This document shows, in pieces, positions 1-64,000 of a stretch of 64,000 nucleotides of DNA. The position numbers and the translations under genes are program-made. The notes below the pieces were generated by a model. The model saw nothing but the letters and a program-made list of their open reading frames with translations. It was not told the DNA's origin and searched no databases. Position 1 is the stretch's first letter; each line of letters opens with the position of its first letter. The DNA lies in NCBI RefSeq assembly GCF_002115785.1, contig NZ_JFJY01000003.1:310001-374000 (forward strand), given 5' to 3'. Origin of the DNA: Thalassospira sp. MCCC 1A03138 (lineage in GTDB: Bacteria > Pseudomonadota > Alphaproteobacteria > Rhodospirillales > Thalassospiraceae).

Positions 1-1
1 A

Positions 2-280
2 ATCACCCTGCCGCTGATGATGCCGGCTGTCATGGCCGGGATGCTATTTTCCTTCACCATCTCGTTTGACGACATCACCGGCACCCTGTTCTGGAAACCG
101 GGCGGGGTTGAAACCGTCCCGACCCAGATTTTTGCCATGCTGCGCAATTCCATCAGCCCGGAAATCAATGCACTGGGGGCAGTGATGGTGATTTTCACCA
201 TTGCCTTGCCGCTGATTGCGACCGCAATCGCGCGTGTTGCATCGGCGCAAAAAATACGGGCACAGAAAACAACAGCATAA
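2..280 (+). CDS. ABC transporter permease, C-terminal fragment (PotC-like)
   Basis: The gene enters from the left edge, so only about the last 92 residues are present. The fragment has the FSFTISFDDI segment typical of PotC-type permeases of spermidine/putrescine importers. It ends in a hydrophobic helix (around GAVMVIFTIALPLIATAIA) followed by a short basic tail. It lies just upstream of a PotD-like binding protein and a PotA-like ATPase on the same strand, which fits the second inner-membrane permease of that importer. The solute cannot be read from the sequence. Confidence 0.85.
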   Translation: MTLPLMMPAVMAGMLFSFTISFDDITGTLFWKPGGVETVPTQIFAMLRNSISPEINALGAVMVIFTIALPLIATAIARVASAQKIRAQKTTA

Positions 281-387
281 CGCACAACCAGATACCGCGG
301 GAAACCGCCAAAACCAACAACAAGACCCAAAAAGAAGACCACAAGACCGACAAGAAAACGGATAAAAACCTTTATCAGGAGGCCTAA

Positions 388-1542
388 ATGGACGAGACGA
401 AACGCTATGAACGCCTGCTTACCCGCCTCAAAGACGGTGATATCAACCGTCGCACTTTCCTGACCGTTCTGGGGGCTGCAGGTGTCACCGCCGGGATCAC
501 CGGTGGCCCGATGGGCATGCTGGCCCGCAACGCCCTTGCCGCAACACCAGAACAGGTCCGTTTTGATGGCTGGGGCGGCGTGGTATCCGAAGCATTCGAA
601 AAATACGCCTTTGCCCCCTATACCGAAAAAACCGGTATCAAGGTCGTATCAGGCACCTTTGGCGGTGCGGATGAATATATTGCCCGCGTCAAGGCGGGCC
701 AACCGGGCGAGTTCAACCTTGCCCACCTGTCGGGCGTGTTTGACTATGCCCGCTATCATGGTCTGGAACTGACGTCCGAACTGAACGAAGCCAATATTCC
801 GAACCTGAAAAACGTCATTCCCGGCCTGATCGAACCGCTGCGCAAAATCACCGGCGGCACCATTTCGGCAGTCCCGTATGATTACGGCACCACCGGCATA
901 GCCTATAACCGCAAATATATCAGCGACGATGAAGCCAAGGCCAAAGGTGCCAAGCTGATGGTCGATGAAGCTTACAAAGGCAAGATCGGCGGCTGGGGTG
1001 AATGGAAAACCCGCGTCTGGTACGGTGCCCTCCAATCCGATCAGGAGCCGAACGCGATCAAGGATATCGATGCCGTCTGGGACATGATCCGTGCCCATCG
1101 CGATCTCGCCCTGAAATACTGGAGCTCAGGGGCCGAACTGATGAGCCTTCTGGCCGAAGAAGAAATCTATGTCACCGAAGGCTGGTCCGGTCGCATCAAG
1201 GCATTGCAGGATCAGGGCCACGATATCGGCTATCACGACCCGAAAGGCGGTCTTGGCTGGCAGGAATGCCTGTTCGTTCTGCGCGGAAGCCCGATGGCCG
1301 CCTGTGAAGAACTTCTGAACTTCATGCTTGAACCCGAAGTCGCGATTGCGGTTGCCGAAGGCCAAAGCTATCCGCCGGCCCTTGATCCGCAGAAAGTCGA
1401 ACTCGGCAAAGTCATCCCGACCCTGCCCGCGTTTGATCCATCCGGCACACTCAAGGAACTCAGCTTCTTTGATCCGGCCTACTGGAACGAAAACGAAGCC
1501 GACTGGTCGAAAACCTTCTCGCGGGTTCAGCGCGGCTACTAG
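388..1542 (+). CDS. PotD-like extracellular solute-binding protein with Tat signal
   Basis: A 384-residue periplasmic binding protein of the spermidine/putrescine (PotD/PotF) class. The N-terminus carries a twin-arginine signal (NRRTFLTVLGAAG, arginines at 21-22) and a probable cleavage site near NALAA (about residue 52), so export of a folded protein through Tat is likely. The start is fixed by an AGGAGG Shine-Dalgarno about 7 bases before the ATG. It would deliver a cationic amine or related solute to the flanking permease and ATPase. Downstream genes for deacetylation, transamination and imine handling suggest an acylated amine or amino acid as ligand; this is inference from context. Confidence 0.9.
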   Translation: MDETKRYERLLTRLKDGDINRRTFLTVLGAAGVTAGITGGPMGMLARNALAATPEQVRFDGWGGVVSEAFEKYAFAPYTEKTGIKVVSGTFGGADEYIARVKAGQPGEFNLAHLSGVFDYARYHGLELTSELNEANIPNLKNVIPGLIEPLRKITGGTISAVPYDYGTTGIAYNRKYISDDEAKAKGAKLMVDEAYKGKIGGWGEWKTRVWYGALQSDQEPNAIKDIDAVWDMIRAHRDLALKYWSSGAELMSLLAEEEIYVTEGWSGRIKALQDQGHDIGYHDPKGGLGWQECLFVLRGSPMAACEELLNFMLEPEVAIAVAEGQSYPPALDPQKVELGKVIPTLPAFDPSGTLKELSFFDPAYWNENEADWSKTFSRVQRGY

Positions 1543-1569
1543 GCCGGACTGATCGCATAAACCGGATCT

Positions 1570-1598
1570 CCGGTCGCTGGTTTCAAACTGGCGACCGG
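1570..1598 (+). terminator. Stem-loop between binding-protein and ATPase genes
   Basis: CCGGTCGC at 1570-1577 pairs with GCGACCGG at 1591-1598, with further GTTT/AAAC pairing inside the loop. A short T run follows at 1611-1615. Its place just after a binding-protein gene and before the ATPase suggests an attenuator or 3' mRNA stabiliser, giving more binding protein than transporter, rather than a complete terminator. Confidence 0.5.
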
Positions 1599-1633
1599 GG
1601 CACCACCGCCTTTTTCTGACAGGGTTATTTGTG

Positions 1634-2731
1634 ATGGCTGACATCGAAAATGCGGTCGAACTGCAAAATGTCGTCAAGCGTTATGGCGAATTTACCGCCG
1701 TCCAACGCATGGACCTGACCGTGCCGGACAACAGTTTCGTGACCTTTCTGGGTCCGTCGGGCTGCGGCAAGACCACGACACTTCGCATGATTGCCGGACT
1801 GACCGACATTACCGAGGGTGACCTGCTGATCCGTGGCAAACGGGTCAATGCCCTGCCGATCCACAAACGCAATCTGGGTCTGGTGTTTCAGAACTACGCC
1901 CTGTTCCCGCATAAGTCGATTTACGACAATATCGCCTTTGGCCTGAAATACCGCAAAGTGTCCAAATCCGACATCCGCGACAAGGTCAATCGTGCCCTTG
2001 ATCTCGTGCAACTGCCTCATGTCGCCGACAGGTATCCCAATCAGCTTTCCGGCGGACAGCAGCAGCGTATTGCACTGGCGCGTGCCATCGTGATCGAACC
2101 CGATGTGTTGTTGCTTGATGAACCGCTATCTGCCCTTGATGCCAACCTGCGTGAAGAAATGCGGGTCGAACTTAAACGCATTCAGCGCGAACTGGGTATT
2201 GCTACGGTTTTTGTGACCCACGATCAATCCGAAGCCCTTGCCATGTCCGACAAGCTGGTGGTGATGAATAACGGTGTCGTCGAACAGGAAGGCGCGCCTG
2301 AAGACGTTTATAACAATCCTGCATCGGCCTTTGTTGCCGACTTCCTTGGTCATTCCAATATCATTCCTGCCGCCCTTGGCACACCGGATGCGGCCTTTAC
2401 CAATGTCGCCCTGCAAAGCGGGGAAACATTGCTGACGACATCCGAACAGACTGCCAAAGCCAACGGATCAACAGATGTCCGCGCCGTTATCCGCGCTGAA
2501 AAAATCGGCCTGTCGGATCAAAACGGTGCCACGGACGGTGTGATCGCCATCCCCGGCAGGATCAAAACGGTCGACTATCTGGGGCAGCAGGCCCGCTATT
2601 TCGTCACGGTCAATGGTCGTGACTGGCAGGTGATCAATCCGATTGATGCCCGCCCCCATCACGAAGGTGCCGATGTGTTCATGCACATTGCCGCCCGAAA
2701 TTGTGTGTTGTTGCCCGGTCATCACGACTGA
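1634..2731 (+). CDS. ABC transporter ATP-binding protein (PotA-like)
   Basis: A 365-residue ATPase subunit of the spermidine/putrescine importer class. Walker A (GPSGCGKTT, about residue 40), the signature LSGGQQQR (about 139) and Walker B with D-loop (LLLDEPLSALD, about 160) are intact, and an H-loop follows in VFVTHDQSEA. The C-terminal 120 residues form a TOBE-type regulatory domain as in PotA and MalK. A GTG three bases upstream (1631) is an alternative start; an AGGG lies within range of both. It completes the importer with the permease and binding protein upstream. Ligand specificity cannot be inferred from this subunit. Confidence 0.92.
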   Translation: MADIENAVELQNVVKRYGEFTAVQRMDLTVPDNSFVTFLGPSGCGKTTTLRMIAGLTDITEGDLLIRGKRVNALPIHKRNLGLVFQNYALFPHKSIYDNIAFGLKYRKVSKSDIRDKVNRALDLVQLPHVADRYPNQLSGGQQQRIALARAIVIEPDVLLLDEPLSALDANLREEMRVELKRIQRELGIATVFVTHDQSEALAMSDKLVVMNNGVVEQEGAPEDVYNNPASAFVADFLGHSNIIPAALGTPDAAFTNVALQSGETLLTTSEQTAKANGSTDVRAVIRAEKIGLSDQNGATDGVIAIPGRIKTVDYLGQQARYFVTVNGRDWQVINPIDARPHHEGADVFMHIAARNCVLLPGHHD

Positions 2732-2754
2732 CCGGATCTGGAGTGCCACCCGAA

Positions 2755-4128
2755 GTGACGCATGATAACCCCAAAACCGGCCATAACCGGGAATCCCGCC
2801 TGTTTTATCAAAGCCGTTCGCGCCGGCCGCTGATCGACCATGCCAAGGGCGTCTATATGTGGGATGTCGATGGCAAACGCTATATCGACGCCTCCAGCGG
2901 TGCGATGGTCAGCAATATCGGCCATAGCGACCCGCGCGTGATTGCCGCGATGAATGCGCAGCTTGAAAAGGCCAGCTTCGCCTATCGCCTGCATTTTGAA
3001 AATGATGCGGCCGAAAATCTGGCATTCCGCCTTGCCGAACGCGCACCGGGCGATCTTGAACGGGTATTCTTTGTCTCCGGCGGGTCCGAAGCTGTCGAAA
3101 GCTGCATCAAGCTTGCCCGTCAATATGCCCTGGCAAAGGGGCAAGCCCAGCGGACCAAGATCATTTCGCGTTTCCCCAGCTATCACGGTTCAACCCTTGG
3201 TGCGCTTGCCATCACCGGCTATACGCCGATGCACGCACCTTTTGCCCCGATGATGGTGGACCAACCCAAAATTCCGGCCCCGACCTGCTATCTGGATCGC
3301 GATGATCTGACTGATCATGAACGCGGCCTGAAATACGCCAACATGCTAGAGGCCGAAATACTCAAACAGGGCCCTGAAACCGTTCTTGGTTTCATCATGG
3401 AACCGGTTGGCGGAGCTGCGACCGGCGCGCTGGTCGCGCCTGACAGCTACTATGCCCGCATTCGTGAAATCTGCGATCAATACGGCATTCTTCTGATCTA
3501 TGACGAGGTCATGACCGGTGCCGGGCGCACTGGCAAATATTTCGCTGCCGAACATTGGGGCATCACGCCTGATATTCTGGCCGTATCAAAGGGATTGGCG
3601 GCGGGTTATGCCCCGCTGGGTGCGATGATTGCGCCTGATCGCATTGTCGGACCGGTTCTGGATCATGGCGGGTTTATTCACGGTTATACCTATGCCGGAA
3701 ATCCGATGGCCTGTGCGGCGGGCAACGCGGTTCTTGATGTTATCGACGAAGATAACCTTCTGGAAAATACCGCCCAAAGCGGGGCGGCATTGAAGGCCGA
3801 ACTTGGCAAACTTGCCGATGAATTTCCGATCATCGGCGATGCGCGTGGCCTTGGATTGCTGCTTGCGGTCGAACTGGTCAAAGACCGCGAAACCATGGAA
3901 CCGATTGATCCCAAACACCTTGCGGCTGCCCGCCTTGTGGACATTGCCTATGACAAGGGCCTGATCATTTACTGGCGTCACACCCGCGGCGGTTATCGCG
4001 GTGATCATGTGATGGTCTGCCCGCCCATGACGATCACACCCGATCAGTTTGACGACATCCTCATTCCGTTGCGCGCCGCCCTTGGCGACCTTCAGGACGA
4101 ACTCACCCGTGCCGGAGCCTTCGCATGA
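2755..4128 (+). CDS. Class III (omega) PLP-dependent aminotransferase
   Basis: About 457 residues, typical of class III transaminases (beta-alanine:pyruvate, polyamine and omega-amino acid transaminases). Visible landmarks are an N-terminal GVYMWDVDGKRYIDASSG block, SGGSEAVE for cofactor phosphate binding, YDEVMTGAGRTG, and the probable Schiff-base lysine in AVSKGLAAGYAPLGA. The frame opens at 2701 inside the ATPase gene; GTG 2755 is preferred because it lies after the upstream stop with a GGAG-like site at about 2741, and it gives a family-like N-terminus. The stop overlaps the next start (ATGA), so translation is probably coupled. It would remove a terminal amine from the imported compound. 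Confidence 0.88.
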   Translation: MTHDNPKTGHNRESRLFYQSRSRRPLIDHAKGVYMWDVDGKRYIDASSGAMVSNIGHSDPRVIAAMNAQLEKASFAYRLHFENDAAENLAFRLAERAPGDLERVFFVSGGSEAVESCIKLARQYALAKGQAQRTKIISRFPSYHGSTLGALAITGYTPMHAPFAPMMVDQPKIPAPTCYLDRDDLTDHERGLKYANMLEAEILKQGPETVLGFIMEPVGGAATGALVAPDSYYARIREICDQYGILLIYDEVMTGAGRTGKYFAAEHWGITPDILAVSKGLAAGYAPLGAMIAPDRIVGPVLDHGGFIHGYTYAGNPMACAAGNAVLDVIDEDNLLENTAQSGAALKAELGKLADEFPIIGDARGLGLLLAVELVKDRETMEPIDPKHLAAARLVDIAYDKGLIIYWRHTRGGYRGDHVMVCPPMTITPDQFDDILIPLRAALGDLQDELTRAGAFA

Positions 4129-5054
4129 GCCGGAAAGTCATCATCACCTGCGCAATCACCGGATCGGTTCACACCCCGTCCATGAGCCCGCATCTGCCAA
4201 TCACCCCCGACCAGATTGCCGATCAGGCAATTGCGGCGGCAAATGCCGGGGCAGCCATCCTGCATCTGCATGCCCGCGATCCCGAAACCGGGTTTCCAAG
4301 CCCGGAACCGGCTGTTTTCGACCAATTCCTGCCACGCATCAAATCGGCTACCGATGCGGTGATCAACATTTCGACCGGCGGCGGCATGACCATGACGGTC
4401 AAGGACCGTATTCGTGCGGCAAAGCAGGCCGCGCCCGAAATGGCGTCGCTGAACATGGGCACGATGAATTTTGGCCTGTTCCCAGCCCTTGCCGGACGCA
4501 GCGACTGGAAACACGACTGGGAACCGAAATTTCTCGAAGACAGTCGTGATTTCGTATTCAAAAACACCTTTGCCGATATCGAAACCATTCTGGCCGATCT
4601 GGGTGATGCCAATGGCACAAGGTTTGAATTTGAATGTTATGACGTCGGGCATCTTTATACGCTGGCTCATTTTGTTGATCGCGGCCTGATCAAGGGTCCG
4701 ATTTTCATTCAGTTCGTTCTGGGCGTTCTGGGGGGCATCGGGGCTGATCCCGATAACCTTGCCCATCTGAAACGCACCGCCGACAAACTTTTTGGCGATC
4801 AGTACCAGTTTTCGGTTCTGGGTGCCGGCCGTCATCAGATGCCGCTTGCCACGATGTCGGCCACCATGGGCGGTCATGTCCGGGTCGGACTTGAAGATAA
4901 CCTGTATCTGCGCAAGGGCGAACTGGCCCCGGACAACGCATCACAAGTTCGCAAAATCCGTGAAGTTCTCGACGGGTTATCCCTTGAAATCGCAACTCCG
5001 GACGAAGCCCGCACCATGCTGGGCCTGAAAGGTGCCGATCAGGTCGCCTTTTAG
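4125..5054 (+). CDS. Beta-keto acid cleavage enzyme (BKACE, DUF849)
   Basis: A 309-residue TIM-barrel protein of the BKACE family. Members condense a beta-keto acid with acetyl-CoA and release acetoacetate plus a new CoA ester; the type member is 3-keto-5-aminohexanoate cleavage enzyme of lysine fermentation. The zinc-site motif LHLHARDPETG is present near residues 46-56, and ISTGGGMTM and GLEDNLYL match other conserved stretches. It overlaps the aminotransferase stop by 4 bases. Next to a transaminase it implies that deamination yields a beta-keto acid, which this enzyme cleaves. The actual substrate is unknown; BKACE specificity varies widely and follows operon context. Confidence 0.88.
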   Translation: MSRKVIITCAITGSVHTPSMSPHLPITPDQIADQAIAAANAGAAILHLHARDPETGFPSPEPAVFDQFLPRIKSATDAVINISTGGGMTMTVKDRIRAAKQAAPEMASLNMGTMNFGLFPALAGRSDWKHDWEPKFLEDSRDFVFKNTFADIETILADLGDANGTRFEFECYDVGHLYTLAHFVDRGLIKGPIFIQFVLGVLGGIGADPDNLAHLKRTADKLFGDQYQFSVLGAGRHQMPLATMSATMGGHVRVGLEDNLYLRKGELAPDNASQVRKIREVLDGLSLEIATPDEARTMLGLKGADQVAF

Positions 5055-5109
5055 GAAATAACAAACTGCCACCAACACCACGACGCAAAGCCAACGAAAG
5101 GCGGCGCCC

Positions 5110-6153
5110 ATGATGCATGCCTATTTCTCAGCCGATCAGCTTCGCCATCACGGCCAGACATTCATGGTCGCAGGCGAAGCACGGCCAATCCCCGAAGTCC
5201 CCGAACGGGCGGAAATCCTGACCACGGCCGTCAAACGGCTTGGCCTTGATTTGCGTAACCCTGATGATTTCGGCATGGGTCCGATTGCCGCCATTCATGC
5301 GCCGGAATATCTGAAATTCCTGCAAACCATCCATGCCGAATGGAAGGTTTTTGGTGGTTCTGATCTGGTCGTACCCGGCATTCATCCGTTTGACCGGCTT
5401 GGCCCCTATCCAAGATCCCCGGCGGGCAAGGCCGGTTTTCATATGGGCGATACATCCTGCCCGATATCGGCAACCACCTGGCAATCGGCCTATGCCAGTG
5501 CGCAAACCGCGATTGCCGCCACCCGCCGCGTCCGCGATGAAAATGCCCAATCGGCCTATGCCCTGTGCCGCCCGCCCGGCCACCATGCCAGCCGCGATAT
5601 TGCTGGTGGTTTTTGTTACCTGAACAACAGCGCGATTGCCGCACAGGAACTGCGCGCCAAATACGACCGGGTTGCGATCCTTGATGTCGATCTGCATCAT
5701 GGTAACGGCACGCAGCATATTTTCTATGCCCGTGATGATGTCATGACGCTGTCGATCCATGCCGATCCACGCGATTTCTATCCGTTTTTCTGGGGCCATG
5801 CCGAAGAATGCGGACAGGATGCCGGGCTTGGTTTCAACCACAATTATCCCCTGCCCCTTGGCAGCGGCGATGATGCGTTTCTGTCCGCCCTTGATCGTGC
5901 GCTTGTCATGATTGATCATTTCAGCGCCGATGCGGTTGTCATCGCACTGGGGCTGGATGCATCATCGGATGATCCGTTTGGCGGATTGGCAGTCACACCC
6001 GGCGGATTTGCCAAAATCGGCGAAAAAATTGGCGGCATCAATCTGCCAACCGTGCTAGTGCAGGAAGGTGGTTATGTCAGTAACACACTGGCTGAAAACC
6101 TTTTTCAGTTTATCAGCGCCTTTCACGGCACCACCGCATGGAGCCCCAAATGA
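5110..6153 (+). CDS. HDAC-family deacetylase (acetylpolyamine amidohydrolase-like)
   Basis: A 347-residue arginase/deacetylase-fold enzyme. The histone deacetylase family motifs are RPPGHHA (about 154-160), DVDLHHGNGTQ (about 193-203, Zn ligands D and H), GLDASSDDPFGG (about 281, third ligand D) and VQEGGY near the end. The short N-terminal MHAYFSADQLRHHG fits the bacterial acetylpolyamine amidohydrolases. Known relatives remove acetyl groups from acetylputrescine or acetylspermidine. Beside a polyamine-type importer, deacetylation of an imported N-acyl amine is the natural reading. Two adjacent ATGs make the start uncertain by one codon. The stop overlaps the next gene by 4 bases. Confidence 0.88.
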   Translation: MMHAYFSADQLRHHGQTFMVAGEARPIPEVPERAEILTTAVKRLGLDLRNPDDFGMGPIAAIHAPEYLKFLQTIHAEWKVFGGSDLVVPGIHPFDRLGPYPRSPAGKAGFHMGDTSCPISATTWQSAYASAQTAIAATRRVRDENAQSAYALCRPPGHHASRDIAGGFCYLNNSAIAAQELRAKYDRVAILDVDLHHGNGTQHIFYARDDVMTLSIHADPRDFYPFFWGHAEECGQDAGLGFNHNYPLPLGSGDDAFLSALDRALVMIDHFSADAVVIALGLDASSDDPFGGLAVTPGGFAKIGEKIGGINLPTVLVQEGGYVSNTLAENLFQFISAFHGTTAWSPK

Positions 6154-7292
6154 AAACATCCGATATCCTGATCATTGGCGGCGGTATTGCCGGCATGTCA
6201 GCAGCCTATTTTCTCGCCAAACGTGGAAAATCCGTCACGGTTCTCGAACGCGAAGATCAGCCCGGCTATCACAGCACCGGCCGGTCAGCCGCTCTATACA
6301 GCGAAACCTACGGCCCGAAAATCATCCGCAAGATGTCGACCGCCAGCCGTGACTTTTTCCTGAACCCGCCCGAAGGTTTCACCGAAAATCCGATCCTGAC
6401 CCCGCGTGGTGTGATACTGACCGCTGCCCACGGCAATGAAGGCGCAATTGACGAACTGCTTACCGAAGGCCGCGCGAATGGCGCGAATGTTGTCGCCCTG
6501 ACAGCCGATGACATCAAAAAACTGATCCCGATCCTAAACACCGATCTGATCGCATGCGGTGCCCTTGAAACCGATGCCATGGATATTGATGTTCATGCGC
6601 TGCATTGGGGCTTTATCCGCCATTTCAAAAAACTTGGCGGTGATCTGGTCGTCAATGCCGGCGTCAGTACAATCACAAAGACCGCCACCGGTTGGCAGGT
6701 CACGGCGGGTGGCGAAACCTATGAGGCGCAAATCCTCGTCAACGCATCCGGTGCCTGGGCGGATGAAATCGCAAAACTGGCGGGCGTTACCCCGTTGGGT
6801 ATTACCCCCAAACGTCGTACGGCGGTGATGGTTGATCTGCCATCTGATGTCAATGCGCATGGCTGGCACATGGTGTCAGACTTGGGCGAAGGCCTGTATT
6901 TCAAGGAAGATGCCGGTCGCCTTCTGGTATCGCCATCCGATGCGACACCGACGGTTCCCCATGATGTCCAGCCCGAAGAACTCGATATCGCCATCACGAT
7001 TGACCGCCTGATGACGGCAACCACGCTTAAGGTCAATCGACCCGGCGAAGCTTGGGCGGGCTTGCGCAGCTTCTTTGCCGATGGCGATCCGGTATCGGCG
7101 TTCGATCCGGATTCGGATGACTTTTACTGGCTTGCCGGTCAGGGCGGCTATGGCATTCAAACCGCCCCGGCCATGGGCGAATATGCCGCCAGCCTGATTT
7201 GCGGCGATGGCATTCCGGACCGGATGGTGAAACTTGGCGTGACCGAAGGTGCCCTTGCCGCCACCCGCCCCGGCCTTGCCCGCACCGCGTAA
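6150..7292 (+). CDS. DAO-family FAD-dependent oxidoreductase
   Basis: About 380 residues. The N-terminal dinucleotide-binding motif is DILIIGGGIAGMSAAYFLA, followed by VTVLERE, and the C-terminal FAD contact is in WLAGQGGYGIQTAP. This is the D-amino acid oxidase/glycine oxidase/DadA superfamily, which oxidises an amine or amino acid to an imine. ATG 6150 is chosen over 6138 because it overlaps the preceding stop as ATGA and gives the expected short N-terminus. The imine product fits the RidA gene at the end of the operon. The electron acceptor and substrate are not visible. Confidence 0.87.
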   Translation: MKTSDILIIGGGIAGMSAAYFLAKRGKSVTVLEREDQPGYHSTGRSAALYSETYGPKIIRKMSTASRDFFLNPPEGFTENPILTPRGVILTAAHGNEGAIDELLTEGRANGANVVALTADDIKKLIPILNTDLIACGALETDAMDIDVHALHWGFIRHFKKLGGDLVVNAGVSTITKTATGWQVTAGGETYEAQILVNASGAWADEIAKLAGVTPLGITPKRRTAVMVDLPSDVNAHGWHMVSDLGEGLYFKEDAGRLLVSPSDATPTVPHDVQPEELDIAITIDRLMTATTLKVNRPGEAWAGLRSFFADGDPVSAFDPDSDDFYWLAGQGGYGIQTAPAMGEYAASLICGDGIPDRMVKLGVTEGALAATRPGLARTA

Positions 7293-7314
7293 GGAAGAAT
7301 ACGGAAATCGTGCC

Positions 7315-8610
7315 ATGAACCATTTTGATCGCAATGAACTGCGCAGTGCCGTTGCCAATCGCCGGGATCGTGCAATTGACGATCTGTGTGCCTTGGTTCG
7401 CCATGACAGCCTTCTGGGCAATGAAACATCGGCCCAGAACTGGGTTGCGGATCGTTTTGCCGATATGGGGCTTTCGGTCGAACGGGTTGCAATCAATATT
7501 GACGAATTGCGCGATTTACCGGGCTTTTCCCCACCGGTTACGACGGAATATAACGGACGGGAAAATATCGTCGGCATTCATCAACCGGCCAAACAAACCG
7601 GACGCAGCCTGATTTTAAACGGGCATATCGATGTCGTGCCGACCGGACCGGTGGCGCAATGGCGACGCGGACCGTTTGATCCCTATGTCGAACGCGACTG
7701 GCTTTATGGCCGTGGGGCTGGCGATATGAAGGCCGGCATCATTGCCTATTGTAACGCCCTTGCCGCCCTTCATGATCTGGGGCTTGAGCCCGCCGCCCCG
7801 GTGATCCTGCAATCGGTTGTCGAAGAAGAATGTACCGGCAATGGCGCGCTGGCCTGCCTGCATGCCGGGTATCGCGCCGATTGTGCGATCATTCCCGAAC
7901 CGTTCAATCAAACATTGATGACCGCCCAGCTTGGCGTGATGTGGTTTCAGCTTCACATCACGGGAAGTCCGGCGCATGTGCTTGATACCTCAGCCGGAAG
8001 CAACGCGATCGAGGCGGCCTTTGGCTTTTTCGAAACCCTGAAAGAAGTCGAAGACATCTGGAACCACCCCACCCACCGTCATGCGGCCTATGGTGCTCAT
8101 GTCCATCCGGTGAACTTCAATCTGGGCAAGATCGAAGGTGGTGAATGGGCATCGACCGTACCGCCGGTTTGTTCGGCCGATATCCGTGTCGGGTTTTATC
8201 CCGGTATGGAATTATCCAAGGTCCGCGAAACCATCGAGGCGGTTGCACAAAGTGCGATGGAAAATCATCCGGCCTGCAAGGGGGCAGAATTCAAGATAAC
8301 CTATCGCGGTTTTCAGGCCGAGGGATGCGTGATGGACGAAACCCATCCAATGATGACGATGATCGGCGACATCCATCACGAAGTCACCGGCAATGCGATC
8401 AAAAACTATGCTTCCACCGCGACAACGGATGCGCGGTTCTTCCAGATTTACGGCAATATCCCGGCCACCTGTTATGGCCCGAAAGTCGAACGAATTCATG
8501 GCATTGACGAACGGGTCTCGATTTCCAGCATGATGGAAGTCACCGAAGTCCTTGCCCTGTTTATTGCCGACTGGTGCGGCGTTACCAAACGTGATAATCA
8601 CGCCGCATAA
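7315..8610 (+). CDS. M20 family deacylase (ArgE/DapE type)
   Basis: A 431-residue zinc hydrolase of the M20 family. The dinuclear site is readable: NGHIDVVPTGP (first His/Asp), GRGAGDMKAG (bridging Asp), VVEEECTGNGA (catalytic and metal Glu) and a C-terminal IHGIDERVS His. Relatives remove acyl groups from N-acetylornithine, succinyl-diaminopimelate and similar compounds. The frame opens earlier, but ATG 7315 gives the family-like N-terminus. It is a second hydrolase of N-acyl groups in the same operon as the HDAC-like enzyme, so the pathway may handle two different acyl bonds or two related substrates. Confidence 0.88.
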   Translation: MNHFDRNELRSAVANRRDRAIDDLCALVRHDSLLGNETSAQNWVADRFADMGLSVERVAINIDELRDLPGFSPPVTTEYNGRENIVGIHQPAKQTGRSLILNGHIDVVPTGPVAQWRRGPFDPYVERDWLYGRGAGDMKAGIIAYCNALAALHDLGLEPAAPVILQSVVEEECTGNGALACLHAGYRADCAIIPEPFNQTLMTAQLGVMWFQLHITGSPAHVLDTSAGSNAIEAAFGFFETLKEVEDIWNHPTHRHAAYGAHVHPVNFNLGKIEGGEWASTVPPVCSADIRVGFYPGMELSKVRETIEAVAQSAMENHPACKGAEFKITYRGFQAEGCVMDETHPMMTMIGDIHHEVTGNAIKNYASTATTDARFFQIYGNIPATCYGPKVERIHGIDERVSISSMMEVTEVLALFIADWCGVTKRDNHAA

Positions 8611-8652
8611 TCATACCAAAACCCAATCATATCTTGATATCAGGAGACTTTG

Positions 8653-9000
8653 ATGAGTATTCAGCGTTTTCACACCGGCCCCCGCATGAGCCAGGCCGTT
8701 GTCCATGGTAACACCATCTATCTTGCCGGTCAGGTTGGCGAACCGGGCAGTGACGTCACCAACCAGACCAAGGAATGCCTTGCCAAGGTTGATGCGCTTC
8801 TGGCCGAATGCGGCGCGTCAAAGGAAAACATCCTGTCGACCACCATCTGGCTTGCCGATATGGCCGACTTCGCGAAAATGAACGAAATCTGGGATGCATG
8901 GGTCCCGCAGGGTCACACCCCGGCACGTGCATGCGGCGAAGCCAAACTTGCCACCCCGGACTATCTGGTTGAATTCATCGTGATTGCGGCAAAACCGTAG
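8653..9000 (+). CDS. RidA family enamine/imine deaminase
   Basis: A 115-residue YjgF/YER057c/UK114 protein. It has IYLAGQVG near residue 25 and the conserved arginine in TPARACGEA near the C-terminus. RidA proteins hydrolyse reactive enamine and imine intermediates to keto acids. CAGGAGA at 8641-8647 precedes the ATG; a TTG just before it is an alternative. As the last gene before a strong terminator, it probably clears the imine made by the DAO-type oxidase or the transaminase of this operon. Confidence 0.9.
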   Translation: MSIQRFHTGPRMSQAVVHGNTIYLAGQVGEPGSDVTNQTKECLAKVDALLAECGASKENILSTTIWLADMADFAKMNEIWDAWVPQGHTPARACGEAKLATPDYLVEFIVIAAKP

Positions 9001-9024
9001 TCCGGTCACTTCCGACCCGAATAC

Positions 9025-9055
9025 AAAACGCCCGGCTGATTTCGCCGGGCGTTTT
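9025..9055 (+). terminator. Rho-independent terminator after ridA
   Basis: A perfect 12-bp stem (9025-9036 with 9044-9055) with a 7-base loop, ending in a T-rich run to 9060. The A tract on the left arm makes it work in both directions. It lies between the convergent ridA and hydrolase-OsmC genes. Confidence 0.92.
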
Positions 9056-9086
9056 TATTTTGGCCATTTGTAAGGGAATATGAATT

Positions 9087-10325
9087 CTACCGATCCCGCT
9101 CGTCCCGTGTCACGATCAGCGACTTGGCTTCCAGCGTGCGATGCACCGGGCATTTATTGGCAATCGCGATCAGCTTTCCCCGGACTTCCTCGGTAAAATC
9201 ACCATGCAGGGTAATGATCCGTTCGAACCGGTCGATCTTGCCGCCCTTTTGTTCGAACTCTGCCCCGCATTCCATACAATCACTTGCGTGGATTTTATCA
9301 TGTCTGACTTCAACCCGAATGCCATCAACCGGTATCTGTTTCTGATCGGCATACATCCGTATGGTCATGACAGTACATGACCCAAGGGCGGCTGCCAGAA
9401 AATCATAAGGTGACGGTCCGCTGTCAAACCCACCAACATCTTCGGGCTCATCGGCCAGCATTCTGTGATGCCCGGCCAGAACCATCGCCTGAAACTTGCC
9501 AAGCCCGGTTTCACGCACCACGACGGCACCGTCCGGCACTTCGTCATTTACCGGGTCTTCGTCGGTAATATAACGCTTGGCCCAGGCGCTGATCACCTCG
9601 GCGGCATAGGTCGCATCATCTGGATCACGTAACAAATGATCGGCACTATCAAGCGACACAAAGCTTTTCGGATGCTTGGCTGCATCAAAAATCCGCGCCG
9701 CATTTTCGATGCCCACCGTCTGATCCATCGGCGCATGCAGAACCAGCAACGCCTTGTGCAATTTGCCGACCGATTTTTCGATATTGTGGGCGCGCAGATC
9801 ATCAATGAAATGCTTTTTGATCACAAAGGGCCGCCCGCTTAACGAAACTTCGGCCTGCCCGTCGCGTTCGATATCTTCAAGGTAACTTGCGAAATTATGG
9901 GTCACATGCTCGACATCGGCGGGCGCACCAATCGTTGCAACCGCGGTTGCTTCGGGCACGCTATCGGCCACGGCCAAAACCGCCGCCCCGCCCAACGAAT
10001 GCCCGATCAGCAAACGGGGGGCGGCAAATTCATGCCGAAGGAAATCAGCCGCACGTTTCAGGTCATCCAGATTGGATGTGAAATTGGTTGATGCAAAATC
10101 ACCGCCCGACCCGCCAAGCCCGGTAAAGTCAAACCGCAAGACCCCAATCCCCTGCATGGTCAGTGACTGGGCGATCTTGCGTGCCGCCGTCAGGTCCTTG
10201 GAGCATGTAAAGCAATGCGCAAACAGCGCATAGGCCCTAACCGGCCCCGTTGGCAAATCCAACCGTGCCGAAAGCTGTGCCCCCAGTGCACCTTCAAAGC
10301 TAAGCTTAATCGGCCTTACAGCCAT
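9087..10325 (-). CDS. Alpha/beta hydrolase-OsmC fusion protein
   Basis: A 412-residue two-domain protein. Residues 1 to about 250 form an alpha/beta hydrolase with the nucleophile elbow IGHSLGG (Ser near 109) and a C-terminal SADHLL histidine. Residues about 265-412 form an OsmC/Ohr-like domain with two candidate redox cysteines, in LGSCTVMTIRMYA and NKCPVHRTLEA, plus an extra CMEC pair. OsmC proteins reduce organic hydroperoxides with thiols; the hydrolase half could release the acid or ester from the reduced product. The fusion is known in proteobacteria, but I know of no settled function. It is transcribed alone, away from the GNAT gene. Confidence 0.88.
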   Translation of the reverse strand: MAVRPIKLSFEGALGAQLSARLDLPTGPVRAYALFAHCFTCSKDLTAARKIAQSLTMQGIGVLRFDFTGLGGSGGDFASTNFTSNLDDLKRAADFLRHEFAAPRLLIGHSLGGAAVLAVADSVPEATAVATIGAPADVEHVTHNFASYLEDIERDGQAEVSLSGRPFVIKKHFIDDLRAHNIEKSVGKLHKALLVLHAPMDQTVGIENAARIFDAAKHPKSFVSLDSADHLLRDPDDATYAAEVISAWAKRYITDEDPVNDEVPDGAVVVRETGLGKFQAMVLAGHHRMLADEPEDVGGFDSGPSPYDFLAAALGSCTVMTIRMYADQKQIPVDGIRVEVRHDKIHASDCMECGAEFEQKGGKIDRFERIITLHGDFTEEVRGKLIAIANKCPVHRTLEAKSLIVTRDERDR

Positions 10326-10426
10326 ATCGGACCTCCGCTGCCGGTGTTTCGCGAATTCGTTATTTGTTTACACACGTTCTGCGTTAGCATGCGTATCCGC
10401 CACCACGAAACCAAGGGTAATACAGT

Positions 10427-10936
10427 ATGACAATACTGGAAACCAAAAGAACGCTTGTCCGTCATGCCACCCATGATGATGCTCCCTTTATCCTGCAACT
10501 GCTGAACGAACCGGGCTGGATCCGGTTTATCGGGGATCGCAACATTCGGGATATTGATGCCGCTCGTGACTATATCGATGAACGGCTTCTCAGCAGCTAT
10601 CTGAAACACGGTTTCGGGCTCTATATCGTGGACGAAAAAGCAACGCATACCGCAATCGGTCTATGCGGCTTTGTCAAACGCGATACCCTTGATGCGCCCG
10701 ATATCGGCTATGCCATTACCGAAAGCCATCATGGCATGGGCTATGCGTTTGAAGTCAGTACCGCCCTGATCGACTATGGTCACGATACGCTGGGCTTTGA
10801 TCGGATATTTGGCTATACGCTGCCGGAAAATACCGTATCGCTGAAACTTCTCGCCAAACTGGGCCTGACCTATGAACGGGATCAGGACGTCAATAATAGT
10901 GGTGAAATCTGCAAGCTGTTTGTAAAGGTCGCCTGA
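10427..10936 (+). CDS. GNAT acetyltransferase, RimJ/RimL-like
   Basis: A 169-residue single-domain acetyltransferase. It starts with the RimJ/L-like pattern ILETKRTLVRHATHDDAPFI. The conserved acetyl-CoA region (HHGMGYAFEVSTALIDYG, near 104-121) and the FGYTLPENTVSLKLLAKLG helix follow. Family members acetylate N-terminal amines of ribosomal proteins or small molecules; the target here cannot be told. It is a single gene ending at a bidirectional terminator. The start is supported by lack of a longer sensible N-terminus. Confidence 0.87.
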   Translation: MTILETKRTLVRHATHDDAPFILQLLNEPGWIRFIGDRNIRDIDAARDYIDERLLSSYLKHGFGLYIVDEKATHTAIGLCGFVKRDTLDAPDIGYAITESHHGMGYAFEVSTALIDYGHDTLGFDRIFGYTLPENTVSLKLLAKLGLTYERDQDVNNSGEICKLFVKVA

Positions 10937-10942
10937 ACGCAA

Positions 10943-10968
10943 AAACCCGCATCTGATGATGCGGGTTT
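10943..10968 (+). terminator. Bidirectional terminator
   Basis: AAACCCGCATC (10943-10953) and GATGCGGGTTT (10958-10968) form an 11-bp perfect stem with a TGAT loop. It lies between the convergent GNAT and thioesterase genes. Confidence 0.88.
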
Positions 10969-10993
10969 GCTCATTTCGGAGCATTGAAAATCG

Positions 10994-11494
10994 TTATTCC
11001 TTGCGGCGAATACCGATCTTGCGACCGACACCCGTTGGCACCGGCAAATCGCGATGCGCCTCACAGATCAGATCAAGCGTCTTTTGAATGTCATCGGGAA
11101 AGGGTGCCGACCGACGCGTTTCCATATCGATATGCATCGTGATGATTTCATTGGTCGCCGAAAGCCACCCTTCAGTCCCGTGGCGCAATTCGTGATACAT
11201 GTGAATGCGTTTGTGATCGCAATCAAGAATTTGCGTATGGATCACGAACGGGTGGTTAAGGTGAATTTCCCGGTCATAGGTAATGTGCATTTCAAGCGCA
11301 AAGGTCGAAAATCCGCGCCGTTCGGGATAAGTCCGCCCCATACCGACCCCGTCCAGAAACGCCACAGATCCCAGATCAAAACCAACCACGTAATACCCGA
11401 CATTCACATGCCCGTTAAAATCGATCCAGTCCTGCGGTACCGTCCCGCGATAGCTTTCCAGCATCTCCGGGGCAAAAAGGTCGGTACGGATCAT
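10994..11494 (-). CDS. Hotdog-fold acyl-CoA thioesterase
   Basis: A 166-residue 4HBT-type thioesterase. The active-site loop WIDFNGHVNVGYYVVGFD is near residue 22. It resembles thioesterases linked to carnitine and betaine metabolism, where a similar domain occurs beside or fused to L-carnitine dehydrogenase; this link is from memory. It overlaps the cyclodeaminase-like gene upstream by 4 bases, so the two are probably co-translated. The acyl-CoA hydrolysed is not known. Confidence 0.82.
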   Translation of the reverse strand: MIRTDLFAPEMLESYRGTVPQDWIDFNGHVNVGYYVVGFDLGSVAFLDGVGMGRTYPERRGFSTFALEMHITYDREIHLNHPFVIHTQILDCDHKRIHMYHELRHGTEGWLSATNEIITMHIDMETRRSAPFPDDIQKTLDLICEAHRDLPVPTGVGRKIGIRRKE

Positions 11495-12441
11495 TTACCG
11501 GCCTTTCCCACTGCATCGACAACCGCGACTGCTGCGACAAAATCTTCCAGCGAATGACCGACGGATTTGAAAACGGTGCATTCTGCATCGGTTTGGCGTC
11601 CCTTGACCTCACCAAGCGTCAGACCAAACAGATCGCCGAGAATATCCGATTTGGCAATCGATCCGGCATTTAACGGCTGCACCACATCACCGCCTTCGGC
11701 CCCGGCCCCTTCAAAACTATCAACATAAATCCGGCATTTCTGCATCAGGGCATCATCGGTTTCGCGCATGGTCGGCTTGAATGCCCCGACCAGATCAACA
11801 TGCGTCCCCTCACGAAGCCATTCACCGCGCACCAGCGGCTCGGTCGAAAGTGTCGCGCATGAAATCAGATCGGCACTCCTGCAGGCCGTTTCCAAATCAT
11901 CCGTGCCCACCGCCTCAAACCCAAGGGTGGCGGTTTCGGCTGCTAATGCGCGGGCCTTGTCGCCATTGCGGTTCCAGATCGTGACCTTTTTGATCGGACG
12001 CACCGAGGCATGCGCATTAATCAGATTGGGTGCCATCGCCCCGGAACCGACCATGACCATTTCGCGGGCGTCCTTGCGTGCAAGGTAATCCGACGCCAAT
12101 GCCGATGCCGCCGCCGTCCGGCGTGTGGTCAGTTTGGTGCCGTCAATCACGGCGGATGGTTGCCCGGTGACCGCATCAAGCAGGATATAAGTCCCCGAAA
12201 CAGCCGGCAGGTTACGCGCCGAATTGCCCGGCACCACGGCGGCAACCTTCACCCCGGCCGCGCCATCCTTTTGCCAGGCAGGCATGATCAGAAACGTCGC
12301 GTCATCCTCATTGCTGCGTTCCATGTTGAAATGGCTTCGCAACGGAGCTTCGCAACCTTCGGCAAATCCTTTGCGCAGCGCCTCAACCAGATCACGGGGT
12401 GAGACGAATTTATCGATTTCTTCGGCAGAGATGAAACGCAT
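11491..12441 (-). CDS. Ornithine cyclodeaminase/mu-crystallin family protein
   Basis: A 316-residue NAD(P)-dependent enzyme. It has the typical N-terminus (MRFISAEEIDKFVSPRDLVEAL), a substrate-binding KVAAVVPGN segment, and the nucleotide-binding VMVGSGAMAPNLINAH near residue 130. Members cyclise ornithine to proline, reduce cyclic imines or ketimines, or oxidise alanine, so the exact activity is open. It leads a two-gene unit with the thioesterase. No regulator lies next to it. Confidence 0.85.
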   Translation of the reverse strand: MRFISAEEIDKFVSPRDLVEALRKGFAEGCEAPLRSHFNMERSNEDDATFLIMPAWQKDGAAGVKVAAVVPGNSARNLPAVSGTYILLDAVTGQPSAVIDGTKLTTRRTAAASALASDYLARKDAREMVMVGSGAMAPNLINAHASVRPIKKVTIWNRNGDKARALAAETATLGFEAVGTDDLETACRSADLISCATLSTEPLVRGEWLREGTHVDLVGAFKPTMRETDDALMQKCRIYVDSFEGAGAEGGDVVQPLNAGSIAKSDILGDLFGLTLGEVKGRQTDAECTVFKSVGHSLEDFVAAVAVVDAVGKAGK

Positions 12442-12533
12442 GGGCCTTCCTGTAAATTTATTTTCGATTTCAGCATGGTAGCGTGGATATCTTATACCAC
12501 GTCAAAGGACATGCGTCACAGGATCGCACACTG

Positions 12534-12559
12534 TTTTTCACTTTGTTTCCGGTGAAAAA
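12534..12559 (-). terminator. Possible terminator or operator hairpin
   Basis: TTTTTCAC (12534-12541) pairs with GTGAAAAA (12552-12559). It lies just past the stop of the minus-strand hydrolase and before the start region of the cyclodeaminase-like gene. The arms are AT-rich, so it could equally be a protein-binding palindrome. Confidence 0.35.
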
Positions 12560-12579
12560 TCTTCCCCAAAAGGGTGAAA

Positions 12580-13431
12580 TTAACGCTGCAAAAAACGTTT
12601 AAAATGGCCAAACAGTGAACCGGTGCCAAGATAAAGTTCTTCAAGCACCGTGAAATGGTTCGCCCCCCATGCCTTATAAACCGGAACATGCAGCCCTTCC
12701 CGACTGCAATAGGCGGCATAAGCATCGCTTTGGCGGACAAATTCCGGGCTTTCGTTACTGCCGACCACGACCATCATTTTGATGTCGTGTGGGACGGCAT
12801 CAAGCATCGGTGAATTATCAGCCGCCGTCGCGGCATTAAGCCGCACATCGTTGTTGATACTGGTGAACCGGATCGGTTCCAGATCAAAAACCCCGGAAAC
12901 CGGAACAACCGCACAAAACGGATAGGCATCATTAAGGGTATCTTCCCAATGATGGACCGCGAGGCGCGCGACAATCTGCCCGCCTGCCGAATGACCGGAA
13001 ATGCTGATACGATCCCGGTCCCCGTTAAATTCGCCGATATTCTGGCAAATGAAGGTCATGCAACGGATCGCCTGCCGGGTGATTTCCGCCACCGTCACAT
13101 CCGGGCAAAGATCATAATTCGCACAAATGACAGTAAAGCCCGCGGCATTCAGGTCGCGGGCAACAAACGCATAGTCCTTTTTGTCCTGGCTTCGCCAATA
13201 ACCGCCATGAAAAAACACATGCACCGGTGCGTCCGGCTCGGCCGCCGGGTAAACATCCATGGTTTCCTTTGACCCGTCCCCATAGCGGATATCGGTCATG
13301 TGGTGGACACTTGCCCGTGTGTCGTCGGACAACCGAACAAAGCGGTCAAAACAGGTCATATATTCCGGCACGGTTTCGCGCGGATTATACTGCCATTCAA
13401 GTTCGGCAAGGGTAAAACCACCCCAACTCAT
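12580..13431 (-). CDS. Alpha/beta hydrolase, arylformamidase-like
   Basis: A 283-residue alpha/beta hydrolase. The oxyanion motif VFFHGGYWRSQDK (near residue 92) and the nucleophile ISISGHSAGGQ (near 143) match the kynurenine formamidase/esterase group with an HGGxW motif. A catalytic Asp and His are likely in the C-terminal third (ANHFTVLEEL supplies the His). No kynurenine-pathway gene is nearby, so the physiological substrate may be another carboxylester or formamide. It is a single gene, divergent from the small gene at 13633. Confidence 0.8.
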   Translation of the reverse strand: MSWGGFTLAELEWQYNPRETVPEYMTCFDRFVRLSDDTRASVHHMTDIRYGDGSKETMDVYPAAEPDAPVHVFFHGGYWRSQDKKDYAFVARDLNAAGFTVICANYDLCPDVTVAEITRQAIRCMTFICQNIGEFNGDRDRISISGHSAGGQIVARLAVHHWEDTLNDAYPFCAVVPVSGVFDLEPIRFTSINNDVRLNAATAADNSPMLDAVPHDIKMMVVVGSNESPEFVRQSDAYAAYCSREGLHVPVYKAWGANHFTVLEELYLGTGSLFGHFKRFLQR

Positions 13432-13447
13432 CTGAACCTCGTTTGCG

Positions 13448-13492
13448 TTGCCCGACCGGAATCATTGCTGCCATATCAAACCTGTCGGGCAA
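13448..13492. repeat. Inverted repeat in divergent intergenic region
   Basis: TTGCCCGAC (13448-13456) and GTCGGGCAA (13484-13492) are perfect 9-bp inverted repeats. A T-rich run on the plus strand follows (13493-13506). The site lies between two divergent genes, where a terminator is not expected. It may be a regulatory stem-loop or mark an unannotated short transcript. Confidence 0.45.
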
Positions 13493-13632
13493 TCTTTCTT
13501 TATTTTTCAGGTTTTTGCAAATGCTACGCTAAGGTTCTTCACGCAATGCGATACAAATGCGGTCGTGATTGCAAGACCTGAAAGGCAATGGCAGAATATC
13601 GAAAATCAATTTTAAAATCAGTTGGATAGACC

Positions 13633-14127
13633 ATGAGCAACCGCAAAACCCAAAGCCCGTTCCCCGCCGATGACACGGATCGCAACCAGATTTGGGAAAT
13701 GCTGGTGCCACGCGACATCGCAGCCTTCGTCGCGGCCGACTGGTCCATGGTTCAAGATGACTTCAAGGCAAACGGCTTTTACGCGATTGATGCCTGTATA
13801 TCCGACGATCCTGATGACTGGAAAATGATGTTTCCCGATCTGGCCGCCTATCGTGATGAATGGCTGCGTCAGGCGGTTGCAGCACAGAAAATCGACTATG
13901 CCGAAGACCTGTTTGACGCGGTTTTCCGGGCCACAGACCTTTCGAAAATCGATATCACCGGCAACCGTGCACTGGTGCGCAAACATTTCAACGGCACCAT
14001 AAAAAAAGCAGACGGATCAACCGACCGTCTGCTTTGGAAAACCCATTATTACTGTGAAAAACAGTCTGATGGAAAATGGCAGATTACCGGTTTCACCGGC
14101 TATCTGCCCAACCATGATCCGGCATAA
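13633..14127 (+). CDS. Hypothetical protein, possibly SnoaL/NTF2-like
   Basis: A 164-residue soluble protein with no signal peptide or membrane helix. I do not recognise the family firmly. The length, the tryptophan- and aspartate-rich helices and the C-terminal strands (LLWKTHYYCEKQSDGKWQIT) resemble SnoaL/NTF2-like folds. It is transcribed alone and ends 9 bases before the convergent aldolase-like gene. Codon use matches its neighbours, so it looks like a resident gene. Confidence 0.7.
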   Translation: MSNRKTQSPFPADDTDRNQIWEMLVPRDIAAFVAADWSMVQDDFKANGFYAIDACISDDPDDWKMMFPDLAAYRDEWLRQAVAAQKIDYAEDLFDAVFRATDLSKIDITGNRALVRKHFNGTIKKADGSTDRLLWKTHYYCEKQSDGKWQITGFTGYLPNHDPA

Positions 14128-14136
14128 AAACCGGCC

Positions 14137-15207
14137 TTAAAGCACGCAACCACGCGCGGCAACATCAACTGTTTCGATATCGCCATCGCGCACCAGATGC
14201 ACCTGATCAAGCATGTTGCTGACGACGCAGACATGGTTCGGGATGATTTCAATCCGCTGGCCAATCTCGAACGGCTGTGTCGCCGGATCAAAATGCAGAA
14301 TGCCATGTTCTTCCGAAAGCGATTTGACCGCGACATCGGGGTACCCGACGACATAGCCATATCCTTCAAGGCCCAGCAAATCGGATGTCAGAACCTTTGA
14401 CCCGGCATCAATGATCGCCCGGCCCGGGGTTGGCAAGGATACGATCTCACTCAACACCCGAAGCGCGCAATCATCTTCCTTGCAAACGCCGCGCGCCATA
14501 AGGGACCGGTCATTATAGATGTAAGTTCCGATGCGATGTTCGGTCACGGACGGTACTTCGTGGGCCAGCCACATATCGGGTGTCCCGCCGGAACTGCGCA
14601 CCGGGCATTCAATATCAATCGCATCCAGTTCCTTCATGGCCGTGGTAAAAAATGCCTCAACCTTGGCACCACCGCCGGTCGCCGGATAGGTCATTATCCC
14701 GGCAAAACTGATCCCCGGCAATGATTTGATTTTCTTTGCCAGTTCAACGGCTTCTGCCGGGTTTTGCACCCCGCAGCGCCCGCCGCCGGTATCGCATTCG
14801 ATCAGGATTTCAAGCGGCTTGGCACTGTCGGCAAAGGTCTTGGACAATCCTTCAACCACAACCGCATTATCGGCCACCACGCGCAGGCTTTTTACGCGGT
14901 TAAACAATGCCCGCAGACGTGCAAGCTTGCGTTCGCCCAAAACGTTATAGGTCAGAAGAATATCATCCAGCCCCGCATCTGCCATCACCTCGGCCTCGCC
15001 GATTTTCTGGCAGGTGATGCCAATCGCACCTGCCTTCATCTGCTGGGCGGCGAAGGCAGGGATTTTATGGGTTTTGATATGCGGACGCAGCCCGATCCCG
15101 TGCTTGTCGCAATAAGCCTGATAGCTTTCGATATTTCGGTCAACGATATCAAGATCAACAACCGCGCACGGCGTATCAAGTTCGGGATATTGGGGCATTC
15201 CGGTCAT
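14137..15207 (-). CDS. DSD1-family PLP enzyme (D-threonine aldolase-like)
   Basis: A 356-residue fold-type III PLP enzyme (alanine racemase N-terminal domain plus D-serine dehydratase-like C-terminal domain). The cofactor lysine is probably K45 in RPHIKTHK, and the C-terminal metal site is PNHVCVVSNM (His and Cys). Relatives are D-threonine aldolase, 3-hydroxy-D-aspartate aldolase and D-serine dehydratase; sequence alone does not separate them. It is followed upstream on the same strand by the M81 protein and TRAP genes, suggesting use of an imported D-hydroxyamino acid or a compound releasing one. Confidence 0.85.
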   Translation of the reverse strand: MTGMPQYPELDTPCAVVDLDIVDRNIESYQAYCDKHGIGLRPHIKTHKIPAFAAQQMKAGAIGITCQKIGEAEVMADAGLDDILLTYNVLGERKLARLRALFNRVKSLRVVADNAVVVEGLSKTFADSAKPLEILIECDTGGGRCGVQNPAEAVELAKKIKSLPGISFAGIMTYPATGGGAKVEAFFTTAMKELDAIDIECPVRSSGGTPDMWLAHEVPSVTEHRIGTYIYNDRSLMARGVCKEDDCALRVLSEIVSLPTPGRAIIDAGSKVLTSDLLGLEGYGYVVGYPDVAVKSLSEEHGILHFDPATQPFEIGQRIEIIPNHVCVVSNMLDQVHLVRDGDIETVDVAARGCVL

Positions 15208-15245
15208 CGGGGCAGCGTCCTTATCAAATCAGGTGGTGGCAGAAA

Positions 15246-16715
15246 TCAGCTTGCGATGGCCGCAAACGGATCATCGACAATCGGCCAAAGCGGGCGTGTC
15301 ACATGGCGATATCCGTTGGTTTTGGGATCGGACGGATAAGGTCCGTGGACATCGACATAAATGATCTCGCCCGCGATCTTGGCGAACGCATCGTAGAAGT
15401 GATTGGTCGATTTGATAAACAGATATTTTTTCGCCGTCGGATCAATGCCCATATTCGAAAACAGGCTGGGATCGAAACTTTGCGATCTGTTCGAATTCAG
15501 GATCACCTCTCCCCCACCCGGAAGCTCGATCACCGCGCAATCACCCAGCGGTACGATGCTGTCACCGAAATACTGCCATGAGTCGCGCCGGATTTTTTTC
15601 ACCCGCACTTCGGCATCAATCGGTGCCCCGGCATGTGCACCGGTTTTCCCGCCGAAGCGTAACGGCAATGTCGCGCACTCGCCGGCCGATATGCAAATCC
15701 GAACCGCCATCGGGTCCCAGATGGTGCCAACCGCAAAATCACGAAGCCCGCGCGCCATTACGGCCCGCAGCAAAATCGTGCTGTCACCCGGAACACCGCC
15801 ACCCGGATTATCCCAGACATCGGTCAGAACAATCGGTCGTGCGTCGCTTGCCAATGCCTGATCAAGCGCGACATCCGCTGTTACAAAACTTGGCCGTGTC
15901 GTACCACGGAACCCGAAAAGCTCCTGACCCAGTTTTTGGGCAATCTCGTTTGCCTTGGCCGGATCATTATCGGTGGTCACAATCACCTTGGCACCAAGAT
16001 CAGGCACATCACCGGCCATAAATCCGTGAATAAACGATACCGAAAGGACATCACCCGCCCCCTCCATCGCCTTGGCCCGGTCAATAAAGGACCGCATCGG
16101 TTCGCGTGACGTCGGTAGAACTTCGATCATATGACAGTCAAAAACCGCCTTGGTCGGCTTGATCTCGCCACGAAGCGTGCGCAATACCAAATCAACCACC
16201 GAACGCCCGGCATCGACAAAATCGGTATGGGGGAACTCCTTGAACGCAACGATAATATCGGCGTTCGCAATGCGCTGTTCGGTCAGGTGGCTGTGCGGAT
16301 CATAACTGGTGCCGATAATAACGTCGGGCCCGACAATGTCGCGAACACGCGAAATCAGATCACCTTCACAATCCAGATATCCTTGCGCCACCATCGCCCC
16401 GTGCAGGCCCAGAATAACCGCATCAACCGGCATCGCCGCACGCAACTGACCCAGAACCTCGTCGCGCAATTGTTCATAGGTTTCCCGATTGACCAATCCT
16501 CCCGGCTCGGCCCAGGTGGCCGTACCCTCGATCAGGTCCCAGCCTTCCTTTGCCGCCCGCACGCGCGCCTCGGTAAAGACGGCACTGCACAGCGTCGGGG
16601 TTACCGGATGCTGTCCGGGCGGTGCATAGAAGCTTTCCTTGAAATCGGAAAAATCGGTACGCAACGGCGAGAATGTATTGGTTTCGGTCGCAATAGAGGC
16701 GCAAAAAATCCTCAT
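15246..16715 (-). CDS. M81 family metallopeptidase (MlrC-like)
   Basis: About 489 residues. ATG 16715 is chosen over earlier codons because AAGGATGG lies about 5-12 bases upstream and the protein then begins with the family pattern MRIFCASIATETNTFSP. Metal-site segments are visible in VILGLHGAMVAQG and GTSYDPHSHLTEQ. The family is named for MlrC of microcystin breakdown, but most members sit in amino acid or small-molecule gene clusters with no link to microcystin. Here it lies between a D-amino-acid-type PLP enzyme and a TRAP binding protein. Its likely role is hydrolysis of the imported compound. Confidence 0.85.
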   Translation of the reverse strand: MRIFCASIATETNTFSPLRTDFSDFKESFYAPPGQHPVTPTLCSAVFTEARVRAAKEGWDLIEGTATWAEPGGLVNRETYEQLRDEVLGQLRAAMPVDAVILGLHGAMVAQGYLDCEGDLISRVRDIVGPDVIIGTSYDPHSHLTEQRIANADIIVAFKEFPHTDFVDAGRSVVDLVLRTLRGEIKPTKAVFDCHMIEVLPTSREPMRSFIDRAKAMEGAGDVLSVSFIHGFMAGDVPDLGAKVIVTTDNDPAKANEIAQKLGQELFGFRGTTRPSFVTADVALDQALASDARPIVLTDVWDNPGGGVPGDSTILLRAVMARGLRDFAVGTIWDPMAVRICISAGECATLPLRFGGKTGAHAGAPIDAEVRVKKIRRDSWQYFGDSIVPLGDCAVIELPGGGEVILNSNRSQSFDPSLFSNMGIDPTAKKYLFIKSTNHFYDAFAKIAGEIIYVDVHGPYPSDPKTNGYRHVTRPLWPIVDDPFAAIAS

Positions 16716-16770
16716 GACCCCATCCTTTTTGTTCTTTGTAATCATCATATTTTATGTGCAAAAGAAAAAT

Positions 16771-16798
16771 GCGTGCGGGTGAAGCACCACCCGCACGC
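16771..16798 (-). terminator. Terminator after dctP
   Basis: GCGTGCGGGTG (16771-16781) and CACCCGCACGC (16788-16798) make an 11-bp stem with a 6-base loop. On the minus strand it is followed by a T-rich run. It separates the TRAP operon from the M81 gene. Confidence 0.85.
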
Positions 16799-16805
16799 GC
16801 ATGGA

Positions 16806-17861
16806 TTATTCCATGTAGCGGTGGGCGTTGGCTTTATCGACTTCCGTCTGGAACAGTTCGAGAAGTTCAACGCCTTCCGTGCCCAAAGATTCCTGAACGT
16901 GTTTGACCACGACCGGCTGGGTCACATCTTTAAGCTTCTGACGCTCTTCCGAGCTCAGTGCCGTGATTTCCATTTTGTCGGTCAAACCGGCAAGACCACG
17001 GTCAGATGCTTCGATCACGCGCGATACACCACGGCTGGCAACAACGCAGGACTGTGCTGCATAACGAACAATCTTCTGCTGATCGGCAGTCAGATCATCC
17101 CAGAATGCTTTCGACAGCATGAAGGTATAGGGCGAAAACAGATGGTTGGTCAGGGTAAGATAACCCTGCACTTCGTTGAATTTGGCAAAGGTCACGGTCG
17201 GGACCGGGTTCATCTGACCATCGATCACGCCCGTCTGAAGACCGGCATAAACTTCGCCCCACGCCATCGGATAGGCTTCTGCGCCCAGTGCCTGCATGAT
17301 TTTCTGATGCGACGGCAGCGACATGGTGCGAACACGGATGCCCTTGAAATCGTCCAGCGTTGCAATCGGATGCTTGGAGTTGGTCACGGCAAAGAACCCA
17401 CCGGTATCCGGGAAACCAAGAACCTTGACATCGCCAAGGGTGTTTTCGATATCCGCCGCCAGTTTCTGACCAAACGGACCATCAAACACGTCATAGGTCG
17501 ATGCGTTGCTGTCAAATGCGAATGCAAGGTTCAGAACGTCGATACGCGGATAGTAGGATGCAATCGCCCCGGTCGAGGTCAGGGTCGCCTGGATCAGACC
17601 ATCGCGAACCATCTGCACATGTTCGGCCGCCGAACCAAGCTGGTTGGACGGATAAACCTCTACCTTGATCTCACCATTGGTGTCGGCTTCGACAATGTTG
17701 GCAAAAACAGCGGTGCAGGCATGCGCCGGGTTTTCAAACGGGTCTTCCTTGTTGTCATGGGCAAATTTCAGAACCTTGGGTTCCGCATAAGCCAATGACG
17801 TGGTGCTGGCCAGCATGGCCGTCGCAAGGGCAAATGCCCCGAAACGCTTCATCGTATTCAT
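16806..17861 (-). CDS. dctP: TRAP transporter substrate-binding protein (DctP family)
   Basis: A 351-residue periplasmic binding protein with a Sec signal peptide (cleavage after AYA, residue 26). The conserved arginine carboxylate-binding region is RVRTMSLPSHQKIMQALGAEAYPMAWGEVY. AAGGAGAGG lies just before the ATG. It is the last gene of the Q-M-P set on this strand. DctP proteins bind organic acids; neighbours (D-amino-acid-type PLP enzyme, M81 hydrolase, sugar-acid kinase across the promoter) leave the ligand open between a sugar acid and an amino-acid derivative. Confidence 0.92.
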   Translation of the reverse strand: MNTMKRFGAFALATAMLASTTSLAYAEPKVLKFAHDNKEDPFENPAHACTAVFANIVEADTNGEIKVEVYPSNQLGSAAEHVQMVRDGLIQATLTSTGAIASYYPRIDVLNLAFAFDSNASTYDVFDGPFGQKLAADIENTLGDVKVLGFPDTGGFFAVTNSKHPIATLDDFKGIRVRTMSLPSHQKIMQALGAEAYPMAWGEVYAGLQTGVIDGQMNPVPTVTFAKFNEVQGYLTLTNHLFSPYTFMLSKAFWDDLTADQQKIVRYAAQSCVVASRGVSRVIEASDRGLAGLTDKMEITALSSEERQKLKDVTQPVVVKHVQESLGTEGVELLELFQTEVDKANAHRYME

Positions 17862-17956
17862 TCTACCTCTCCTTGATTAAGGCCTTTTATTTCTGTCCGC
17901 GGTCTTGGTTTTGGAGCCCCGATCCGGACGTGACTGGGGCGTTTCATTGCCACTGG

Positions 17957-19237
17957 TTACCGGAAGCCAAGCAATCGCGGGATCGCGAGTGCAAGATCGG
18001 ACCAGAAGGCAAACAGGAACAGCACACCCAGTTCCGCCAATAGGAACGGCCAAAGCTGTGCAGCAATTTTTTCAAGCTTTTCACCCGTGACAGACGACAA
18101 CACGAAAAGGCAGGCCCCCACGGGCGGCGTCATCAGGGAAATGTTAAGCGCAAGGACAAAGATGATCCCGGCATGGATCGGGTCCATGCCGATCTGAACC
18201 GTCAATGGCACCAGAACCGGGGCCAAAATGATCAGAATCGCATTGATATCCATGACCATCCCGATCATCAGCAACAGGGCGACAATCATGAAAATGACCA
18301 TATAGGGATCGGATGACAGGCTCAGCACAAGGCTTGCGACTTCCTGCGGAATGCGATTGAAGCTCAGCCACCAGCCAAGGATCGACGCAAAGGCAATGAT
18401 GATGAAAATCACCCCCGTAACGCGCGCGGTGCGGATCAGCATCTTGAAGAAATCGGCAAATGTCAGCGCACGGTAAATAAAGATACCGATAAACAGGGCA
18501 TAGGCGACGGCGACCGATGCCGCCTCCGTCGGGGTGACAATCCCGCCCAGAATGCCGCCCAGAATGATCAGGGGCATGATCAACGCCGTGATCGATGACT
18601 TGAAAATCTTCCAGATTTCCAAAAGATTTGCCCGACGTTCGTTCTTCGGCAGGTTCTTGGACCGCGCGGTTACCGCAATCACCGTCATGCAGATCAGACA
18701 GATCATCAGCCCCGGCAGGATACCGGCGGCAAACAAACCGCCGATGGAAACCCCCATCAACGACCCGTAAACAACCATCAATCCTGACGGCGGAATGGTC
18801 GGGCCGATGATCGATCCGGCAGCCGTCACCGCGCAGGCATAATCACGGCGGTAACCCCGTTCGACCATGGCTGGCACAAGTGTCTTGCCAAAGGCCGCCG
18901 CATCAGCGGTCGCCGCCCCGGTCAACCCGGCAAAGAAAACCGATGCCAACATGTTGGTATGCGCCAACCCGCCACGGAAATGCCCGACCAGCGCCTGCGC
19001 AAACAGGACAAGGCGGCTGGTGATGCCGATGTGGTTCATGATTTCGCCCGCCAGAATAAAGAACGGCATGGCAAGAAATGGGAATACGTTCAGACCGTTA
19101 AAGACTTTGCTTGGCCCCTGAACAAGGAACATGCCCCCGCCCATGTCATAAAGGCCGATCACACCGGCAACGCCAAGGGCAAAGCCAATCGGCATGCCCA
19201 GAACCATCAGAACGACAAATGTAATACCGACGATCAT
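17957..19237 (-). CDS. dctM: TRAP transporter large permease (DctM family)
   Basis: A 426-residue membrane protein with about 12 hydrophobic helices. Family segments include the N-terminal GMPIGFALGVAGVIGLY, GSIIGPTIPPSGLMVVYG and the C-terminal SLMTPPVGACLFVLSSV. It is the sodium-coupled channel of the TRAP system. It overlaps the small permease upstream by 4 bases and is followed 95 bases later by dctP. Confidence 0.93.
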   Translation of the reverse strand: MIVGITFVVLMVLGMPIGFALGVAGVIGLYDMGGGMFLVQGPSKVFNGLNVFPFLAMPFFILAGEIMNHIGITSRLVLFAQALVGHFRGGLAHTNMLASVFFAGLTGAATADAAAFGKTLVPAMVERGYRRDYACAVTAAGSIIGPTIPPSGLMVVYGSLMGVSIGGLFAAGILPGLMICLICMTVIAVTARSKNLPKNERRANLLEIWKIFKSSITALIMPLIILGGILGGIVTPTEAASVAVAYALFIGIFIYRALTFADFFKMLIRTARVTGVIFIIIAFASILGWWLSFNRIPQEVASLVLSLSSDPYMVIFMIVALLLMIGMVMDINAILIILAPVLVPLTVQIGMDPIHAGIIFVLALNISLMTPPVGACLFVLSSVTGEKLEKIAAQLWPFLLAELGVLFLFAFWSDLALAIPRLLGFR

Positions 19238-19755
19238 TCTGCGCCCTCCGCCAGATCAATGGGAACAAAGCGCCCCTGATCGCGCAGCGCGACCAGCAAT
19301 AGCTGGATGGCAGCAAGAAGGGATGCAACCGGCACCGCCGCATATGGCAGCATCAGCGTCATACCGAAAATCATTGCCTGACGGCGCATGCCACCGGCGG
19401 CAAAGTCAAAGCCGTAAATCGCCAGATACAGAAACGCACACAGCGCAATCAGATCGACACAGAACAGAATCGTGCGCTGAACCGGCTTTGGCGTGCTAAG
19501 GATAAACATCCCGATGCCGATATGTTCGCGCCGCGCAATCCCGGCCGATACCGCCAAAAGAGCCGCCCAGATCATCAGGTAGCGTGCAAGTTCTTCGGGC
19601 CAGGGTAATTGCCAGTGAAAAATGTAACGATCAATCACGCCAAGCCAGACATCCAGCACAAGGGCCAGCATCAGGACTGCAATTACTCGTTCGACCACCC
19701 AGTTCAACGACCGGCTGATCAATGCGGCTGTGGCTTCAACACGGCGCAACGCCAT
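19234..19755 (-). CDS. dctQ: TRAP transporter small permease (DctQ family)
   Basis: A 173-residue protein with four predicted helices and the DctQ hallmark of a tryptophan-rich second helix region (WPEELARYLMIWAALLAVSAG). It is the first gene of the minus-strand TRAP operon and lies downstream of a palindrome-rich control region shared with a divergent RpiR regulator. The last codons overlap dctM. Confidence 0.9.
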   Translation of the reverse strand: MALRRVEATAALISRSLNWVVERVIAVLMLALVLDVWLGVIDRYIFHWQLPWPEELARYLMIWAALLAVSAGIARREHIGIGMFILSTPKPVQRTILFCVDLIALCAFLYLAIYGFDFAAGGMRRQAMIFGMTLMLPYAAVPVASLLAAIQLLLVALRDQGRFVPIDLAEGAE

Positions 19756-19786
19756 CTTACTTAATCTCTCCGCTGATGAATGTTTT

Positions 19787-19918
19787 ATGTAATTTTTCTA
19801 CATCGTGATGACATTTTTGTAGCTTGTCTACATATTTTTGAGTCATAATTGCAAATATCACCACGAACGATCTGCAACCAGTGACATTATAGGTAGTTAA
19901 ACTACATTTTTACCTATA
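19787..19918. promoter_or_regulatory. Palindrome cluster, probable RpiR operators
   Basis: The 375-base gap between dctQ and the RpiR gene (19756-20130) is AT-rich and holds several inverted repeats built on GTAG/CTAC half-sites. They are ATGTA-N7-TACAT (19787-19803), TGTAG-N5-CTACA (19818-19832), GTAGTT-A-AACTAC (19893-19905), and enclosing the last one TATAGGTA-N15-TACCTATA (19888-19918). The stretch 19919-20130 shows no further clear signal. The position suggests control of both divergent units by the adjacent regulator; this is inference. Confidence 0.6.
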
Positions 19919-20130
19919 CTATTTGGGCCAACCACCCAAAACCACCGGAAGACAACAATAGCGATCAAGCAATTCGGCAATGAACGCCCTGCCCGCTTTA
20001 CGGTTATCCCCGACAGGATGGGCAATCTCGGCATCAAGATCCAAGCTATCGCCTGCAAACCAAAAAGTGATATTTATCAGCGGGGTGTCGACAACAACAC
20101 CTCATATTCGAGAATGATCGGAACGCTCGC

Positions 20131-21015
20131 ATGCAACCTACTGTCGATATCATCAGCCTCCTGCGTCGAAAGGCCGGAACCTTTCCCGCACGTGAACAGC
20201 GGGTTGCCGACTACGTTCAGGATCACCTGCAAGATGTCACCACGATCGCGCTATCCGATCTTGCGCAAAAGGTTGGCGTCAGCGAACCGACCGTGATCCG
20301 GTTTTGCCGGACCCTTGGCTGTGACGGATTTCGCGATTTTAAAATACGGCTGGCGCAGAACCTTGCGGTCAGCATGCAATATCTCGCCCCCGAAGACCTG
20401 GCCGACGATACAACTGCCGCCGACGTGCTTTCCAATCACGTGCTGGGCGTGATTGTCGATAACCTGCGTCTGCTGCGCGAACAGCTTTCAAGTACTGAAA
20501 TCGACAAGGCCGCCGATATTCTGGCCAACGCACGTCAGATCGCCTTTATGGGGGTCGGCGGCGGCTCCACGACGGTTGCCTTTGATGCCGCCAACCGGTT
20601 TTTCCGACTTGGCATTCCCGCACAGGCACAAAGTGATGGTTACCTTCAGCGCATGCTGGCCTCGACCTTTGGCGAGGAAGATGTGCTTTTTGCCATCTCC
20701 ACCAGCGGCCGCCCGACCGAACTGATCCACAGTGCCGCCATTGCCCGCCAATATGGCGCGAAGGTCATCTCAATGACCCACCCGCAAAGTCCGCTTGCCG
20801 CCGAAAGCGACCTTGTGATTGGCATTGATATGCCTGAAAACCCTGATATTTATAAGCCAACGGCCACCCGGCATGTTTTTCTGGCAACCATCGATATCAT
20901 TGCCACCGCGGTTGCCCGGCGCACGCCGGACCGAACACTTGAAAAACTTCGCCGGATCAGGTCATCTTTGCTGACTCTCAATCCGCCGACCGGCCGCCAG
21001 CCTATCGGCGACTAA
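20131..21015 (+). CDS. MurR/RpiR family transcriptional regulator
   Basis: A 294-residue regulator. The N-terminal HTH (LAQKVGVSEPTVIRFCRTLG, near 43-62) is followed by a SIS sugar-phosphate-binding domain (about 110-260; FMGVGGGSTTVAFDAANRF, FAISTSGRPTELI, KVISMTHPQSPLA). Such proteins usually respond to phosphorylated sugars. It precedes a sugar kinase by 28 bases and is divergent from the TRAP genes, so it probably senses the kinase product and controls both. The long AT-rich leader is described separately. Confidence 0.9.
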   Translation: MQPTVDIISLLRRKAGTFPAREQRVADYVQDHLQDVTTIALSDLAQKVGVSEPTVIRFCRTLGCDGFRDFKIRLAQNLAVSMQYLAPEDLADDTTAADVLSNHVLGVIVDNLRLLREQLSSTEIDKAADILANARQIAFMGVGGGSTTVAFDAANRFFRLGIPAQAQSDGYLQRMLASTFGEEDVLFAISTSGRPTELIHSAAIARQYGAKVISMTHPQSPLAAESDLVIGIDMPENPDIYKPTATRHVFLATIDIIATAVARRTPDRTLEKLRRIRSSLLTLNPPTGRQPIGD

Positions 21016-21043
21016 TCACGCCACCATCCCCATCGAGGCCCCA

Positions 21044-21994
21044 ATGACCCGTACTGCCTTTATCGGCGAATGTATGATCGAGCTTGCCGGAACATCCCCC
21101 GGCAGCATTTTTGGCGCGGCCAATCTCGGCTTTGCCGGTGATACGCTTAATGGTGCAACCTATATGGCACGCACCAGCCGCCTGCTTGCGACACCTGATA
21201 CAGATGTTTCCTACATCACGGCACTGGGCACGGACCCCTATAGCGACGCGATGATTGCCGCCTGGCAGAACGATAATATCGACACGACGCTGGTTCGTCG
21301 CATCGATGGCGCCCTTCCCGGTCTTTATGCCATCCAGACCGATGAAACCGGTGAACGCAGCTTTTCCTACTGGCGCAACAATGCCGCCGCCAAACAGATG
21401 CTTCAGGGCGGCCACGATACCGTGGTGCGCGATGCGCTTGGCGGGTTCGATTGCCTGTATCTTTCGGGAATCACACTGGCAATCCTGTCTGATAAAGACC
21501 GCCAGACCCTGATCAGCATTGCAAAGGATTTTGCCAAACAGGGCGGCAAAGTCTGCTTTGATACCAATCACCGTCCGCGCCTTTGGGCCGATCAGGACGA
21601 TGCAATGGCAACCTATCTGGCGATTGCCCCCCATTGCCACACCGTCCTGCCGACATTTGATGACGACAGCGCGCTGTTTGGCGATGCAACGGCCTCTGCC
21701 ACCGCCAAACGCTGGCATTCGCTGGGCGCGGACGAGGTTGTTGTCAAATGCGGTGGTGAACCGACCTTTTATTCGATCAAGGACGGCGAAACCGGCACCG
21801 TAACACCACCCAAAGTCACCGATATCGTCGATACGACGTCGGCCGGGGATTCGTTTAACGGATCATACCTTGCCGCCCGCAATGCCGGGCGTGATGTGCC
21901 CGCCGCGATCGCGGTTGCGCAAAAGGTCGCAGGCCGTGTGATTTCACGGCGCGGGGCGCTGGTTGATATCAGCGACATCAAACTTGATCAGTAA
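21044..21994 (+). CDS. PfkB-family sugar kinase (2-keto-3-deoxygluconate kinase-like)
   Basis: A 316-residue ribokinase-fold kinase. The C-terminal signature DTTSAGDSFNGSYLAAR carries the catalytic Asp and anion hole, and the N-terminal GECMIELAG and GLYAIQTDETGERSFSYWR match KDG kinases more than fructokinases. It would phosphorylate 2-keto-3-deoxygluconate or a similar sugar acid at C6. With the RpiR regulator and the TRAP importer it suggests uptake of a sugar acid, but no dehydratase or aldolase of that route is in the window. Its last codons overlap the convergent tamB stop by 7 bases. Confidence 0.82.
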   Translation: MTRTAFIGECMIELAGTSPGSIFGAANLGFAGDTLNGATYMARTSRLLATPDTDVSYITALGTDPYSDAMIAAWQNDNIDTTLVRRIDGALPGLYAIQTDETGERSFSYWRNNAAAKQMLQGGHDTVVRDALGGFDCLYLSGITLAILSDKDRQTLISIAKDFAKQGGKVCFDTNHRPRLWADQDDAMATYLAIAPHCHTVLPTFDDDSALFGDATASATAKRWHSLGADEVVVKCGGEPTFYSIKDGETGTVTPPKVTDIVDTTSAGDSFNGSYLAARNAGRDVPAAIAVAQKVAGRVISRRGALVDISDIKLDQ

Positions 21995-24900
21995 TCAAGC
22001 CGGAACTGAACACCGGCCTTGCTGTCGATTTCGGTGGTTTCACTGGTCACGCTGATATTTGGCGTCAATTCAATCTCGACCTCGACCCCGCTTGACCCCG
22101 GGGTCGTGCCGGTCTTGGTCCCGACATAGACCCCGTCCGTCAGGTATTTACCCACCTTGACGTTCGGGCCGTCTTCGCCGCCGCCAACCTGCAAAACATC
22201 GGCCCCGATAAAGCGGCGGATCGACCCAACAATATCAAGGCCACCGCCACCACCCGAAAGCTCGTTCACCGCACTGGCAAGCTGCACGGCCTCAATCGCG
22301 CTCAGGCTGCCTTGGGACTTGCCAAACAGGACCTGCGACAGGATTTCATCTTCTGGCAGGGACGGATTGGATGTCAAAACCAGTTCCGGGTCGCTTGCCG
22401 GGCCTTGGAACCCGGCGGTTACAGTCAGATCATCAGTGGTATAAACCCCTGCGATATCCAGCAACGGATCGGGCGGTGTCGCACCGGAAAACGTGATTTT
22501 GGAATCCTTGATCACAAATGTCTTGCCAATGATATCAAGCTGCCCGCGAAGCGCCTGCAATTGCCCGACAATGATCGGCTCTGCGGTTGTCCCGCTGATA
22601 TCAAGCTTGCCACCCCATTCGGAATCAAGCCCCCGCCCACGCACAAACAAACGCCCTGGAATATCAACCGTCACGTCAAGATTGCCGACAAAACCCGATG
22701 CCGCGTTTTTCTTTTCCTCTTCTTCCTCACGCTGCCTGGAATCTTCGATATTCTCGACATCAAGCGTCGAGACCGACACTGGCAGCGCAAGGGTCAGGTC
22801 GACTTCACCACGGCGCAGCGTCACATTGCTTTGGATATCAGCAGTCTGTTCGGTTCCGGTAACAGATGCCGTCACATCAGCCCAGAATTGCAGTTCATCC
22901 TTACGCGACAGCGCTGCGTTATCAACCTTAAGCTCCGCCTTGTAGCTCAAAAGCGGATCGCCATCCAACGTCACCTCGGCTGCCCCGCTAATCCGGCCAT
23001 TGCCGCCATCGGTTGCCGAGATTTCCGAAACCCGCAAACCGTTCTGATCAAAATCGCCATTGATCGTGATCTGCTTTAACAGCGTGCCATATTCCAGATG
23101 CTCATACGCCCCACCCGAAAGGGCGATATTGCCATTCCAATCAAGCGCATCGAGTGTACCCTTGGCGACCACATCAAGTTTGAGATTGCCAGACAGGACA
23201 TGATCAGGGGCTGGGACATATGGCCAGAATTGCGCGATTTCGCCATCAACCTTGACCAGTGCATCAATCGGAGCCACCGGATCAAGGGTGTAATCCTGTT
23301 TAAGTATGGAAATACCAAGCGGCACGGTACCGCGCGCCTCTACAATCTGGGCCTCATCATTACCAAGTGTCGCATTGCCATCGAACTGACCGTCACGCAA
23401 CGCCAGATCAAGCACCATTTCAAATGGCTTCAGGTCCTTGACCGCGACGGTCGTGATCTTGCCAATCCCGCCCGAAACGGTCGCCACCGGCAGTTCCCCG
23501 GCACGTTCCGACATCTCAGCGGCGATATTCATTGTGCCGTCCAGCCCGCTCAGGCCAAACATCTCTCCCCACGGGCCTAGTACCAGATCGGAAATCTGCG
23601 CCTTGGCCGCAAAGCTTTTCTTTGGCGTCAGATCAAGCTTGGCAATCACTTGCCCCGCGCCCACATTCAATGCCGCATCAAGCTTCTGCTGCCCTGTGTC
23701 GGTTTGGCTAAACAGCAATGGTTCACGAAGCGCGATGCTCTGGCTGCCGATATTGATATCAAGCAGATCGGCACGAACATTGATGCCATCCGAAAGCCCA
23801 AGTTCGACCATGCTATCAAGTTTAATCGGGATACTGTCGCGAAGCTGACCATTGGCATTCGTTGCAATTCCTATGGCCGAAAGATCGCCGGAAATCTCGG
23901 TCTGCAACTCATTGATGGCAAGCGGCGCAAAACGAATATCACGCCCGTTCAGGGTCAAATCAAAGCCGGGCTTTTCAAACGCGTTCAGGATCGATCCCGC
24001 CAGAACGACATCCTCGATCGCAGATTGCTCCGCACCTTCTTCGGCGGCAAGCCGAATGCCCTTGATGTTCGCATTCACGTCAATCTGCTGCTGGCCTGAT
24101 TTCGGTACAAACGCCACATCCGCGGTTAGCGCACCGTTCGTCACCGGTGCCCCGAAATCAGACAGCATCACGGCATCAAGTTTACGCACCGAAATCTTGC
24201 CACGCATCGGCACGGCGTAATCTGGCAACATCAGGCTACCAACAAGCTCAAGCCGCTCGCCGCTCAGGGCAATGTTATCAACCCGTAATCCATCCGTGGG
24301 CAAAACCACATCCGCCGCCAGATCGTAATTACGCCCCATCAAGGCAAACCCGGCCTTGTTGATCAGCGACAATACCGCCTGATCGGACCAGCGCATTTCG
24401 CTCACAAGATCAAGTTTTTCAAACTTCTGCCCATCGGCCAAAACCGATGGTGTCGCAAGCTTTATCGTTCCCGCCGGTGCCGCAATATCCCCGTCAAGAT
24501 TGATCGAAATCGTCGCCGGGGCGATGGAAACACCGACATCAGGCGGCACCACACCAGGTTGAACTGAAAGTTCAGAATCAATCGACAAATCGCTGAATTC
24601 ATTTGAAATATCGATCTGCGCCGGGCCGGAAACCATCGCGGTGACAATCTGATCAAGCGTGATCGACAGATCAAATGCATCACTGACCGCAAGCTTGCCA
24701 TCAATGGTTGGCGTCGCCCCGACAATGCGATCAAGATCGGCAATGCCAAACCCGGCCTGATCGGCCTCGATTGCAATATTAGCCGTCCCGCCCTGCTCAA
24801 CCGACCATGTCAGATCGCGTATCGCAACCTGACCTGTCCCGCGCAGGTCAAGACCCGAAATCGGCGCAAAAATAGCAAGATCACGAATGTCGGCAATCAA

Positions 24901-26406
24901 TTCGCCATCCGTCACCGCCATCACGTCATTGATATCGGTCTTACCGTTAACCGAAATACCCGACGTGATGATACTGATGTTGCCAAGGGCAAACTTGCTG
25001 AAATCCGGTGCAATTGCCGCATCAAGGGCAACCTGCTGCGCATTGCCCAGCATCGCGCCAAGATCGGCATCCTGCCATTCATTGCCCGAAACATCGATCC
25101 GGCTTTGAACAGAAAACCCGTCTTCATCCCCGCGCAGATCGGCATCAAGTGCCAATGTTTCGATGGTTGATACCGGTGTCGCAACCTGATCCCCGCGCAG
25201 CATCACCGTCACATCAGGCAATTCAAGCGGCCCTTCGGCATGCGCGACCACATCAAGCCCGCCCCATGTCACCGCATCCTCAATCAGTCCCGATGTCGCC
25301 GGATCAATATCCCCGTGCAGATCGGCCAGAAGAGTGCTCTCATCAAAATCGATTTCCGCCGTCGCGCCAATCGTCGCAAGACCGGATTTTGCGATGTCGG
25401 CGCGTGTGACCGAAAGGATATTGGCATCCGCATCAAACTGCCCGCCAATCCCCAAATCAACGTCGCCCTTCAACGGGTCGGGAAGCTGTCCGGCCAGCTC
25501 TCCCTGCATTGCCAACAGACCATCAAGGTCAAACCCGATCCGGCTGTCATCAAGCAGCAAGCCCAAATCACCGCCAAGCGTGACCAAGTCACTTGCCGCA
25601 AGTTCGATCCGCCCTTTCCAGCCTGTCGCCGGGCCATCCCCTTTCAGGCTGATCGTGATATTTGGCGCATCTTCTGGTGCCAACCCGGCAAGGGTCATGA
25701 CCAACCCTGCACGATCAAGCTCGCCTTCGATATCGGCCTTTAATCGCTGCGCATCAGCATCAAGATCAAGCTCGACATGCAACCGGTCAATGCTGTCATC
25801 AAGCGGTTGCAGATCAAGTGACAAGGCCGCTTCAAGGTTTTCGCGAATTGCCGCACTGGCGCTTAGACCATAGTCAAAACTTTTGCCGCTGGCGGGATCG
25901 GAAATGCGTACATTGCCAAGCGCCAGTTTGCCAAGCTCGATGGCCAATGGCGGTGCAAAACCGCCTGATGCGGCCTCTTCTTCCTCTGCCGTCTCGTCCG
26001 TGCCGGACATATCGGGCAAGACCACATCAATCGCGGCACTTTCGACGCGATTGATCCGAAGCGTCCCACCCAAAAGGGCAAGCGGGGACCAGTCAAACCC
26101 GAACTGACTGACATCCACGGCCAAGCCGGATGACGGCATCAACATCGACAAACGATCAAGCGAAAGCCCCGTCCAAAGGCTGCCCTCGATCCGGCCCAGT
26201 TCAAAATCGCCTTCTATCGCATCAGAAACCGTATCGTTCAGCCACGGCGTTAGCGCACGCAATACCGGCCCGGTCCCCGCAATACCGACAATCAGGATCA
26301 CGGTCAGCAAAAGACATGTAAACGCAATCGCGCCACGTCGCGCCCATTTGGCAACCCTTCCGCGTTTGGTGGTTCCGGATGGTTTGGGATCGTCAGGCAA
26401 CGTCAA
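21988..26406 (-). CDS. tamB: Translocation and assembly module subunit TamB
   Basis: A 1472-residue protein anchored in the inner membrane by one N-terminal helix (about 24-46; AIAFTCLLLTVILIVGIAG). A long periplasmic body of repeated beta-strand segments follows, typical of AsmA/TamB bridge proteins. The C-terminal DUF490 domain (about 1130-1472) has the conserved GKSQGSLSAIEAVQLAS and ends in a beta-signal-like aromatic residue (FRLDY). TamB works with TamA in moving lipids or proteins to the outer membrane. Its start overlaps the tamA stop by 4 bases, confirming the pair. An acidic EEEEEKK stretch lies near residue 1225. Confidence 0.95.
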   Translation of the reverse strand: MTLPDDPKPSGTTKRGRVAKWARRGAIAFTCLLLTVILIVGIAGTGPVLRALTPWLNDTVSDAIEGDFELGRIEGSLWTGLSLDRLSMLMPSSGLAVDVSQFGFDWSPLALLGGTLRINRVESAAIDVVLPDMSGTDETAEEEEAASGGFAPPLAIELGKLALGNVRISDPASGKSFDYGLSASAAIRENLEAALSLDLQPLDDSIDRLHVELDLDADAQRLKADIEGELDRAGLVMTLAGLAPEDAPNITISLKGDGPATGWKGRIELAASDLVTLGGDLGLLLDDSRIGFDLDGLLAMQGELAGQLPDPLKGDVDLGIGGQFDADANILSVTRADIAKSGLATIGATAEIDFDESTLLADLHGDIDPATSGLIEDAVTWGGLDVVAHAEGPLELPDVTVMLRGDQVATPVSTIETLALDADLRGDEDGFSVQSRIDVSGNEWQDADLGAMLGNAQQVALDAAIAPDFSKFALGNISIITSGISVNGKTDINDVMAVTDGELIADIRDLAIFAPISGLDLRGTGQVAIRDLTWSVEQGGTANIAIEADQAGFGIADLDRIVGATPTIDGKLAVSDAFDLSITLDQIVTAMVSGPAQIDISNEFSDLSIDSELSVQPGVVPPDVGVSIAPATISINLDGDIAAPAGTIKLATPSVLADGQKFEKLDLVSEMRWSDQAVLSLINKAGFALMGRNYDLAADVVLPTDGLRVDNIALSGERLELVGSLMLPDYAVPMRGKISVRKLDAVMLSDFGAPVTNGALTADVAFVPKSGQQQIDVNANIKGIRLAAEEGAEQSAIEDVVLAGSILNAFEKPGFDLTLNGRDIRFAPLAINELQTEISGDLSAIGIATNANGQLRDSIPIKLDSMVELGLSDGINVRADLLDINIGSQSIALREPLLFSQTDTGQQKLDAALNVGAGQVIAKLDLTPKKSFAAKAQISDLVLGPWGEMFGLSGLDGTMNIAAEMSERAGELPVATVSGGIGKITTVAVKDLKPFEMVLDLALRDGQFDGNATLGNDEAQIVEARGTVPLGISILKQDYTLDPVAPIDALVKVDGEIAQFWPYVPAPDHVLSGNLKLDVVAKGTLDALDWNGNIALSGGAYEHLEYGTLLKQITINGDFDQNGLRVSEISATDGGNGRISGAAEVTLDGDPLLSYKAELKVDNAALSRKDELQFWADVTASVTGTEQTADIQSNVTLRRGEVDLTLALPVSVSTLDVENIEDSRQREEEEEKKNAASGFVGNLDVTVDIPGRLFVRGRGLDSEWGGKLDISGTTAEPIIVGQLQALRGQLDIIGKTFVIKDSKITFSGATPPDPLLDIAGVYTTDDLTVTAGFQGPASDPELVLTSNPSLPEDEILSQVLFGKSQGSLSAIEAVQLASAVNELSGGGGGLDIVGSIRRFIGADVLQVGGGEDGPNVKVGKYLTDGVYVGTKTGTTPGSSGVEVEIELTPNISVTSETTEIDSKAGVQFRLDY

Positions 26407-28421
26407 AATGCTTGTCCAAGGCTAAGATAAATCTGGAAATCGTCGTCAACATTGTCACGCTTATCAAGCGGCACGGCGACGTCAAAACGCAACGGCCCGA
26501 CCGCCGTATAATACCGGAAACCAAGCCCCGCCGCCCAAAGCAGATCAAGGTCTTCGGGGTCACTTGCCTCAAACACGTTGCCGCCTTCGATGAATGGCAC
26601 GATGCCAAAACTTTCCGTCACACGCGCCCGGAATTCGACCCCGGCCTCAAGCACCGAACGCCCGCCAAGCGGATCACCATCCTCATCAAGCGGCCCGACT
26701 TTCTGATATTCGTAACCGCGAACCGATCCACCACCACCGGAATAGAACCGTTTGTTGGCCGGAAGATCCGATCTGTCTTCGCCAATAATCATCCCCGCAC
26801 GCCCCCGCCCCGCAAGGACATAATCGCCTTCTTCGTCAAAGGCGAAATATTGCGATCCGTTCAATGAAACGGATGTGAATTGTGCGCTTGGACCGCTCAG
26901 ACTGGTATAGGGCGACACATTGAATTCAAGCCGGTTGCCCTCGGTCGGATCAAGCGGATTATCCGTGCTGTCACGCCGCAAAATCCCCCGCAAACCACCC
27001 AGATAGAATTCTTCATTGGGCGAATCCGCACCGGTAAGGTTGGAATATTCTGCCGTCGGGCCAAGCGTGACAGACCAGTAATCACCAAACTTGCGTTCGA
27101 CCCCGACAAAGCTTTCGACCAGTTCGCCGTCATAGGCATCCGTGCTGTAATTCTTGGCCGACCCATCCGCCACAAGCGCCTGACGACGCTTAAGGAATTG
27201 CGGTTTGCGGAATGTTGCCTCAAGCCCCTGGCTTTGTCCCGAACCTTCGATACCAAGTCTGAGCCGTTCACCCGCCCCGAACAGATTGCGGTTTTCCCAG
27301 AACGCATTCGCCCCCGGCCCTTCGGCAGTTGAAAAATCAACCCCGCCACCAATCGTACGATGTTTGCGTTCGTGCACTTCGATCTCGACGGGGATTTCAC
27401 CATTTTCGGCAACCGGCCCGACCGGTTTGACGATCACGCTGTCAAACAGGTTCGATTGCGCCAGATCGCGGCGCGTCGTTTTGACTTCTTCGGGGGAATA
27501 TTTCTGCCCTGGTTTCCAACTGCGATAACCGGCGATGAAATCCTCATCAACACTTTCTGCCCCTTTGACATTGACCTTGCCAAAATTGGCTTGCGCACCG
27601 GTGATCAGCTCATAGGTCACCGAAATGGTCTTTTCGGTGGTATTTGCAATTACGGTTCGCTGGCCCGCTTCCACCAATGGATAACCTCGATCACGCATGA
27701 TATCGACGGCATATTGTTCGGCCAGAATAATCGGATCTGCGGCTGCACGCTGTCCAAGGTGCAAATTTGACCGCTCAAGCTCCTCATCCGTGGCCTCGCG
27801 TTTGGTCGTATGATCCGGACGGACAATTGAAAATTTCACTTCAGACAAAAGATAGGGCTGCTTGACATCGACCACATAAACTAAGTCGACCGGATCGGGT
27901 TGTTCCCCACCTGCCGGTGCGCCAGCAGCCGGCTCGCTTGTCGCGCTGACAACGTCATCGCCATCGCCGCCATTTTCGTCGTCCGATATGTTCGGATCAT
28001 CGGGTTCTGCCTTGCGGATATTGAACGCGACCTGCCCGTCATAAAACCCGAAGGCCCGCAAAACGGTCTCGAACCGCTCCACATCATCCTCGGCCCGGCG
28101 TTCAAGCCCGGCAAGTGATGGCGTGGGACGCGATTGCAACCGGATTGATGTGCTGACTTCGCGCAACGCATTGATCAGTTTTTCTTCCTGCGGATCAATG
28201 CCTTCGATCTTGACCTGATAGGGAACTTTGGCACCTAGCGCATCCTGCGCCGCACTATCGCTGTCCTTACCGAAACCAAGTTCGGATAGAACGCCATCGC
28301 CCGAACATCCCGAAACCGCCGTCCCCATCAACAGAACAGACACAACACCAATGCCACGCAGTCTGGATTTGCGGTTGTAGCGTTTACCCCTGTTGGCCAA
28401 AGACGTCCCCAATATTTTCAC
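26403..28421 (-). CDS. tamA: Outer-membrane assembly protein TamA (Omp85), with lipobox
   Basis: A 672-residue Omp85 protein. POTRA-like segments occupy about 70-350 and include a low-complexity acidic insert (about 145-180, rich in D, E, G). A 16-strand barrel follows, with the RFYSGGGGSVRGYEYQKVGP loop, the hallmark (V)RGY motif of lid-lock loop 6, and a C-terminal aromatic strand (FQIYLSLGQAF). The N-terminus is basic (RKSRLRG), then hydrophobic, then a lipobox VSGC with Cys39 and Ser at +2, so it is predicted to be a lipoprotein. It is translationally coupled to tamB. Confidence 0.93.
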   Translation of the reverse strand: MKILGTSLANRGKRYNRKSRLRGIGVVSVLLMGTAVSGCSGDGVLSELGFGKDSDSAAQDALGAKVPYQVKIEGIDPQEEKLINALREVSTSIRLQSRPTPSLAGLERRAEDDVERFETVLRAFGFYDGQVAFNIRKAEPDDPNISDDENGGDGDDVVSATSEPAAGAPAGGEQPDPVDLVYVVDVKQPYLLSEVKFSIVRPDHTTKREATDEELERSNLHLGQRAAADPIILAEQYAVDIMRDRGYPLVEAGQRTVIANTTEKTISVTYELITGAQANFGKVNVKGAESVDEDFIAGYRSWKPGQKYSPEEVKTTRRDLAQSNLFDSVIVKPVGPVAENGEIPVEIEVHERKHRTIGGGVDFSTAEGPGANAFWENRNLFGAGERLRLGIEGSGQSQGLEATFRKPQFLKRRQALVADGSAKNYSTDAYDGELVESFVGVERKFGDYWSVTLGPTAEYSNLTGADSPNEEFYLGGLRGILRRDSTDNPLDPTEGNRLEFNVSPYTSLSGPSAQFTSVSLNGSQYFAFDEEGDYVLAGRGRAGMIIGEDRSDLPANKRFYSGGGGSVRGYEYQKVGPLDEDGDPLGGRSVLEAGVEFRARVTESFGIVPFIEGGNVFEASDPEDLDLLWAAGLGFRYYTAVGPLRFDVAVPLDKRDNVDDDFQIYLSLGQAF

Positions 28422-28671
28422 TCTGTCCCGATAGACTTATTTAACGGTTGGCCGCATTTTCGCGCAGACCAATCCGTTTATTGTTTTAAGCCACTTGCCA
28501 AGCGTCTACCATATTTTCATTCTATACGCAGGTCGAAGACACCAAGGATCAGACAGCATGAAAAAATGGCATGGCTGTGATCGTTAAACGCACTTGTCAT
28601 AAAAATGTGCCAGCCTTACTCGAAGTTGAAAGCAATTTTTGCTGCTGCCACCCAAAAGCCGGAGGCCCCAC

Positions 28672-30645
28672 GTGAATTCGAACGCGACATCAAATTTCTC
28701 CCTGCCCGTCATCATCCGCACAGCAACCCGGTCCGATCTGGATGGCCTGTGCGCCCTTGAAGCTGGCAGCTTCACCAGCGATACGATTTCACGATCGGGC
28801 TTTTCACGCTTCCTGCGCCAATCTTCCGCCCGCCTTCTGGTCGCCGATGCCGGCGAAAGCGGCAAACCCGACATTGTCGGCTATGGCCTGCTTTTGCTGC
28901 GCGCCAATACGACAACCGCACGCATTTATTCGCTGGCGATTTCCGATAAATGGCGTGGCAAGGGCCTTGGCACCCAACTTCTGGCCGGGCTTGAAAACCT
29001 GGCGATTGATGCCGGATGTGTGCGTATCCGCCTTGAAGTGCGCGTTGAAAACAGCAATGCCCGCAATCTTTATGACCGCCACGGCTATCAACAGATTGCC
29101 GATCTGCCCGGCTATTACGAAGACGGTGCCGATGGCATTCGCCTGCAACATGATCTGTATGACATCCCGACCGAACGATCCCCCGCGGTCGCAACCGGTG
29201 CGCCGCTGATCCTTGTCGACCGGTTGAAAGATTTGCCGTTTCAGGTCCCCGGCGCACGCATCATGCGGGTGCGCGAATATCTTGCGCTTGATCATGGGGT
29301 GCGTAACCGCCGTGTCATCAACCTGTGCCAGTCCTATGAATATCTGTCACGCGGTTATTATTGCAGCTTGCTTGCCGCCGCACGCAGCGAACGCGTAATC
29401 CCCGAAGCAGACGTCCTTCTTGATCTGAACTGGAAACGGCTGCAAAAAACCGCACGCGCGGAAATGAGCCCGCAAATCGTCGAGGCCTTGGCCAAACCGG
29501 GCGATCACCCGACGAAGATCGACGTATTCTTTGGCCGCACCGTCGATAAACGCTTCCGCGATATCGCTCAACGCGCCTTTGACCAGTTCCGCTGTCCTAT
29601 CCTGCGTCTGCATCTGAACCCGTCGGACAAGAAAATCCTGCGCGAAATCGAAGCCCCGGCACTAAGCCAACTGGGTGCCGAAGACCTGCCCGCATTCGAA
29701 AGCGCCATCCGTGCCTATCTGCGCGGTCGCGTGCGCAAACCGGCATCTGGCGGCAACCCGCCAAGCGCGCTGGTGGCGATCCTGCATGATCCCGATGCGG
29801 TCCTGCCGCCATCCGATAGTGATGCATTGGCCCTGTTCATTCAGGCCGCCTCCGACCTTGGTGCCAAGGCCGAACTGATCACGGCCAAGGATTTCCATCA
29901 CCTGTCGGAATTTGATGCGCTGCTGATCCGCGAAACCACCGCCCTTGATCATCACACCTATCGCTTTGCCAAACGGGCGCGCAAGGAAGGCATTCCGGTG
30001 ATTGACGATCCGGACTCAATCCTGCGCTGCACGAACAAGGTGTATCTTGCCGAATTGCTGCGTACGCACCGTATTCCGGCCCCGCGCAGCATGATTTTCG
30101 ATAAACGCCGCATTGCCGAAATCGGACAGCAATTCAGCTTCCCATCGGTGCTCAAGGTACCCGATGGCTGCTTCTCGCGCGGGGTGCGCAAGGTGAAATC
30201 ACCCGAACATCTGGCCGAAGTCGCGACCGAGATGTTCAAAAATTCCGAACTTCTCGTCATTCAGGAATATGTCGAAACCACCTTTGACTGGCGCATTGGC
30301 GTTCTGGGGGGCGAGCCACTATTTGCCAGCCGCTATTTCATGGCGCCGGGCCACTGGCAGATCGTCAAACACGAAGACGACGGCAAATCGTTCGAGGAAG
30401 GCGGCTTTGAAACCGTCGCCGTCGAAGATGCCCCGGCTGATATCGTTTCCACAGCCTTGGCTGCGGCCCGCCTGATGGGCGATGGTCTTTATGGTGTCGA
30501 TATGAAAGAAACCCCGCACGGCCCGATGGTGATCGAAGTCAACGACAACCCCAACATCGACGGCGGGGTCGAGGATGTCGTGCTCGGCATGGACCTGTAT
30601 CGCCGGATCATCGCCCACCTTCTGGGCAAGATCGCGCGTCCGTAA
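28672..30645 (+). CDS. GNAT acetyltransferase fused to RimK-like ATP-grasp ligase
   Basis: About 657 residues. GTG 28672 is used because GGAGG (28661-28665) precedes it by 6 bases. Residues about 12-155 are a GNAT domain (acetyl-CoA loop WRGKGLGTQLLAGLE). A middle segment (about 180-345) corresponds to the RimK-associated N-terminal region. An ATP-grasp ligase (about 390-655) follows, with VLKVPDGCFSRGVRKV for ATP, IQEYVETTFDWRIGVLGG and the metal-binding MVIEVNDNPNIDGG. ATP-grasp enzymes of this class join an amino acid to a carboxylate through an acyl phosphate. The convergent neighbour is a GNAT/C39-like peptidase, a recurring partner. The product is unknown. Confidence 0.88.
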   Translation: MNSNATSNFSLPVIIRTATRSDLDGLCALEAGSFTSDTISRSGFSRFLRQSSARLLVADAGESGKPDIVGYGLLLLRANTTTARIYSLAISDKWRGKGLGTQLLAGLENLAIDAGCVRIRLEVRVENSNARNLYDRHGYQQIADLPGYYEDGADGIRLQHDLYDIPTERSPAVATGAPLILVDRLKDLPFQVPGARIMRVREYLALDHGVRNRRVINLCQSYEYLSRGYYCSLLAAARSERVIPEADVLLDLNWKRLQKTARAEMSPQIVEALAKPGDHPTKIDVFFGRTVDKRFRDIAQRAFDQFRCPILRLHLNPSDKKILREIEAPALSQLGAEDLPAFESAIRAYLRGRVRKPASGGNPPSALVAILHDPDAVLPPSDSDALALFIQAASDLGAKAELITAKDFHHLSEFDALLIRETTALDHHTYRFAKRARKEGIPVIDDPDSILRCTNKVYLAELLRTHRIPAPRSMIFDKRRIAEIGQQFSFPSVLKVPDGCFSRGVRKVKSPEHLAEVATEMFKNSELLVIQEYVETTFDWRIGVLGGEPLFASRYFMAPGHWQIVKHEDDGKSFEEGGFETVAVEDAPADIVSTALAAARLMGDGLYGVDMKETPHGPMVIEVNDNPNIDGGVEDVVLGMDLYRRIIAHLLGKIARP

Positions 30646-30665
30646 TGCATTCCAATCAAAATGAC

Positions 30666-30690
30666 AAAGGGCCGGTTTATCCGGCCCTTT
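30666..30690. terminator. Bidirectional terminator between convergent GNAT fusions
   Basis: AAAGGGCCGG (30666-30675) and CCGGCCCTTT (30681-30690) form a 10-bp stem with a 5-base loop, followed by a T run on the plus strand. It overlaps the stop codon of the minus-strand gene. Confidence 0.9.
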
Positions 30691-31789
30691 TTTCAATAAA
30701 TACCGCCGCCTGCAGCTTGTCCCGGCCATAACGAACCATAAGGTCAAACTCGTTGCGCAGGATCGGTGTCGATACGCAATCGCTGCCGCTGAACGGTTCG
30801 TGATCTTCGCCAATATCCGGATCGGTGACATAGACATAGCGGTCATCAAAACCCGAAACCACGACCCAGTGCGGGATTTTATCGCCGTAAATACGATACT
30901 GGCTGATCAGGACAAGCGCGATCTTGCCCTGTTTTGACCGCTCTTCGATCTCGGCAATGCTGAACGGCCCGGTGGTTACCGGAATACCGGCCTCGCGTGC
31001 CTGCCGGGCGAAATCATAATGCACCAGCTCGACAACTTCGCGGTTTTTGGGTTTACGCACCGTATCAACAAAAAGCGGCCCGTCACGGCTGCTTAAAACC
31101 TCGACATCAAATCCGCGTTTATGCGCCGCCAGTCCAAGGCCAAGCGGCCCGCAGCCGCCATGCCCCGATGTCATGAATACCGTGGTTGCCTCACGCCAAA
31201 GCGCAATTTCCTGATTGCGATCCATTTCGACATTGGGATCAAGCGCATTCATCGCCATCATCAATGCCGCCGGTCCACAGGTGAATGGCATGGTCTGGTG
31301 ATAAAAATGGATCGGCGATGGCCGACGCAGGGATTGCGGCACCAGAACACGTTCCATGCGCAGCGCGTCGGAATGATCGGGATAATAATCGGGATACAGG
31401 GCAAATTCGCGATATCCCGCCGCCTTGAACAATCCAATCGCCGTTTCGTTACCCGGGTTGACTTCAAGCCGCAGGATCGGGGCCCCGAAATCAAGGCTGA
31501 GTTCCTCGGCCCGGGTCAGGAGTGCCCGGCCGATCCCATGCCCGCGGTGCGCATCAAGGACCGCCATGGAATAAAGCCGTGCCATCGCGACGTTGGATCG
31601 GAAAATCACCAGGGCATAGCCGACAACCGCGCCATCGCGTTCGGCAACACAAAGGCGCGCCGTCTCGCTGCCCAGGAAACGCTTGAAAGCGCGGCGCGAC
31701 AGACGGTCGATCAAAAAGGATTGGTTTTCGATGGCACAAAGGGCATCCAGATCGCCCTCGACCGCCATACGAAGTGATAAGTCGCTCAA
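30677..31789 (-). CDS. GNAT acetyltransferase fused to C39-like cysteine peptidase
   Basis: About 370 residues. TTG 31789 is preferred because GAAGG lies 7 bases before it; GTG 31807 is the alternative. Residues about 1-145 form a GNAT domain (HRGHGIGRALLTRAEEL). The remainder is a papain-like C39 peptidase: nucleophile Cys in PFTCGPAALMMAMNAL (about 171), His in KIPHWVVVSGFDD, Asp in YVTDPDIGE. Unlike bacteriocin exporters it has no ABC or membrane part, so it would act in the cytoplasm. Both proteins of this convergent pair begin with related GNAT domains, which argues for shared work on one small peptide or modified protein. Confidence 0.86.
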   Translation of the reverse strand: MSDLSLRMAVEGDLDALCAIENQSFLIDRLSRRAFKRFLGSETARLCVAERDGAVVGYALVIFRSNVAMARLYSMAVLDAHRGHGIGRALLTRAEELSLDFGAPILRLEVNPGNETAIGLFKAAGYREFALYPDYYPDHSDALRMERVLVPQSLRRPSPIHFYHQTMPFTCGPAALMMAMNALDPNVEMDRNQEIALWREATTVFMTSGHGGCGPLGLGLAAHKRGFDVEVLSSRDGPLFVDTVRKPKNREVVELVHYDFARQAREAGIPVTTGPFSIAEIEERSKQGKIALVLISQYRIYGDKIPHWVVVSGFDDRYVYVTDPDIGEDHEPFSGSDCVSTPILRNEFDLMVRYGRDKLQAAVFIEKRAG

Positions 31790-31901
31790 AACGGCACCTT
31801 CAAACACATGGCATGCGCGCCATTGTCGCGCGCCGTGACCATATCGTTCTAATCCCTCGAAACTTAAAGTGCAATTTTGGCAGATGTGTCACGCAAAAAC
31901 G

Positions 31902-33665
31902 CTATCCTGCCTCTACGGTCGCGATGCCGTCGCCATCCTGATCCGGGTTGATGATCATTGGGTCAAGGGCGGCAATCGCGGCATATTGGGATAAAAACAC
32001 CTGCCCGCTCAGATGCGATAAAAACGCGGTGCGCGCCAACCGGTCCATCACCGGTCCCTTGACCTCAGATAGATGGAATTTAACCCCGGCATCGCGCAGA
32101 CGCAGATTGATATCTTCAAGGCTTTCAAGACCGCTAGCGTCAATTTCATTAATCGCCGGACACATCAAAATCACATGCGCCAAACCCGGATTCTTCGCCA
32201 CCAGATCATAAATCCGGTCTTCCAGATAACGACTATTGGCAAAATAAAGACTTTCATCGGGGCGCACCGTCAAAACCCGCGTGCCGGTCAAAACCTGATG
32301 ACGATGGATATTGCGAAAATGTTCGGTTCCAGGCACCAGACCGACCACCGCAATATGCGGGCGGCTGGTGTGATGCAGATGCAAAATGATCGACAGCAGC
32401 ACACCGCTGATCACCCCCGGCTCGACACCAAACAAAAGCGTTACGGCAATGGTTGCCATCATCGCGCTGAAATCGCGTTTCGAATAAACCCAGACCCGCC
32501 GGATCGCCGCAATATCCACAAGACTTAATACCGCGACAATGATGGTTGCGGCCAATGTCGCATGCGGCAGAAAATACAAAAGCGGCGTTAAGAAAAATGT
32601 CGCCGCCCCAATCGCAATCGCGGTTATCAAACCGGCGGCGGGTGTTTGCGCCCCGGCATCGAAATTCACCACCGACCGGGCAAACCCGCCCGTCACCGGA
32701 TATCCGCCCGAAAAACCGGCGGCGATGTTCGATGCGCCAAGGGCAATCAATTCCTGATCGGGAACAATGCGCTGGCGGCGCTTGGCCGCCAATGTCTGGG
32801 CAACCGAAACCGATTCAACAAATCCGATCACGCTGATCAGCAATGCCGGCACCACAAATTGCACGACAAGTTCCGGATCAAAGGATGGGATCGACAGCCC
32901 TGGAAACCCGACCGGAACATCGCCGACAATCCGCACGCCCACCGCCGCCAGATCAAACTGCCAGACCAGCCACGTTGTGACGATCACCACCAGAACCGGC
33001 CCGGCCTTGGTCAAGAACGACGCCCAAACCCTGGCCATCCCCAACCGCACCAGAAGCGCCCCCATCGACATCCGCACCCAAAACAGGAAAATCAGGCTGC
33101 CAATCCCGATCAAAACCGTCGAAAGGTTGCTGTCTGCAACGGATCGCACAATCGCAGTCGCGGTTTGCATCGCATTTCCCGACGGGATCTGAAGGCCCAG
33201 AATATGGCGCATCTGCCCCAACGCAATCAGGATGCCCGATGCGGTAATGAAACCTGATATGACCGGATGGCTCAAAAAGCTGGCCAGAAATCCCAAACGG
33301 AAAATCCCCATCGCCAGCAACATCAAACCCGACATCACCGCCAATGTCACCGCCGCCATCAAGGCATTAACGCCCTCGGGCAATTGTGCCGCCCCAATGG
33401 TCGATGCCGTCATCAATGAAATGACCGCAACCGGCCCGACGGCCAAGGCACGGGACGTGCCAAACACCGCATAGGCAATCAATGGCAGGATGGAGGCATA
33501 AAGCCCGACTTCGGGCGGCAATCCCGCCAGCATCGCATAAGCCAGACTTTGCGGGATCAACATTACCGTCACGATCACCGCCGCCGTCATATCGTTGGCG
33601 GCGTCGTGCCGGTTATAGGTCCGTCCCCAGTCGAGGATCGGAAAATAACGGTGCAACCGTTTCAC
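31902..33665 (-). CDS. SulP family anion transporter with STAS domain
   Basis: About 587 residues, with 10-14 hydrophobic helices. The SulP signature region (NDMTAAVIVTVMLIPQSLAYAMLAGLPPEVGLYAS) is near the start. The C-terminal cytoplasmic STAS domain (about 440-560) has ILMCPAINEIDASGLESLEDI. GTG 33665 is chosen since GGAG precedes it by 8 bases; the GTG at 33674 lies inside that site. SulP proteins carry sulfate, bicarbonate or dicarboxylates. As the last gene of a persulfide-oxidising unit, export of sulfite or sulfate made by the dioxygenase is a reasonable inference. Confidence 0.88.
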   Translation of the reverse strand: MKRLHRYFPILDWGRTYNRHDAANDMTAAVIVTVMLIPQSLAYAMLAGLPPEVGLYASILPLIAYAVFGTSRALAVGPVAVISLMTASTIGAAQLPEGVNALMAAVTLAVMSGLMLLAMGIFRLGFLASFLSHPVISGFITASGILIALGQMRHILGLQIPSGNAMQTATAIVRSVADSNLSTVLIGIGSLIFLFWVRMSMGALLVRLGMARVWASFLTKAGPVLVVIVTTWLVWQFDLAAVGVRIVGDVPVGFPGLSIPSFDPELVVQFVVPALLISVIGFVESVSVAQTLAAKRRQRIVPDQELIALGASNIAAGFSGGYPVTGGFARSVVNFDAGAQTPAAGLITAIAIGAATFFLTPLLYFLPHATLAATIIVAVLSLVDIAAIRRVWVYSKRDFSAMMATIAVTLLFGVEPGVISGVLLSIILHLHHTSRPHIAVVGLVPGTEHFRNIHRHQVLTGTRVLTVRPDESLYFANSRYLEDRIYDLVAKNPGLAHVILMCPAINEIDASGLESLEDINLRLRDAGVKFHLSEVKGPVMDRLARTAFLSHLSGQVFLSQYAAIAALDPMIINPDQDGDGIATVEAG

Positions 33666-33738
33666 ATTCGGCACTCCGGGGCATCAAGGCCACAAATCAC
33701 GTCGGCCCGTTTCCGCCAATGGCTACACCGCTGGATCA

Positions 33739-34167
33739 TCAGCTCCGTGCGGCGATCCGCGGTGCCAGACCAGACATGTCATACCCCGCATCCGCAGCCG
33801 TTTTGACAATATCCTCGACCGGCATCTTCCCGGCATTGGCAAGCGACCACAAAATCGTGCAGCGCGTTCCGGTCCGGCAATAGGCAAACACCGGTTTGGG
33901 AGCTTCGTTTAACGCCTTGGCAAAGGCATCGGCATCGCCGTCCTGCACATTGCCACTCATCACGGGCTGAAACACCGCCGTAAGGCCAAGTTCCTCGGCG
34001 CGCGCCTTGACCGCACTAAACGGTGGCTGGCCGGGATCTTCATTGTCCGGCCGGTTACAAATGATCGTCTTGAAACCGGCTTGGGCAATGTGATCCAGTG
34101 CCTCAATCGGCATCTGGGGCGATACGGTAAGATCGTCATTCAGGCGTTTCATCGTCCTTGCATCCAT
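33739..34167 (-). CDS. DUF442/TIGR01244 sulfurtransferase-like protein
   Basis: About 142 residues with a dual-specificity-phosphatase fold. The active-site loop FAYCRTGTRCTILW holds the catalytic Cys, and the N-terminus has LNDDLTVSPQMPIEAL. This domain is often fused to, or beside, persulfide dioxygenases (Blh proteins), where it is thought to pass sulfane sulfur. The start is uncertain: ATG 34167, ATG 34152 and a TTG overlapping the upstream stop (34203) are all possible. It lies between the MBL hydrolase and SulP genes on the same strand. Confidence 0.85.
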   Translation of the reverse strand: MDARTMKRLNDDLTVSPQMPIEALDHIAQAGFKTIICNRPDNEDPGQPPFSAVKARAEELGLTAVFQPVMSGNVQDGDADAFAKALNEAPKPVFAYCRTGTRCTILWSLANAGKMPVEDIVKTAADAGYDMSGLAPRIAARS

Positions 34168-34199
34168 TCTTTCGCGTCGGAAACGTCCCGCCTTTGCCC

Positions 34200-35108
34200 T
34201 CAAAGGCTGTTAAGCGGAATCTTGAGATAACGGATGCCATTATCTTCGGCTGGTGGCAACTCCCCAGCGCGCATATTTACCTGAACCGATGGCAGGATCA
34301 GGCGCGGCATATCCAATGTCGCGTCCTTGGCCTTGCGCATTTTGGTGAATTGATCCTCACTGATACCTTCGCGGACATGGACATTATGGGCGCGTTCTTC
34401 GGCCACCGTGGTTTCCCAGATATAAATATCGCGCCCCGGTGCCTTGTAATCATGGCAAAGGAACATCCGTGTTTCTCCCGGAAGGGCCAGAATCTTTTGC
34501 ACCGACCGATAAAGTGTCGCCGCGTCCCCACCCGGAAAATCACATCTTGCGGTGCCAAAATCGGGCATGAACAACGTATCGCCGACAAAAACGCTATCAC
34601 CAATCACATAGGACATGCAGGCGGGTGTATGCCCTGGCGTATGCAGCGCACGCGCCGAAAGCCCGCCGATTTCAAACGTTTCCTCATCCTCGAACAGATG
34701 GTCGAACTGACTGCCGTCGCGCTGGAATTCCGTTCCGGCATTAAACACCTTGCCAAAAGTTTCCTGCACCACACTGATCTTTGATCCGATACCCATGCGC
34801 CCGCCCAGCTTGTCCTTCAAATACGGGGCCGCCGACAGATGATCGGCATGGACATGGGTTTCAAGTATCCATTGCACCGTAAGCCCTTCCTCGCGGACAA
34901 AGGCAACAATCGCATCGGCGGAAACGGTATTGGTCCGGCCACTTGCCGGGTCATAATCCAGAACCGAGTCAATAATCGCGCAACAACTGCTTTGCGGATC
35001 GCGCACCACATAGCTGATCGTAAAGGTCGCCTCGTCAAAAAATGCCTTCACCACCGGCATTTTCGATTTGTCCGCCCGAAGCGACGGTTTGCCTGATCCG
35101 ATACTCAT
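34200..35108 (-). CDS. MBL-fold persulfide dioxygenase-like hydrolase (ETHE1/Blh)
   Basis: A 302-residue metallo-beta-lactamase protein. The metal motif ETHVHADHLSAAPYLK (about 108), HTPGHTPACMSYV, and a distal FLCHDYKAPG histidine match the ETHE1/Blh group rather than glyoxalase II. These iron enzymes oxidise glutathione persulfide to sulfite. GGAGGAG lies just before the ATG. It is directly followed by the DUF442 sulfurtransferase-like gene and SulP, and preceded by a DUF2892 protein, the usual company of sulfide-detoxification operons. Confidence 0.88.
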   Translation of the reverse strand: MSIGSGKPSLRADKSKMPVVKAFFDEATFTISYVVRDPQSSCCAIIDSVLDYDPASGRTNTVSADAIVAFVREEGLTVQWILETHVHADHLSAAPYLKDKLGGRMGIGSKISVVQETFGKVFNAGTEFQRDGSQFDHLFEDEETFEIGGLSARALHTPGHTPACMSYVIGDSVFVGDTLFMPDFGTARCDFPGGDAATLYRSVQKILALPGETRMFLCHDYKAPGRDIYIWETTVAEERAHNVHVREGISEDQFTKMRKAKDATLDMPRLILPSVQVNMRAGELPPAEDNGIRYLKIPLNSL

Positions 35109-35142
35109 GCCACTCCTCCGGTATTGTCGGACGCCGATAATG

Positions 35143-35373
35143 CTAGTTCGTGGATGTCTGACAGGTGCAAATACCCAAAATGCGATACAGCAGGCAGAAT
35201 CGCATAACCCCGGTCAACAGGATGACCGCGCCCACAATCATCGCAAGCCAGCCAAAACCGCCAAGGGTGGCAAACGGACCGGCCTCGGTCGCAAGGATGA
35301 ACGGCAATACAATCAGTACAAGACCAAGGATGATCCGTACCACACGATCAAATGTTCCAACATTGGCTTTCAT
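35143..35373 (-). CDS. DUF2892 membrane protein (YgaP-type transmembrane domain)
   Basis: A 76-residue protein with two hydrophobic helices (about 12-28 and 36-58) and a short cysteine-bearing tail (CLLYRILGICTC). The N-terminal NVGTFDRVVRIILG is typical of DUF2892. In YgaP this domain anchors a rhodanese; stand-alone copies occur in persulfide operons. GGAG lies upstream of the ATG. It is the first gene of the sulfur unit, next to the AT-rich palindrome at 35421-35439. Confidence 0.87.
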   Translation of the reverse strand: MKANVGTFDRVVRIILGLVLIVLPFILATEAGPFATLGGFGWLAMIVGAVILLTGVMRFCLLYRILGICTCQTSTN

Positions 35374-35420
35374 CGCGAAACTCCGCTTTTTAAATGGATG
35401 AATAATCTCTGGCTCAAAGG

Positions 35421-35439
35421 TTATAATTAAATATTATAA
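35421..35439. promoter_or_regulatory. Palindromic operator upstream of persulfide operon
   Basis: TTATAAT-TAAAT-ATTATAA is a perfect inverted repeat with 7-bp arms and a 5-bp spacer. It lies 48 bases before the DUF2892 start in a very AT-rich stretch. The size and position fit an ArsR-family operator; sulfide operons of this type are controlled by BigR/SqrR-like ArsR proteins. No such regulator gene is in the window. Confidence 0.55.
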
Positions 35440-35572
35440 TAATCAAATGTAATTTTATCATTTTTTTGTGTTAAAAATGATCCATCGCAATGCAATGTAC
35501 AAAAGCGCCCGGTTGCGGTCCTTTCCCGCGCGTGCTAAGCCCCTCTCAAATCAAAATTTCTGGGGATGGATC

Positions 35573-36313
35573 ATGACCGACAACGTTGCATCACAACCCG
35601 AAAACGCCTCAACACCTGATTGGCCTGTCTGGCAGGCACAAAATCCGGCGGGCACATTTTCCCAGTGGCTCAAGACGTGTGTTGCCGATGATTGGCACAA
35701 GGTCACCCACCATCCCTTTACCGATGCCTGGGGCAAGGCCGCGGTTCCCGACCGCAATCTCAAAAACTATCTGATTCAGGACCACCGTTTTATCGACCGG
35801 TTTGTTGCCCTTCTGGCCGGTGCCGTATCACGTGCGCCAACGCTGCCCGACCGGATTCCGGCCTGCCAGTTTCTCGCCCTTCTGACCGGACCGGAAAACA
35901 CCTATTTCGAACGATCACTTGATGCGCTTGGCGTCACCGAACAGGAACGCCGCGAAATGCCGGATTGGGACGTCACCTCGGACTTCAAGGACCTGATGCG
36001 CACCGCCATGGAAAGCAACGACTACGCCAGCATGCTGGCGGTTCTGGCCGTGGCCGAAGGCACCTATCTTGGCTGGGCGGACCGGGTTCACAATGAAATC
36101 AAAAGCCACCCCAAAGAATTCTGGTACGCCGAATGGCTTGATCTGCATATGGGGGACTATTTCGAAAGTGTCGTCGCCTTTCTGAATGATCAGCTCGATA
36201 AAACCGGACCGACACTCGATGACACGGCCCGTGCAAACTGTCTCTCCTGTTTTCGCGAGGCAACCGAACTTGAAGTCCGGTTCTTTGACGCGGCATGGGG
36301 TTCACAAACGTGA
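35573..36313 (+). CDS. TenA/THI-4 family protein (thiaminase II-like)
   Basis: A 246-residue all-helical protein of the TenA/PqqC superfamily. Family segments include HPFTDAWGKAAVPDRNLKNYLIQDHRFIDRFVALLAGA, GPENTYFERS and the C-terminal FREATELEVRFFDAAWG with the conserved Glu. TenA hydrolyses aminopyrimidine products of thiamine breakdown for salvage. ATG 35573 is chosen over an earlier in-frame ATG at 35468 because the added N-terminus is not family-like. The stop overlaps the GTG of a GNAT gene. No thiamine riboswitch was seen before it. Confidence 0.82.
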   Translation: MTDNVASQPENASTPDWPVWQAQNPAGTFSQWLKTCVADDWHKVTHHPFTDAWGKAAVPDRNLKNYLIQDHRFIDRFVALLAGAVSRAPTLPDRIPACQFLALLTGPENTYFERSLDALGVTEQERREMPDWDVTSDFKDLMRTAMESNDYASMLAVLAVAEGTYLGWADRVHNEIKSHPKEFWYAEWLDLHMGDYFESVVAFLNDQLDKTGPTLDDTARANCLSCFREATELEVRFFDAAWGSQT

Positions 36314-36792
36314 TCACCATCCGCCCGTATCGCGCAACCGATGCATCGGTCCTGACCGAAATTTACACCCGTTCCGTCACGGAACTGGGATCACGTGCCT
36401 ATAACCCTGATCAGGTCGGCATCTGGACGTCTCTCGCCCCAACCGCAGAACGGTTTGCCGAACTGATGGATGATGGTCGGCTGCGCCTGATTGCGGCCGA
36501 TGCAAACGGCCGGGCCGTCGCCTTTTGCGATCTCGAAGCCGACGGGCATATCCATTTTCTGTATGCCCTGCCCGAACTTGCCGGGACCGGTGCGGTCACG
36601 ACACTTTATGACGCCCTTGAAAAATCGGCACGTGACCGCAACATCGCAAAGCTCTATTCTGAAGCCAGCGAACTCGCCAAGGGCTTCCTGTTAAAACAGG
36701 GCTTTCACGTGGTTGAACGCCGCGATTTTGAAGTCGCCGGGGTCCCGATCCATAACTATGCCGTTGAAAAACGCCTGCGTCCTGTGACCTGA
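36310..36792 (+). CDS. GNAT family acetyltransferase
   Basis: About 160 residues. GTG 36310 overlaps the TenA stop as GTGA and gives the usual GNAT start (ITIRPYRATDASVLTEIYTRSV); ATG 36295 is possible. The acetyl-CoA region is LPELAGTGAVTTLYDALEKSA, a weak version of the classic Q/RxxGxG/A loop. The coupling to TenA suggests a shared job, but the acetyl acceptor is unknown. The gene ends at a bidirectional terminator. Confidence 0.82.
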   Translation: MITIRPYRATDASVLTEIYTRSVTELGSRAYNPDQVGIWTSLAPTAERFAELMDDGRLRLIAADANGRAVAFCDLEADGHIHFLYALPELAGTGAVTTLYDALEKSARDRNIAKLYSEASELAKGFLLKQGFHVVERRDFEVAGVPIHNYAVEKRLRPVT

Positions 36793-36806
36793 TGGCGGGC
36801 AAAATC

Positions 36807-36835
36807 AAAAGGCGGTCATTTCCCGACCGCCTTTT
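36807..36835. terminator. Bidirectional terminator between GNAT and pcaB
   Basis: AAAAGGCGGTC (36807-36817) pairs with GACCGCCTTTT (36825-36835) around a 7-base loop, serving the convergent GNAT and pcaB genes. Confidence 0.9.
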
Positions 36836-36839
36836 CATA

Positions 36840-38180
36840 TCAACTGTCCTTGATCGCCCGACGGGCGGTTGTCACCACCCGCTCGACAAAGGCATCGGCC
36901 TGCCCGATATAATGCGCCGGATCGCGCAACCTGGCCCAGTCGATCCCGACATCGGTCAGTTTTGGCAATTCTTCAAACAGATTGCTTTGATTGGCGGCAG
37001 ATCGCGACAACGCGTCTTTCACCAGCTTGTCCGCCCCGTCACGCCCAAGATGCTCGGCAAGGGCAAAGGTCGCGGCCTCCGCCAGCATCGCACCACGCGA
37101 CAGCTCAAGATTGGCCGCCATCCGGTCAGTATTGACCTTAAGGCTCGGCACCATATCAACCGCCTGCGCCAATCCGGCCCCGGTTGCCATGATCATCTGC
37201 GGCAATGTCAGCCATTCCAGCAACCAGCTTGCGCCAGAACGTTCATGTTCATGGATCTGGCTTTGCGCAAATGTGCCAAGCTGGCCTGCATTGAACCGCG
37301 CCAGCGTGATCAGCATCTCGGCCTGAACCGGATTGGATTTATGCGGCATTGTCGATGATCCACCGCCCTTGCCCGGCTGGACCTCGGCAATTTCGGATTG
37401 CGCCAGCAAAACCAAATCCTGCCCCATCTTGCCAAGCGCACCGCTAAGTGCGGTTAACTGTGCGGCAAAATCGACCAGAACATCGCGCTGGCTGTGCCAC
37501 GGCATATCGGTCGGCGGCAGTTCAAGTTCATCGGCCAGGTTGCGTTCAACCTCGATCGCCTTGTCCCCGATGGATGCCAGCGTCCCCGCCGCCCCGCCAA
37601 AACTTAACCGGAACAGGTCAGAACATAACGTATCAATCCGCTGATCAATCCGCACCAGTGGTGCCAGCCATCCGGCGGCCTTAAGCCCGAATGTGGTTGG
37701 CACGGCCTGCTGGGAACGGGTCCGTCCGATCATGACCGTCGCCCGGTGGGTTTCGGCCTGCGCAACCAATGCCTTGATCAGCTTGCGCGTCCGGCGGCGG
37801 ATAATCCCCACCGCATCGCGAAGCCGCAACACAAGCCCCGTATCAAACACATCCTGACTTGTCGCACCAAAATGGACATAACGCGCATCATCCCCGCCGA
37901 TCTCGGCCTTAAGTGCCTTGACCAATGCCGGCACCGGCACACCGGCACTTGCCGTACCCGCCGCCAATGTTGCGGGATCGGGGCGAAATTCGCGGCAGAT
38001 ATCGGCAATACGGTTTGCACTTGCTTCTGGGATCACGCCCGCGCGTGCCTCGGCCGATGCCAATGCCGCCTCAAACAGCACCATCGATGCGATCTGCGCA
38101 TCATCGGTAAAAAGCGCGGCAATTTCCGCATCGGCAAACAGATTGCCAAGCATCGCAGAATCAAAAGGCGAAATCGTCAT
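36840..38180 (-). CDS. pcaB: 3-carboxy-cis,cis-muconate cycloisomerase
   Basis: A 446-residue protein of the fumarase/argininosuccinate lyase superfamily. The signature GGSSTMPHKSNPVQAE (about 269-284) is intact, and HFGATSQDVFDTGL is the other active-site block. It cyclises 3-carboxymuconate from protocatechuate cleavage to 4-carboxymuconolactone. It is separated from pcaF by 154 bases including a terminator, so it may have its own promoter or rely on readthrough; in many alphaproteobacteria pcaB instead follows pcaG directly. Confidence 0.92.
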   Translation of the reverse strand: MTISPFDSAMLGNLFADAEIAALFTDDAQIASMVLFEAALASAEARAGVIPEASANRIADICREFRPDPATLAAGTASAGVPVPALVKALKAEIGGDDARYVHFGATSQDVFDTGLVLRLRDAVGIIRRRTRKLIKALVAQAETHRATVMIGRTRSQQAVPTTFGLKAAGWLAPLVRIDQRIDTLCSDLFRLSFGGAAGTLASIGDKAIEVERNLADELELPPTDMPWHSQRDVLVDFAAQLTALSGALGKMGQDLVLLAQSEIAEVQPGKGGGSSTMPHKSNPVQAEMLITLARFNAGQLGTFAQSQIHEHERSGASWLLEWLTLPQMIMATGAGLAQAVDMVPSLKVNTDRMAANLELSRGAMLAEAATFALAEHLGRDGADKLVKDALSRSAANQSNLFEELPKLTDVGIDWARLRDPAHYIGQADAFVERVVTTARRAIKDS

Positions 38181-38281
38181 CTGGTTTGGTCCACCGTTTA
38201 AACAGGTGTTATTTCAGTTTGGCAGGGGTCAGAACCCTAGTGTCGCGCCGCTATTGCGTTCGGTCAACAACACAAAAAGAA

Positions 38282-38312
38282 GCCCCTGCCCGTTCTTCAA
38301 CGGCACAGGGGC
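38282..38312 (-). terminator. Terminator after pcaF
   Basis: GCCCCTG (38282-38288) pairs with CAGGGGC (38306-38312), with inner CCGTT/AACGG pairing. On the minus strand a T-rich run follows (complement of 38275-38281). It should end the pcaDCHG-IJF transcript before pcaB. Confidence 0.8.
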
Positions 38313-38334
38313 CCTTTTGAAATCAAACGATCAA

Positions 38335-39540
38335 TCAGACCGCTTCAAGCACAATGGCAATGCCCTGCCCGACGCCAATGCACATCGTCGCCAGCGCATA
38401 TTTACCACCGGTACGTTTCAGCTGCATCGCCGCCGTCCCGGTGATACGTGCGCCCGACATGCCAAGCGGATGACCAAGGGCAATCGCCCCGCCATTCGGG
38501 TTCACACGCGCATCGTCATCGGCAAGACCAAGGTCGCGCAATGTCGCCAGCCCCTGCGAGGCAAAGGCCTCGTTCAGTTCGATCACGTCAAGCTGATCGG
38601 TCGTAAGGCCAAGACGCGCCAGAAGCTTCTTGCTGGCCGGTGCCGGGCCAAAACCCATGATGCGTGGCGGGACACCCGCCGTTGCACCGCCAAGCACCTT
38701 GGCAATCGGTTTCAGGCCGTATTTCTTGACCGCCGCCTCCGATGCAATGATCAATGCTGCCGCACCGTCATTCACACCCGATGCGTTGCCCGCCGTCACC
38801 GAACCGCCTTCGCGGAACGGGGTCGGCAGCTTGCCAAGTTTTTCGGCTGTCGTGCCCGGACGCGGATGTTCGTCCTTGTCGACGATGATCGGGTCGGCCT
38901 TGCGCTGCGGAATGGTGACCGGCGTGATTTCAGCAGCCAGATTACCGTTTTCCTGTGCTGCCACCGCCTTGTCCTGCGACCGGGCGGCAAAGGCATCCTG
39001 ATCAGCACGGCTGATCTTGAAATCCTCGGCCACGTTTTCACCGGTTTCCGGCATGGAATCAACGCCGTACTGCTTTTTCATCACCGGATTGATGAAACGC
39101 CAGCCAATCGTGGTGTCATAGATTTCCGCATTGCGCGAAAAGGCGGTTTCGGCCTTTGGCATCACAAACGGCGCACGCGACATGCTTTCGACACCGCCGG
39201 CAATCATCAGATCGGCCTCGCCCGATTTGATCGCGCGTGCGGCCATGATGATCGCGTCCATACCCGATCCGCACAGACGGTTGACCGTCGTGCCGGTCAC
39301 ATTTTCCGGCAACCCGGCCAGAAGCGACGACATGCGCGCCACGTTGCGATTGTCTTCACCGGCCTGGTTGGCACATCCGAAAATCACGTCATCGACATCG
39401 CCGAAATCGATATTCGGGTTGCGTTCGATTAACGCCTTCAGCGGAATGGCACCAAGGTCGTCCGCACGAACCGACGAAAGACTGCCGCCAAAACGGCCAA
39501 TCGGGGTGCGGATAAAATCGCAGATATAAGCATCAGCCAT
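38335..39540 (-). CDS. pcaF: 3-oxoadipyl-CoA thiolase
   Basis: A 401-residue thiolase. The nucleophile Cys is in NRLCGSGMDAI (about 90), and the C-terminal NPNGGAIALGHPLGMSGAR and MCIGVGQG blocks carry the catalytic His and second Cys. It splits 3-oxoadipyl-CoA with CoA into succinyl-CoA and acetyl-CoA, the last step of the beta-ketoadipate pathway. ATG 39540 has AAGGA 8 bases before it. It lies 11 bases after pcaJ in the same unit, which supports this role over a generic acetoacetyl-CoA thiolase. Confidence 0.92.
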   Translation of the reverse strand: MADAYICDFIRTPIGRFGGSLSSVRADDLGAIPLKALIERNPNIDFGDVDDVIFGCANQAGEDNRNVARMSSLLAGLPENVTGTTVNRLCGSGMDAIIMAARAIKSGEADLMIAGGVESMSRAPFVMPKAETAFSRNAEIYDTTIGWRFINPVMKKQYGVDSMPETGENVAEDFKISRADQDAFAARSQDKAVAAQENGNLAAEITPVTIPQRKADPIIVDKDEHPRPGTTAEKLGKLPTPFREGGSVTAGNASGVNDGAAALIIASEAAVKKYGLKPIAKVLGGATAGVPPRIMGFGPAPASKKLLARLGLTTDQLDVIELNEAFASQGLATLRDLGLADDDARVNPNGGAIALGHPLGMSGARITGTAAMQLKRTGGKYALATMCIGVGQGIAIVLEAV

Positions 39541-39551
39541 ATTCAAAGTCC

Positions 39552-40325
39552 TTACTGCTGGCCTTCATGGGCCTTGGCGGTGCGGGCATGCAGGTCACGC
39601 AGGACCTGAAGCTCGTGCGCGTCGGGCACCGGAGTTTCGGCGAGTTCATCAGCAAATTCAACAGCCCAGCCGGTGTTTTCGATAATATCTTCGCGCTTCA
39701 CGCCCGGATGGATCGATGTCACGATGAAATGCTTGCCAACCGGATGCGGTTCCATGATGCAAAGATCGGTAATCAAACGCGACGGACCTTTGGTATCAAC
39801 ACCATAAGATGCGCGGTCATCCCCGCCCTTGCCATGACCAAGCGAGGTCACGAAATCGATCTTCTCAACAAAGCCGCGTTTGCTTTGTTTCATCACCAGA
39901 AACACCTCGCCACAGCTCGTCGCGATTTCCGGCGCCCCGCCACCACCCGGCAGGCGGACTTTGGGATCGTCATAATCGCCAATCACGGTGGTGTTGATGT
40001 TGCCGTATTTATCAAGCTGTGCCGCGCCAAGGAAGCCGACGGAAATCTTGCCGCCCTGTAACCAGTAACGGAACATTTCCGGCACCGGCACGGTATTGAC
40101 GGCCGTTTCGCACAGCTCGCCATCACCGATGGATAGTGGCAATACGTCCGGCTTCGTGCCAATCGTGCCGCTTTCATAAATCAGGGTCAGTTCCGGCGCA
40201 TGCGTCAACCGTGCAAGGTTGCACGCCGCCGACGGCATGCCGATGCCGACAAAGCACACATCGTCATTCTTGAGTGCGCGCGAGGCAGAAACCGTCATCA
40301 TTTCGGTAGGGGTATAGTCAACCAT
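39552..40325 (-). CDS. pcaJ: 3-oxoadipate CoA-transferase, beta subunit
   Basis: A 257-residue subunit. It resembles glutaconate CoA-transferase beta and CatJ of the beta-ketoadipate pathway in length and in ICVGIGMP-type start (VCFVGIGMPSAACNLARL) rather than the shorter SCOT-type PcaJ. It has LIYESGTIGTKP and GGGGAPEIATSC. With PcaI it transfers CoA from succinyl-CoA to 3-oxoadipate. GGAGGAAAG precedes the ATG. It lies 14 bases from pcaI and 11 from pcaF. Confidence 0.9.
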   Translation of the reverse strand: MVDYTPTEMMTVSASRALKNDDVCFVGIGMPSAACNLARLTHAPELTLIYESGTIGTKPDVLPLSIGDGELCETAVNTVPVPEMFRYWLQGGKISVGFLGAAQLDKYGNINTTVIGDYDDPKVRLPGGGGAPEIATSCGEVFLVMKQSKRGFVEKIDFVTSLGHGKGGDDRASYGVDTKGPSRLITDLCIMEPHPVGKHFIVTSIHPGVKREDIIENTGWAVEFADELAETPVPDAHELQVLRDLHARTAKAHEGQQ

Positions 40326-40339
40326 GATCTTTCCTCCGC

Positions 40340-41194
40340 TTACCCTTTGTTCGCTTCGCGCTTGGCGGCGAAATCTTCGGGGCCGCCCTTCATGACATGC
40401 TCATCGATCCACGCGGTGAAACTGTCACGATCATTGGCGATCTTATCCCACGCCTTGTAAAACGCGTTGTCGCGCTTGTAATAGCCTTGGGCATAAGACG
40501 GATGTGCCCCACCCGGCACCTCGACAATCGCGGTCACCGCCCAGTTCGGCAGCATCACGGCGTTGTAGGGAACATCGTCAAAGTTATCGACGATCTCCTC
40601 GACCGTGATGATCGACTTTTTCGCCGCCAGAACGGCTTCTTTCTGAACACCGACAATGCCTTCAAACAGGACATCGCCCTTTTTATTGGCTTTCTGGGCA
40701 TGGACCACGGCAACATCCGGACGAATGGCCGGAACAGCGGCCAGGCTTTCACCAGTGAACGGGCATTCGATGAATTTGATATTCTTGTTCACGCGCGGCA
40801 ATTCCGCCCCGCGATATCCCTTGAACACCGCACAGGGCAAACCTGCCGCCCCCGCGTCATAGGCATTGGCCATTGCCGCGTGGCTGTGTTCTTCGATCTC
40901 AAGCTTGTGCGGCCAGCCTTCCTGAACCGCATCGCGCAACCGGTGCAAAGACCCGACACCGGGGTTCCCGCCCCACGAAAACACCAGTTTCCTTGCACAA
41001 CCGGCCCCGATCAGCTGATCATAGATCATGTCGGGCGTCATCCGGATCAGGGTCAGATCCCTGATCCCCTGACGAATGACCTCGTGCCCGGCGGCATGCG
41101 GGATCAGATGCGTGAAACCTTCCATCGAGACGGTATCGCCATCCTTGATGCAGGATGCGACAGCCTCTTTAAGCGACATGAAACGTGCAACCAC
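40340..41194 (-). CDS. pcaI: 3-oxoadipate CoA-transferase, alpha subunit
   Basis: A 284-residue subunit of the glutaconate CoA-transferase/CatI type. Visible blocks are DGDTVSMEGFTHLIPHAAGHEVIRQG near the start and the SWGGNPGVGSLHRLRDAV loop. GTG 41194 is supported by GGAG 7 bases upstream. It pairs with pcaJ. A gap of 131 bases separates it from pcaG; that gap holds a 9-bp inverted repeat (GGATGGCTG 41264-41272, CAGCCATCC 41304-41312) that may attenuate the upstream message. Confidence 0.9.
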   Translation of the reverse strand: MVARFMSLKEAVASCIKDGDTVSMEGFTHLIPHAAGHEVIRQGIRDLTLIRMTPDMIYDQLIGAGCARKLVFSWGGNPGVGSLHRLRDAVQEGWPHKLEIEEHSHAAMANAYDAGAAGLPCAVFKGYRGAELPRVNKNIKFIECPFTGESLAAVPAIRPDVAVVHAQKANKKGDVLFEGIVGVQKEAVLAAKKSIITVEEIVDNFDDVPYNAVMLPNWAVTAIVEVPGGAHPSYAQGYYKRDNAFYKAWDKIANDRDSFTAWIDEHVMKGGPEDFAAKREANKG

Positions 41195-41325
41195 GGTAAA
41201 ACTCCTGTGGTAACCAGAACAAGAAAACGCGGCATATCTCAGCCGGATGCGTTGGAATGATTTGGATGGCTGCGCCTACCGGCTTTCCCCAAAGCAGCGA
41301 ACACAGCCATCCGGACCGAAGCGAC

Positions 41326-41913
41326 CTACACGTCGAAGAACACGGTTTCCGCGTCCCCCTGCATGTGAATGTCGATCCGGTATTCAACCCCGGTACGGGT
41401 TTCGACACGCTTGGCAATCAGCGTGTCACGGCGATCGGCGGGAACCGATTGCAGGATGTCATCCTTGGCGTTAAGTTCCGCCTCGTCATCGAAATAGAAA
41501 CGGGTAAAGGCATGAACCAGCATGCCGCGCATGAACACGATGACATTGACAAACGGGGCCGTGCCATCGGCAACAACCCCCGGTTTGACGGTGTCAAAAT
41601 AAAATCGGTTCTGCGCGTCCGTGCCGGTACCGCAACGGCCAAGGCCCCGGAAATCCGATGATGCAACATCCACCGGATTTTCGGTATAGGTGCCGTTGGC
41701 ATCGGCCTGCCAGATTTCGATCATCGCGTCATTGACGACATCGCCGTTGCCATCAAGCACACGACCGATGATGCGGATATGTTCGCCTTCCGCGTCCGGT
41801 CCGGCGATGGTCGTGTCGGCAATGTCGGTAAAGTCGTATGCATATTGCCCGGCAGTCAGGCCATAGGCGAAATACGGACCAACCGTCTGCGAGGGGGTTT
41901 CACCATATGCCAT
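41326..41913 (-). CDS. pcaG: Protocatechuate 3,4-dioxygenase, alpha subunit
   Basis: A 195-residue intradiol dioxygenase subunit. It has TPSQTVGPYFAYGL near the N-terminus and IEIWQADANGTY, DFRGLGRCGTG and the C-terminal YRIDIHMQGD typical of PcaG. The alpha subunit lacks the iron ligands and completes the active-site wall. It starts 3 bases after the pcaH stop, so the pair is co-translated to equal amounts. Confidence 0.94.
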   Translation of the reverse strand: MAYGETPSQTVGPYFAYGLTAGQYAYDFTDIADTTIAGPDAEGEHIRIIGRVLDGNGDVVNDAMIEIWQADANGTYTENPVDVASSDFRGLGRCGTGTDAQNRFYFDTVKPGVVADGTAPFVNVIVFMRGMLVHAFTRFYFDDEAELNAKDDILQSVPADRRDTLIAKRVETRTGVEYRIDIHMQGDAETVFFDV

Positions 41914-41916
41914 GAC

Positions 41917-42618
41917 TTAATTCTCCATCGGGGTGGCATTGCGTCCGCGCAGGACGATGTCAAACTGATAACCAAGGGCGAAGCCTTCCTCGGTCTTCTC
42001 GATCGAGAATTTCGAAATCAGGCGTTCGCGTGCCGCGGCGTCCTCGGTGCCCAGGAAAATCGGATCAAGTTCGAGCAACGGATCACCCGGAAAATACATC
42101 TGGGTCACAAGGCGCGTGGCAAATCCCGGCCCGAACAGCGACAGATGAATATGGTTCGGACGCCATGCGTTGAAATGGTTGCCCCACGGATAGGCCCCCG
42201 GCTTGATCGTATAGAAAACATAATTGCCGTTGGCATCGGTCATGCACCTGCCCGATCCGCGGAAATTCGGGTCCAGCGGCGCGTCATGCTGATCCACCTT
42301 ATGCACATAACGCCCCGCCGCATTGGCCTGCCAGACTTCGACAAGAATGTCGGGCTGCGGGCGGCCATCGGTATCCATGACCTTGCCATGCACCACAATA
42401 CGTTCGCCCAGCGGTTCACCATTGGTGATGCCGTTTTTCGTCAGATCGAAGTCAAGCTTGCGCACCGATGCCGGGGCAAAACGCGGGCCGGCGCCCTCGG
42501 TCAGACCCGACTTGATGGCAAGCGGTGCACGGGTCGGACCACGCAGAATGGTCGATTTGTAACCGGGTGCGATAAAGGGGGCGTGGGAACCCCAGTCGCG
42601 CGGTTTAAAGGTGGACAT
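41917..42618 (-). CDS. pcaH: Protocatechuate 3,4-dioxygenase, beta subunit
   Basis: A 233-residue catalytic subunit. The non-heme Fe(III) ligands can be placed: Tyr in ANAAGRYVHKVDQHD, Tyr in IKPGAYPWGNH, and two His in WRPNHIHLSLFG. It cleaves protocatechuate between its hydroxyls to 3-carboxy-cis,cis-muconate. GGGAGAG precedes the ATG. It follows pcaC by 5 bases. Confidence 0.95.
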   Translation of the reverse strand: MSTFKPRDWGSHAPFIAPGYKSTILRGPTRAPLAIKSGLTEGAGPRFAPASVRKLDFDLTKNGITNGEPLGERIVVHGKVMDTDGRPQPDILVEVWQANAAGRYVHKVDQHDAPLDPNFRGSGRCMTDANGNYVFYTIKPGAYPWGNHFNAWRPNHIHLSLFGPGFATRLVTQMYFPGDPLLELDPIFLGTEDAAARERLISKFSIEKTEEGFALGYQFDIVLRGRNATPMEN

Positions 42619-42623
42619 GGCGT

Positions 42624-43016
42624 TTACTCTCCCTTGGCGGCCGCATCGATCTCGGCATAGGTTTGTTTGGCAATGCGGAATGCCGTATTGGCGGTGGGAA
42701 CACCGGCATAGACCGCAACATGCATCAGAACTTCACGGATATCTTCACGCGTGGCACCGGTATTAAGCGTCGCACGGATATGCATCGCCAGTTCTTCTTC
42801 ATGGCCAAGCCCGGCCAGAAGCGCGATGGTCACAATGCTGCGTTCGCGTTTGGTGAACGCATCGCTGGTCCAGACACCATTCCAGACATTCTCGGTGATG
42901 TAACGCTGAAAACCGGCATCGATTTCCGTGACATTCGCCGATGCGCGATCCACATGGGCATCGCCCAGAACGGAACGGCGGGTTTTCATACCTACTTCAT
43001 ACCGGTTCTCAGACAA
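42624..43016 (-). CDS. pcaC: 4-carboxymuconolactone decarboxylase
   Basis: A 130-residue AhpD-like protein with the family run TENVWNGVW near residue 41 and the conserved His in EVLMHVAVYAGVP. It decarboxylates 4-carboxymuconolactone to the enol-lactone. TTG 43016 is supported by AAGGAGAA within the end of pcaD, and the two genes overlap by 8 bases; the ATG at residue 10 is the alternative. Confidence 0.92.
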   Translation of the reverse strand: MSENRYEVGMKTRRSVLGDAHVDRASANVTEIDAGFQRYITENVWNGVWTSDAFTKRERSIVTIALLAGLGHEEELAMHIRATLNTGATREDIREVLMHVAVYAGVPTANTAFRIAKQTYAEIDAAAKGE

Positions 43017-43809
43017 GGTTCTTCTCCTTGATAAATCGGTCGATCAACCGGGAAAGCAATTCCGGGGTTTCAAGGCACGGCAAATGCCCGACCCCGTTTA
43101 TAAGTTCGAATTGGGCACCGGGGATCATCCCGGCCATCTCGCGCACCACATCGGGCGGTGTCGCCAGATCATCCGATCCGCAAACACAAAGGACCGGAAC
43201 AGAAATGCGGGTCGCGGCATCGCGCAGATCACCATCACGAAGGGCAACGCACGTTCCGACATAACCATCCACCGTGGTCCGCACCAGCATGTCGCGATAC
43301 ATCGCGGTTTCAACCGGCCGTTCACGGCGATATGTCGACGACAGCCACCGTTCGATAATCGCATCGCCAAGAACCTCGATACCACCTTCCCTGATGGCAT
43401 TGATGCGCATGTTCCAGCCATCCGCATCGCCAAGTTTCGGCGCAGTATCGCAAAGGATCAGGCCGCGAACACGTTCTGGCACCAGTTCCGTGACCTTCTG
43501 CGCAATCAGTCCGCCAACCGACAAACCGCAGATGATGACGTCCTTGACGCCCAGATAATCCAGAAGCCCGATCAGGTCATTGGCATGCAGGTCGATATTG
43601 TAATCCGCCCCGCCAATGCCCGATAAACCATGCCCGCGCTTGTCATAGGTTATGGCGTTTAACCGGTCGGCAAAGGCCGGGGCAACATCGTTCCAGATAC
43701 GCAGATCGGTACCCAGCGAATTTGAAAACACCAAAGCCGGGCCGTCTTTCGGGCCGGTCTGGCAATAATGGATATGTGTCCCGTTGATCGGGGCGACTTG
43801 TAAACTCAT
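43009..43809 (-). CDS. pcaD: 3-oxoadipate enol-lactonase
   Basis: About 266 residues, an alpha/beta hydrolase with nucleophile Ser in IICGLSVGGLIAQ, oxyanion-side VFSNSLGTDLRIW, and catalytic His in INGVGHLPCLE. It hydrolyses beta-ketoadipate enol-lactone to beta-ketoadipate. ATG 43809 is chosen over an earlier codon at 43887 because GGTGGAA precedes it and the longer form would run into the operator. It is the first gene of the pca operon, divergent from pcaQ. Confidence 0.92.
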   Translation of the reverse strand: MSLQVAPINGTHIHYCQTGPKDGPALVFSNSLGTDLRIWNDVAPAFADRLNAITYDKRGHGLSGIGGADYNIDLHANDLIGLLDYLGVKDVIICGLSVGGLIAQKVTELVPERVRGLILCDTAPKLGDADGWNMRINAIREGGIEVLGDAIIERWLSSTYRRERPVETAMYRDMLVRTTVDGYVGTCVALRDGDLRDAATRISVPVLCVCGSDDLATPPDVVREMAGMIPGAQFELINGVGHLPCLETPELLSRLIDRFIKEKNLV

Positions 43810-43853
43810 GTTTTCCACCCTGACTTGTTCCCCATAATCTGGCAGGCAGTTTT

Positions 43854-43891
43854 GGTTATGTAAAATGAGGATTTGCGTTAATTGCATAACT
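43854..43891. promoter_or_regulatory. Probable PcaQ-responsive element, pcaD/pcaQ intergenic
   Basis: GGTTATG (43854-43860) and CATAACT (43885-43891) form GTTATG-N24-CATAAC. The same half-sites with the same 24-base spacing recur before the TRAP operon (44886-44923). The half-site matches the ATAACC part of the published PcaQ box from memory. On the minus strand an ATAGTT-N4-AATTAA sequence partly resembling the full box also lies here. Confidence 0.6.
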
Positions 43892-43937
43892 ATACAATTA
43901 TATAAACTTGCAAGATTTGATTTCTGGAATGGTACGC

Positions 43938-44879
43938 ATGCTTGATCAACGCATTAAATTCCGCCATCTGACCTGCTTTCTGGAGGTCGCGCGCCAGCGC
44001 AGCGTCGTCAAGGCCGCCGACACATTATCCATCACCCAGCCGGCCGTTTCCAAAACCATCCGCGAGCTCGAAGAACATCTTGATGCCCGTCTGTTCGACC
44101 GCTCCAAACGTGGCGTCACACTGACCGATTTCGGCAAGGTGTTCCTGCGTTATGCCGGTGCCAGTGTCACCGCCCTGCGTCAGGGTGTCGACAGTATCAG
44201 TCAGGTGCGCATGCAGGGCGGGCTTTCGATCAATCTTGGTGTATTGCCAACCGTCGCCGCCAGCGTCATGCCAAACGCCATCCGCCGGTTCAAGGCGCTA
44301 AGCCCCGATACAACGGTCAAGGTCGTCGCCGGGCCAAACGTCATGCTGATGGGGCAGTTGCGCGTCGGCGAACTTGATCTGGTGGTCGGTCGCCTGGCCG
44401 AACCCGATCAGATGTCGGGTCTGTCCTTCATACATCTATATTCCGAACATATCTCGCTGGTTGCGCGGCCCGGTCATCCATTGCTGGCCGATAAAAACCC
44501 GGACATCACCCGCATCCGCGAATTTACCGTTCTGGTGCCCCCCAAACAGGCGATCATCCACCCGACCGTCGATAAAATGCTGATTGCCCACGGGATCGGT
44601 GCCCTGCCCGACCGGATCGAAACCGTTTCGACATCCTTTGGTCGCGCCTTTACCCGCGAAACCGATGCGATCTGGATCATCTCGAACGGGGCTGTGGCAT
44701 CCGATATTGCCGAAGGCCATCTTGTCGAACTGCCGATTGATACCAGCGATACCTTTGGCCCGGTAGGTCTGACCACCCGCATCGACAGTCCGGTATCCCC
44801 GCCGGTCGAAATGCTGATCAATGCCGTCCGCGAAGAAGCCACCCTGCATCACGCGACCCATGCCCGCCATGATACATAA
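43938..44879 (+). CDS. pcaQ: LysR-type activator of the pca operon
   Basis: About 313 residues. The N-terminus MLDQRIKFRHLTCFLEVARQRSVVKAAD is characteristic of PcaQ, and the HTH recognition helix is ITQPAVSKTIRELE. The effector domain follows (about 95-300). ATG 43938 is preferred over the opening codon at 43908; GGAATGG lies before it. PcaQ activates pcaD-first operons in response to the pathway intermediates beta-carboxymuconate and gamma-carboxymuconolactone in relatives. It sits between the pca operon and a TRAP operon, and similar elements precede both. Confidence 0.9.
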   Translation: MLDQRIKFRHLTCFLEVARQRSVVKAADTLSITQPAVSKTIRELEEHLDARLFDRSKRGVTLTDFGKVFLRYAGASVTALRQGVDSISQVRMQGGLSINLGVLPTVAASVMPNAIRRFKALSPDTTVKVVAGPNVMLMGQLRVGELDLVVGRLAEPDQMSGLSFIHLYSEHISLVARPGHPLLADKNPDITRIREFTVLVPPKQAIIHPTVDKMLIAHGIGALPDRIETVSTSFGRAFTRETDAIWIISNGAVASDIAEGHLVELPIDTSDTFGPVGLTTRIDSPVSPPVEMLINAVREEATLHHATHARHDT

Positions 44880-44925
44880 TCATATGGTTATGAAAACAAG
44901 CGCCAATATCATTATACATAACCAT
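44876..44925. promoter_or_regulatory. Probable PcaQ-responsive element before TRAP operon
   Basis: Directly after the pcaQ stop lie ATAATC-atat-GGTTAT (44876-44891), close to the PcaQ box ATAACC-N4-GGTTAA, and the larger repeat ATGGTTATG (44884-44892)-N24-CATAACCAT (44917-44925). The rest of the 234-base leader (to 45113) is A-rich with no other clear signal. It suggests that the TRAP transporter is part of the PcaQ regulon. Confidence 0.6.
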
Positions 44926-45113
44926 GCGACGACCATTAGATTGATTACAAATTGGCATGACTGCTGTGCGTAAACGGCAAACATGCGAACAAAAAGAATA
45001 ATAAAAACAACAAGAAAAAAAACTTCAGGAAAACTTTGCAGATAAAAAAACGCATCATGGCTGAGACGTTTGATGGCGTTTGGCAACGCCACGGGACGTT
45101 CAAAGGAGGAAAA

Positions 45114-46148
45114 ATGAAACACATCACGAAATTGCTGACAGGTGCCGCCGTCGCGACCATGGTGTCGTTTGGCGCCCACGCACAGGAAGTCACACTGACC
45201 ATCCAGCACTTCCTGGGGCCGAAAGCACCGGCACAGGCCCAGATGATGGAACCGTGGGCCAAAAAGATCGAAGAAGAATCAAACGGCCGCATCAAGTTTG
45301 AAATTTTCCCGTCCATGTCACTGGGCGGCAACCCGCCGGAACTGTATCGTCAGGTCCGTGATGGTGTCGCCGATATCGTCTGGACCCTGCCGGGTTACAC
45401 CCCGGGCGTCTTCCCGCGCACCGAAGTTTTCGAACTTCCGGGTGTTCATCTGGGGGATGCACGCGCGACCAACCTCGCGATCTGGGACATGATGGAAGAC
45501 ATGGCACCGGACCTTAAAGACATTCATCCGCTGGCTGTCCACGTCCATGCCGGTCAGGCCATCCACCTGACCCAGAAAGAAGTCCGCACCGTTGCCGATG
45601 TCAAAGGCCTCAAACTGCGTACACCGACCCGTACCGGTTCCTGGGTGATTGAATCCTGGGGCGCAGAACCGGTTGGCATGCCGGTCCCGGCCCTGCCGCA
45701 GGCCATGTCGCTTGGCGTGGTTGACGGCGGCCTTGTTCCGTTCGAAGTCGTCCCGCCGCTGAAACTGGCTGAACTGGTTTCCTATTCCGTCGAAGGCCAG
45801 GGCGTTAATTCCCGCTTCGGTACCTCGGTCTTCCTGTTCGCCATGAACAAGGACCGTTACGAAAGCCTGCCCGACGATCTCAAGGAAATCATCGACCGTA
45901 ACTCCGGCCGCGATTTTGCCGCCCAGATCGGTGATGTTTTCAATAATGTCGAAGAAGTCGGCAAGAAAATGATCAACGATGGCAAGGGTCAGGTTGTTGA
46001 ACTGACGCCCGAAGAAAAAGCGACCTTTGACGATGCATCCGCATCGGTTGTTGATCGCTGGATCGAAGAAGCCAAATCGAACGGCATCGACGGTGCCGCA
46101 CTGGTCGAAAAGGCCAAGGCTGCCGTTCTCGCCCATACCGAGCAGTAA
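45114..46148 (+). CDS. dctP: TRAP transporter substrate-binding protein (DctP family)
   Basis: About 344 residues with a Sec signal peptide (cleavage after AHA, residue 23). The ligand-binding run VKGLKLRTPTRTGSWVIESWGAEPVGMPVPALPQ carries the conserved arginine. ATG 45114 has AAAGGAGG just upstream; an earlier in-frame codon at 45036 gives an implausible extension. Next to pcaQ and behind a PcaQ-like site, the likely ligand is protocatechuate, 4-hydroxybenzoate or a related aromatic acid. This is inference. Confidence 0.92.
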   Translation: MKHITKLLTGAAVATMVSFGAHAQEVTLTIQHFLGPKAPAQAQMMEPWAKKIEEESNGRIKFEIFPSMSLGGNPPELYRQVRDGVADIVWTLPGYTPGVFPRTEVFELPGVHLGDARATNLAIWDMMEDMAPDLKDIHPLAVHVHAGQAIHLTQKEVRTVADVKGLKLRTPTRTGSWVIESWGAEPVGMPVPALPQAMSLGVVDGGLVPFEVVPPLKLAELVSYSVEGQGVNSRFGTSVFLFAMNKDRYESLPDDLKEIIDRNSGRDFAAQIGDVFNNVEEVGKKMINDGKGQVVELTPEEKATFDDASASVVDRWIEEAKSNGIDGAALVEKAKAAVLAHTEQ

Positions 46149-46176
46149 TCTCTCCAGATTACTGGCAAATCTGACA

Positions 46177-46205
46177 GGGTTACGTATCATCACGTTACGT
46201 AACCC
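46177..46205 (+). terminator. Stem-loop between TRAP dctP and dctQ
   Basis: GGGTTACGTA (46177-46186) and TACGTAACCC (46196-46205) form a perfect 10-bp stem with a 9-base loop, followed by a weak T run (GTTTTC). It probably lowers permease expression or protects the dctP message. Confidence 0.65.
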
Positions 46206-46243
46206 CGTTTTCCCGCAAGATTGCCCGCGAGAATGAATGACAG

Positions 46244-46747
46244 ATGAAACACGTGCTTAACAAGGCCGCATCATGGCTTGCCGTGGCGGGTGGTTTTTTG
46301 GCCCTGCTGATCGCGGTGGTAACCATCGTCAACGTTACCGCATTCGGCCTGGACAAACTCGCGCGCCTGTTTGGTGCGAATTTCCCGGCAATTATCGGCT
46401 ATGAAGACTTCGTCAGTATGATTGTCAGCTCGGCAGCCCTGATGTTCTTCCCCTATTGCCAGACCCGCTACGGCCATGTCGCCGTCGATGTCTTTATCAA
46501 AATGTTTCCCCAATGGTTCGCGCGCGGCGTGGATATCATCTCGGGCGTCCTGATGACGCTTCTGGCCCTGTTCCTTGGCTATATGATGATCCACGGCCTG
46601 ATCGAAGTCCGCAGCGACAATACCCTGTCGGCAATTCTGGGTTGGCCGATCTGGCCGTTCTATGTGCCGGGCATCGTATCGATGTTCCTGTGGGCGCTGA
46701 TTGCCGCAAGCCAGATTTTCGAAAGCGAGGCCCCGGCCAATGTCTGA
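46244..46747 (+). CDS. dctQ: TRAP transporter small permease (DctQ family)
   Basis: A 167-residue protein with four helices (first about 9-30, last about 125-150). It has the DctQ-like GYEDFVSMIVSSAALMFFPYCQ segment. Its end overlaps the dctM start by 8 bases, so translation is coupled. It bridges the membrane pore and the binding protein cycle; its specificity follows the adjacent DctP. Confidence 0.9.
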   Translation: MKHVLNKAASWLAVAGGFLALLIAVVTIVNVTAFGLDKLARLFGANFPAIIGYEDFVSMIVSSAALMFFPYCQTRYGHVAVDVFIKMFPQWFARGVDIISGVLMTLLALFLGYMMIHGLIEVRSDNTLSAILGWPIWPFYVPGIVSMFLWALIAASQIFESEAPANV

Positions 46748-48131
46748 ACGCGAATTAATCGGCCTTGGCGGTCTCGGACTGCTGTTCTTTATCCTGGCGC
46801 TGCGCGTTCCGGTCGGGCTTGCCATGATCGGTGTCGGGATCGGCGGCAACTATGTGCTTAGCCTGTTTTTCCCGTTCCTGCGCTTTGAACCCTATCTGCA
46901 ACAGTTCAAGTCCCTGTTTTACGGGATTGTCTCGAACTATGAACTGTCGGTCGTGCCGTTATTTGTCCTGATGGGCTACCTCGCCAGTCAGGCCAACCTG
47001 TCACGCGATCTGTTTCAGGGCGTAAACGCCATTCTGGGTCGTTTCCGGGGTGGTGTCGCCATGGCCGCCATCGGGGCGTGTGCCGGGTTTGGCGCGGTTT
47101 GCGGATCATCGCTTGCGACCGCATCGACCATGGGCAAGGTCGCCCTGCCCGAATTGCGCCGCCTGAATTATTCGCCGCGCCTTGCCACCGGCACGCTGGC
47201 AGCGGGCGGCACGCTTGGCATTCTGATCCCGCCGTCCGTCGCACTAGTGATTTACGCCGTCACGGTCGAGGCATCGATCATCCAGATGTTCCAGGCGGCA
47301 ATCATCCCCGGTTTGCTGGCGGTGGTGTTCTTTATGGGTGTAATCGCCATTCAGGTCCGCCTGAACCCAAGCCTTGCCCCGATCCCCGAACCGATGGAAC
47401 CGGCCGAACGCCGCGAGGCATTACTGCGCCTGATCCCGGTCATGGTGATTTTCGGCTCGATCATTCTCGGTCTTGGGGCTGGTCTGTTCACCCCGACCCC
47501 GGCGGCCGGTGTGGGTGTGTTTGCCATTCTGGTTTACGGCGCCTATATGCGCCTGCGTGGCAAGGGTGGCCTGACATTTTCCGGCCTGAAACAGTCGCTG
47601 CGCGATACGGCTGTCACCACCTCGATGATTTTCTTCATCCTGCTGGGTGCCGAAATCCTCAAGGGTTTCTTCAGCCGTGCCAACCTTCCGGCCTATATGG
47701 CCGAGGCCGCCGCGACCAGCGGACTTGATCCATGGCTGATCATGGTTCTGATGCTGCTCGCCCTGATCGTTCTGGGCTGCTTCATGGAAAGCCTGTCGAT
47801 GATTGTTGTGATCATCCCGTTCTTCTGGCCGGCCTTGGTCGATATCAATGGCGGGGATTGGGCAACGGCGGCAACGGCGGCCTATGGCATGGGGGCCGAA
47901 GACCTTAAAATCTGGTTCGGTATTCTCGCCCTGATTGTCGTGGAGCTGGGATTGATAACGCCACCGGTGGGATTGAATGTGTTCATCATCAACGCCCTTG
48001 CCGATGGCGTCCCCATGAGCCAGACCTTCCGCGGTGTCATGCCCTTCTTTGCCGCGGAAATTCTGCGTATTCTGCTGCTGATCTTTGTGCCGGTGCTAAC
48101 CCTGTTTGTGCCGACATTGCTCGGCGGTTAG
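46740..48131 (+). CDS. dctM: TRAP transporter large permease (DctM family)
   Basis: About 463 residues with 12 or so helices. Family blocks are LRVPVGLAMIGVGIGGNYVL, CAGFGAVCGSSLATASTMGKVALPE, TLGILIPPSVALVIYA and the C-terminal ELGLITPPVGLNVFIINAL. ATG 46740 lies in the end of dctQ. The gene ends 22 bases before a clear terminator, closing the TRAP operon. Confidence 0.93.
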   Translation: MSERELIGLGGLGLLFFILALRVPVGLAMIGVGIGGNYVLSLFFPFLRFEPYLQQFKSLFYGIVSNYELSVVPLFVLMGYLASQANLSRDLFQGVNAILGRFRGGVAMAAIGACAGFGAVCGSSLATASTMGKVALPELRRLNYSPRLATGTLAAGGTLGILIPPSVALVIYAVTVEASIIQMFQAAIIPGLLAVVFFMGVIAIQVRLNPSLAPIPEPMEPAERREALLRLIPVMVIFGSIILGLGAGLFTPTPAAGVGVFAILVYGAYMRLRGKGGLTFSGLKQSLRDTAVTTSMIFFILLGAEILKGFFSRANLPAYMAEAAATSGLDPWLIMVLMLLALIVLGCFMESLSMIVVIIPFFWPALVDINGGDWATAATAAYGMGAEDLKIWFGILALIVVELGLITPPVGLNVFIINALADGVPMSQTFRGVMPFFAAEILRILLLIFVPVLTLFVPTLLGG

Positions 48132-48153
48132 CAACGCGCATCATAAGCTTCCG

Positions 48154-48181
48154 AAAAGCCCGCCCGATCTGGCGGGCTTTT
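48154..48181 (+). terminator. Terminator after TRAP operon
   Basis: AAAAGCCCGCC (48154-48164) and GGCGGGCTTTT (48171-48181) form an 11-bp stem with a 6-base loop followed by CTTTT. Confidence 0.92.
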
Positions 48182-48233
48182 CTTTTGGTCAAACCCGAAA
48201 ACCGCTAGACTGTCCCAAAGCAAACAGCAAAAC

Positions 48234-49154
48234 ATGATCATGGTCGCAACCCGCAACAGCATTCCGGTCTACAAGCTTTACGGTGAAACCGGCGAAACCG
48301 CGCCCGGAACCGCCGAACAGATTGCCATTTCCGAACCGGAATTTTTCCATCTCGAAAGCATCCCGTCGCGATCCAAACTGCATGACCTGCACATCCAGCC
48401 GCACCGTCATGCCAATCTGTTTCAGCTGCTTTACATCACACGCGGCCATGCCGGGATCGAATTTGACGACCGGCAATTCACCATGCAGGTCGGGCAGATC
48501 CTCACCATGCCGCCCGGCACCGTTCACGGCTTTCGCTTCAGCCCCGATATCGATGGCTGGGTCATTTCACTGACCGATTACCATTTGCAGGAAATCCTTT
48601 CCCCCGCCCCCAAACTGCTTGCGCGCCTTGACCGGCCGCTTTGTGTCGATGCATCGGGAACCGCCGATCAGCCCGGCCCTACCGATTTCCTGATCCGCCA
48701 ACTGGTCGCAGAATATTACGGACATAATACCGGGCGGTTATATGCACTGCGCAACATATTGGGGTTGCTGTTGCTCGGCATCGGCCGCGATGCCCCGTCG
48801 GGCGACCCGGCGCGGCTGAGCCGCAAGGAACAGAAAACTGCCAAGTTCCGCAAATTCCAGTCGCTGATCGAAACCTTCTACAAACAGCACAAACCGCTGG
48901 AATTCTACGCCCGCGAAATCGGCATCACCACGACACAGCTAAACCGCATTGCCAAGGACATCTATGGCATGACCGCCATCGAAGTCGTCCATCATCGCCT
49001 GATCCTGGAAGCCAAACGCACCCTGATCTATACCGACATCGCGGTTCAGCAGATCGCCGATGAACTGGGCTTTCGCGATGCCGGATATTTTTCGCGCTTT
49101 TTCGCCAAAAAGGCCGCGATGTCACCGATGCAATTCCGACAGGATCACCGATAA
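48234..49154 (+). CDS. pobR: AraC-family regulator, PobR-like
   Basis: A 306-residue AraC regulator. A cupin-like N-terminal sensor (HDLHIQPHRHANLFQLLYITRGHAGIEFDD, MPPGTVHGFRFSPDIDGWVISL) matches PobR activators of 4-hydroxybenzoate hydroxylase. The C-terminal two-HTH domain (about 205-300) includes VQQIADELGFRDAGYFSRFFAKKAAMSPMQFR. PobR turns on pobA, which makes protocatechuate; no pobA is in the window. Its place after the TRAP operon supports uptake of an aromatic acid. The symbol rests on family resemblance and context. Confidence 0.78.
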   Translation: MIMVATRNSIPVYKLYGETGETAPGTAEQIAISEPEFFHLESIPSRSKLHDLHIQPHRHANLFQLLYITRGHAGIEFDDRQFTMQVGQILTMPPGTVHGFRFSPDIDGWVISLTDYHLQEILSPAPKLLARLDRPLCVDASGTADQPGPTDFLIRQLVAEYYGHNTGRLYALRNILGLLLLGIGRDAPSGDPARLSRKEQKTAKFRKFQSLIETFYKQHKPLEFYAREIGITTTQLNRIAKDIYGMTAIEVVHHRLILEAKRTLIYTDIAVQQIADELGFRDAGYFSRFFAKKAAMSPMQFRQDHR

Positions 49155-49190
49155 CATCCCGGCCTTGATATGCCGTTTAAGGACTACGGG

Positions 49191-49646
49191 TTAAAGCCAG
49201 CCACCCGTCCCGCTCAGATGCTTGGGCAAGTCATCAAGCGGTATCTTGGTCAGATCCTTGACGATTTCCCCGTCAAGCGCCTCGGCCAGGGGTTTGGGCA
49301 TTTTATTACGCACCTCACCCATCACCTTGGGCGGGGCAATCACGATCAGATTGTCGAACTTGCCATGCTTGCGCTTGTCGGTCAGGTAATTGACGACATC
49401 ATCGACAAATTCCATCTGCGCATGTTCATGCGGGTCGGTCGATGGTGGCATGGCGTGGCGCTGCTGGTTGCCGCCGGGATTGTTAAAACCGCGTCCCGGT
49501 TTGTCACTGGCGATTTCCCGGCTGGACCTGTTATCAGCCTGCATTTCCGTGACCGTTTCCAGATGCCGTCCTTCGGCATCAAACGTGACGGCCACCACAT
49601 GGGCGCGACCGCCGTCGGCAACAAGTATCCATTGGTTTTTATGCAT
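49191..49646 (-). CDS. Host attachment family protein (PF10116-like)
   Basis: About 151 residues. ATG 49646 is chosen because AAAGGCAGG precedes it and the protein then starts with the family pattern WILVADGGRAHVV. The C-terminal LIVIAPPKVMGEVRNKMPK is typical. The family is named for a Rhizobium protein needed for attachment to plant cells, but its fold is related to eRF1 domain 1 and the biochemical role is unknown. It is a single gene, convergent with the PobR-like regulator. Confidence 0.85.
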   Translation of the reverse strand: MHKNQWILVADGGRAHVVAVTFDAEGRHLETVTEMQADNRSSREIASDKPGRGFNNPGGNQQRHAMPPSTDPHEHAQMEFVDDVVNYLTDKRKHGKFDNLIVIAPPKVMGEVRNKMPKPLAEALDGEIVKDLTKIPLDDLPKHLSGTGGWL

Positions 49647-49740
49647 ATTAACCTGCCTTTCTGTTGCGACTGTCCCCGGAACGTCCCCCACCCGATCAAG
49701 GTTCCATAAAAGTCGTTTTCAACATCAGGCCACAGAACAA

Positions 49741-49772
49741 AAAGGCCGGTCCGCATGTCCGAACCGGCCTTT
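49741..49772 (-). terminator. Terminator after NitT/TauT permease
   Basis: AAAGGCCGGT (49741-49750) pairs with ACCGGCCTTT (49763-49772); on the minus strand the T run continues (complement of 49739-49743). It ends the ABC operon 49795-52537. Confidence 0.88.
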
Positions 49773-49794
49773 GATATCGTTGATCAGGATCGGC

Positions 49795-50628
49795 TTATCG
49801 CCACGCCAGCAACCAGCGATCCAGACGCCCCAGCAACCACGAAACACATAAACCCAAAAGCGATAAAACCACCACACCGGCAATAAGCTGATCGGTCTGA
49901 TACAGGTTCCCGGCTGCCAGGATCAGCGCCCCGATGCCGTATTGCGCCCCGATCATTTCGGCCGCGATCAGAAGGATAATCGCGATCGACGATGAAATAC
50001 GGAACCCCGACAGGATGGTCGGCAACGCACCGGGCAGGATGATCTTGCGGATCACCGACCACATCGGCAGATCAAAGCTCTGCCCCATGCGGATCAGGTT
50101 GCGCTGCACGTTATCCACCCCGCCGAATGTATTGATCACGGTCGGGAAAAACACGCCAAAGGCAATGGTGGCAAATTTCGATGGTTCACCAATGCCAAAC
50201 CAGATGATGAAAAGCGGCAGAAGCGCGATTTTCGGGATCGGGAAAAGGGCCGATACAAACGCCACGCCGGGCGACCGCGCCCAGCTAAACATCCCGACCA
50301 GAAAACCGACAAAAAGCCCGGCCACCGTCCCCATGATCCAGCCGCCAACAAGCCGCTGCAACGATGCGCCAAGATGCAGCCAAAGATCACCCGTGACAAT
50401 CAACTGCCAAAGCGCCTTGGCGACCGCAACCGGGCTTGGCATCGCAAGTTCACTGATCACACCCGTACTTGATCCCAATTGCCAAAGCGCAATCACGGCC
50501 ACAAAAAAGCCCCATGCCGCCACCGGATTGGCCTTGGGGTTAAAGCCCGTGGCACGAAACCGCACATGGCTTGCCGGTGACGCCGCACTTTGGGGTTCTG
50601 CCCGGACTTCGCTGATATCATGCGACAT
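49795..50628 (-). CDS. ABC transporter permease (NitT/TauT family)
   Basis: About 277 residues with six helices and the EAA-loop region VDNVQRNLIRMGQSFDLPMWSVIRKIILPGALPTILSGFRIS, which contacts the ATPase. ATG 50628 has GGAG upstream and lies within the last 11 bases of the ATPase gene. It is the SsuC/TauC-type permease, so the solute may be a sulfonate, nitrate, pyrimidine precursor or aromatic acid. The proteins alone do not decide. Confidence 0.88.
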   Translation of the reverse strand: MSHDISEVRAEPQSAASPASHVRFRATGFNPKANPVAAWGFFVAVIALWQLGSSTGVISELAMPSPVAVAKALWQLIVTGDLWLHLGASLQRLVGGWIMGTVAGLFVGFLVGMFSWARSPGVAFVSALFPIPKIALLPLFIIWFGIGEPSKFATIAFGVFFPTVINTFGGVDNVQRNLIRMGQSFDLPMWSVIRKIILPGALPTILSGFRISSSIAIILLIAAEMIGAQYGIGALILAAGNLYQTDQLIAGVVVLSLLGLCVSWLLGRLDRWLLAWR

Positions 50629-51391
50629 TTTCAAGCTCCTTATCGGCCGCAATCGCCTCATCCCGGATCAGGTTCCAAAGGGCGCTCTCATGCGCGATCA
50701 GCTCCGGCATGCCCTCGCGCCGCTCTGCAATCGGAATATCGATTGTATGGATTTCCTTGATCGTGCCGGGGCGACGGCGCAATGCCACCACCCGGTTGGC
50801 CAGTCGCACCGCCTCGTTCAGGTTATGCGTCACATAAACCGCCGTCATGCCGGTCCGCGCAAACAGGGCGGCAAATTCATCCAGCAGCAAAATCCGCGTC
50901 TGCGCATCAAGGGCCGATAGCGGCTCGTCCATCAGCAAAACCGCCGGGCGCACCGCCAACGCACGCGCAATCCCGACCCGCTGCTTCATCCCGCCCGAAA
51001 GCTGCTTCGGGTACGCATCACGGAAATCCCAAAGATTGGTCTGCTCCAGAACCTCTGCCACCCGCGCATCGCGGTCCGCCTTGGATAATCCGTGGTCTTC
51101 AAGCACAAGGCTGATATTGCCCGCCACCGTCCGCCACGGCAAAAGCGCGAAATCCTGAAACACATAAGTCAGCGGGTTAAGGCAGCCGTCCGGCGTCGCC
51201 TTATCACAAATCAGAATCTCGCCACGTGTCGGGGCCAACAACCCGCCAATGATCGATAACAATGTCGATTTGCCGCAGCCCGACGGCCCGATCAGGGCGA
51301 CGACCTCGCCCGGTTCGATCCCGAAATCGATATCGCGCAGCGCCTCGACCTGATCATATGAATGGCAAATGCCCTTGATTTGCAGCCGCAT
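50618..51391 (-). CDS. ABC transporter ATP-binding protein (NitT/TauT family)
   Basis: A 257-residue ATPase with Walker A (GPSGCGKST, about 36-44), the signature LSGGMKQRVGIARALAV (about 135), Walker B and D-loop LLMDEPLSALD (about 159) and the H-loop VYVTHNLNEA. It is the SsuB/TauB-type energiser of this importer and overlaps the permease gene by 11 bases. Confidence 0.92.
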   Translation of the reverse strand: MRLQIKGICHSYDQVEALRDIDFGIEPGEVVALIGPSGCGKSTLLSIIGGLLAPTRGEILICDKATPDGCLNPLTYVFQDFALLPWRTVAGNISLVLEDHGLSKADRDARVAEVLEQTNLWDFRDAYPKQLSGGMKQRVGIARALAVRPAVLLMDEPLSALDAQTRILLLDEFAALFARTGMTAVYVTHNLNEAVRLANRVVALRRRPGTIKEIHTIDIPIAERREGMPELIAHESALWNLIRDEAIAADKELENVA

Positions 51392-51426
51392 GGCACAATC
51401 CGTTTATCTGAAATCTACAAATGAAA

Positions 51427-51453
51427 CGACCGGGCCAGAAGATGGCCCGGTCG
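51427..51453 (-). terminator. Stem-loop between binding-protein and ATPase genes
   Basis: CGACCGGGCC (51427-51436) and GGCCCGGTCG (51444-51453) form a perfect 10-bp stem, with a short T-rich run next on the minus strand. It probably attenuates transcription past the binding protein. Confidence 0.6.
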
Positions 51454-51466
51454 GGAAAATATCGGC

Positions 51467-52537
51467 TTACTCGGTCAAGGCCGGGATAAAGCTGGTATCG
51501 ATGAATTTCGCCGGATCGGCATCGGCGGAAACAAAGCCGCGATCCTGATACCATTTGACCTGCGCCTTCACATCGGCAACGTCAAGTCTGGCTTCTTCGG
51601 TCATGAACATCGCGCCATTGCGGATTTTCGGATAGGCCTTGTCCGCCGGATCGTTGGCATAGACATATTTATGCACGATCTCCAAAATCTCCTGCGTGGT
51701 GTCGCTCTCAACAAGCTTGCCATCCGCATCGGTCGCCAGAAGGGCTGCGCGGTAATCCGCCACACCCTTCTGATAGGCGCGCACGAATTTCTCGACCATC
51801 TCGCGGTTTTCTTCGACATTCTCGGTCGATGTAAACAGACCACCCACCTGATAAGGCACGTAATCCTTCACCCAGCCGATAATATGCGCCGCCCCGGCAT
51901 TGGCCAGCGGCTTTGCGATATGCGGCACGATGATCATGCTATCGACCTGCCCGCTTTTAAGCGCGCCGATCATGTTGGGAACCGACTGCAACGGTTTAAG
52001 CGACATGCTTTCCGGGTCAAACCCGGCCTTCTCCGCCACATTGCCGATCATGTAATGGAAACTTGATCCGACCTGCGACAGGGCAAAGCTATGACCCGGC
52101 AATTTATCAACCGACGTAAGCCCGGCCTCAAACGCCGCATTGGATGCCAGAATGGCCGATCCGTCATAACCCGGATCTTCATGCAACTGCGCACCAATAA
52201 CCTTAAGCGCCCCCTTGGCCGCAAGGTTAAAGAAACCGCCCGTGAACGCCGTCACGCCAAAATCGGCATCGCCCGATGCAATCGCAACCGCAACCGGCTG
52301 GGCCGCCTGAAAGATCGAAATCTCGGCATCAAGGCCCTCGTCGGCAAGGTAACCCTTTTCCTTGGCAATAAATAACGGCGCGCTTGAAACAAACGCCAGT
52401 GCCGCAATATCAACCTTCTCATTGGCTTGTGCGGCCTGTGCGCCAAACGCCACAAGGGCGCTCGCCCCCATCGCCAGTGCGGCAACCGATCCACGCGCCA
52501 GCCGTGCCGCGCCAGCCATTCCCCTCATCGAAAGCAT
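51467..52537 (-). CDS. ABC transporter substrate-binding protein (NitT/TauT family)
   Basis: A 356-residue periplasmic binding protein with a Sec signal peptide (about 1-39; GSVAALAMGASALVAFGAQAAQA). The mature start KVDIAALAFVSSAPLFIAKEKGYLADEGLDAE is typical of the SsuA/TauA/NMT1 group. It is the first gene of a three-gene ABC operon. The 279-base gap to the divergent flavoprotein gene (52538-52816) must hold both promoters; no clear operator was seen in it. Confidence 0.9.
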   Translation of the reverse strand: MLSMRGMAGAARLARGSVAALAMGASALVAFGAQAAQANEKVDIAALAFVSSAPLFIAKEKGYLADEGLDAEISIFQAAQPVAVAIASGDADFGVTAFTGGFFNLAAKGALKVIGAQLHEDPGYDGSAILASNAAFEAGLTSVDKLPGHSFALSQVGSSFHYMIGNVAEKAGFDPESMSLKPLQSVPNMIGALKSGQVDSMIIVPHIAKPLANAGAAHIIGWVKDYVPYQVGGLFTSTENVEENREMVEKFVRAYQKGVADYRAALLATDADGKLVESDTTQEILEIVHKYVYANDPADKAYPKIRNGAMFMTEEARLDVADVKAQVKWYQDRGFVSADADPAKFIDTSFIPALTE

Positions 52538-52816
52538 GTTTCCTCCACAGGATCATTTTTTTGAATGCATTATAACCTTCGGAATTTTGTTAGCCGATTT
52601 ATCGACAAATTGCCAATCTTTGCCGCATTTTTCCGCCAAAAGGGTCGATTTCACCCTTAATGCGCAAGTCACAGCGAACCCTATTTCCGCCAAGGTCGAA
52701 TTTGCGCGGGTCTCCCGCCCTTCCCGCTCCCCGTCTGCGAACAATCCCGCAAATTGCCATCCCCCGCCAAACCGGCTAAAACCGCCAGACACAAACCCAG
52801 CACTCAAAGGCCCCGC

Positions 52817-54031
52817 ATGTCATCAAACCCGGACACCCCAACCCCAAAACCAAACGGCAAAACCGCGATGATCATTGGGGCGGGTCCGGCGGGGCTGATG
52901 GCGGCTGAACGGCTGGCCAGGTCCGGTCATGCCGTGATGATCTATGAAGGCATGCCAAGTGCCGGGCGCAAATTCCTGATGGCCGGGAAATCGGGGCTCA
53001 ACATCACCCATGCCGAAGACCTCGAAACGTTTTTGTCGCGCTATGGCACCTCGCGCGCACGGCTCGAACCGCACTTACGCAAATTCGGCCCCAACGAAAT
53101 CCGCGAATGGTGTGCCGGGCTTGGCATCGAAACCTTTGTCGGCTCCTCTGGCCGCGTCTTTCCGACCGCGATGAAGGCAAGCCCGCTTTTGCGCGCATGG
53201 CTTAGGCGTCTGGATGGTTTGGGTTGCAAAATCCATTACCGCCATTACTGGACCGGCTGGGATGAAAACCAGAATGCCGTTTTCAAAACCCCGGACGGCG
53301 AAGTGACTGCAACGGCCGATATCACCGTTCTGGCATTGGGCGGCGGAAGCTGGAAACGGCTGGGATCGGATGGCAAATGGATGGAAATCCTTAAATCCGC
53401 CGGGATCAGATGCAACCCGTTCAAACCGGCCAATTGCGGCTTTGACGTCGCCTGGACCGATCATCTGACCGAAAAATGCGCGGGCGCCCCGGTCAAGGCC
53501 GTGACGCTGACGGTTAAAACCAAATCCGGCCCGCAAACCGTGCGCGGCGAATTCGTGATTTCCAGAACCGGGATCGAAGGCAGTGCCGTCTATGCCATCT
53601 CGGCAGCCCTTCGCGATCAATGGCTTGAAACCGGCGATGCTACCGTCACGCTTGACCTAACACCCGACCGCGACCTGGCCGACGTCACCACGCGCTTAAA
53701 CAAACCACGCGGCAAAAACTCGCTTGGCAATCACCTGCGCAAAACGCTCGGTCTGGACGCCACCAAAACCGCCCTCGTTTTCGAAGTCACCCCCCGCGAA
53801 ACCCTGAACGACCCTGCCAAACTCGCAACCGCGATCAAGGCCCTGCCGCTTAAAATCACCAAACCCCGCCCGATTGACGAAGCAATCAGCACGGCGGGCG
53901 GCGTCGCATGGGAAGAACTCGACGACACCTTCCAACTCAAAAAACGCCCCGGCACCTATTGCCTGGGCGAGATGGTCGATTGGGAAGCGCCGACAGGGGG
54001 GTATTTGTTGAGTGGGTGCTTAACAATATAA
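52817..54031 (+). CDS. TIGR03862-type flavoprotein (HI0933-like), C-terminus replaced
   Basis: About 404 residues. An N-terminal FAD-binding motif (AMIIGAGPAGLMAAERLA) is followed by GRKFLMAGKSGLNITHAE and ends in CLGEMVDWEAPTGGYLLSG. Members of the family continue for roughly 15-20 residues past GGYLL with a TACFATGRAAG-like block that closes the FAD site (from memory). Here the frame runs into CLTI and stops where base composition falls sharply. The truncation is probably caused by insertion of the low-GC islet. It may be partly or fully inactive. ATG 52817 gives a short N-terminus before the FAD motif. Confidence 0.82.
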   Translation: MSSNPDTPTPKPNGKTAMIIGAGPAGLMAAERLARSGHAVMIYEGMPSAGRKFLMAGKSGLNITHAEDLETFLSRYGTSRARLEPHLRKFGPNEIREWCAGLGIETFVGSSGRVFPTAMKASPLLRAWLRRLDGLGCKIHYRHYWTGWDENQNAVFKTPDGEVTATADITVLALGGGSWKRLGSDGKWMEILKSAGIRCNPFKPANCGFDVAWTDHLTEKCAGAPVKAVTLTVKTKSGPQTVRGEFVISRTGIEGSAVYAISAALRDQWLETGDATVTLDLTPDRDLADVTTRLNKPRGKNSLGNHLRKTLGLDATKTALVFEVTPRETLNDPAKLATAIKALPLKITKPRPIDEAISTAGGVAWEELDDTFQLKKRPGTYCLGEMVDWEAPTGGYLLSGCLTI

Positions 54032-54032
54032 A

Positions 54033-55658
54033 TCAATGCAGCGAGATGAACCGGACGACAACATCATAATTCATCGTCAGAATGTACCGAGATTCTTCAC
54101 TAAATGTTGCCTTACTGAAAAAAGGTATACTGAACTCGTTATTAGCGCGCGGTCGATCAGCAATCCAATATTCGACAGTCCACTTCTCATTTTCATCAAA
54201 TATCGCGGAATGCAATTGATCTGCCTTGTCGTCACCATAATTCTCACGGACGTACTGTACCATTGCTTGCCTTACCAACGGAAAGCACTTGATGTTTCGG
54301 GCGGAGTTAGAACCCTGCTTGAAAAAATGGCTCAGAACACTTGATCGACGTGAGCTTTTCTTCACATGAATTAACCGCCTCCCTTTTATATCTAGTAAAT
54401 CACAAACTTCGAAACCGGAGTTTGGCACTGAAGGAACTTTTATCATAACCGTGTCAAAAACTACGTAGTCAAGTTCCTTACCAATTGAAGCATTGTAGTC
54501 GCCTTCCGCTTCATACACCCCGTCACCATTACCACCATATATTCCCTTTAGAGGGCGCGGTCGGGTCACGCCCGCCCAGTTTCTGTGGGCAGTATCGAAT
54601 ACCTGAACCACATCCTTCTGGAAAGCTTGGTCTAATCTGTACCATTCACCTTCATTGAGAGCATAAAGGCCATCTTCATGAATAAGGCTCCCAACTAAGG
54701 ACTGACGCAAAGACCAAGTTCTGTTCGGTCTATCCTCTTCCTGAAACAGAGCTATGACTTTATGCTTTTTAAGCATGTCCGTCGAAAGTTCTTCAACTTT
54801 ATCTCCAAGAGCCTCCAAATAATCACTGAGACGTAAGTCTGGATAACCGCCTTTCAAATTAGGCCCCTGAAAACTGTACATAATTGACTCGTCTGCGAGA
54901 GTTATTGGCAAACCAAACTCAAAGTCACCGAGCTGATCTTTGATGTGCTGAACTGTCTGTTGGTCCAGTATGTCCACAACCCCCTTGTCCCTTATTGGAC
55001 GAATGACGTCCAAAGCTACAAAGCTGGTTTTTTTATAAAATTCTGCTCCAAATAGCTCCAGAGCTTCCTCAGCTAGAGCAGGCAAGTCGGATAGTTCAAA
55101 TTCACCAGTAAGTTTTAGGGATTGCGCACCCGACATAGTTTCGGCAGCACTGTCTTCAAGAGCATCTCCGCCAACACGACGAACCAAGTTTAAGGCAGCC
55201 TCTAGGCCAAATGAGTTCAGATCACGCTTAAACGGTGAAAGCTCCATCCCTCTTATGGCATCGCTTAGATTAGCACGCTCCAGCTTCTGCAAACGCTTAT
55301 CATCAAGGGCATTAATTGCAGCTCTCAGCCCAAAATCTGCTTCAAGCTTTCTGTCATCCAGATACATCCAGCCGAATGCAAACGTACAAGCAAAAACTCT
55401 CCCGGCAGCTTTAAAAATCAGGACAGCGCTGCTTGATTTGGTACCGATTTCAAAACCAATTTCAAAGTGGTGCGCCAAGCGCTTATACCAAACAGGAACC
55501 TGCTCGTGCCCTTGAAAAACAAATAGCTTCCCACCTTCACCATAAAGGGGGAGTTCCTTAGAAAAGCGAATTTTTCCTCTAGCCGTTTCGGTTAGTGTGT
55601 CTTCGAAATTTTCGATCTCCGACTTAACCAAATACAAAGTGAAAGTTAGCTTTGCCAA
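54033..55658 (-). CDS. TIGR04141/DUF6119-like sporadically distributed protein
   Basis: About 541 residues with no signal peptide or membrane helix. TTG 55658 is preferred over TTG 55691: GGGGG lies 7 bases before it and the protein then starts AKLTFTLYLVKSEIENFEDTL, as in the TIGR04141 family. That family is patchily spread and often found in variable islands and near phage-defence genes. Base composition is visibly more AT-rich than all neighbours and codon use differs, a sign of transfer. It is convergent with the flavoprotein, one base apart. No partner gene was found. Family assignment is from remembered sequence character; function is unknown. Confidence 0.72.
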   Translation of the reverse strand: MAKLTFTLYLVKSEIENFEDTLTETARGKIRFSKELPLYGEGGKLFVFQGHEQVPVWYKRLAHHFEIGFEIGTKSSSAVLIFKAAGRVFACTFAFGWMYLDDRKLEADFGLRAAINALDDKRLQKLERANLSDAIRGMELSPFKRDLNSFGLEAALNLVRRVGGDALEDSAAETMSGAQSLKLTGEFELSDLPALAEEALELFGAEFYKKTSFVALDVIRPIRDKGVVDILDQQTVQHIKDQLGDFEFGLPITLADESIMYSFQGPNLKGGYPDLRLSDYLEALGDKVEELSTDMLKKHKVIALFQEEDRPNRTWSLRQSLVGSLIHEDGLYALNEGEWYRLDQAFQKDVVQVFDTAHRNWAGVTRPRPLKGIYGGNGDGVYEAEGDYNASIGKELDYVVFDTVMIKVPSVPNSGFEVCDLLDIKGRRLIHVKKSSRRSSVLSHFFKQGSNSARNIKCFPLVRQAMVQYVRENYGDDKADQLHSAIFDENEKWTVEYWIADRPRANNEFSIPFFSKATFSEESRYILTMNYDVVVRFISLH

Positions 55659-55742
55659 TATCCTGCCCCCGAATTTCCCCGAAAAGCCCAACCGAGCAGG
55701 AGCAAATTTATCCTCCCCAGCACGACCAGTTAGCTATTCCCC

Positions 55743-55934
55743 TCAATGACAATGCACCGACCCAGCCTTGTTATCCATATGGCAACATTGCCCCGGCGGG
55801 GAGCTTTTGCGGCAGCCGCCGCCATGTTCAACCGCCTGATCAAACGCGATTGAACCCTGTGCGACATATGTCGACACCGGCGCGGCCCCCATCGCAAACA
55901 GCGCACTGATCCCTAAAGCCATCATTATCTTCAT
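55743..55934 (-). CDS. Small secreted Cys/His-rich protein
   Basis: A 63-residue peptide. ATG 55934 has GGGAGGAC about 7 bases upstream. A signal peptide (about 1-22; IMMALGISALFAMGAAPVSTYVA) is followed by a short mature part ending CRKSSPPGQCCHMDNKAGSVHCH. The four cysteines and three nearby histidines could bind a metal or form disulfides. I do not recognise a family. It lies between the foreign islet and the MarR operator region, divergent from the MFS gene, so the tandem operators may also act on it. Confidence 0.6.
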   Translation of the reverse strand: MKIMMALGISALFAMGAAPVSTYVAQGSIAFDQAVEHGGGCRKSSPPGQCCHMDNKAGSVHCH

Positions 55935-56018
55935 CAATCTGTCCTCCCTTATTCGCCCTGAATGATACACCTCTAATATACCTTCGAATACTACCCCTAA
56001 GGACAGCCCCGAAAACAA

Positions 56019-56062
56019 GTTGACAAAATCAACCACATTTTATATTAGTTGATAAAGTCAAC
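56019..56062. promoter_or_regulatory. Tandem palindromic operators, probable MarR sites
   Basis: GTTGA-CAAAA-TCAAC (56019-56033) and GTTGA-TAAAG-TCAAC (56048-56062) are two near-identical palindromes 29 bases apart centre to centre. They lie upstream of the MFS-MarR-SIP operon and the divergent small secreted protein. Autorepression by the MarR protein encoded at 57639 is the likely role. Confidence 0.7.
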
Positions 56063-56171
56063 CATATAGCTGTGCCCGCAACCGCGATATCGGGTGGCAT
56101 TTTGCCCCGTTTGCCCGCTCCTCGCGCCGCCTCTTGCCATCGCACGCTTTGTTTTCGGAATGTTGCCCCAC

Positions 56172-57593
56172 ATGAAGATATCAAAAACCATCCACGCCGA
56201 CGGATTGCCGCAGCCCCAGCGGTCATTCGCCATGATCGCCGTGTTACTGACCGTCATGATGGCCGTGCTTGACGGGTCGATCATGAATGTCGCCCTACCC
56301 GCCATCGCGCAGGATCAGAATGTCAGCCCGGCGCACGCCATCTGGGTCATCACCGCCTATCAGTTGGCGGTTGTCGTCGCCCTGCTGCCGCTATCCGCCC
56401 TTGGCGAGGCGATTGGCTTTCGCAAGGTCTATCTGGCCGGGATGGTGATTTTCGGCATTGCGTCCGCGCTTTGCGCCTATTCCCCCAATATCGAATTCCT
56501 GACCTTCGCCCGCGTGTTGCAGGGTCTGGGTGGTGCGGCGCTGATGAGCATCAACGCAGCCCTTATGCGCCACAGCGTCCCGCAGGCAAAGCTTGGCCGG
56601 GCCATCGGGCTGATTGCCATGGTGGTGTCGATCTCGGCTGCGGCCGGGCCGACCATCGCCTCGGCCATTCTGGCGGTCACGACATGGCACTGGCTGTTTC
56701 TGATCAATATCCCGATTTCGATCATCGCCATTGTCCTTGGCACCTTTGCCCTGCCCTATACCAAACCGACCCGCACCCGGTTTGATTACATAAGTGCGTT
56801 CCTGAACGTGCTGGCCTTTGGCGGGCTGATTTCGGCGCTCGGCAATGTCGGCACCCAAAGCCACCCGATGCTGATCGCGGGCCAGTTCGTGATAGCAATC
56901 ACCGCCGGGTTCTTCCTTGTCCGCCGCCAGTTTTCGCGCGAACGCCCGATGCTGCCGCTTGATCTGCTCGCCCGTCCGGTCTTTGCCTGCTCCATCGGGT
57001 CGTCCATCGCGGGCTTTTGCGCGCAATTCATCGCCTTTGTCGCACTCCCATTCTATTTCCATGACGTGCTGCATTATAGCGCGGTCGATACCGGCCTTCT
57101 GATGACGCCATGGCCCGTCGCCACCGCCATCATCGCCCCCATTGCCGGGCGGCTGGCCGATCGATATTCGCCGATCCATCTGACCGGCATCGGCATGGGG
57201 ATTTTTGCCATCGGCCTGTTTGCCGTCACCCTGATCCCGGCCGGAAGCCCGCATACCGCCCTTGCGATCATTGCCTGCCTGATGATCTGCGGCGTTGGTT
57301 TTGGCCTGTTCCAGTCGCCCAATAACCGTCTGATGATGACAAGCGCCCCACGGGACAGAAGCGGCGGTGCCGGCGGCATGCTCGCCACCGCCCGTCTGAC
57401 CGGACAATCGGTTGGTGCGGCCCTTGCCGCAATCCTGATCGGCACGGGGGGTGCGTTTGATCTGACCGCGATCATGGGGGTTGCGGCGGGCTTTGCCCTG
57501 ATCTCGGCCGCCATTTGCGAGGGCCGCAAATATGCGATCCGCACCGGCATCATCGCCCCGCATGGTGCGGATGCCGTCGCCAAGCAGTCATGA
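56172..57593 (+). CDS. MFS drug-efflux-type transporter (DHA2-like)
   Basis: About 473 residues with 12-14 helices. The N-terminal MMAVLDGSIMNVALPAIAQD and the VLQGLGGAALMSINAALMR and GRAIGL motifs match DHA2 (EmrB/QacA-like) exporters. The start is uncertain; ATG 56172 and ATG 56160 are both possible and neither has a strong ribosome site. It leads an operon with a MarR regulator and a siderophore-interacting protein, so export of an antibiotic, an aromatic or a siderophore is possible. Confidence 0.85.
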   Translation: MKISKTIHADGLPQPQRSFAMIAVLLTVMMAVLDGSIMNVALPAIAQDQNVSPAHAIWVITAYQLAVVVALLPLSALGEAIGFRKVYLAGMVIFGIASALCAYSPNIEFLTFARVLQGLGGAALMSINAALMRHSVPQAKLGRAIGLIAMVVSISAAAGPTIASAILAVTTWHWLFLINIPISIIAIVLGTFALPYTKPTRTRFDYISAFLNVLAFGGLISALGNVGTQSHPMLIAGQFVIAITAGFFLVRRQFSRERPMLPLDLLARPVFACSIGSSIAGFCAQFIAFVALPFYFHDVLHYSAVDTGLLMTPWPVATAIIAPIAGRLADRYSPIHLTGIGMGIFAIGLFAVTLIPAGSPHTALAIIACLMICGVGFGLFQSPNNRLMMTSAPRDRSGGAGGMLATARLTGQSVGAALAAILIGTGGAFDLTAIMGVAAGFALISAAICEGRKYAIRTGIIAPHGADAVAKQS

Positions 57594-57638
57594 CAAACCC
57601 CGCAACACCTTGCGCACTGGCAAGACAGAAACATATCG

Positions 57639-58094
57639 ATGAGTAAGCCAATGGAAACGCCAACAACACCTAATGCGCATGTCCCCGGCGAAACCCTTCA
57701 CCGGCTTGTCCATGCCTTCAAGCGTGCCATGCGCGAAGGTTTGCAGGATGCCGATATGCCGCTTCCGATCTCGCAGATGCGCACGCTGAAATGGATCATC
57801 AAAAGCCCCGGCGTCACCGCACAGCAAATCGCCACCCGCACCGGGCAGGACAAGGGCCGCATCACGCGGCTTATCAAGGAACTCGAAGAAAACGGATTGA
57901 TCGAACGCCGCCCCCATCCCGAAGACGGGCGAAGCCAGACACTGCATTTGACGCCAAAGGGCGATGCGCTGATGGAAGAATACCGTGCCGTAGAAGCCAA
58001 AATCCGCACGCGCATGGCCAATGGTTTAAGCCAGAAACAAATCACGGATTTCAACGAAATTGCCAGCCTGATGGCCGACAATCTGGAATCCTGA
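57639..58094 (+). CDS. MarR family transcriptional regulator
   Basis: A 151-residue winged-helix repressor. The recognition region is VTAQQIATRTGQDKGRITRLIKELEENGLIERRPHPEDGRS, including the wing DGRS typical of MarR. It lies between the MFS and SIP genes on the same strand (45 and 28 base gaps). The tandem palindromes at 56019-56062 are its probable operators. The ligand is unknown. Confidence 0.9.
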   Translation: MSKPMETPTTPNAHVPGETLHRLVHAFKRAMREGLQDADMPLPISQMRTLKWIIKSPGVTAQQIATRTGQDKGRITRLIKELEENGLIERRPHPEDGRSQTLHLTPKGDALMEEYRAVEAKIRTRMANGLSQKQITDFNEIASLMADNLES

Positions 58095-58122
58095 AAACAG
58101 ATAATCCCTACAGGAGCTTGGA

Positions 58123-58902
58123 ATGAACAGACCAGCACCCCGCGATCTGACCGTGATCGGAAAAACCTATGTCACGCCCAATATGCTGCGCGTGACGCTT
58201 GGCGGTGACGGCATCGCATCCTTCCCCGACGATCAGGAAAGCGCCTATGTCAAACTGATCTTCCCGATTGACGGCGACGAAAAGGATCGCGTTCTGCGCC
58301 GGACCTATACCGTGCGTCATGACCGCACCACCGATCAGGGCCGCGAGATTGACATCGATTTCGTCATGCATGGCGATGGTTCCGATGATAACGATCACGG
58401 CGGCCCGGCCTCGAACTGGGCGGTCAATTGCAAACCCGGTGATCTGATCACCATCGGCGGCCCCGGCCCGAAAAAGCTGGTTGATCCCACCGCCGACTGG
58501 TTCCTGATTGTCGGCGATATGACGGCCCTGCCCGCCATTTCGGTCAATCTGGAAACCTTGGCCCCCGATGCGCGCGGTTACGCCGTGATCGAAATCGCGT
58601 CCGAGGCCGACATGCAGGATTTGCAAAAGCCCGAAAACGTCACCATCGAATGGGTGATCAACCCGCATCCGGGCGAAAATGCCAATGCCCTGCCCGATGT
58701 CGTCAAAAAACTGCCCTGGGCCGATGGCCGCCCGTCGGTCTGGGCCGCATGCGAATTTACCGCGATGAAAATGCTGCGCGATCATTTCCGCAATGACCGC
58801 GGGCTTGGCAAGGATGATCTTTATATCTCAAGCTACTGGAAACTTGGCCTGAACGAAGACAACCACAAGGTCATCAAGGCCGAGGACGCGCAGGCCGCCT
58901 GA
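58123..58902 (+). CDS. Siderophore-interacting protein (FAD-dependent ferric reductase)
   Basis: A 259-residue SIP/ViuB-family flavoenzyme. The FAD-binding RRTYTVRH block (about 65-72) is followed by an NAD(P)-binding half (FLIVGDMTALPAISVNLETL) and a C-terminal YISSYWKLGLNEDNHKVIK typical of the family. It reduces ferric siderophores in the cytoplasm to release iron. AGGAGCTTGGA precedes the ATG. Being in a MarR-MFS operon, it links the unit to iron or siderophore handling, though no siderophore synthesis genes are present. Confidence 0.9.
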   Translation: MNRPAPRDLTVIGKTYVTPNMLRVTLGGDGIASFPDDQESAYVKLIFPIDGDEKDRVLRRTYTVRHDRTTDQGREIDIDFVMHGDGSDDNDHGGPASNWAVNCKPGDLITIGGPGPKKLVDPTADWFLIVGDMTALPAISVNLETLAPDARGYAVIEIASEADMQDLQKPENVTIEWVINPHPGENANALPDVVKKLPWADGRPSVWAACEFTAMKMLRDHFRNDRGLGKDDLYISSYWKLGLNEDNHKVIKAEDAQAA

Positions 58903-58910
58903 CATGCGGG

Positions 58911-59828
58911 CTATGCGTCGCGGCCTTCCTGATGGCAATGACGCAGAAAATCGATCAAGGCACGAACAGCGGGCGGTGTCGCCCGCTGCTTCGGATAATA
59001 AAGATACCAGCCCGGAAAGGGCGGTGAAAATTCTTCCAGAACCGGCACAAGCGACCCGTCATCGATCATCGGCTGCATCCAGCGCGACGACCAATAGGCA
59101 AACGCAATCCCCACCCCCTGTGCCGCCGCTTTCAACGCCGTATCACGGTGCGACACGATCAACGGCCCATCAACCGCAACGCTGATCCATCGCCCGTCAA
59201 CGCAAAACTCCCAGTTATAAAGCTTCCTGCGCCCCGGTTTGCGCCAATTGATGCATTTATGCCCGTGCAGATCGGCTGGTGTTTGCGGCACACCATATCG
59301 CGCCAGATAATCGGGCGACGCCACGGCAAGCTGATGGATATCCGGGCCAAGCCTGACCGCGACCATATCCTTTTGCAGCAATTCGCCCAGCGTAATGCCA
59401 AGGTCATATCCGGCATCCACGATATCAAGCGGAGCATCCTCGATCACAAGTTCCAGAACCACATCGGGATATTTTTCGTGAAACGCGCCAAGCCACGGCT
59501 CGATCTGGGTGGCAAGCGCAAGCCTTGGCAGCAAAAGCCGCACCGTCCCCGCCGGTCGCCCCTGAAACTGCATGATATCTTCGACCGCAAAGGCCATTTC
59601 GGCCATCGCCGGACGAAACCGTTCAAAAAGCCGTTTTCCCGGCTCGGTCAGTGATGTGCTGCGCGTGGTCCGCTGCAAAAGATTCACACCCAGCCGGTCT
59701 TCAAGATTGCCGATTGTCTGGCTTAACGACGATGCCGAAATGCGCAGCCGTGCCGCCGCACGCCTGAAATTGCCCTCTTCGACCACGGCGACAAAGGCTT
59801 CAAGTTCGGCATATTCCCGCCCGCGCAT
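58911..59828 (-). CDS. LysR-type transcriptional regulator
   Basis: A 305-residue regulator. The HTH is FRRAAARLRISASSLSQTIGNLEDRLGVNLLQRTTRS, and the effector-binding half follows. It is divergent from an SDR gene 148 bases away and convergent with the SIP gene. LysR/SDR divergent pairs usually mean the regulator controls the dehydrogenase. AAGGAATG precedes the ATG. Confidence 0.9.
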   Translation of the reverse strand: MRGREYAELEAFVAVVEEGNFRRAAARLRISASSLSQTIGNLEDRLGVNLLQRTTRSTSLTEPGKRLFERFRPAMAEMAFAVEDIMQFQGRPAGTVRLLLPRLALATQIEPWLGAFHEKYPDVVLELVIEDAPLDIVDAGYDLGITLGELLQKDMVAVRLGPDIHQLAVASPDYLARYGVPQTPADLHGHKCINWRKPGRRKLYNWEFCVDGRWISVAVDGPLIVSHRDTALKAAAQGVGIAFAYWSSRWMQPMIDDGSLVPVLEEFSPPFPGWYLYYPKQRATPPAVRALIDFLRHCHQEGRDA

Positions 59829-59976
59829 AATGCATTCCTTTTTAAACAGTCCATGCAGACTTTAACCCATATACCAAACAATCAGATATCACTAGCCTTG
59901 GTCATCACATCACGACAGATCACGTCCCCAGGCCTGCCTCGCTTGGCTTGCCTGACTGCACAAAGGACCATCGCGA

Positions 59977-60825
59977 ATGACCACGAATACAAATCCGAAA
60001 AACATCCTGATTACCGGTGTCAGTTCCGGCTTTGGCCGCGCCTTTGCCACGGCGGCAGTCGCCGAAGGCCACCATGTCATCGGCACGGTCCGCAAACAGG
60101 CCGACCTTGCCGCCTTCACCGCCCTGTCCCCGGCACAGACCACCGGCATCATCCTTGATGTGACGGATTTTGATGCCATCCCCGACGCGATCAAGAAGAT
60201 CGAAACCGATATCGGCCCGATTGACGTTCTGATCAACAATGCCGGATATGGTCACGAAGGATTGCTTGAAGAATCCCCGCTTGCCGAACTCGAAGCCCAA
60301 TTCCGGGTCAATGTGTTTGGCGCGGTCGCGATGATCAAGGCCGTCCTGCCCCATATGCGCAGTCGGAAACGAGGCCATATCCTCAATGTCACCTCGATGG
60401 GCGGCTTCATCACCATGCCCGGCATTTCCTACTATTGCGGCAGCAAATTCGCCCTCGAAGGCATCAGCGAAACGCTTGCCAGCGAAGTCGCCGGGCTTGG
60501 CATTCATGTCACCGCGATTGAGCCGGGATCATTTCGCACCGACTGGGCCGGGCGTTCCATGGTCCGCTCCGACCGCAGCATTTCCGATTATGACTCCCTG
60601 TTTGATCCGATCCGCGATGCCCGGCAGAAGAAAAGCGGCAATCAGGCCGGTGACCCCGCCAGGGCCGCAAAGGCGGTGATGGATATCCTGAATGCCCCCA
60701 ATCCGCCGGTGCATCTGCTGCTGGGGCGCGATGCGCTGTCGCTGGTGCGCACCAAACTTGATGACCTGCAAGCCGAGTTCAACACGTGGGAACACGTCAC
60801 CACATCAACGGATTTTGACGCTTGA
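59977..60825 (+). CDS. Short-chain dehydrogenase/reductase
   Basis: A 282-residue classical SDR. The nucleotide motif ITGVSSGFGRAFATAAVAEG, the NNAGYG block and the catalytic YYCGSKFALEG (Tyr/Lys, about 155-159) are intact. IEPGSFRTDWAG follows. The substrate is unknown. The divergent LysR gene probably regulates it. Confidence 0.9.
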   Translation: MTTNTNPKNILITGVSSGFGRAFATAAVAEGHHVIGTVRKQADLAAFTALSPAQTTGIILDVTDFDAIPDAIKKIETDIGPIDVLINNAGYGHEGLLEESPLAELEAQFRVNVFGAVAMIKAVLPHMRSRKRGHILNVTSMGGFITMPGISYYCGSKFALEGISETLASEVAGLGIHVTAIEPGSFRTDWAGRSMVRSDRSISDYDSLFDPIRDARQKKSGNQAGDPARAAKAVMDILNAPNPPVHLLLGRDALSLVRTKLDDLQAEFNTWEHVTTSTDFDA

Positions 60826-60884
60826 CCGGCCTTTGCGCCCGCCGTCACCGGCAGTTGCGGTTGCAACATTCACGTGATCCGACC

Positions 60885-61553
60885 TCAGATATAGCGCGAA
60901 TGCAGCCTTGCCATCCGGCGGCGGGCGAAAAAGCCGGTATGCTGGGTGGTCTGGACTTCTTCGGGGCGCAACTGGCCGTTTCGGTCGTAAATAAAGCTCC
61001 GGCTGGCCCCGATCACCCCTTTTTCCGAGCTATAAACCCCGATCACGATAATCTCGACCCGGCAATCCTCGCCGTTGCGGACCGGATTGCAGGCCACCGC
61101 ATCTTCGTAATCACGCCGGGTCGCGTGATCAAACCGCCGTAACAGGCGCTGCATCGCGCCCAGTTCAATACACCGCCCCGATGGCAACGGCCCCTGCAAT
61201 GTCACCTCGTCCAGCCGTGCCGAAAGGGCCGTCTTTTTATTCTGGTCATTCTGCTCATTCTGGCGCGTGCCATCATCCGGGTCGGCATCGGTCACAAGCT
61301 GGCAAACGCGGTTTTCCCCGCCACCAAGGCACATCACCACCGTTTCGATATGGATCGCTTCCTGACTCATATTGCTGATCAGGAACCGCGCATTTTCCGA
61401 ATTCCCCAGCATCTGGTTGATCACGATTTTGGGCCGCCGCACCCGGCGGTAATTCTGAAACAGCAATTGCGCATAGAAAATCCACACCAGCAAAGTCGCA
61501 AGGCTGACCGCGGTCTGAAGCAATGTGCTGTGCTGTTCGATCCAGTCAATCAT
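60885..61553 (-). CDS. Membrane-anchored hypothetical protein
   Basis: About 222 residues. ATG 61553 has AAAGGACAGG just upstream. One helix near the N-terminus (about 11-32; LLQTAVSLATLLVWIFYAQLLF) is followed by a basic segment (RRVRRPK), so the rest lies in the cytoplasm. The soluble part is beta-rich with a hydrophilic DPDDGTRQNEQNDQNKK stretch and ends in RRRMARLHSRYI. I do not recognise a domain. Similar single-helix proteins occur widely in Rhodospirillales; the role is unknown. Confidence 0.7.
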   Translation of the reverse strand: MIDWIEQHSTLLQTAVSLATLLVWIFYAQLLFQNYRRVRRPKIVINQMLGNSENARFLISNMSQEAIHIETVVMCLGGGENRVCQLVTDADPDDGTRQNEQNDQNKKTALSARLDEVTLQGPLPSGRCIELGAMQRLLRRFDHATRRDYEDAVACNPVRNGEDCRVEIIVIGVYSSEKGVIGASRSFIYDRNGQLRPEEVQTTQHTGFFARRRMARLHSRYI

Positions 61554-61679
61554 GCCTGTCCTTTGAAATGAAACAAAGCCGGTAACGGGTGCTCGCCCCT
61601 TTTCCCAACGTGCCCGACACGTTTTTGTTTCACATCGCATCAACATCAGGACCCGATCGCGACCAGATCACCCAATGCA

Positions 61680-61709
61680 AAACGCCCCGGCCATCGGCAC
61701 GGGGCGTTT
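61680..61709 (-). terminator. Terminator after DUF3126 gene
   Basis: AAACGCCCCG (61680-61689) and CGGGGCGTTT (61700-61709) form a 10-bp stem with a 10-base loop. It lies 20 bases past the DUF3126 stop on the minus strand, with a short T tail. Confidence 0.75.
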
Positions 61710-61729
61710 GTATCGGCAATGCCGCAACC

Positions 61730-61948
61730 TTAAACGGCCGGCGGCAGGTCTTCTTCAAGGATGACGATATTCAGCGAATAGCTGACTTCGCCTTCGTCCT
61801 CGTCACGGTGCACAACACCGACAAACTCGTCGCCAACGCGCATTTCAATCGGGTGGCCTTTGCGCTTGGGCGCATCGACGGCAATTTTCGGATTATCAAA
61901 GGTGCGGCGCAGATAATCGGTAACGCGGGCGATTTCGGTCGGTGTCAT
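61730..61948 (-). CDS. DUF3126 family protein
   Basis: A 72-residue protein conserved in alphaproteobacteria (MTPTEIARVTDYLRRTFDNPKIAV, EFVGVVHRDEDEGEVSYSLNIVILEEDL). Function is unknown. It stands alone with its own terminator. The length and N-terminus match the family. Confidence 0.88.
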   Translation of the reverse strand: MTPTEIARVTDYLRRTFDNPKIAVDAPKRKGHPIEMRVGDEFVGVVHRDEDEGEVSYSLNIVILEEDLPPAV

Positions 61949-62332
61949 GTAACTGGTCCCTTGCTTCTGTCAGATCGGCTTTGGTCTTTGAACCGTGTTC
62001 GGGGCAAACGGCGCAGCTTGTTCGCGCCAGCACGTCCCCCAACCGGTCTTGCGAAATAAATAACGGGCATTGTCCTTTCACAAACTGTGCCATGAAATCA
62101 ACCCTGCTTGCGCAAAAAAGGCCCCTCTCGACCAATTTTTTGTATCGCGCAAAGCCGATTGTTCCCGTAATACAGCTTCGACAGGCCGCCGATACGATAT
62201 CCGGCCCGCAACGTCCCGGCCCCTTCTGTTCCTAAACATAGGGTGGCGATGATGGAATGTCTAACGCGTGACATTGCGATTTGTGCCCGATAAGCGGTTG
62301 CAATGCGCCGTCCCAAACGCTAATCGAATACT
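61949..62332. other. Gene-free interval
   Basis: This stretch of about 384 bases separates the divergent DUF3126 and GST genes. A short minus-strand frame (MAQFVKGQCPLF...) overlaps the DUF3126 start and has no good ribosome site. No convincing gene, RNA or repeat was seen; it should hold the two promoters. Confidence 0.6.
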
Positions 62333-63046
62333 ATGACCGATCACGCACCAGCCCCCGCATCCCCTCTTGCATCATCTGCCCCTGTATCATCACGGGCACC
62401 GCGCCCGGTTTTATACAGTTTCCGCCGCTGCCCCTATGCGATGCGCGCCCGCATGGCCCTGCTGGCAAGCGGGATCGATGTCGAACTGCGCGAAGTTGTC
62501 CTGCGTGACAAACCGCAATCCATGATCGATGCCTCGCCAAAGGCAACCGTACCCGTCCTGATCCTGCCCGATGGCAGCGTGATCGACGAAAGCCTTGAAA
62601 TCATGGTCTGGGCGCTGGCCGAAAATGATCCGGAAAAATGGCTTGAACCCGAAAGCGGCACGCTTGATGACATGCTCGCCCTGATTTCGCAAAATGACGG
62701 TCCATTCAAACATCATCTCGACCGCTATAAATATTTCAACCGCTACGAGGACGCCGATCCGGCCGAACATCGCCGCGATGCGGAAAAAATCCTCAACCGG
62801 CTTGATGGCCGTCTGGCGGTTGGCAAATACCTGTTTGGCACCCGCCCGGCCCTTGCCGATTTTGCCATTGCGCCCTTCATCCGCCAGTTCGCCAATACCG
62901 ACACGGATGCCTTTGATGCGATGCCGTTTGTCCATCTGCAACGCTGGCTTGACGATTTCCTGAATTCGCGCTGGTTTGCGGACGCGATGGTCAAATATGA
63001 CCAATGGCACGAAGGCGATGAACCGGTGATATTCAAAGCGGCCTGA
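62333..63046 (+). CDS. Glutathione S-transferase family protein
   Basis: A 237-residue protein. A thioredoxin-fold N-terminal domain has [16 protein letters not shown] (one Cys of the usual CPYC pair) and the [20 protein letters not shown] glutathione-binding run. The helical C-terminal domain follows with [17 protein letters not shown]. The N-terminal 24 residues are Ala/Ser/Pro-rich and probably disordered, so a later start is possible. The substrate is unknown. Confidence 0.88.
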
Positions 63047-63189
63047 ACAATCAAAACGTGCAAACGTGCCGGAATACGGGGGGAAATTCTACGGGATTAT
63101 ACTTCTGTTACCATTCACGGGCTGGTCATGGGGGGCGGCTTGTGATAGCAAGCGGGAAATCATCCCACAACGCTTCAGGACCGAGATTG

Positions 63190-63726
63190 ATGGCCGATTA
63201 TGATGTCAAGCCGCTGATAACGGCGGACGAAATTGCCACGCAGATCGATGCGCTTGCCGCCAAGATCAATGAAAACTTCAAAGATACCGAAAAACTGATC
63301 GTTGTCGGTCTGCTGCGCGGATCGTTCGTTTTCATCGCCGATCTGGCCCGCAAGCTGACCGTTCCGGTCGAAGTCGATTTCATGGTCGCCTCAAGCTACG
63401 GCGATTCCACCGAAAGCTCGCGCAATGTCCGTATCGTCAAGGATCTGGACGGCCAGATCCGCGGCAAGGACGTGCTTCTGGTCGAAGACATCATCGATAC
63501 CGGCTATACCCTGTCCGAAGTCGTCCGTTTGCTTAAAACCCGCGATCCGAACCGGCTTGAAATCTGTACCCTTCTGAACAAACCGTCACGCCGCGAAGTC
63601 GAAATTCCGATCCATTATTGCGGCTTTGACATTCCCGATGAATTTGTCGTCGGCTATGGCATCGATTACGCTCAGGCCAACCGCAACCTGCCCTTTATCG
63701 GCACGGTGCATTTCCACGGCGAATAA
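63190..63726 (+). CDS. hpt: Hypoxanthine phosphoribosyltransferase
   Basis: About 178 residues. The PRPP motif [14 protein letters not shown] (about 97-110) and [14 protein letters not shown] are typical of Hpt, and the C-terminal [22 protein letters not shown] is family-specific. It salvages hypoxanthine (and often guanine) to the nucleotide. ATG 63190 is preferred to an earlier in-frame codon at 63058. A strong terminator follows. Confidence 0.92.
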
Positions 63727-63746
63727 GGCTTCGGCAATCTGAAATG

Positions 63747-63784
63747 AAAAATGGCGGGAACCATCCGGTTATCCCGCCATTTTT
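63747..63784. terminator. Bidirectional terminator after hpt
   Basis: A 13-bp stem (63747-63759 with 63772-63784) around a 12-base loop and ending in TTTTT. The stop codon of the minus-strand gene lies in the loop. Confidence 0.93.
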
Positions 63785-64000
63785 GAATCTGATGTCGTGC
63801 TGCTGTTTTCCGGCTGGTCTGGCGTCCCCGGTTGTTCGGCGGGGCTTGTTGTCGCACCAACCGGCCGATCAAACACGCCAAGGGCGGACAAATCGGCAAA
63901 CAGGCGTTCAAGGCCATCCTGCATTTGCGGTTTGTCACCCTGCCCGGTTGCGTAACCGGCGCGGGCCGCATGGATCAGCATATCAAATAAAAGCGCATCC
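63769..64000 (-). CDS. Hypothetical protein, C-terminal fragment
   Basis: The frame is open to the right edge, so the start lies outside the window. About 76 residues are visible. They include a helix (DALLFDMLIHAARAG), then KPQMQDGLERLFADLSALG, then a Pro/Thr/Ser-rich tail. No family is recognised. It is convergent with hpt. Confidence 0.65.
   Translation of the reverse strand, partial: DALLFDMLIHAARAGYATGQGDKPQMQDGLERLFADLSALGVFDRPVGATTSPAEQPGTPDQPENSSTTSDSKMAG

Follow-up and report, generated by a model that had tools for sequence, protein, structure and literature searches.

An RLAN ATP-grasp ligase and a papain-like DUF3335 protein, each carrying a GNAT domain, in Thalassospira: a possible route to N-capped peptides

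In this study, we analysed a locus of two genes within a 64,000-nt stretch of DNA from Thalassospira sp. MCCC 1A03138 (hereafter the window, meaning the whole stretch). One gene encodes a ligase in which a GNAT domain is followed by an RLAN domain and a RimK-like ATP-grasp domain; the other encodes a GNAT domain joined to the papain-like domain DUF3335. RLAN and DUF3335 co-occur in genomes far beyond chance, and the steadiest partner of RLAN is the GNAT, not the peptidase. Tentatively, we take the locus to make an N-capped peptide in two steps, the cap being acetyl or gamma-glutamyl, and to supply a papain-like enzyme for its cleavage or transfer, a reading in which our confidence falls a little short of even.

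The two genes and their products

A preliminary description of this DNA had proposed a convergent array of two proteins starting with related GNAT domains, and the features in Table 1 bear this out. The two ORFs converge with a gap of 31 bp, and the two GNAT domains, both matched by Pfam (PF00583 at 59.4 bits in the ligase; 60.7 bits in the DUF3335 protein), are 42% identical over 148 columns. The ligase gene may well start at the GTG at 28672 rather than at the TTG at 28639, because GGAGG stands directly before the GTG; the preliminary description had implied the same start. The hairpin between the genes spans the stop codon of the GNAT-DUF3335 gene and is possibly a terminator shared by both; terminator-like sites in the whole scan numbered 6, against 5.2 in shuffles, that is, no excess. 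Since a hairpin lies between convergent genes, the two are probably transcribed and ended separately. By Pfam, the neighbours of the locus are a TamA-like member of the Omp85 family and a sulfate permease, and a 1472-codon ORF past the Omp85 gene is presumably TamB; none of these three was among the 40 most widespread flank clusters listed. An Rfam scan and a tRNA scan gave no matches. The ligase of Thalassospira lucentensis is 100% identical over a 480-residue query and 98% identical over the whole protein.

Table 1. Features of the locus (positions in the window)
Feature	Position	Strand	Basis or detail
GNAT-RLAN-RimK-like ATP-grasp ligase	28639..30645	+	ORF and Pfam; 668 aa from TTG 28639
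N-terminal GNAT domain of the ligase, RimI/Ard1-like fold	28702..29160	+	
RLAN domain, GYYCSLL motif	29272..29700	+	PF14401
RimK-like ATP-grasp catalytic part of the ligase	30034..30615	+	
Hairpin between the convergent genes	30666..30690	.	10 pairs, 7 G-C; T-rich tail on minus strand
GNAT-DUF3335 papain-like (C39-like) protein	30677..31807	-	ORF and Pfam; 376 aa
DUF3335 papain-like domain, Q171, C177, H313, D329	30695..31309	-	PF11814 and conservation
N-terminal GNAT domain of the peptidase protein	31331..31786	-	

In the ligase, RLAN (PF14401) scored 123.5 bits against a cut-off of 25, and the RimK-like ATP-grasp domain C-terminal to it (PF08443) 33.1 bits against a cut-off of 21. Alignment of 55 ligases revealed that K467, K506, D550, R552, D621, E633 and N635 (window numbering) are invariant; we take these to be, role by role, the ATP- and Mg-binding set of the ATP-grasp fold. 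The ligase profile aligns with two proteins of solved structure, RimK and LysX, and a structure search gave LysX, ArgX and RimK as the nearest folds, with RimK and LysX closer than glutathione synthase. The initial assignment of a RimK-like ATP-grasp ligase thus stands. Membership of the RimK, RimI and NAGGN-synthetase families was rejected, all family cut-offs being missed: the ligase scored 79.4 bits against TIGR00768 (RimK; cut-off 143.4), the two GNATs 75.7 and 72 bits against TIGR01575 (RimI; cut-off 86.4), and the best match to TIGR03103 (NAGGN synthetase) in the genome, with 24.4 of 569 bits, lies at another place, not in the ligase gene. The same genome encodes a true RimK elsewhere (272.5 bits, cut-off 143.4) and another gene that passes TIGR01575 (87.1 bits). 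The R2K_3 match of the ligase, at 22.2 bits, is under its cut-off of 26.3.

DUF3335 ('Peptidase_C39 like', PF11814) matched the second protein at 271.7 bits (cut-off 25). Alignment of 50 GNAT-C39 proteins showed no variation at Q171, C177 or H313, and D329 was kept in at least 90%; in a more varied set of 23, the first three again did not vary, and D329 dropped under 90%, some rows having Glu instead. Each of these four residues presumably has its catalytic role. The papain-like C39 peptidase recognised earlier by its Cys, His and Asp was therefore recovered, with the Asp mostly kept, and in the alignments the catalytic residues of both proteins are intact. No ABC domain was found among the Pfam matches of either protein, in agreement with the first description, and PF03412 is likewise missing among those of the GNAT-DUF3335 protein. 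The closest structures to the GNATs are RimI and Ard1, which are N-terminal acetyltransferases of proteins. The model of the GNAT-DUF3335 protein has a pLDDT of 89.9, and its structure-match lists were filled by the GNAT part, swamping the papain part. A comparison with phage protein families yielded acetyltransferase matches of a general kind and a single weak one to a ligase.

Recurrence of the pair and the partners of RLAN

Among 299 sampled genomes of the same phylum, DUF3335 was present in 47 and RLAN in 56. Both occurred together in 46, compared with about 9 expected if they were independent, and at no more than 3 kb from each other in 44 of these 46; the two genes are 2 Mb apart in one remaining genome (G006) and on different contigs in the other (G193). 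Only one of the DUF3335 genomes (G008) had no RLAN, and 10 of the 299 had RLAN without DUF3335. The pair is thus common and recurs as had been claimed. Plasmid records of Azospirillum and Tistrella, little annotated, also carry both genes.

Across 60 loci and the window, no third gene family accompanies the pair throughout. After the GNAT/RLAN/C39 cluster, which occurs in 23 of 24 family groups, the most widespread flank families, from genes found with a simple home-made gene caller, reach 8 of 24; judged by their sequences, they look like common sensor and ABC ATPase proteins, encoded at distances of up to 10 kb (in the window, up to about 30 kb). The claim that no precursor peptide gene is recognisable was upheld by 1750 small ORFs from 169 loci, which include no widely recurring one, the 12 largest groups each being confined to one genus or genus-level group. 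An apparent cross-genus pair of small ORFs (L116 and L173) is one sequence fetched twice.

We classified 176 RLAN loci (175 different, L116 and L173 being the same), comprising 56 of the 59 RLAN places from the 299 genomes (including that of the window), the 80 top-ranking of at least 587 matches from a search of genome contigs, and 20 of 30 RLAN genomes from one further sample and 20 of 53 from another; the last 40 were hand-chosen with long reading frames favoured, and proportions are not representative. Nine loci are from Thalassospira and not independent, some named loci are metagenome bins whose labels are possibly wrong (e.g., L149), and five fetched loci with DUF3335 but no recognised RLAN were left out. 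A GNAT of the window family, called with a profile built from DUF3335-fused GNATs that misses other GNAT types (e.g., at L179), was fused to RLAN or lay within 4 kb of it at 138 of the 176 loci. It shared one frame with DUF3335 at 93 of these, was free at 24 and was fused to RLAN at 21, the last comprising 12 loci without DUF3335 and the nine Thalassospira loci with a GNAT on both proteins.

GCS2 was found near RLAN at 32 of the 176 loci, 28 times downstream on the same strand and four times fused to RLAN, and an FGase gene then follows in 18 of the 32. GNAT and GCS2 never occurred at one locus (0 of 176, where about 25 would be expected if they were independent, a count that ignores kinship), a GCS-type ligase being absent from the window locus and all other GNAT loci. 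The GCS2 loci are mostly in phyla other than that of the 299-genome sample, and GNAT versions were found outside Pseudomonadota too (13 of the 40 hand-chosen loci); because the exclusion partly tracks phylum, independent exchanges are possibly as few as four. One GCS2 locus (L188) is labelled gammaproteobacterial. Six loci had neither partner. L121 is cut by a contig end, the GNAT-DUF3335 gene of L084 is on another contig (L083), L179 adjoins a GNAT of another Pfam type, L164 has DUF3335 elsewhere in the genome and L168 has a free peptidase only, leaving L162 without explanation.

The peptidase is common at RLAN loci yet dispensable, because peptidase-free loci are common and DUF3335 is rarely found elsewhere in such genomes. 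In 21 genomes with an RLAN but no adjoining DUF3335 (10 of the free-GNAT kind, two fused, and nine of GCS2 or no-GNAT kinds), PF11814 was detected elsewhere in three (G302, G317 and, marginally, G306). The DUF3335 profile, in a search without a positive control, found nothing in 25 genomes with peptidase-free RLAN loci (23 with GNAT and two with GCS2 and no free peptidase; some are incomplete bins); G299 and G300 are common to both searches. The GNAT-RLAN protein of Cohaesibacter represents a one-protein version, and DUF3335 was not found in its genome. The preliminary description had combined acetylation, ligation and cleavage: the first two hold up as linked steps, but the peptidase is not obligate, being absent from 36 GNAT-plus-RLAN loci among the 176 (24 with a free GNAT and 12 fused). 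At 26 of the 32 GCS2 loci, as well as at L168, the gene immediately upstream of RLAN, in the same orientation, encodes a free C39-like protein. Comparison by hhalign shows this free peptidase to be a homologue of DUF3335 (probability 98, E 2e-13), with which it has the Q, C, H, D set in common. In the phylum of the Balneolaceae locus L191, it occurred in 19 of 247 genomes, with RLAN directly beside it in all 19.

A quick RLAN tree (119 rows after near-copies were dropped from the 176; SH-aLRT support only) grouped the window with GNAT-RLAN fusions of Cohaesibacter, a Thermoplasmatota-labelled bin and two genomes of the phylum of L191 (support 98). This tree requires at least four changes of partner type between GNAT and GCS2, and a second GNAT-RLAN clade of seven rows is nested in the GCS2 class. 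In a quick and weakly resolved GNAT tree (101 rows), the RLAN-fused window GNAT grouped with one free GNAT and with three RLAN-fused rows that are not from Thalassospira (84), and the peptidase-fused window GNAT fell among peptidase-fused GNATs (88). A recent tandem GNAT duplication is not supported, given these separate groups, albeit in a weak tree, and the modest identity of the two domains. The convergent RLAN loci were from Thalassospira in nine of nine cases, and the combination of a convergent array with a GNAT on both proteins was seen in this genus only, among the loci compared. The Thalassospira locus looks like a composite of two older lineages, in which a GNAT-DUF3335 gene of the common type would have been added to a self-sufficient GNAT-RLAN protein.

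Proposed function and its alternatives

In the synthesis of an N-capped peptide, the GNAT would acetylate an amino acid or short peptide at its amino group. The RLAN ATP-grasp enzyme, judged by its fold and conserved residues, would use ATP to activate a carboxylate, in the manner of RimK, LysX and ArgX, and attach a further amino acid to it. The papain-like domain, borne on a second GNAT copy, would hydrolyse or transfer the product, serving turnover or final trimming. Given that GCS2, a family of small-molecule gamma-glutamyl ligases, stands at the place of the GNAT in many relatives, the cap there may be gamma-glutamyl instead of acetyl. The GCS2 and FGase families are known to act on free amino acids and small peptides, and the exchange therefore argues for a small substrate. 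GNAT and GCS2 are both able to act on a free alpha-amino group, so the ligase that they share most likely acts on an amine-capped substrate. With no constant third family and no widely recurring small ORF, the substrate is probably something common to every cell. The RLAN-GNAT (21) and RLAN-GCS2 (4) fusions and the presence of homologous peptidases in both versions count for a capped peptide, while the six RLAN loci with neither partner count against it. The suggestion that one peptide or protein tail is the target now appears too narrow, as GCS2 in the position of the GNAT, together with FGase, tips the balance towards a small N-capped peptide.

A protein target fits as well, since the GNATs are nearest RimI and Ard1 and the ligase nearest RimK and LysX. 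RimI and Ard1 act on protein N-termini, and the substrates of RimK and LysX, like those of ArgX, are protein C-termini. In a reversible protein modification of this kind, the GNAT would acetylate, the ATP-grasp enzyme would add amino acids to protein ends and the papain-like domain would remove them, and an unlinked substrate gene is to be expected if the target is a common protein. We consider such a modification rather unlikely: the families that take the place of the GNAT or accompany it elsewhere, GCS2 and FGase, are known from small molecules, the would-be eraser was not found in many GNAT-plus-RLAN genomes, and a separate true RimK is encoded in the genome. It does have a precedent in RimB, a protease opposing RimK, in the accessible text of PMC12239564.

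Chance adjacency of two unrelated housekeeping genes in Thalassospira would suit their convergence and the hairpin between them, but it is barely credible when RLAN occurs in 46 of 47 DUF3335 genomes and is side by side with DUF3335 in 44 of 46. A pathway for a RiPP or bacteriocin, in which a C39 enzyme would act as leader peptidase, was set aside on the small-ORF search and Pfam and seems very improbable. RiPP clusters do contain C39-like folds, GNATs and ATP-grasp enzymes; however, the 12 largest small-ORF groups hold no precursor-like ORF recurring beyond the genus, the second protein has neither an ABC domain nor a PF03412 match by Pfam, and the gap between the genes is so short. Somewhat less remote, though still improbable, is a unit making a secreted or antagonistic compound such as a small peptide antibiotic or protease inhibitor. 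RLAN is patchily spread (56 of 299 genomes) and ATP-grasp enzymes build such products, for example E-64 in the portion consulted of PMC12568646, but the widespread flank families include no dedicated exporter or regulator.

Beyond the capped peptide proposed for this locus, it is possible, if somewhat less likely, that RLAN enzymes are central to a widespread and as yet unnamed class of pathways for capped peptides, with an exchangeable first enzyme (acetyl-CoA-dependent GNAT or ATP-dependent GCS2) and a papain-like enzyme that turns the product over. If this is true, intracellular N-acetyl or gamma-glutamyl peptides, acting as thiol, osmolyte, nitrogen store or signal, would be found in many Pseudomonadota, Planctomycetota and relatives of Balneolaceae, and the Thalassospira product may be capped or trimmed twice, given the second, peptidase-bearing GNAT. 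The exchange between GNAT and GCS2 limits which chemistries come into question, and the outcome, if the reading is true, would be a small-peptide class or a reversible tag that is new.

Comparison with known systems

In the accessible part of PMC10318531, a classification, DUF3335 is described as often GNAT-fused, and a possible role in peptide ligation or acetylation is credited to Iyer et al. 2009. The window protein fits this published fusion pattern, and a functional guess for DUF3335-GNAT fusions is already in print. R2K.3 ATP-grasp genes lie in operons with GNAT genes in Streptomyces, Herpetosiphon and Acaryochloris, according to the excerpt consulted of PMC4431377; the linkage of ATP-grasp and GNAT is that of the window, but the ATP-grasp clade is another, and the account in that excerpt names neither RLAN nor a papain-like domain. 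The literature searched, outside which most subscription papers lie, contained no functional study of RLAN or DUF3335, and no assigned product for the pair was found in the searchable literature.

Glutathione is made by a GshA-type GCS and then the ATP-grasp enzyme GshB, and papain-like phytochelatin synthase acts on the product. This set of GCS2, ATP-grasp and papain-like enzymes is the make-up of the GCS2-version loci, whereas the window has a GNAT where GCS2 would be and a ligase nearer to RimK and LysX. NAGGN synthetase (a GNAT-ATP-grasp protein, TIGR03103) and mammalian NAT8L with RIMKLA (NAAG) make N-acetylated dipeptides and combine a GNAT with an ATP-grasp enzyme as the window does, but TIGR03103 does not pick out the window ligase and no gene of the genome passes it. 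In another known system, RimK poly-glutamylates ribosomal protein S6 and RimB trims the added residues. RimK-RimB and the rlo operon are both described in PMC12239564, and, as far as the accessible text goes, RimK-RimB likewise comprises a RimK-like ATP-grasp ligase and a peptidase partner, while the rlo operon has the idea of ligase plus peptidase in common with the window but not the domains. Compared with RimK-RimB, the window ligase has an extra RLAN domain and a GNAT partner and lies below the RimK cut-off, and its peptidase is papain-like, whereas RimB is retropepsin-like.

Linked ligases and alternative acetyltransferases

At four sampled loci (L288, L289, L290 and L292), a single reading frame of 990–1028 codons holds both the RLAN ATP-grasp ligase and GCS2, the ligase that stands in for the GNAT domain in many relatives; the shared frame connects these two enzymes directly. 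Two genomes, G058 (L107 and L079) and G062 (L108 and L109), each carry two RLAN loci, one with GNAT-DUF3335 and the other with a free GNAT, suggesting that two parallel versions exist within one genome. A GNAT of a different Pfam type (Acetyltransf_3) adjoins RLAN at L179 and is possibly one more switch of the proposed capping enzyme.

DUF3335 proteins without an RLAN ligase

No RLAN gene was seen in the 20 kb loci around the additional DUF3335 proteins of L103 and L104, whose GNAT-like N-terminal parts score low and look degenerate. Only one of the 47 DUF3335 genomes (G008) lacks RLAN, and its DUF3335 domain (L102) has no fused GNAT of the DUF3335-associated family. The archaeal control genome of Methanosarcina acetivorans holds a DUF3335 match, and a search of it for RLAN gave no match.

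Coordinates of features at the sampled loci and in the window
Feature	Location	GNAT-like N-terminal part (bits)
Additional DUF3335 protein	L103:5132-6193	98
Additional DUF3335 protein	L103:14188-15396	102
Additional DUF3335 protein	L104:9744-10838	67
DUF3335 protein of G008	L102:9682-10305	
Acetyltransf_3 GNAT	L179:976-1524	
Hairpin	window 30666-30690	

Intergenic hairpin and plasmid-borne ligases

A GC-rich hairpin of 10 pairs sits between the convergent genes of the window, overlapping the peptidase gene's stop codon. In the plasmid records (H1-H10), RLAN ligases are encoded on large Azospirillum replicons, and plasmid entries for Pseudomonas aeruginosa and for Legionella adelaidensis carry them too; given these locations, the RLAN ligase may be mobile.
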